A stretch of DNA of 23,540 nt, from contig JACPAV010000048.1 in NCBI GenBank assembly GCA_016180645.1, forward strand, positions 1 to 23,540, in the 5' to 3' direction. Position numbers and translations under genes: made by a program. This DNA comes from Nitrospirota bacterium (GTDB taxonomy: Bacteria > JACPQY01). Every line of letters starts with the position of its first letter. Position 1 is the first letter of the stretch. This document shows positions 1 to 23,540 of this stretch, one piece after another. The notes below the pieces were generated by a model. It was given only the letters and a program-made list of their open reading frames with translations. It was not told the DNA's origin and searched no databases.

Positions 1-248
1 CGCAAGACTCGAAAGACATTTCTCTCTCCGGCGTTCACGTGCAACATTCGACGTTCCATCAGCCCCCGCCATGCCATGCGATTAACACACACACACACAG
101 GGAATGTCAAGCATCCCACAGGAATGTAATCAAGTGGACATGTGATCATGTGGTCAATTGAAGGAAACCAACGCCCCGATCATGGACCGCGAATCAAGGT
201 CGCAAGAAACTGCACCTTCCTGGAGCAAGCACACTTTCGTGAGTTGCA
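1..248. other. Non-coding stretch at window start
   Basis: I see no convincing gene here. The sequence has a short (AC)7 run near 85-98 and imperfectly repeated phrases such as CAGGAATGTAATCAAGTG near 120, with a related phrase near 375. No tRNA or rRNA is visible. It lies beyond the terminator of the minus-strand groES-groEL operon, so it is probably plain intergenic DNA, possibly with decayed repeats. Confidence 0.4.
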
Positions 249-351
249 AGTGCGTCTAACAGAATGCGTAGGGGAGGGTCTTCAGACCCTCCCGACAAGA
301 GGGAGCATCTGAAGATGCTCCCCTACGAATCGGCATTCTGTTAGACGCACT
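249..351. repeat. Nested palindromic element (two hairpins inside a long inverted repeat)
   Basis: The outer arms are a perfect 19-bp inverted repeat: AGTGCGTCTAACAGAATGC at 249-267 and its complement at 333-351. Inside, GTAGGGGAG (268-276) can pair with CTCCCCTAC (318-326). Alternatively two compact hairpins form: 272-281 with 284-293, and 301-310 with 313-322, each with 10-bp arms and a 2-nt loop. This nested design resembles REP/BIME-type or non-autonomous mobile repeats found between genes in many bacteria. No ORF lies inside. The copy lies beyond the groEL terminator and is unlikely to be the primary terminator because it lacks a T-run. Confidence 0.75.
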
Positions 352-439
352 AGGTCGTGAGTCGAAACCCCAAGCAGGAATGTGATCATCTCATCAAGTG
401 CCCAAGGGAAGAACCGAGCACGCAGACGACCGCGACGGA

Positions 440-485
440 GAAGTAAAATAGAAACGCCCTCCCGCCGGAAAGGCGGGAAGGCGTC
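440..485 (-). terminator. Rho-independent terminator of groES-groEL
   Basis: Read on the minus strand, a 13-bp stem (plus-strand 472-484 with 454-466, one G-T wobble) closes a 5-nt loop and is followed by a T-rich stretch, TTCTATTTT. The stem starts about 28 bp past the groEL stop codon. GC-rich stem plus T-tract is the classic intrinsic terminator form and is correctly placed for the chaperonin operon. Confidence 0.85.
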
Positions 486-512
486 TTGGTGGTTTCGAAT
501 CTCGGGAAGGCT

Positions 513-2473
<1,961 letters not shown>

Positions 2474-2582
2474 TATCGAAACCTCCTTTCAACAGGTTCT
2501 TCCAATGCAATTCTCAATTTCTTACCGCGGACGGAAGCAAGTCCTTTGCCAGAGTGCGCGAGAAAAATCAAGTCAGGAAGCG

Positions 2583-2612
2583 CTTTTACCAGAAAGTCCG
2601 GGTGAAAGTCAA
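2583..2612 (-). promoter_or_regulatory. groS: Possible sigma70-type promoter for groES-groEL
   Basis: On the minus strand TTGACT (2612-2607) and TAAAAG (2588-2583) are separated by 18 bases, which would give a start near 2576 and a leader of about 100 nt before groES. The -10 match is only moderate and the spacer is one base long, so this is a candidate only. No sigma32-like CTTGAA/CCCCAT pair was recognised. Confidence 0.3.
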
Positions 2613-2630
2613 TCCCCCCCGCCTCTGCTC

Positions 2631-2675
2631 GCGTCAAGTTGACGCAAAGTGTCAAATCATGCGTCTTTTTGACGT
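2631..2675. promoter_or_regulatory. Pair of related palindromes, candidate operators
   Basis: GCGTCAAGTTGACGC at 2631-2645 is a perfect palindrome around a central G. A second, degenerate copy, GCGTCTTTTTGACGT, starts exactly 30 bp later at 2661-2675. The spacing is close to three helical turns, so a dimeric regulator could bind both on one face. They lie between divergent groES and the lipoprotein gene, centred about 62 and 92 bp upstream of the candidate groES start point. The regulator is unknown; the sequence is not CIRCE. Confidence 0.5.
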
Positions 2676-2760
2676 GATCGCCATCCGGGAGCAGTGCCCT
2701 CAGGATGTGACGAACCGATTCATTTGTGTTACAAAAAGATTCTCAAGAGAAGGAGGCGAA

Positions 2761-3207
2761 ATGACCGAAGTAACCTATAAGAAGCGTGTGCACCCCGTGG
2801 GTGGATCCATCCGTCCCCTGATCCTCGGCCTTCTGTGCCTGACCCTCGTCGGAGGCATGGGTTGCATGGGTTTCCAAAATCGCGCAGGCAGTGATTTCAT
2901 ACTGGAGAAAGGTTTTAAGACGGAAAAATGGGCGCCCCTCGTGCAGGTCGACGACAGCGAGTGGCTGTTGTTCGGCTTCCGCGTGTCCGGCAGCCGCACG
3001 TTGAATGATCTCCTTCAGCACGTGGCCGAATCGAACGGCTGCACCGCGCTGACCAACATCGAGGTGCGTAGTGAGGTTCGTTTCTGGCTCCTCCTCTTCC
3101 AGAAGAAGACCTTCGTGTACGCCCGGTGCGTGGGCGGCAAGAAGGTGGTTCGCCCCAAACCGAAACCGAAGGAAGATCCCGCGGAGGAAGAATCCTACGA
3201 GGAGTAG
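2761..3207 (+). CDS. Small probable lipoprotein, unknown function
   Basis: A 148-residue protein. The ATG at 2761 is chosen because AGAAGGAGG lies just upstream; the frame stays open further 5', but that part reads as non-coding. The N-terminus has basic residues, then a hydrophobic segment (about 17-33) ending in GGMGC, which suggests lipidation at Cys35, although Gly at -3 is a poor lipobox fit. The mature part contains WLLFGFRVSGSRTLNDLL, an internal Cys, and a hydrophobic FWLLLFQKKTFVYARC strand. It ends in a Lys/Pro then Glu-rich tail (KPKPKEDPAEEE). I do not recognise a named family. It is divergent from groES across the two palindromes and 24 bp upstream of the lipB frame. Confidence 0.8.
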   Translation: MTEVTYKKRVHPVGGSIRPLILGLLCLTLVGGMGCMGFQNRAGSDFILEKGFKTEKWAPLVQVDDSEWLLFGFRVSGSRTLNDLLQHVAESNGCTALTNIEVRSEVRFWLLLFQKKTFVYARCVGGKKVVRPKPKPKEDPAEEESYEE

Positions 3208-3226
3208 CAGACGGTTCCCGAGGGTG

Positions 3227-3347
3227 CGCTCATGGTTCGACAAGCCCTTCGACTGGCTCAGGACCCCATAAGGTCCCGAGTCTATCGAGGGGCTCACCAC
3301 GAGCGGCAACTGACCGCTCACCCTGAGCCCGTCGAAGGGTGGAGCGG
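3227..3347. repeat. Dispersed palindromic repeat of the 'PEPVEG' type
   Basis: The stretch has the hallmark phrases of a widespread intergenic repeat: CTCATGGTTCGACAAGC at one end and CACCCTGAGCCCGTCGAAGG at the other, with an inverted GGGCTCA / TGAGCCC pair. Translated, it gives the tell-tale peptides LRLAQDP and HPEPVEGW on the plus strand and PEPVEG on the minus strand. Imperfect arms (GGACC/GGTCC and GAGCGG/CCGCTC) suggest a folded structure. It lies at the junction of the lipoprotein gene and lipB and forms the 5' end of the lipB frame. Confidence 0.7.
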
Positions 3348-4023
3348 CATTCGCCGTCCGGCGGCTCATTCCAGCCACTGCGAGATCCTGGATCTCGAAG
3401 AGGTGGATTATGGCCAAGCCCTTTCCCTCCAGGAAAAATGCCGCGACGCCGTCGAGCGCGGTCACCCCGGCTTCTGGCTTTTCCTCCAACATCCACCGGT
3501 GGTCACCACGGGCCGCAGACCGGAGTCCCTTTCGGATCTCCCCGGTGGTTCCGAATCGCTGCGACCGCTCGGCGTCGGCTTCGCTCAAACGGATCGGGGT
3601 GGAAGACTTACTTACCACCACCCAGGACAGATCATCGGCTATCCCATTCTGGATCTCCGGCGAGAGCGTTGGAAACTCCGAACCTACATCGATCGGCTGG
3701 CGGCGCTTATTTCAGGAACTCTGGCGACCTTCGGCCTTGAGGCCCGTTTCCATCCCGATCATCCCGGCTTGTGGGTCGAATCGGGGCACGGCACTCTGAA
3801 AATCGCGTCCATCGGCGTTCATGTCCGCCGCTCCATCACCACCCACGGGTTCGCGCTCAACGTGCATCGACCCACGATCACGGTCTCCGGCCTGAAGATG
3901 TGCGGAATGGAAGCCGATCGATTCACGTCCATGGAGGACCTCTTGCGCCACCCCCCCGAACTCCAAGCGGTCAAACAAACCCTGATGCGCCGGGCCGAAC
4001 GCATGGACGAGACTCATGGCTAG
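3232..4023 (+). CDS. lipB: Octanoyl-[acyl-carrier-protein]:protein octanoyltransferase LipB
   Basis: LipB moves octanoate from acyl carrier protein to the lipoyl domains of 2-oxoacid dehydrogenases and GcvH, the first step of lipoate synthesis. Family motifs are clear: RGGRLTYHHPGQIIGYPILDL-type substrate loop (about residues 122-142), the KIASIGVHVRR segment with conserved Lys190, and MCGMEADRFTSM with the likely acyl-carrying Cys224. Homology begins only at about residue 50 (CEILDLEEVDYG). The first ~40 residues are translated from the palindromic repeat, and the sole ATG/GTG/TTG upstream of the conserved region is the ATG inside that repeat. A weak GAGGGT lies upstream of it. The end overlaps the mutase gene by 8 bp, so the two are probably co-translated. 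Confidence 0.9.
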   Translation: MVRQALRLAQDPIRSRVYRGAHHERQLTAHPEPVEGWSGIRRPAAHSSHCEILDLEEVDYGQALSLQEKCRDAVERGHPGFWLFLQHPPVVTTGRRPESLSDLPGGSESLRPLGVGFAQTDRGGRLTYHHPGQIIGYPILDLRRERWKLRTYIDRLAALISGTLATFGLEARFHPDHPGLWVESGHGTLKIASIGVHVRRSITTHGFALNVHRPTITVSGLKMCGMEADRFTSMEDLLRHPPELQAVKQTLMRRAERMDETHG

Positions 4024-5641
4024 GAAAGCGGCGCGGACCCGCACACCCGATCGACTGAAACGCTACTCCACGATCTCGGATTTGGAGGTCCCGCCCCTTT
4101 ACACCCAGGCGGATCTCAAAAAGACGCATCCGGGAAAGGATATCGCACGGCCCGGCCAATTTCCCTATACGCGCGGGATCCATCCGACGATGTACCGCGG
4201 CCGCCTGTGGACCATGCGACAGTTCGCAGGATTCGGTTCTCCGGAGGAGACCAACGGGCGATTCAAGTTCCTTTTGCACAACGGACAGATGGGGCTCAGC
4301 ACGGCGTTCGACATGCCCGCCCTCATGGGTTTCGATTGCGACCATCCCCGCGCCCTCGGCGAGGTCGGCCGCGAGGGCGTGGCCGTCTCATCCCTGCGCG
4401 ACATGGAAATTCTCTTCGACGGCATTCCGATCAAGGACGTGACCACCTCCATGACGATCAACTGCACGGCGCCCATCGCGATGGCCATGTACCTGGCGGT
4501 CGCGGAGAAACAGGGCGTGCCGTTCGACCGCGTCGGCGGCACGATCCAAAACGACATGCTCAAGGAGTTCATCGCCCAGAAGGAATGGATGGTCCCGCCC
4601 GGGCCTTCGCTGAAGCTCTGCGTGGACATCATCGAATTCTGCGCGCGACACGTGCCCCGATGGAACCCGGTCTCCATCTCCGGGTACCACATCCGAGAGG
4701 CCGGCTCGACGGCCATGCAGGAACTCGCGTTCACTCTTTACGACGGAATCACCTACGTCGAGGAAATGCTCAGACGAAAGGTTGCGGTGGACCGATTTGC
4801 GCCGCGCCTTTCCTTCTTCTTCAATCTTCACAGCGATTTCTTCGAGGAGATCGGAAAGCTCCGGGCCGCGCGACGCCTCTGGGCACGCACGATGCGCGAC
4901 CGGTTCCACGCGAAAGACCCGCGTTCCCTGGCGCTTCGCATGCACGCCCAAACGGCGGGCTGTTCGCTCACCGCCCAACAACCCCTGAACAACGTCGCCC
5001 GCGTCGCGCTTCAGGCCATGGCCGGGGTGCTCGGCGGCGTCCAGTCCCTCCACGCCAACTCCATGGACGAAACGCTCGCCCTCCCGACCGAAGAATCCGC
5101 CCTCGTTTCGCTCCGCACGCAACAGATCATCGCCGAAGAGACCGGTGTGACGAATTTCGTGGATCCCCTCGGGGGCAGCTACGCCGTCGAGTCGATGACC
5201 GGCGCCCTCGAACACGGGGCCGTCGACTACTTCCACCGCCTGGACCGCATGGGTGGAATGCTCAGGGCCATCGAACAGGGCTATCCGCAGAGGGAAATCG
5301 CCGAGGCCTCCTATCGGTATCAGCGACAACTCGAAGCCGGGGAAAAGGCGATGGTCGGCGCCAACAAGTACCAGATGGAGGAGCGCCTCAAGATTCCCGT
5401 CCTCAAAATCGACCCCGAGGTGGAGGAACGCCAGCGCACTCGCCTGGCGGCGGTCCGCCGCGAACGCGATTCTCGGACGGCCCTGCAAAAGCTCACGGAC
5501 CTCAAAGGAGCGGCAAAGAGAAACGGCGCCAACCTCATGCCCCACATTCTCGAAGCCGTGAAGGCCTATGCCACACTGGGTGAAATCTCCGACGTTCTCC
5601 GCGAAGCCTACGGCACGTATTCCGATCCCGGCCGCTTCTGA
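4016..5641 (+). CDS. Coenzyme B12-dependent acyl-CoA mutase, large (catalytic) subunit, isobutyryl-CoA mutase-like
   Basis: A 541-residue TIM-barrel subunit of the methylmalonyl-CoA mutase family, with no C-terminal cobalamin-binding domain; that must come from a separate small subunit, not in this window. Barrel motifs: PTMYRGRLWTMRQFAGFG (57-74), TIQNDMLKEF (176-185), SISGYHIREAG with catalytic-type His225, RLSFFF with Arg264, and TAGCSLTAQQPLNN. In methylmalonyl-CoA mutase the carboxylate is held by Tyr89 and Arg207 (Propionibacterium numbering). Here these are Phe70 and Gln188, as in isobutyryl-CoA mutase IcmA, so isobutyryl-/n-butyryl-CoA or a similar non-carboxylated acyl-CoA is the likelier substrate. 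The residue matching Tyr75 is His56, which is odd for either type. An automated label of methylmalonyl-CoA mutase would probably be wrong in specificity. Confidence 0.9.
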   Translation: MARKAARTRTPDRLKRYSTISDLEVPPLYTQADLKKTHPGKDIARPGQFPYTRGIHPTMYRGRLWTMRQFAGFGSPEETNGRFKFLLHNGQMGLSTAFDMPALMGFDCDHPRALGEVGREGVAVSSLRDMEILFDGIPIKDVTTSMTINCTAPIAMAMYLAVAEKQGVPFDRVGGTIQNDMLKEFIAQKEWMVPPGPSLKLCVDIIEFCARHVPRWNPVSISGYHIREAGSTAMQELAFTLYDGITYVEEMLRRKVAVDRFAPRLSFFFNLHSDFFEEIGKLRAARRLWARTMRDRFHAKDPRSLALRMHAQTAGCSLTAQQPLNNVARVALQAMAGVLGGVQSLHANSMDETLALPTEESALVSLRTQQIIAEETGVTNFVDPLGGSYAVESMTGALEHGAVDYFHRLDRMGGMLRAIEQGYPQREIAEASYRYQRQLEAGEKAMVGANKYQMEERLKIPVLKIDPEVEERQRTRLAAVRRERDSRTALQKLTDLKGAAKRNGANLMPHILEAVKAYATLGEISDVLREAYGTYSDPGRF

Positions 5642-5644
5642 CGG

Positions 5645-5705
5645 GGATAAACGGTGACAGTATACTCTATTACCTCTTATTAGAGTATACTGTCACCGTT
5701 TATCC
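5645..5705. repeat. Perfect 25-bp inverted repeat between convergent genes
   Basis: Arms at 5645-5669 and 5681-5705 are perfectly complementary over 25 bp around an 11-nt loop. The left arm begins GGATAAACGGTGACAGTATA. It starts 4 bp after the mutase stop and ends 11 bp before the FecR-gene stop on the other strand. There is no T-run on either side, so it may stop transcription as a long hairpin, but the sequence looks more like a REP/MITE-type element of the sort mobilised by Y1 (IS200-like) transposases. The AT-rich core contrasts with the GC-rich neighbours. Confidence 0.85.
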
Positions 5706-5716
5706 AGAACCGACGG

Positions 5717-7273
5717 CTACAGCAGGCGCGCCCAGAGCGGCCGCCAGGTCTCGAAGTTCTTCTGGAGACGGAGGAGGACCGAATGGCTTTCCGAAACTTT
5801 TTCCCCGGTCGACCTCTTCACGCCCTCGGCCCAGAGATCGAAGCTGACGAAGGCCGCCGCGCCTTCTACATTCACGTTCGCGCCCGAGAACGTCACACTG
5901 AAGCTTTCCAACCTGTTCCGCGCCTGCGGCAGCAGCGCTCGCAGATCATCCGAAGAGAGGCTGTTCTGATCGGGCGCCCAGTCCGACCGGACGCCCTGGA
6001 GCCGGAAATCCGATCCCGCGGAGGCCAAACATCGGCCCGGCGTGAGGGATGAGATTTCCACGCGGCAGGTGTCGAGCCACCGGAGGATCGCGGCCCTCTC
6101 CGCCTGGGGGTCTGCCTTCGACGCGCCCGACTCGTCCTGCGTCAGCTTCTGCTCCGGTCTATCGGGCCCTTTCTCCGGCTCGCCTCCCGGCGTTTCCTTC
6201 CCGGGCGCAACCGCCGGCTCCCCCGTCTTGACCGTCTCCACCTCGGCTGGGGACACTCCCTTCGTCCCAGACGTTCCGCCTGCCGCTTGCCGGTTCCCGC
6301 GCGATGGCTCCTGCGGCGCGCCTCTCGCGCCCTCCCGCGGAGCCCCGCCCGCCGGGACCTCCCCCGGTCTCTTGCGAGGCTCTCTCCCCTCACGCTTCGA
6401 TGCCTGTTCCATGCGCGTTCCCTCTCGGCGAGACAAGCGTGACTCCCGCGAAGCCCGCATCCGTTCTCTAGCCGAGGGGCGATCCCCCCGGCCGAACAGT
6501 CTTCCTCCCTCCTGACGGACATCGGGACCCCGCCGCGCCTCCCTCCATCGGTCGGCCGCACCGGGCGGCCTATCGGGGGTGGCCGGCTTGAAGTACTCGA
6601 TGCGTTCCAAGATGCCCAGCTTCTCCATCCCGGTTTCAGGGATGCTGCGAGGCTCAGGCGGACGGTCCTTTGCCACATCCACTTCCTGCATCGGGCCGAG
6701 AACAATCGGCCGGTCCGGAGCCGATCGAGACGCAACGCGAACGGAGCCCTCGAGCACGGATACCCTGGTCGAACCCCGCATGGCCTCCACCAGGAAGGAG
6801 GTCCCACGAACTCCCGCCACGGCCGTCCGAGTGGCGACCAAGAGATCGAAACCGTCGAGGAAGCGGGCCACCACCGCCAATTTGCCCTCGGCCAGATCCA
6901 TGACATACCGGCTCAGGCCCTCTTCCCGCCGCCCCGTGATCTCCAAGGTGGTGTTTTCTCCGATGCGAACATAGTTCCGTTGGCCGAGAAGGAGGTCAAC
7001 ATAGGCCCCCGGGCCCGTTTCGATGACTTCACCGTTGTACACCGGGGTTGAGAGAGAGACGTTCCGCCACTGAACCGCCTCCCGGGCCCGCACGCGAACC
7101 GGCCCGGAAACCATGAGCACGGAGTACAAGTCGGATACGTCTCGAGCCTTCAGGAAGGCCTTCTCCGAGGAACCCAGGAAACCCGTCGATCGATTCCAAA
7201 CGGAAACGACGACGATGCCGACCACCAGGCCGATCCCCAGGAGACCGAGGAGGCCGGGCACCCCTTTGCGCAT
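5717..7273 (-). CDS. Membrane-anchored FecR-domain protein with C-terminal NTF2-like domain (minus-strand module)
   Basis: 518 residues. A single N-terminal membrane segment (about 7-25, no cleavage site seen) is followed by a FecR domain (about 55-182). Its signature is VATRTAVAGVRGTSFLVE at 146-163, then VLEGSVRV. A long disordered linker (about 205-390) is rich in Arg, Glu, Pro and Gly. The C-terminal 125 residues (AILRWLDTCRVEISSLTP onward) look like a compact alpha+beta fold, possibly NTF2/SnoaL-like. The plus-strand FecR protein has the same layout. FecR domains act in the periplasm, classically in signalling, but no sigma factor or TonB receptor is nearby; the linkage here is to polysaccharide export. 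It is the last gene of the minus-strand module, 41 bp after the kinase gene. Confidence 0.85.
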   Translation of the reverse strand: MRKGVPGLLGLLGIGLVVGIVVVSVWNRSTGFLGSSEKAFLKARDVSDLYSVLMVSGPVRVRAREAVQWRNVSLSTPVYNGEVIETGPGAYVDLLLGQRNYVRIGENTTLEITGRREEGLSRYVMDLAEGKLAVVARFLDGFDLLVATRTAVAGVRGTSFLVEAMRGSTRVSVLEGSVRVASRSAPDRPIVLGPMQEVDVAKDRPPEPRSIPETGMEKLGILERIEYFKPATPDRPPGAADRWREARRGPDVRQEGGRLFGRGDRPSARERMRASRESRLSRREGTRMEQASKREGREPRKRPGEVPAGGAPREGARGAPQEPSRGNRQAAGGTSGTKGVSPAEVETVKTGEPAVAPGKETPGGEPEKGPDRPEQKLTQDESGASKADPQAERAAILRWLDTCRVEISSLTPGRCLASAGSDFRLQGVRSDWAPDQNSLSSDDLRALLPQARNRLESFSVTFSGANVNVEGAAAFVSFDLWAEGVKRSTGEKVSESHSVLLRLQKNFETWRPLWARLL

Positions 7274-7314
7274 GCGTCGCTACCAGCCGGCGGCGGGGTC
7301 TGGATTCATGACGC

Positions 7315-9864
7315 TCAAACCTCCGCGGGGTAGTAGGACCCGGTCTTCGGGTAGTACGAGAGTTTGACGCCTTCGCCCACGTTCTGCCTTGTGTGATTCA
7401 GGATGACGCCGGCGACCGGCGCGTGAGCCCGCCGAAGCAGATCGATGCCGCGAAGGAAGAGGCTCTGAGGGGTCTGGCCCGCGGCGTAGACCAGCGTAAC
7501 GAAATCCACCAACCGGCTCAGCATGAGCGTGTCGCTCACGCGGAGCAGCGGGGGAGAGTCGAAGAGGACGATATCGAATTCATTGCGGAGGTTGTCCACC
7601 AGTGTCGAAGCCGCCTCGCGCTCGAAGTGACCGTTGTAGCCCGCCAGCTCGGCTTCGCTTCGGATCCTTCCCGGCAGGTAGGAAAGATTCGGAAGCGGCG
7701 TTTGCACGATAGCCTTCTGGAACGACAGAGTGCCCTCCAACACCTCGAGCAGCCCCGGAAGGTCTTCCATGCCCAACTCCTTGTCCAGTGTGGGATGCCG
7801 CACGTTCGCGTTGACGATGAGCGTCCGACAGCCGGACTGCGCATACACGGCGCCCAAGCCCAGCGTCAGAGTGGATTTCCCTTCGCCCGAGGCGCAGCTC
7901 GCCATCAGGATGGCGCGATGCTTCTTGCCGTCCGAGGCCGAGTCGAGATTGACTTTGACCATCCTGCACAGGTCGCCCATCTCCACGCGGTGACGCCGAT
8001 CCGCGGGAGACAGTTCATCGGGCGACTTCAGGAGATCGAGGGGCCGCTGGGTCACATGTCGCACGACGCCCAGCACTTTGATCCCGGAAGCTTCGATCTC
8101 GTCGAGATGTTCCACCGCCGGGTTCAGGGCTTCCAGCGTAAAAACCAAGCCCATGAACAGCACGATGGACAGCAGAAGCACGCTCGGCAGGTCTCTCCGG
8201 GGCCGCGGCAGGACCGTCAGGCGAGCCGAGGCCGCTTCCCTGAGCACCACGATGCTGGAGGAGATGTCCGACAGGGCCAAATCCACCGCCGCAAGCTGTT
8301 TCTTGAAATTCAAATAGATCTCCTCTTTGATGTCGAGATCGTTGAGATAGAATCTTTCCTTGGATGGATCGAGTCCCAGCGCCGCAGCCTTCCGCCTCAG
8401 CTCTCCCAGTTCCTTTTCCTTGGCTTGGATGCGGCGGTCCGATTGCTCCAGACGCGTTTGCCAGGTCTTCCATTCCGGCTTGAGCGGCGCCGCAGGCATG
8501 GCTGGGGACGATGAAGCCGCCTTCCTCGCCAGCGCGAGGCCGGCCTCCACGACCTTGCCCCAATCGGCCACCACCAGCCGCTCGCCGATTTCGTCCCCAC
8601 GCCGGACCCTCAGAAGCCAGGCGCCGGCCGGAACGAGAAAACTGAACCGGCCATCGCCATCCGTCACCGCCGGCGGCCCGCCGCCGATCTCGACCTCCGC
8701 ATCCGCCACGGGTTCGCGCCGGGAGGAAACCGCGCGGAATACCTGGCCGTCTATTCGGGCCATCCGATCCGACCCCGTCGCTCCTTCCCGAAGGGCGATG
8801 CTCGCCCACTTCTCCGTCGTCGCCTCCACCTGTCGGGTCATCTTGCCGAGCTTGTATCCACTCGCCGAGACATAGACTTCGTGCGTGCCGGACGGCAGAT
8901 CGAACGCGAAGTCCCCCTTCTCATCCGTGTAGGCGACCTTCCCGGACGGACGGGTCGTCACCACGGCCCCGGCCACGCGGGGGCCTCCGAGGGCACCGGT
9001 GAACACCACACCCCTCAGAACGCCCGTCGGGCCCGACCCCTCCTCCGATAGGATCGGGGTGATCGCGCCGCCGGCCTTCTTGAGCGATTGGAGCGCCTTC
9101 ACGCTTCTTCCCAGAGAGTCCAAGAGAGGAAACCCGGGCTGGAACCTCCGGCTGAGATCGGCTCTTTCTTTCTCCAATCGGGCAATCTCGTCGTCGATCT
9201 CCTTCACCACGTCCATCCGGGCCTGCCGGAGTCCCTCCACATCCTTGCTGCCGGCCTCAATCCGTTGGACCGCCGCTTGCAGCGACCGGCCCTCTTCCAA
9301 CTGTTTCTCGTACCCTTCAATCTCGGCCATCAAGTACTCGCGCTGGCCGACCTTGCTCTGCCTTTTCTGATTCGCATCGAAAATCTGGAACGTCTGAATC
9401 AGCGCGTTCAACAACTTGACGACCAACTCCGGATCCTGGGCCCGCAGCTCGATCCTGAGAATGTTGGTTTTCCCCTTCCGCTCGACACGCAGCCCTTTTC
9501 GGGTCTCCTCGATCAGACGCTCCCGCTCGGCGGGCGGGTCGGACGGATCGACCACGCCGAGTTTTTCCAGGACCTGCCCCAAGAGGGCGTGGCTCCTGAG
9601 GAGGTCGGCCTGCGTCTCCAGCACTTCGTCCGTGGGCGTTCCCACCCCCAGGCGTCCCAACACGGCGCTGATCTTCTCGCCGGCCGGCGTTTCGACGAGG
9701 TATTGCACCTCGGCTTCAGACTCGTACTGTTTGGGCATGTACAACCAATAGACGCCGTAGAGACCGAAGGTGATGATCAACAGGAGAGGGAGCAGCTTCC
9801 AGTGCTTGGCTAGGACGTGGAGCTGACGGCGCAGCAACTCGTTGGAATCGTTTTTCGCCGCCAT
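7315..9864 (-). CDS. Wzc-like polysaccharide co-polymerase / BY-type tyrosine kinase with two inserted beta-sandwich domains
   Basis: 849 residues. Order: membrane segment (24-43), Wzz chain-length domain (44-about 160), coiled coil, insert (about 281-445), coiled coil (about 465-500), second membrane segment (about 559-580), cytoplasmic kinase domain. The insert holds two carboxypeptidase-regulatory-like units: GVLRGVVFTG...VAYTDEKGDFAFDLPSG...VYVSASGY and IDGQVFRA...VTDGDGRFSFLVPAG. Typical Wzc proteins lack these. Kinase motifs: Walker A ASGEGKST (658-665) and Walker B IVLFDSPP (765-772). Walker A' is LIVNANVRHP, where the usual DxD is NxN (Asn685, Asn687). The tail has a tyrosine cluster (837, 838, 844, 845). 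Family role: control of capsule/exopolysaccharide length and export through tail phosphorylation. It starts 4 bp after the SLBB gene stop. Confidence 0.9.
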   Translation of the reverse strand: MAAKNDSNELLRRQLHVLAKHWKLLPLLLIITFGLYGVYWLYMPKQYESEAEVQYLVETPAGEKISAVLGRLGVGTPTDEVLETQADLLRSHALLGQVLEKLGVVDPSDPPAERERLIEETRKGLRVERKGKTNILRIELRAQDPELVVKLLNALIQTFQIFDANQKRQSKVGQREYLMAEIEGYEKQLEEGRSLQAAVQRIEAGSKDVEGLRQARMDVVKEIDDEIARLEKERADLSRRFQPGFPLLDSLGRSVKALQSLKKAGGAITPILSEEGSGPTGVLRGVVFTGALGGPRVAGAVVTTRPSGKVAYTDEKGDFAFDLPSGTHEVYVSASGYKLGKMTRQVEATTEKWASIALREGATGSDRMARIDGQVFRAVSSRREPVADAEVEIGGGPPAVTDGDGRFSFLVPAGAWLLRVRRGDEIGERLVVADWGKVVEAGLALARKAASSSPAMPAAPLKPEWKTWQTRLEQSDRRIQAKEKELGELRRKAAALGLDPSKERFYLNDLDIKEEIYLNFKKQLAAVDLALSDISSSIVVLREAASARLTVLPRPRRDLPSVLLLSIVLFMGLVFTLEALNPAVEHLDEIEASGIKVLGVVRHVTQRPLDLLKSPDELSPADRRHRVEMGDLCRMVKVNLDSASDGKKHRAILMASCASGEGKSTLTLGLGAVYAQSGCRTLIVNANVRHPTLDKELGMEDLPGLLEVLEGTLSFQKAIVQTPLPNLSYLPGRIRSEAELAGYNGHFEREAASTLVDNLRNEFDIVLFDSPPLLRVSDTLMLSRLVDFVTLVYAAGQTPQSLFLRGIDLLRRAHAPVAGVILNHTRQNVGEGVKLSYYPKTGSYYPAEV

Positions 9865-9868
9865 GCCG

Positions 9869-11311
9869 CTACTGCTGAAGTATCCGCACCTGGGAGGCTA
9901 CACCGGCGCCGGCCGAGAGGGGCGTGAGAAGCCGACCGAGAAAGTCGAGCGCGTCCGACGTCGTACTCTCGGGAACGAACAAGACGTCCCCGTTGTTCAA
10001 TTCCAAATCCTGCCGGAGATCGCCCTTGCTCACCACGCGATCGAGGTTGAGCGCGATCACCTGCTGGTCCGCCGAACCATAGTGACGCACCACCTTGGTG
10101 CTGCTCAGAACGGCGCCGAATTTGGCCTGGTCCGCCAGCGCCAATGCCTGCATCGCCGTGATGCGGCCGGGCTGCCGATACAAACCCGGCCGGGTCACCA
10201 TCCCCAGCACGTACACGCCCACTTCCTGGCTGTGGGGAATGTAAAGGGTGTCGCCGGGCTCGAGCCGCGCCGAAGGCGCCGCGCCGGGCAGGAAGAGTTC
10301 CGTATTCAGATCCACCCGCAGTTCCTCGCCCGTCTTTCGAACGACCGTGGCTTCCGAGAGACTCGCGCCGATCGTCAGTCCGCCCGCTTGCGTGACCACC
10401 TCACGGACGCTCAACCAGCCTCTTGAACCCACGGGGAAGACGGCGGGTTTGGCCACGGCGCCGTGGACCCTCACCGGCCCCGGCGACCCGACGATCAGGA
10501 TGTCATCCGGCTGCACCGAAAGGTTGTATTTGAACTCCGACGTCCCGAACAACCGGCCCAGCGGGAACTGGATGCTCGTTCCCCCTCGAATGATCGACAC
10601 GTTCTGCGCCAGAGTGGCGTCATAATTCCATCCCGCCGACATCAGCACTTCCAGCAAGGTCCCCTGCCCGAGAATGGGCGTTCGGCCGGCCTTGCTCACG
10701 TCGCCCATCACCGTCACCATCCTCTGCCCGGCCTTCTTGATCGCCACGGAAATCTTGGGTTTTGCCACATACCGTCGGATGGCCCGCTCCCAATTCTCCC
10801 GAAAAACATCGAGCGTCACTCCCTCGGCCTGAATGGACGGGCCGAACGGCACCGCCACGTTGCCATCCGCAAGGACGACGAAGTCGCCGGAAAACTCCGC
10901 GTACCCGGCCACCTCCACCTCGATCACATCCTCCTTGTATAAGACGTATTCGGCGGCCCCGCGGCGAGTCGCCTTCTGAAAGGAGGAGATCTCCGCCCAC
11001 GTTGCCCCCTCCGCTCCGCTCCGGGAACGACGAACAGAACCGTCATCAGGTCCTTGCGTCGCACCGGCCAAGTCCCGGCCGGGCGCGGGGGCGGATTCGA
11101 CAGGCTGTGCCCCGGCGGTCGGGAGCGGCTGCGCCGCCAGAGGCAAGAGATCGGGCGGTTTGCGAACAGCTCCGGCACACGAGCCAAACATAACAAAGGA
11201 AGAGCACACGATCGCGAAGACGGGCGGGATCTGCAACAGTCGCCTACCTGAACATGCACAGACCTTCCGGGGAACGGGGGACGATTTTCGCCCCTCCCGC
11301 TGCGCTGACAC
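9869..11311 (-). CDS. Outer-membrane polysaccharide export protein, Wza-like, SLBB repeats (minus-strand module)
   Basis: The frame is open from ATG 11371 (500 residues), but that ATG lies inside a candidate promoter and would give a 44-residue n-region. I place the start at GTG 11311 (480 residues; ATG 11344 is another option). A hydrophobic segment ends VMFGSC, suggesting a lipoprotein with an imperfect lipobox. Then a low-complexity Pro/Ala region, a Poly_export domain (YVLYKEDVIEVEVAGY onward, about 142-212 in the long numbering), and three SLBB beta-grasp units (about 219-296, 299-377, 384-467). The last 25 residues could form the amphipathic barrel helix. Wza-type proteins form the octameric outer-membrane channel for polysaccharide. 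It is first in its operon, followed after 4 bp by the kinase. Confidence 0.88.
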   Translation of the reverse strand: MSAQREGRKSSPVPRKVCACSGRRLLQIPPVFAIVCSSFVMFGSCAGAVRKPPDLLPLAAQPLPTAGAQPVESAPAPGRDLAGATQGPDDGSVRRSRSGAEGATWAEISSFQKATRRGAAEYVLYKEDVIEVEVAGYAEFSGDFVVLADGNVAVPFGPSIQAEGVTLDVFRENWERAIRRYVAKPKISVAIKKAGQRMVTVMGDVSKAGRTPILGQGTLLEVLMSAGWNYDATLAQNVSIIRGGTSIQFPLGRLFGTSEFKYNLSVQPDDILIVGSPGPVRVHGAVAKPAVFPVGSRGWLSVREVVTQAGGLTIGASLSEATVVRKTGEELRVDLNTELFLPGAAPSARLEPGDTLYIPHSQEVGVYVLGMVTRPGLYRQPGRITAMQALALADQAKFGAVLSSTKVVRHYGSADQQVIALNLDRVVSKGDLRQDLELNNGDVLFVPESTTSDALDFLGRLLTPLSAGAGVASQVRILQQ

Positions 11312-11352
11312 TACTCGCCTATCATAACCCCTCCCTAATGCCATCCCAAGGT

Positions 11353-11381
11353 AGGGTAGGTCAACAATCATTGTTTGTCAA
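11353..11381 (-). promoter_or_regulatory. Candidate sigma70 promoter of the minus-strand export module
   Basis: On the minus strand a perfect TTGACA (11381-11376) is followed, after exactly 17 bases, by TACCCT (11358-11353), placing a start near 11346. The spacer contains the small palindrome ACAATCATTGT (11364-11374). The upstream ATG at 11371 of the SLBB frame lies inside the spacer, so if this promoter is used that ATG cannot be the start. The -10 is only a fair match. Confidence 0.5.
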
Positions 11382-11468
11382 CATCTCCACCGCAGGATCG
11401 GGCCATAGATGGTGACCGTATCGATCCATGAAGGATGGTCGTCCCAGCCGACCCGTTGTTGACCTCCT

Positions 11469-11484
11469 TGTGATCCCAATCACA
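11469..11484. promoter_or_regulatory. CRP/FNR-family binding site (TGTGA-N6-TCACA)
   Basis: TGTGATCCCAATCACA has both half-sites of the CRP consensus exactly, with the correct 6-bp gap, and is symmetric over 6-bp arms. It lies in the divergent region between the two polysaccharide modules, centred 44 bp before the plus-strand FecR start and about 130 bp before the minus-strand start point. CRP-family proteins, including the c-di-GMP-responsive Clp of Xanthomonas, control exopolysaccharide genes through this type of site. Which family member acts here is unknown. Confidence 0.65.
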
Positions 11485-11520
11485 GACATGGGATTGGAAA
11501 CATGATTCAATCCCCGGCCC

Positions 11521-13083
11521 ATGGGGGCAATAAAGGGAGCCGGATCCATTAGACGTTGGGCGACACAGGGCGTCGCCGCCCTCGCCCTTCTGGCCGGTGG
11601 GGTCTTGCTCCTCAACGGCCTCAAGTGGATCGGTCATCGTCGGGCCCAGAATCTGCTTTCGCAATACTCGCAGATCGGGCGGGAAGGCGCTCCGGCCCCC
11701 GTTCTCATCCTTAGCCATGCAGGGCCCGTAGACTTTTCCGGTCCAACCTACGATGGATGGCAAACCGTCGCGATGAGGAGCCCCCTCACGTCAGCCAATA
11801 CGGTCCGGACCGGCACTTGGGGCACCATCGACCTTGCGCTCGACCGTCACGTCGTCCTCCGGATCGCGCCGAATTCGACCGTTCAATTCGCTTCCATGGT
11901 TCGCGATCTCTCAAACCGCATCGAGCTGGTGGAGATCGCCATGAAAACGGGGCAGGTGATCAGCGTCATCGGAAACCTGAAAGACGGGGCGCGCTTCTCC
12001 ATCAAGACGCCCACGGCCACGGTGGGGGTTCGCGGGACGGTATTCATGGTCGAGTCAACTCCGGAAGGCACGATCGTATCAACCCTGAACGGGACGGTGG
12101 AAGTCACCACGCCCGCCGATCCCGGGCAGCCGCTCGATGTGGTCCCCGGGGAACGGCTTGAGGTGGCGGCCCGCCTCAGCCCCACTACGGGCCGCCGCGA
12201 GATCATGGGCCGATATACGGGTGTGCCGCCGGAGATCCGCAAACAGATGAGCCAAGCCGTGCGCGAGAACGCGTTTGCGAAACCCCGACGTCAAGGGGCT
12301 TTGATTAACGCCATCGATAAGAAGGAGGGGGCGACCGCCCGGCCTCCATCCAGCGGTCGGGACCGGATCGCTCGGGAGCGCCCCGGTTCATTGCGCGCTG
12401 AAAAGGGCCGCCGAATTCAATCGCCGCTTCGCGGAGGCGACGATCGATACAAGAAGCCCGAAAAGCAACGGTCGATGCAACGGCTTTCCGATCTTCGCCT
12501 GCAACGGCCGATGCCTGAATCACCGCTCCGAGTCACCTCGCCGGAAAAGTCGAAATCCACCCGGGAGGAGCCGGCGCCCCCCACAACCGCCGGGCCTCCC
12601 AAGGCTGCGACGCGGCCCTCCGAGCCCGCCGCGGAGGAGCCGGCGAAGGAGAAAGAACAATCGCAGGAGGATGAAGACACGGAAGATCGCCCCGTTCAGG
12701 CCGGCGCCGATACCCTCTCGGCCGAGATGGCCATTCGGGCCATTCTTGATGAATGCCGCGATGCGCTCGAACAGCTCGCGGCCGTTCCATGCCTCTCCCG
12801 CTGGACCACGCCGGGATTCACGCTGAATGTGAACGGCAAAGTGGTGCCCAACCTGTCGCGAGCCGCGGCCGAACTCTCCCGACTGATCACTTCTCCCTCC
12901 GTTTCCATGCACGTTCTGACGGTCACCGTCCGGGAGGCCACCGCCATGGCCGTCTTCACCATCGCCGTGGACGCGCGCAAGGCGCAGACGGGCGATGATG
13001 TCAGCCGACAATTCCTTGTCATCATGGAATTCGCCGGAAGCGACAAGGAGGGGTGGCTGGCCCAGTCCGCGAGCGCCATGTAA
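11521..13083 (+). CDS. Membrane-anchored FecR-domain protein with C-terminal NTF2-like domain (plus-strand module)
   Basis: 520 residues with the same architecture as the minus-strand FecR protein. It has an N-terminal membrane segment (about 13-33) and a FecR domain (about 62-195) with SIKTPTATVGVRGTVFMVES and STLNGTVEV. A long charged, Pro-rich linker (about 245-395) ends in a very acidic patch (KEKEQSQEDEDTEDRP). The C-terminal domain (AIRAILDECRDALEQLAAVP onward) matches the start of its paralogue's (AILRWLDTCRVEISS). The two are clearly diverged paralogues. The ATG at 11521 has no good ribosome site; a start just downstream cannot be excluded. It is the first gene of the plus-strand module, and a separate promoter follows it. 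I infer a periplasmic role linked to polysaccharide export; the ligand is unknown. Confidence 0.85.
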   Translation: MGAIKGAGSIRRWATQGVAALALLAGGVLLLNGLKWIGHRRAQNLLSQYSQIGREGAPAPVLILSHAGPVDFSGPTYDGWQTVAMRSPLTSANTVRTGTWGTIDLALDRHVVLRIAPNSTVQFASMVRDLSNRIELVEIAMKTGQVISVIGNLKDGARFSIKTPTATVGVRGTVFMVESTPEGTIVSTLNGTVEVTTPADPGQPLDVVPGERLEVAARLSPTTGRREIMGRYTGVPPEIRKQMSQAVRENAFAKPRRQGALINAIDKKEGATARPPSSGRDRIARERPGSLRAEKGRRIQSPLRGGDDRYKKPEKQRSMQRLSDLRLQRPMPESPLRVTSPEKSKSTREEPAPPTTAGPPKAATRPSEPAAEEPAKEKEQSQEDEDTEDRPVQAGADTLSAEMAIRAILDECRDALEQLAAVPCLSRWTTPGFTLNVNGKVVPNLSRAAAELSRLITSPSVSMHVLTVTVREATAMAVFTIAVDARKAQTGDDVSRQFLVIMEFAGSDKEGWLAQSASAM

Positions 13084-13104
13084 GCCCGTGGATCAGAGCC
13101 GTTC

Positions 13105-13133
13105 TTGACATGTGGCGTCTCATTCATCACAAT
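13105..13133 (+). promoter_or_regulatory. Sigma70-type promoter before the plus-strand SLBB gene
   Basis: A perfect -35 TTGACA (13105-13110), a 17-bp spacer and CACAAT (13128-13133, 4 of 6 to TATAAT) lie between the FecR and SLBB genes. The expected start point is near 13140, about 35 nt before the ATG and upstream of the AGGAGA ribosome site. This would let the exporter and kinase be expressed without the FecR gene. Confidence 0.6.
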
Positions 13134-13174
13134 GCCGACCAATTCGCATGGCGGTTTTGAAACAGGAGATAACC

Positions 13175-14644
13175 ATGAGTAGGAGCATCAAATCTTCTTG
13201 GAGCCTTCCACGGACGATGGGCGTTCTGGTCATCGTCGGGCAGGCCATGGCGGGATACGCCCGCGCGGCCGACAAGACCGCCCCGCCCGCTGCCGAGGAG
13301 CCGGTTGCCCTCTCCGCTCCCAAAACAACCGAGAGTCGTCGATCGGACGACCTCCAGGAAGGAGGAAGTGCCGCGAGAGGGCAGGAGCCCGGAGCGGCCG
13401 ACCTCCAGGAAGGAGGAAGTGCCGCGAGAGGGCACCCTGAAGGAATCGATGGAATCGCGCAGGGTACTTCGCAGCCTCCCGGAGCGGCCGACCCCTTCAA
13501 AATTCTAAGAGATCAAATCCGCGCTTTTGAAACGGCTCCGCAGGTCAGCGACTACAAGTTTCTCAAGGGCGATCTCGTCGAAGTCAGAGTGCTCGGCTAC
13601 GGCGAACTGTCCAAAACCTACACGGTGTCCGAGGATGGCACACTCGTGGTCGGCCTCGGCGATCCCGTCATGGCCACGGGCAAGACGGCCGGACAGGTGA
13701 AGGAGGTTCTGGAGCGCGAACTTGGTCGGTTTCTTCAGAAACCCAAGGTTTCCGTCTTCCTCGCCAAGCCGGGCGAGCGACGCGTCTTCGTCATCGGCGA
13801 CCTCCCGAGGGCCGGCCAGGTGGCGCTCGTCGGCCAAGGCACCCTTCTGGAAACCCTCACACAGGCCGGCTGGAAATACGACCCTTTCGGGGGCCATCAG
13901 GCGCGGCTCGTCCGGCAGGACCGTACACTCACCGTAGACGTGGCCGCCATCATGCGGGCGGGATCCACCGACCTCAATATCCGTTTGAAGCCGGACGACA
14001 TCGTGATTCTCAACTCCCCCGATCCCGTGGTGGTCATCGGGGAGGTCCGTAAGCCGGACCGCTACCCCCTCGGCGAACGCGCATCCATCACGGTTCGCGA
14101 AGTGATCGCCCGCAGCCAGGGCATCACCGAAAAAGCCGATCTGACCTCCGCCAAGATCATTCACAAGACCGGCACGGAGGAGCGGCTCGACCTCAATCGA
14201 TACCTCTTTCCCCAGCCAGGCGACGCCTCGTCGGATGTGGTTCTTCAGGGGGGTGACACCCTGTACGTCCCACAAGGCGGCGAGATCGGCGTCTTCGTGC
14301 TCGGAATGGTCGGTCGACCGGGCTACTACCGCCAGGCCACGGGGCTTACGGTGCTCCAGGCGCTCGCCCTCGGCGATGAGCCCCAGTTCGGAGCGAAGCT
14401 CTCCCACGCGCGCCTCGTGAAGGGCTATTCGAGCGGGAATCCCCGAGTGGTCAGGGTCAATCTCGATCACCTGGTGTACAAGGGGGACATGAGCCAAAAC
14501 CTGGCGATGGAAAACGGCGACGTGCTGTACATCCCCGAGACCACCACGTCCGACGTCCTGGACTTCCTCGGCCGCCTGCTTTCCCCGCTCAATCTTGGAT
14601 TCACGGCCGGCGTGGCCGCCGCGACCGCCATCGGCGCGAAATAG
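13175..14644 (+). CDS. Outer-membrane polysaccharide export protein, Wza-like, SLBB repeats (plus-strand module)
   Basis: 489 residues from the ATG at 13175, chosen because AGGAGA lies 6 bp upstream and the protein then begins with a normal signal peptide (cleavage likely after Ala31, AGYARA/ADK). There is no lipobox Cys, unlike its paralogue. Next comes a low-complexity linker with a 17-residue tandem repeat (DLQEGGSAARG, at 59-69 and 76-86). A Poly_export domain (DYKFLKGDLVEVRVLGYGEL, from about 126) and three SLBB units (about 203-283, 286-368, 371-455) follow. The end LDFLGRLLSPLNLGF and a small-residue tail match the paralogue's end. Expected role: outer-membrane channel for polysaccharide, docking on the BY-kinase encoded 3 bp downstream. 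Confidence 0.92.
   Translation: MSRSIKSSWSLPRTMGVLVIVGQAMAGYARAADKTAPPAAEEPVALSAPKTTESRRSDDLQEGGSAARGQEPGAADLQEGGSAARGHPEGIDGIAQGTSQPPGAADPFKILRDQIRAFETAPQVSDYKFLKGDLVEVRVLGYGELSKTYTVSEDGTLVVGLGDPVMATGKTAGQVKEVLERELGRFLQKPKVSVFLAKPGERRVFVIGDLPRAGQVALVGQGTLLETLTQAGWKYDPFGGHQARLVRQDRTLTVDVAAIMRAGSTDLNIRLKPDDIVILNSPDPVVVIGEVRKPDRYPLGERASITVREVIARSQGITEKADLTSAKIIHKTGTEERLDLNRYLFPQPGDASSDVVLQGGDTLYVPQGGEIGVFVLGMVGRPGYYRQATGLTVLQALALGDEPQFGAKLSHARLVKGYSSGNPRVVRVNLDHLVYKGDMSQNLAMENGDVLYIPETTTSDVLDFLGRLLSPLNLGFTAGVAAATAIGAK
13348..13434 (+). repeat. In-frame 51-bp tandem duplication in the SLBB gene
   Basis: A 36-bp sequence starting CGACCTCCAGGAAGGAGG occurs identically at 13348-13383 and 13399-13434 (period 51 bp, 17 codons). 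The phrase GGAGCGGCCGACC preceding the second copy appears again near 13482, so there may once have been a third unit. The repeat codes for a Gly/Ala/Glu-rich linker and contains an internal AAGGAGG. Confidence 0.85.
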
Positions 14645-14647
14645 TCC

Positions 14648-16735
14648 ATGGAACCCAACCGCTCGTCCGATCTCGATACGCCGGAAATGTTCATGCGACT
14701 CTCGGGCATCCTGGCCAAGCACGTCAAGCTCATGGTCGTCACCACGCTGCTGATTGCCATCGGGGTCGCCGGCGCCTATGTGTCCATACCGAAGATCTAC
14801 GAAGCGACGGTGCAAATCCAGTACCTCACGGAAACGCCCGAAGAGGAGGCCTCCCAGGTATTCGAGCGGATCGGAAGGCTGCTCGGCTCCACGGGAGAAC
14901 AGGCGCTCGACACACAGATACAGATCATTACCAGCCAGGCCATCCTTAAGGAGAGCCTGGAGAAGCTCGCCGTCATCCCCGCCGGAGCCAGGCCGGAAAC
15001 GGCCCAAGGTATCGTGCAGAGATTCCAGCGCGACGTCACGGCCCGAAAAATCGGCAAGACGAATATTTTCGAGCTCGTCGTGCGGGCTCCCAAACCCGAA
15101 TTCGCGGTTCAGGTCGCCACGACCATCACGGACGTGTACCAATTGAACGATCTGCGGACGCGTCAGCGCACCGACCAGTCCCTCCGCCGATACCTGCTCG
15201 AACAGATCGACAGCCTCGAAAAGAAGATCCTCGAGCAGAAGACGTTGATGGATTCGTTCGGCGACACGGAGTCGCTCCAAGGAGAACTGCGAAACCTCAT
15301 TCAGCAGAAGGAGCAGACGCTGAAGTCGCTTGCCGAGGAGAAGAAGAACCTCGAAATCGAGCGCCGGGCGCTCCTCGCCCGCTACACTCGCCGGCACCCC
15401 AAGGTCATGGAAATCGACGCGACGCTCGCCTACGTGAACCGCATCCTGGGCGGCAAAACGGTGGGAGATCCGGCTTCCCAACTCATCAGCGCGCGCCCGG
15501 AGGTGTTGGACCGCTTCGTCAAACTTCAGAGCCGATACCAGCTTACGATGCGCGACCTGGCCCACACCCAACGCAAGATCGAAGACGGCAAGAAACGCGC
15601 CTTGGAGGGAGGCTCTCCATACGAAGACAAGGAATTTCTTCAGCGTGAACTGAGTCTCAATCAAGAAATCTACGGGAACATGAAGCGCCGCCTGTCGCAG
15701 GTCGAACTCACGCTGGGCAACAATTCGGAAAACGTCATTCTACTCCAGGAACCTACCCTGCCCCGCCGCCCGGTGAAACCGGATCCGAAGCGGTTCCTCA
15801 TGCTCGGGCTCCTGCTCGTCGTTTTGCTTCCAATCAGCTTCACGATGATCGCGGAAGCCATGGATTCTTCGGTCGGGACGATACCCGACCTTGAACGGGT
15901 TGCAAGCGTGGGCGTTCTCGGAGGCGTGCCCTTTGTCCGCAATTTCGCCATGCCCCACACGGTCGAACCCGCGAACGGAAACGGCCACGCTCCCCTCGAT
16001 CCGGCTTGGGCCGGATTCCAGGAGGCCTTCAGGACGATCCGCACCAAGATCGATCTCCAAAATGGCAGGAAACAGGGACGCACCTTCCTGGTTACCAGTA
16101 CTCAGCCTCAGGAGGGGAAGAGCGTCGTGTCCTGTAGCATTGCCCGGGCATTTGCCGAGGCCGGCCTTTCAGTGCTCCTCATCGACTGCAATCTGCGGCA
16201 TCCCTGCATCAACCGCTATTTGGACCTGCCCCTCGAGCCGGGTATTCTTCCCGCCCTTCAGAACGGTGAGGACTGGCGGCGAGGCGTTCTCCGCATGAAA
16301 AACCCCTCCCGTTTCCACATTCTCCCCGCCGGAGGGGCCATTCGGAATCCCTTGCCCCTGATTGAATCCGCCCGATTCGGCCAGATCCTTGAGGAGGTGC
16401 GGTCAAGCTTCGACGTGGTCATCATGGACAGCCCGCCGGCCCACATGGTGTCCGACGCGGTGGCCATTTCCAGGCAGACCGATGGCGTGATTGTCGTCTA
16501 CTCCTCCGGAGAAACGGCGCGCACCGCCTTCAAGCGCAATCTCGATCAATTCAAACTCGCCAAGGTCCCCCTTCTCGGTCTGGTCATGAATCACAAGAAA
16601 CCCATCAGACTGGCCATGTACCCCCAGTACGCCTACTACGCCTACGGCTACCCCACGGATAAGCCTCACAAGGGGAAGAGAACAGAACGCGTCGGGCACA
16701 GGCGATCGTCCAGCCAAGCGGCATCCCTCCACTAG
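14648..16735 (+). CDS. Wzc-like polysaccharide co-polymerase / BY-type tyrosine kinase (plus-strand module)
   Basis: 695 residues with the standard layout. Membrane segment (about 28-48), Wzz domain, long coiled-coil region (about 185-245 and 300-350), the PxxP-type TLPRRPVKPDPKR before the second membrane segment (about 383-402), then the cytoplasmic kinase domain. Walker A STQPQEGKS (484-492); Walker A' LLIDCNLRHP with Asp513 kept but the second Asp replaced by Asn515; Walker B VVIMDSPP (Asp594). The tyrosine cluster YPQYAYYAYGYP (658-669) has six tyrosines. A basic Ser-rich tail of about 25 residues follows it. It lacks the beta-sandwich insert of its paralogue. Role in the family: setting chain length and gating Wza-dependent export by autophosphorylation. 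Confidence 0.93.
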   Translation: MEPNRSSDLDTPEMFMRLSGILAKHVKLMVVTTLLIAIGVAGAYVSIPKIYEATVQIQYLTETPEEEASQVFERIGRLLGSTGEQALDTQIQIITSQAILKESLEKLAVIPAGARPETAQGIVQRFQRDVTARKIGKTNIFELVVRAPKPEFAVQVATTITDVYQLNDLRTRQRTDQSLRRYLLEQIDSLEKKILEQKTLMDSFGDTESLQGELRNLIQQKEQTLKSLAEEKKNLEIERRALLARYTRRHPKVMEIDATLAYVNRILGGKTVGDPASQLISARPEVLDRFVKLQSRYQLTMRDLAHTQRKIEDGKKRALEGGSPYEDKEFLQRELSLNQEIYGNMKRRLSQVELTLGNNSENVILLQEPTLPRRPVKPDPKRFLMLGLLLVVLLPISFTMIAEAMDSSVGTIPDLERVASVGVLGGVPFVRNFAMPHTVEPANGNGHAPLDPAWAGFQEAFRTIRTKIDLQNGRKQGRTFLVTSTQPQEGKSVVSCSIARAFAEAGLSVLLIDCNLRHPCINRYLDLPLEPGILPALQNGEDWRRGVLRMKNPSRFHILPAGGAIRNPLPLIESARFGQILEEVRSSFDVVIMDSPPAHMVSDAVAISRQTDGVIVVYSSGETARTAFKRNLDQFKLAKVPLLGLVMNHKKPIRLAMYPQYAYYAYGYPTDKPHKGKRTERVGHRRSSSQAASLH

Positions 16736-16835
16736 TGGATCGCAAGGGTTGTTCGGGAATCATCCTCCCCTGAAGTAGCCTCTCCACCCGTTTTCGACTT
16801 CTGTCTCCCGCGCATCTGTGTCAGAATCCCGCCCC

Positions 16836-19154
16836 ATGCCGAGGCTTTTCTTCGTCCTCTTCCTGATCGGAATCACCGCGCGTGCCTTCGCGGCGCCGCA
16901 AGGCGAATCCTCACCGGACGATCCCCATGAACACTCTGCCCACTCCGCCACGCTCCTGGCCGAAATCCGCTTTGAGGGGAACGAACGAGTCGAAAAAGAG
17001 ATCCTCCTGAGGGAAATCCAGTCCAAGATCGGCTCCGAGCTCGATGAGAATACCGTCAGTGAAGATCTCAAGCGACTCTACAAACTGAAGTACTTCAAAG
17101 ACATCCGTGTCCTGATGGACGAAGCGGAGGGCCGCACGGTCCTCACCTTCAAGATCGTGGAGAAACCCCTCGTCAAGGAGCACAAGATCGTCGGCAACAA
17201 GAAAGTCGCCAAAGAGAAAATCGAAGAGACGATCAAGATCAAAGATCGCACGTTTCTCGACATGGAAGTCCTCAAGCGCGACCTCGAAGCGATCAAGAAA
17301 CTCTACGAGCAGGAGGGATATTATCTGGCCGAGGTCCTCTACGAACTGGAATTCAAGCCCACAAACCAGGTCATCGTGCACTACAAGGCCACGGAGGGCG
17401 ACAAGGTCCAGGTTCGAAGAATCAACTTTGTCGGCAACACGACGTTTACGGATGATGAGCTCAAAGAGGCGGCCGAAACCAAGGAGAGCGACGCCTTCTC
17501 CTGGGCCACGGACAAGGGTCGCTACCAGAAAGATATCTTTCTGGACGATGTGGAAAAGGTAAAAGCCTTCTACCTCAACAACGGTTTTATCCAGGTGCAG
17601 GTGCTGGATCCGGTGGCCCAACTCAGCAAGAACCGGAAATGGATCTACGTTTCAATGGCCGTCAAAGAAGGCGAACGGTTCAAGATCGGGAGCGTTACCT
17701 TCACCGGTGACTTGGAATTCACCCCGAAAGAGCTGGATGAGTTGGCCAACACCGAACCGGACCATTACTTCAGCCGAGATCAGGTCAGCAAGGATATTTT
17801 CGCCGTCACGGAGAAATATGGGGACTTGGGCTATGCCTTCGCCGAGGTGGAACCCCTCACGGACATCCGGGAGGACAAGCGGGAAGTGGACATCAACTTC
17901 CGCATCAAGAAGGGAAACAAGGTCTACTTCCGGCGGATCAACGTCGTGGGCAACACCACATCACGCGACAAGGTCGTGAGACGGGAGCTGAAAGTGGCCG
18001 AAGGCGACCTCTACTCCATTTCGAGACTCCGCCAAAGCCGCGAGAAGATCTATCGGCTTGGTTTCTTCGAGGAGGTGGATTTCCAGACCCGCCGCGTGAT
18101 CGGGATGGACCTCCTGGATGTCGATGTGAAAGTGAAGGAAGGCTCGACCGGCGCGTTGCAAGTCACCGGCGGCTACAGCACGTTCGAGGGTTTCATCTTC
18201 ATGGCGCAGATCCAGCAGGCCAATCTTCTGGGCTACGGGCACCAGCTCTCCATATCCGGCTCTTTCAGCAAACGGTCGCAGATCTTCTCCTTCGACTACC
18301 TGGATCCCTACTTCCTCGACACCAACTGGAGTCTCGGCTTCCAGGCCTTTCGCACGCAGACCCGGTCCTATCGAGGTTTCGTCATCGACAACACCGGCGG
18401 CCAGGTCCGCGCCGGATATCTCATCGGAGAAAACACACGCCTCTTCTGGACGTATGAACTCAAAACCAGTGAAGTCAGCGAGCGGCGCACCCGATTCCCC
18501 TACAAGGGGCTGAGTTCAAGCGGCGAGCTCTCGATACGGCGCAACACCCGAAACCATCCATTCGATCCCTCCAGCGGTTCGCTCAACTCCGCCAGCGTCC
18601 AACTCGCGCATGACGCCATGGGCAGCGATTTCAATTTCGCCAAGTACGAAGGCTCCTCCTCGTGGTACATCCCGCTGCTCTTCAAGATCGTCTATTCCAC
18701 CCGCCTCCGCGGCGCCTATCTCCAACAGATCGGCTCGGTGCCGCCGCCCTACTTCGAACGATTCTTCGCCGGCGGTCTCGGCTCCGTTCGCGGGTACAAC
18801 AGCCTGAGCCTCACGCCGACAACCATCGTGTGCGGCGACGAAGAGTTTCAGTCCGACTGTTCCCGACGGGCGGAAGTGGCGCTCGGCGGAAACAAGGAGG
18901 CGGTCTTCAACAATGAGATCATCTTCCCTTTGATCCCCCCCGCGGGGTTGAAATGGGTCGTGTTCTACGACGTGGGAAACGTTTTTCAGGAGGGCGACTT
19001 CGTCGATCCCCGGAAACTCCGCCAAGGCTGGGGGTTCGGCATCCGCTGGTTCTCCCCCATCGGCCCCCTCCGCTTCGAATGGGGCTTCCCCATCCGCAAA
19101 CGGGCCGACGAACCGACCCCCGTCTTCGAATTCTTCATCGGATCTCTGTTTTGA
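16836..19154 (+). CDS. bamA: Outer-membrane protein assembly factor BamA (Omp85)
   Basis: BamA is the core of the BAM machine that folds beta-barrel proteins into the outer membrane. ATG 16836 (772 residues) gives a compact signal peptide MPRLFFVLFLIGITARAFA/AP; an in-frame GTG at 16818 adds six residues. Neither has a strong ribosome site. Five POTRA domains follow (first from ILLAEIRFEGNERVEKEILL-like residues near 45; then VKEHKIVGNKKV, VQVRRINFVGNTTF, FKIGSVTFTGDLEF, VYFRRINVVGNTTSR). The C-terminal half is the 16-strand barrel from about residue 430, with the conserved VRGYNSL loop motif near 655 and a terminal Phe (FFIGSLF). Normal length. It follows the polysaccharide kinase by 100 bp, with no clear terminator between, and precedes trpS by 46 bp. 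Confidence 0.96.
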   Translation: MPRLFFVLFLIGITARAFAAPQGESSPDDPHEHSAHSATLLAEIRFEGNERVEKEILLREIQSKIGSELDENTVSEDLKRLYKLKYFKDIRVLMDEAEGRTVLTFKIVEKPLVKEHKIVGNKKVAKEKIEETIKIKDRTFLDMEVLKRDLEAIKKLYEQEGYYLAEVLYELEFKPTNQVIVHYKATEGDKVQVRRINFVGNTTFTDDELKEAAETKESDAFSWATDKGRYQKDIFLDDVEKVKAFYLNNGFIQVQVLDPVAQLSKNRKWIYVSMAVKEGERFKIGSVTFTGDLEFTPKELDELANTEPDHYFSRDQVSKDIFAVTEKYGDLGYAFAEVEPLTDIREDKREVDINFRIKKGNKVYFRRINVVGNTTSRDKVVRRELKVAEGDLYSISRLRQSREKIYRLGFFEEVDFQTRRVIGMDLLDVDVKVKEGSTGALQVTGGYSTFEGFIFMAQIQQANLLGYGHQLSISGSFSKRSQIFSFDYLDPYFLDTNWSLGFQAFRTQTRSYRGFVIDNTGGQVRAGYLIGENTRLFWTYELKTSEVSERRTRFPYKGLSSSGELSIRRNTRNHPFDPSSGSLNSASVQLAHDAMGSDFNFAKYEGSSSWYIPLLFKIVYSTRLRGAYLQQIGSVPPPYFERFFAGGLGSVRGYNSLSLTPTTIVCGDEEFQSDCSRRAEVALGGNKEAVFNNEIIFPLIPPAGLKWVVFYDVGNVFQEGDFVDPRKLRQGWGFGIRWFSPIGPLRFEWGFPIRKRADEPTPVFEFFIGSLF

Positions 19155-19200
19155 TTCCGTTTGCGCCGGAGCAAAAATTCCAGTAGACTACCGGGATTCA

Positions 19201-20187
19201 ATGGAGGAAGTGGTGGTCAGCGGCATGAGGCCGACGGGGAAACTACATCTCGGTCATCTCCACGGCGTTCTCACCAACTGGGTGCAACTCCAGTCGAAGT
19301 ACCGCTGTTTCTTCTTCGTGGCCGACTGGCACGCGCTCACTACCGAATTCGAGGATACCCGGGGCCTTCAGGACAGTGTGGTGGAGATGGTGATCGACTG
19401 GCTCACGGCGGGCCTCGACCCCGAGAAAAGCGTGATCTTCCTCCAATCCGACGTGAAACAACACGCGGAACTCCACCTCCTCTTCTCCATGATCACCCCG
19501 CTGGGCTGGCTCGAACGCAACCCCAGCTATAAGGACCTCCTGTCCCAACTTCCGGACAAGGACCTTTCGATGTACGGGTTCCTCGGCTACCCTGTTCTCC
19601 AGACGGCCGACGTCGTCCTTTACAAAGCAACGAAGGTTCCCGTCGGGGTCGATCAAGTGGCCCACCTCGAACTCGCCCGAGAAATCGTGCGCCGCTTCAA
19701 CCATCTGTTCAAACTCGCCCTCCCGGAACCCCAGCCCATGCTCACCGAGGTGCCCAAACTTCTTGGCACGGATGGACGAAAGATGAGCAAAAGCTTTAAC
19801 AATGCGATCTATCTTTCCGATCCACCGGATGTTGTTGAAAAGAAAGTGAGAAGCATGGTGACCGACACCAGGAGGATTCGGAAGACCGATCCGGGACATC
19901 CGGAGGAATGTGTCCTCTTCCCCTACCACAAACTTCACACCCCCGCAGGCGAAGTCGCCCGGATCGACAAAGATTGCCGCTCCGCCACCCTGGGATGCGT
20001 CGAGGACAAAGGTCTCCTGATAGAAAGTCTCAAGCAGACCCTCGGCCCGTTCCAGCAGAAAAGGAAGATCTTCGAATCCGACCGGAATCGAGTGATGGGG
20101 ATCCTTCGCGACGGCGCCGCCCGCGCGCGTGTGGTCGCCGAACAGACCATGCAGGACGTCCGCCGCGCCGTCATGTCTACCTCATGA
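19201..20187 (+). CDS. trpS: Tryptophanyl-tRNA synthetase
   Basis: A class Ic aminoacyl-tRNA synthetase that charges tRNA-Trp. 328 residues, normal for the bacterial enzyme. It has SGMRPTGKLHLGHLHG with the HIGH-type motif HLGH at 16-19, FFFVADWHALTT, GFLGYPVLQTADVVLYKA, the VPVGVDQVAHLELAREI signature and KMSKS at 194-198. The stop TGA overlaps the scpA ATG (ATGA), which suggests translational coupling. The ribosome site is weak. Confidence 0.97.
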   Translation: MEEVVVSGMRPTGKLHLGHLHGVLTNWVQLQSKYRCFFFVADWHALTTEFEDTRGLQDSVVEMVIDWLTAGLDPEKSVIFLQSDVKQHAELHLLFSMITPLGWLERNPSYKDLLSQLPDKDLSMYGFLGYPVLQTADVVLYKATKVPVGVDQVAHLELAREIVRRFNHLFKLALPEPQPMLTEVPKLLGTDGRKMSKSFNNAIYLSDPPDVVEKKVRSMVTDTRRIRKTDPGHPEECVLFPYHKLHTPAGEVARIDKDCRSATLGCVEDKGLLIESLKQTLGPFQQKRKIFESDRNRVMGILRDGAARARVVAEQTMQDVRRAVMSTS

Positions 20188-21008
20188 CCGAAGAAGACCT
20201 CGCCGACCTCCCGGAGGGAGAAAATGCGGCGGGAGTCCCCGGGGCCGAAGCGACCGAATCCGCCGCGCCGCCCGCCGAGTCCGGCCCCCGCATGGATATC
20301 AAGCTCGACGTCTTCGAGGGGCCGCTGGATCTTCTCCTTCATCTGGTCAGAAAAGAAAAGCTCAACATCTATGATATTCCGATCTCGCGTATTACGACGC
20401 AATATCTCGAGTACCTCGATCTCATGAAGACCCTGAATGTGAATGTCGCAAGTGAGTTCCTCGCCATGGCGGCCACGCTGCTCTACATCAAGTCGCGCAT
20501 GCTCCTCCCGGAGGCGTTCGAGGAGGATGAAGAGGACCCGCGGGAAGATCTCATGCGGCGCCTGCTCGAACACCAGCTCTACAAGGAGGCGGCCGATCAA
20601 CTGCGCGGCCTCACGATGCTCGGGCGTGACGCCTTCACCCACGCGATGAGTCCGGAGGAATTGGAGAAATTGGGCACGCTGGAAGGGGAAATCGAGGCCG
20701 GCTTTTTCGATCTTTTGAATGCCTATCATGACGCCCAGAAGAAATTCCCCAAAGAACTCCACCACGACGTGGAGCTGGAGCCGATGACCATCGATCAGAA
20801 GATCGAGCAAATCTCGCTCTGGATGGAAACCAAGTACGAACTGGACCTTCAGGAGCTATTCGGGTGGGCGCGGAACCGGTTTGAGCTGGTGCTGACTTTT
20901 ATCGCGGTGCTGGAACTGGTCCGCCGGAAGGCCATTGTCGCCCTGCAATCGGAAGCCTTCGGCGCCGTCCGCATACGGAGGAGGAATAATGGAACTCCAG
21001 GACATTAA
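20184..21008 (+). CDS. scpA: Segregation and condensation protein A (ScpA kleisin)
   Basis: ScpA is the kleisin subunit linking the SMC heads in the condensin complex that organises the chromosome. From the ATG overlapping the trpS stop it has 274 residues. The conserved start MDIKLDVFEGPLDLLLHLVR is at residue 37, so the first 36 residues are an acidic, Ala/Pro-rich extension; an ATG at 20292 would remove it. SEFLAMAATLLYIKSRMLLP and the C-terminal winged-helix part VLTFIAVLELVRRKAIVALQ match the family. The 3' end overlaps scpB by 20 bp. Confidence 0.95.
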   Translation: MTEEDLADLPEGENAAGVPGAEATESAAPPAESGPRMDIKLDVFEGPLDLLLHLVRKEKLNIYDIPISRITTQYLEYLDLMKTLNVNVASEFLAMAATLLYIKSRMLLPEAFEEDEEDPREDLMRRLLEHQLYKEAADQLRGLTMLGRDAFTHAMSPEELEKLGTLEGEIEAGFFDLLNAYHDAQKKFPKELHHDVELEPMTIDQKIEQISLWMETKYELDLQELFGWARNRFELVLTFIAVLELVRRKAIVALQSEAFGAVRIRRRNNGTPGH

Positions 21009-21678
21009 GCGAATCATCGAGGCCCTGCTTTTCGTCAGTCCGAAGCCGCTGACGTTCCGGGTGATCGCCTCGTTCCTCGATCGAAGCCTTCGCGCCAAAC
21101 CCGAGCAACCTCAGGGGGAACCTGATTCGGGCGCGGCGACCGAGCCTTCCGATGCGGCCACCGCCGAGGCCAAGGAACGCCTGCGTGAGAACGTCCGCCA
21201 GGCCCTGCTGGCTCTCGAAGAAGAGTACAAGATGGGCCACGGCATCGTCCTGACGCACATCGCCGGTGGATACCAGTTCCGCACGGAATCCTCGCTCGGT
21301 CCGTGGGTCCAGAAATTCCTCGCGGCCCGGCCCGAGCGCCTGTCTCGATCGGCCCTCGAAACCCTCAGCATCATCGCCTACAAACAGCCTCTCACCCGCG
21401 CGGAAGCGGAGCACATCCGCGGAGTGGATTGCAGCGGCGTTCTGACAACGCTTCTGGAGAAAAAACTGATCCGGATCGCGGGCAAGAAAGAAGTGCCCGG
21501 CCATCCCCTGCTCTACGGTACGACGAGAGAGTTCTTGGAGCTGTTCGGATTGAATGAACTGGGAGATTTGCCGACGCTGCGGCAGATTGAAGAGCTGATC
21601 CCGAAGGAAGGGGAAACCGAAGTGGAGGCTACTCCTCCACCAGAAACGTTATCTTCACCAGCGCCCGGTACTCCTTGA
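20989..21678 (+). CDS. scpB: Segregation and condensation protein B (ScpB)
   Basis: 229 residues; binds ScpA in the SMC complex as a dimer of tandem winged-helix domains. The ATG at 20989 is preceded by GGAGGAGG and begins MELQDIKRIIEALLFVSPKP, the family's usual start. The first winged helix is interrupted by a charged, Ala/Pro-rich insert (about residues 31-60, AKPEQPQGEPDSGAATEPSD). The second domain has SRSALETLSIIAYKQPLTRA and EHIRGVDCSGVLTTLLEKKL, then LLYGTTREFLELFGL. The C-terminal tail overlaps the convergent dodecin gene by 50 bp. Confidence 0.95.
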   Translation: MELQDIKRIIEALLFVSPKPLTFRVIASFLDRSLRAKPEQPQGEPDSGAATEPSDAATAEAKERLRENVRQALLALEEEYKMGHGIVLTHIAGGYQFRTESSLGPWVQKFLAARPERLSRSALETLSIIAYKQPLTRAEAEHIRGVDCSGVLTTLLEKKLIRIAGKKEVPGHPLLYGTTREFLELFGLNELGDLPTLRQIEELIPKEGETEVEATPPPETLSSPAPGTP

Positions 21679-21832
21679 TCTTGCCCTGTTCGACCTTCGC
21701 GTGCTGGCGGGTGACCTCGAAGCTCGTGATGCCGCGGATGGTTTTCTTCGCCCGCTGATAGGCCTCCATCGCCGCCTCCTCCCACCCCTTGGAGGAAATC
21801 CCGATCACTTCGGAAACGCGCTCAACCGGCAT
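21629..21832 (-). CDS. Dodecin-family small protein
   Basis: A 67-residue protein with the dodecin fold pattern: short strand (VERVSEVIGIS), one helix (GWEEAAMEAYQRAKKTI), then two long strands (ITSFEVTRQHAKVEQGKI and EYRALVKITFLVEE). Dodecins form 12-subunit hollow spheres that store or buffer flavins. The usual bacterial site has Trp in a RWFEV-type strand, stacking on the flavin ring; here that position is Ser (ITSFEV), so flavin binding is doubtful or different. The ATG has GGTAGGAG upstream. The 3' end overlaps the convergent scpB by 50 bp. No promoter was clear in the ~106 bp upstream. Confidence 0.85.
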   Translation of the reverse strand: MPVERVSEVIGISSKGWEEAAMEAYQRAKKTIRGITSFEVTRQHAKVEQGKIKEYRALVKITFLVEE

Positions 21833-21938
21833 ACCCCGCTCCTACCATACCTACCCTATCTTTTCCAGCGGGCCACGAATCACGTCGCTTACAGACCCGA
21901 CCCCAAAAGAGGATCCGCCCACTCGAGCGAATCATTCG

Positions 21939-23135
21939 TTACGCCACTCGCCTGACGTTTTTCTCGACACACGACACGCAAGGGGGCTGGACCGGATCGG
22001 CCAGAATGATCGCATGCAGAGGCCAGCCATCCTGTCGAACCTGAGACAGGATTTGTCCCTGAAAATAGGAAGCAATGACCACAACCGTGTTGCTTGGCGA
22101 GAACTCCTTCAGTTGTGAAGGAGCGAGAACCGGCTTTCCCTCAATCTGCTGCTGCCACTTGCCTTTGTCGTTGTCCACAAACGCCTCAATAACCGCCCCA
22201 CCGTCTTGAATCGCCCGGTGGGTCTGGCGACCGGCTTCACCTGCCCCAAAGATGAGAAGTCTCTGCGGGGACTTCGACCTGATTTCGTCCATCAAGGTCC
22301 ATGGAGTGGCAGGAGGGAAAACCGGTCGATGACGTCCTCCCCGGCCGCCGTGAAACTCGAAATAGGCAAATGTCGCAGGCGGTTCCCCCCGAATCTCTTC
22401 ATGCGGGTCATGGGGCGCCGTCAGTTCCTTGAACCATTCAGAAGATCCGGACATTTCCCATTCGTGTCTCGCGGAATGAAGTTCAATCTGATTCCGGCTG
22501 GCAAAGTCATATAGGGGAAGAATCTCGGAAAACAGCGACGCGAAGGGCCCGAGACAGTAGCACCGCTCGCCCGAGTTCCCGTTCATGAACATTCCGGCGC
22601 GCCCCGGCGAATATCGCAGGTCCACCAAATCATCAACAACGACCATGGACTCCCGTTCGGCCAGCACCGGGAAGATTCGGGAGATCAGGTTCTCGGCCAG
22701 CGCGACCCCATGAACATCCCAGAACAGAAAAACGCGTCGGGACCCATCCATGACTTTGCGCCAGTCGCTCTTGGATACATCTTCAACACGCGTTTCCAGT
22801 CGGTCGAACCAGCTCGCGGGGCGAATCGGCTGTAGCAGTGGCAGAGTCTTCTTGAACCAATCCCTGCTCCAGCAAAGACTGACCACGCGCGCACCCGGGA
22901 GCCGGTTGGCCGCCTCGGTAAGAACGCAAGTGGAATTCCCGTGACCGCGGCCAAGCTCAAGAATCAGGTCCGGCTGAAAATCCAGACAGAGAGAATAGAG
23001 GATGAACCAGTCCGGTAGATTGAGATTGTCCTTGACGTTGATCTTGTTCCACATAACAGAAAATGCATCCTTAACCGTGAAAAGATCCCTTCGCTTTTCG
23101 CGGAGAGAACGAAGAAGGGGCGCATCAACCGTCAA
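21939..23135 (-). CDS. Class I SAM methyltransferase-like domain fused to a Rossmann nucleotide-binding domain
   Basis: Open from ATG 23225 (428 residues), but the first 30 residues of that frame look non-coding (Arg/Lys-rich). I favour TTG 23135, which overlaps the TGA of the upstream small ORF (398 residues); no ribosome site supports either. Numbering is from the long form. The N-terminal half has a methyltransferase-type motif I DLILELGRGHGNST (86-99), then VFLFWDVHG (165-173) and VVVDDLVDLRYSPG (195-208). The C-terminal third has LLIFGAGEAGRQTHRAIQDG (323-342) with GxGxxG and an acidic VDND at 350-353, as in PglD/CoA-binding-type Rossmann domains. The tail has two Cys (PPCVSC). The exact reaction is unknown; sugar or surface-glycan modification is a guess from the domain pair. 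Confidence 0.75.
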   Translation of the reverse strand: MTVDAPLLRSLREKRRDLFTVKDAFSVMWNKINVKDNLNLPDWFILYSLCLDFQPDLILELGRGHGNSTCVLTEAANRLPGARVVSLCWSRDWFKKTLPLLQPIRPASWFDRLETRVEDVSKSDWRKVMDGSRRVFLFWDVHGVALAENLISRIFPVLAERESMVVVDDLVDLRYSPGRAGMFMNGNSGERCYCLGPFASLFSEILPLYDFASRNQIELHSARHEWEMSGSSEWFKELTAPHDPHEEIRGEPPATFAYFEFHGGRGGRHRPVFPPATPWTLMDEIRSKSPQRLLIFGAGEAGRQTHRAIQDGGAVIEAFVDNDKGKWQQQIEGKPVLAPSQLKEFSPSNTVVVIASYFQGQILSQVRQDGWPLHAIILADPVQPPCVSCVEKNVRRVA

Positions 23136-23425
23136 GGCAGCGGTCGGAAGGGCGGATACGACTCGAACGCGTCTTGAAGCTCTCTGATTTGTTTTTCCAC
23201 CCCGGGGAGCTCTTGTTTTCGGCATTCGCGCGGGAAACGGTACCAGTGAATCCCTAGCGGGTCAATGTTGGTATGTTTTGGAAGCGTCGACGAGTCGAGC
23301 CGGACCTCTTGAAGAGTCAGCTCTTTCGGATAAGGCGGTCGCCGTCCCGAAGGGGTCAAGTCTTGAATTGATACAACTTCTCCATCAACGATCCTAAGAA
23401 GTATCAAGTCAAGACTTGACCCCAT
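23132..23425 (-). CDS. Small hypothetical protein whose 5' end is a palindromic repeat
   Basis: 97 residues. The ATG and about the first 25 codons (MGSSLDLILLRIVDGEVVS) are read through the palindromic element. The rest (GIHWYRFPRECRKQE, then VEKQIRELQDAFESYPPF) reads more like protein than the competing frame. Its TGA overlaps a TTG of the methyltransferase frame (TTGA), as in coupled genes. It may be the remnant of a gene cut by the repeat, or a spurious ORF. I recognise no family. Confidence 0.35.
   Translation of the reverse strand: MGSSLDLILLRIVDGEVVSIQDLTPSGRRPPYPKELTLQEVRLDSSTLPKHTNIDPLGIHWYRFPRECRKQELPGVEKQIRELQDAFESYPPFRPLP
23352..23423. repeat. Palindromic MITE/REP-like element with 23-bp terminal inverted repeats
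   Basis: GGGGTCAAGTCTTGA with eight more bases (23352-23374) is repeated in inverted form at 23401-23423, 22 of 23 positions matching, around a 26-bp core. Flush ends and small size suggest a non-autonomous mobile repeat; such GGGGTCAAG ends are typical of palindromes linked with IS200-like Y1 transposases, though none is encoded here. It supplies the stop of one minus-strand frame and the start of the next. Confidence 0.8.
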
Positions 23426-23540
23426 AGCTCGTTTTCGCCTTCGGGGATGTCCACGGAGCGCGAGACGATCGGCCCCCCGCCCGGTTCGGGGTCGCGCCAG
23501 AGGACGAGGAGGTTGGGAGTCAAGTTGCTGAGGCAGGCCC
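23404..23540 (-). CDS. 3' end of a minus-strand gene cut by the window edge
   Basis: The frame is open to the window edge and ends with TGA inside the palindromic repeat. The visible 44 residues include LTPNLLVLWRDPEPGGGPIV and SRSVDIPEGENEL, which look like real protein. The last few residues (WGQVLT) come from the repeat, so the original C-terminus may have been altered by its insertion. Family cannot be assigned from this fragment. Confidence 0.4.
   Translation of the reverse strand, partial: ACLSNLTPNLLVLWRDPEPGGGPIVSRSVDIPEGENELWGQVLT

Follow-up and report, generated by a model that had tools for sequence, protein, structure and literature searches.

Organization of the locus

The window, the whole stretch of DNA analysed here (23,540 bp), is the complete contig C48 of genome G000, an assembly of 4.72 Mb in 65 contigs with 97% completeness; genome-wide statements on G000 are based on family searches. 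According to open reading frames and Pfam domains, it carries two three-gene modules: module A on the minus strand, with genes for an OPX/SLBB protein, a Wzc-like PCP/kinase and a FecR-domain protein, and module B on the plus strand, with FecR, OPX and Wzc genes. The modules face away from one another across a gap of 149 bp between the start codons, and the following features were located:

5645..5705, no strand: hairpin with 28-bp arms at the outer edge of module A, apparently a member of a dispersed REP-like family
5717..7273, minus strand: FecR-A, with N-terminal TM helix, FecR domain (PF04773), long low-confidence linker and C-terminal alpha+beta domain
7315..9864, minus strand: WzcA, Wzz and Wzc-type ATPase/kinase (PCP; Wzz and AAA_31 matches), with two inserted CarboxypepD_reg (PF13620) stretches
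9869..11371, minus strand: SLBB-A, OPX protein (Wza-like) with Poly_export and three SLBB stretches, no Wza_C match
11321..11349, minus strand: promoter-like hexamers TTGGGA-17-TATGAT facing module A, a consensus match only
11372..11520, no strand: divergent gap between the modules, from ORF positions
11469..11484, no strand: exact palindrome TGTGA-N6-TCACA with CRP/FNR-type half-sites, 37 bp before FecR-B
11521..13083, plus strand: FecR-B, layout as FecR-A (PF04773)
13112..14644, plus strand: SLBB-B, OPX protein with Poly_export and SLBB, no Wza_C match
14648..16735, plus strand: WzcB, Wzz and kinase (Wzz and AAA_31 matches), C-terminal Tyr cluster, no insert

Sequence identity between the modules supports paralogy for all three gene pairs, with 45% across 375 aa for the OPX proteins (E 1e-105), 26-30% for the Wzc proteins (E 5e-41) and 24% for the FecR proteins (E 1e-19). 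Among the NCBIfam models, WzcB scored above the TIGR01007 cut-off and the remaining module proteins below theirs. An earlier note on this DNA had described the twofold, divergent occurrence of the three gene types, and we find all six genes where it placed them; the gene order differs between the modules, as it had also claimed, the order FecR-SLBB-Wzc of module B being a cyclic permutation of SLBB-Wzc-FecR in module A. Likewise, no glycosyltransferase, Wzx or Wzy was detected among the window genes examined, one of which, an uncharacterised gene at 21939-23225(-), had no Pfam match.

Ancestry of the modules

The sole family-level relative of G000 in the comparison was G001, which belongs to another genus, while the remaining genomes share only the domain with G000. 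G001 carries both OPX types, each in a module with the same gene order as in the window, namely OPX-Wzc-FecR for module A on C56 (L019 5667-10941) and FecR-OPX-Wzc for module B (C75:8929-13785). Between the two genomes, the OPX proteins share 54% (A-A) and 66% (B-B) identity and the Wzc proteins 39% and 51%, respectively, with 30% for the FecR proteins of either pair. In an OPX tree with eight OPX proteins of other families, taken from the best of 386 genomes, the A proteins of both genera formed one group (100/99), the B proteins a second (100/99), and A and B were joined (100/99) with the eight others apart. The Wzc tree showed the same topology, with A and B as sister groups, and the FecR tree was concordant with weaker values (A 80/81, B 96/96). 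As A and B are sister groups that each contain both genera, the duplication preceded the split of the genera of G000 and G001, and the common origin assumed in the earlier note is borne out by the trees. The modules were thus duplicated as a block, which within the sampled genomes is confined to this lineage.

Outside the A and B groups, the next OPX protein in the 386 genomes reached at most 36% identity, and OPX matches from a contig scan for named relatives only 26-28%. In two outside genomes (G210 and G069), OPX and Wzc genes are followed by a weak FecR-like gene (below cut-off), which corresponds to the order of module A, and G210 likewise carries its two OPX homologues on different contigs. 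The six-gene block, which the earlier note had suggested searching for in relatives, has its counterpart in the sister genus insofar as both modules occur there in the same gene orders; they are unlinked, however, and the block was not seen in relatives beyond the family among the 386 genomes. That both modules were independently acquired from outside the lineage might be suggested by their different positions in the two genera, as could be expected of mobile genes, but among the 386 genomes searched A has its closest relative in B and vice versa, and the GC and GC3 of the module genes match those of their flanks, which makes such an origin very improbable.

Genomic positions and origin of the back-to-back layout

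In G001, the modules lie on two contigs, away from the contig ends and flanked by unrelated genes. Module A is bordered there by Lon–DUF362 on one side and GuaB on the other, module B by a NUDIX/IF-2B gene and RmlD. Both sites are empty in G000, where the Lon-GuaB gap spans 207 bp without a gene and the convergent NUDIX/IF-2B and RmlD genes have a 10-bp overlap and no module between them; at both sites the flanks are collinear with G001 on either side. The series GroEL–small gene–LipB–MCM is in turn collinear in G000 and G001 through the end of MCM, which is the exact start of module A in the window, and BamA, which follows module B in the window, is located elsewhere in G001 without other window genes nearby. 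Taken together, the separate loci in G001 and the empty sites in G000 indicate that the back-to-back layout and the shared control region are lineage-specific, so that the divergent neighbourhood of A and B appears to have arisen, or to have been kept, only in the genus of G000. The two genomes of the family are compatible with relocation in either direction.

Apart from the hairpin at 5645-5705, no flanking direct or inverted repeats suggesting a mobile unit were found at the modules. The hairpin arms are 96% complementary (RNA fold z -10.5), and its core ACGGTGACAGTATACT has 48 matches in G000 at no more than one mismatch, compared to one control match, many of them in pairs that face each other at a distance of about 33 bp; no match was obtained in G001. 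This element looks like a dispersed element of the REP/MITE type. It is conceivable that the adjacency is accidental and that two modules once located apart, as they are in G001, were joined by repeat-mediated rearrangement with no functional link; the two positions that are cleanly empty in G000 and the dispersed hairpin at the outer edge of module A would agree with this. However, two moves into one spot would be needed, set against two moves to two spots if an ancestral pair was split in G001, and no hairpin core match was found at the empty sites or at the edge of module B. Overall, we regard an accidental adjacency as unlikely.

Control region

The gap at 11372-11520 contains the exact palindrome TGTGATCCCAATCACA (11469-11484). 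Exact TGTGA-N6-TCACA sites occur three times in 458 kb of the two genomes versus about 0.2 expected, for a motif that was spotted by eye before the test, and one-mismatch sites as a class were not enriched in the same 458 kb. A one-mismatch site is located upstream of FecR-B in G001, and the upstream region of G001 module A has no exact palindrome. The sole promoter-like site on the SLBB-A strand (11349-11321) falls inside the annotated SLBB-A ORF, from which it follows that the start is probably further in and the gap possibly larger than 149 bp; the 5' end of SLBB-A is uncertain and its true start may be downstream of 11371.

The earlier note had proposed that both modules are jointly controlled from one region. 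As a general feature this does not hold, since the modules are unlinked in G001 with unrelated flanks and both G001 sites are empty in G000, and joint control of A and B is hence not a conserved property. For the genus of G000, a shared regulator is possible, with the CRP-type site in the gap as candidate, and this one site may govern at least module B. A stronger version would see the six genes as one jointly regulated unit for one polymer, forming a hetero-complex or redundant copies, with the gap as a true bidirectional control region. The short distance of about 149 bp between the start codons, the exact CRP-type palindrome within it and the promoter-like site for module A would suit such a unit, but in G001 each module has its own flanks, the region upstream of module A is devoid of the exact palindrome and that of module B has only the one-mismatch site, and the Wzc proteins, at only 26-30% identity, are set apart by the domain inserted into one of them, leaving this version distinctly unlikely.

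CRP-type sites were also noted at other loci. A stand-alone FecR-domain protein of G000 (C7:30234-31121; L036 8235-9122) has a one-mismatch palindrome about 160 bp upstream, and G001:C64 (L067 11980-12025) has two palindromes 30 bp apart, one exact and one with a mismatch, near the starts of bamA and a divergent 1037-aa ORF. Upstream of G001 module A (L019 11000-11030) there is a perfect inverted repeat, GTGTCAAG-N10-CTTGACAC, absent from the window gap by eye, which possibly belongs to a different regulator.

OPX proteins

Both window OPX proteins have Poly_export (PF02563) and SLBB matches above the gathering score, and the OPX Class 1 mark Wza_C (PF18412) did not match even at E 10, although weak matches are lost to the HMMER filters and the last strand is followed by a 33-residue hydrophobic tail. 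The Poly_export-SLBB architecture fits the Class 3 pattern, and no outer-membrane beta-barrel partner for SLBB-A or SLBB-B was identified next to the modules: no dedicated barrel adjoins them, and BamA beside module B is a general assembly factor that in G001 is found away from module B. By eye, SLBB-A is a possible lipoprotein (…MFGSC|AG) and SLBB-B has a Sec signal-like N terminus.

In addition, G000 encodes a third OPX protein (C2:101899-104415; L020 6900-9416) in which Poly_export and two SLBB domains stand behind FG-GAP repeats and OmpA; its neighbours showed no Wzc-like gene. Our assumption of only two OPX proteins in G000 was accordingly dropped. The two separate export channels suggested in the earlier note correspond to two modules that share an origin and also occur in the sister genus, and the third OPX protein makes the count of two incomplete.

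A tRNA-Arg(ccg) called by ARAGORN at 10831-10918(-), within the SLBB-A coding sequence, is probably a false positive. In SLBB-B, the N-terminal linker includes a near-perfect 43-bp direct repeat with a spacing of 51 (13341-13434), encoding repeats of DLQEGGSAARG. In four genomes from three families (L059, L062, L063 and L064), an OPX gene follows smc at the second position downstream, the intervening gene encoding a small Pfam-less protein; in the window, bamA and trpS follow module B, and scpA and scpB come after them.

Wzc proteins and the insert in WzcA

WzcA and WzcB both contain Wzz, Walker A and B motifs and a Tyr cluster, which places them by sequence in the PCP-2a/BY-kinase (Wzc) family. 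In Walker A', both Asp are missing in WzcA (which reads NAN) and one in WzcB, and several outgroup kinases are likewise altered. We considered WzcA as a kinase with lost activity and rejected this, because Walker A' is without Asp in both genera but also in outgroup kinases.

The two CarboxypepD_reg stretches of WzcA cover approximately aa 283-440. G001 WzcA has one carboxypeptidase-regulatory-like domain, and WzcB has none in either genus. For the A-type periplasmic part, no Wzc match outside the family covered the insert at E 1e-12 among the 386 genomes. In the structure model, the insert is placed between an outgoing helix (145-265) and a returning helix (463-536), with low confidence; the models of WzcA (mean pLDDT 49) and FecR-A (47.5) are too weak for fold search and were used for element order only. 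Considering the published contact between the PCP apex and the OPX base (PMC9603273), a role of the insert in docking or length is plausible by analogy; our literature search, with most subscription journals outside it, returned nothing on such an insert.

FecR-domain proteins

The FecR-A model begins with a TM helix and a beta-rich FecR domain (pLDDT mostly 65-80); a long disordered stretch then leads to a low-confidence C-terminal alpha+beta domain, which is possibly NTF2/SnoaL-like given a sub-threshold SnoaL_4 match in the C-terminal domain of G001 FecR-A. Only PF04773 matched the FecR proteins, with a poor match to the FecR equivalog model, and no FecI sigma gene was present among the window genes examined. 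As the window is without a FecI sigma factor, the FecI-FecR signalling model does not apply. Literature joining FecR with OPX/Wzc systems was not found in the same kind of search, which left out most subscription journals.

Polymer synthesis genes

The earlier note placed the synthesis genes elsewhere in the genome, and sugar-transferase and Wzy loci were indeed recovered on other contigs of G000. Polyprenyl-phosphate sugar transferases (PF02397) are encoded at C7:55807 and C39:17176, the latter beside two GT4 genes, and Wzy_C proteins on C3, C4, C19 and C47. The GT-rich loci on C47 and C19 have their own Wzz-like or Wzc-like proteins, and the C19 locus has several genes in common with G001:C37. 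None of the glycan loci on C19, C47 and C39 includes a module OPX, and some glycan loci may be served by the third OPX protein (C2) and a third Wzc-like kinase (C19) instead of A or B.

Comparison with known export systems

The best solved relatives of the window proteins are E. coli Wza and Wzc of the group 1 capsule, with which the modules share the pair of OPX protein and PCP/tyrosine kinase. They differ in the missing Wza_C match, the added FecR-domain partner, the insert in WzcA, and the lack of Wzb and glycosyltransferases in the cluster. In Myxococcus xanthus, the EPS, BPS and MASC systems provide several export sets in one genome, with Class 3 (D1D2) OPX proteins and a separate beta-barrel (PMC9603273, PMC9601211). 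Similarly, G000 has several sets, OPX proteins without Wza_C and synthesis genes partly apart from the export genes; in contrast, no 18-stranded barrel partner lies beside the window modules, and the window OPX proteins are of greater length and include as many as three SLBB stretches. For the OPX part, the best-scoring NCBIfam matches are TIGR03027 and TIGR03018 of the XrtA/PEP-CTERM locus, yet all scores are below the curated cut-offs (121 and 137 bits for TIGR03027 versus 180) and the window contains no exosortase. With FecI-FecR sensors, the FecR proteins share the PF04773 domain behind a single N-terminal TM helix, but they have an extra C-terminal domain, and neither a FecI sigma gene nor a TonB receptor is in the window. 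Overall, this kind of export module is already known, and the insert in WzcA makes it a variant.

Proposed history and function

We favour, with a probability of roughly 60%, that a three-gene module was duplicated before the two genera split and diverged into an insert-bearing A and a plain B form, probably for two polymers or two conditions. The ancestor would have been a Wzx/Wzy-type export module comprising an OPX protein, a Wzc-type co-polymerase/kinase and a periplasmic FecR-domain partner anchored in the membrane, copied whole ahead of the divergence of the family's two known genera. A head-to-tail tandem intermediate with subsequent loss would explain why the gene order is cyclically permuted. 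The A-type Wzc would then have acquired carboxypeptidase-regulatory-like (transthyretin-like) domains where the periplasmic helical hairpin turns, with B staying plain. Each Wzc ring would meet its own OPX protein in the periplasm and pass on a polymer made by enzymes encoded elsewhere, and the FecR protein is proposed as a structural or sensory periplasmic partner and not as a FecI anti-sigma factor. Of this picture, the gene content, orthology, sister-group trees, empty sites and remote synthesis genes are observed, and we infer the polymer specialisation and the roles of FecR, insert and regulation. More far-reaching, and in our opinion doubtful, is a new coupling in module A, in which the transthyretin-like domains at the Wzc apex would dock the OPX ring or extend the channel, one FecR protein per module would act as periplasmic scaffold or sensor, and two polymers would be exported.

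The presence of a FecR-domain protein in both modules of both genera points to a third conserved component of export machines of this kind. As a dated paralogous module pair in a poorly known lineage, A and B allow the specialisation of Wzc and OPX proteins to be studied by comparison, and the WzcA insert offers a natural test of how an inner-membrane co-polymerase meets an outer-membrane channel, a point reported as a gap in work on Class 3 OPX systems (PMC9603273).
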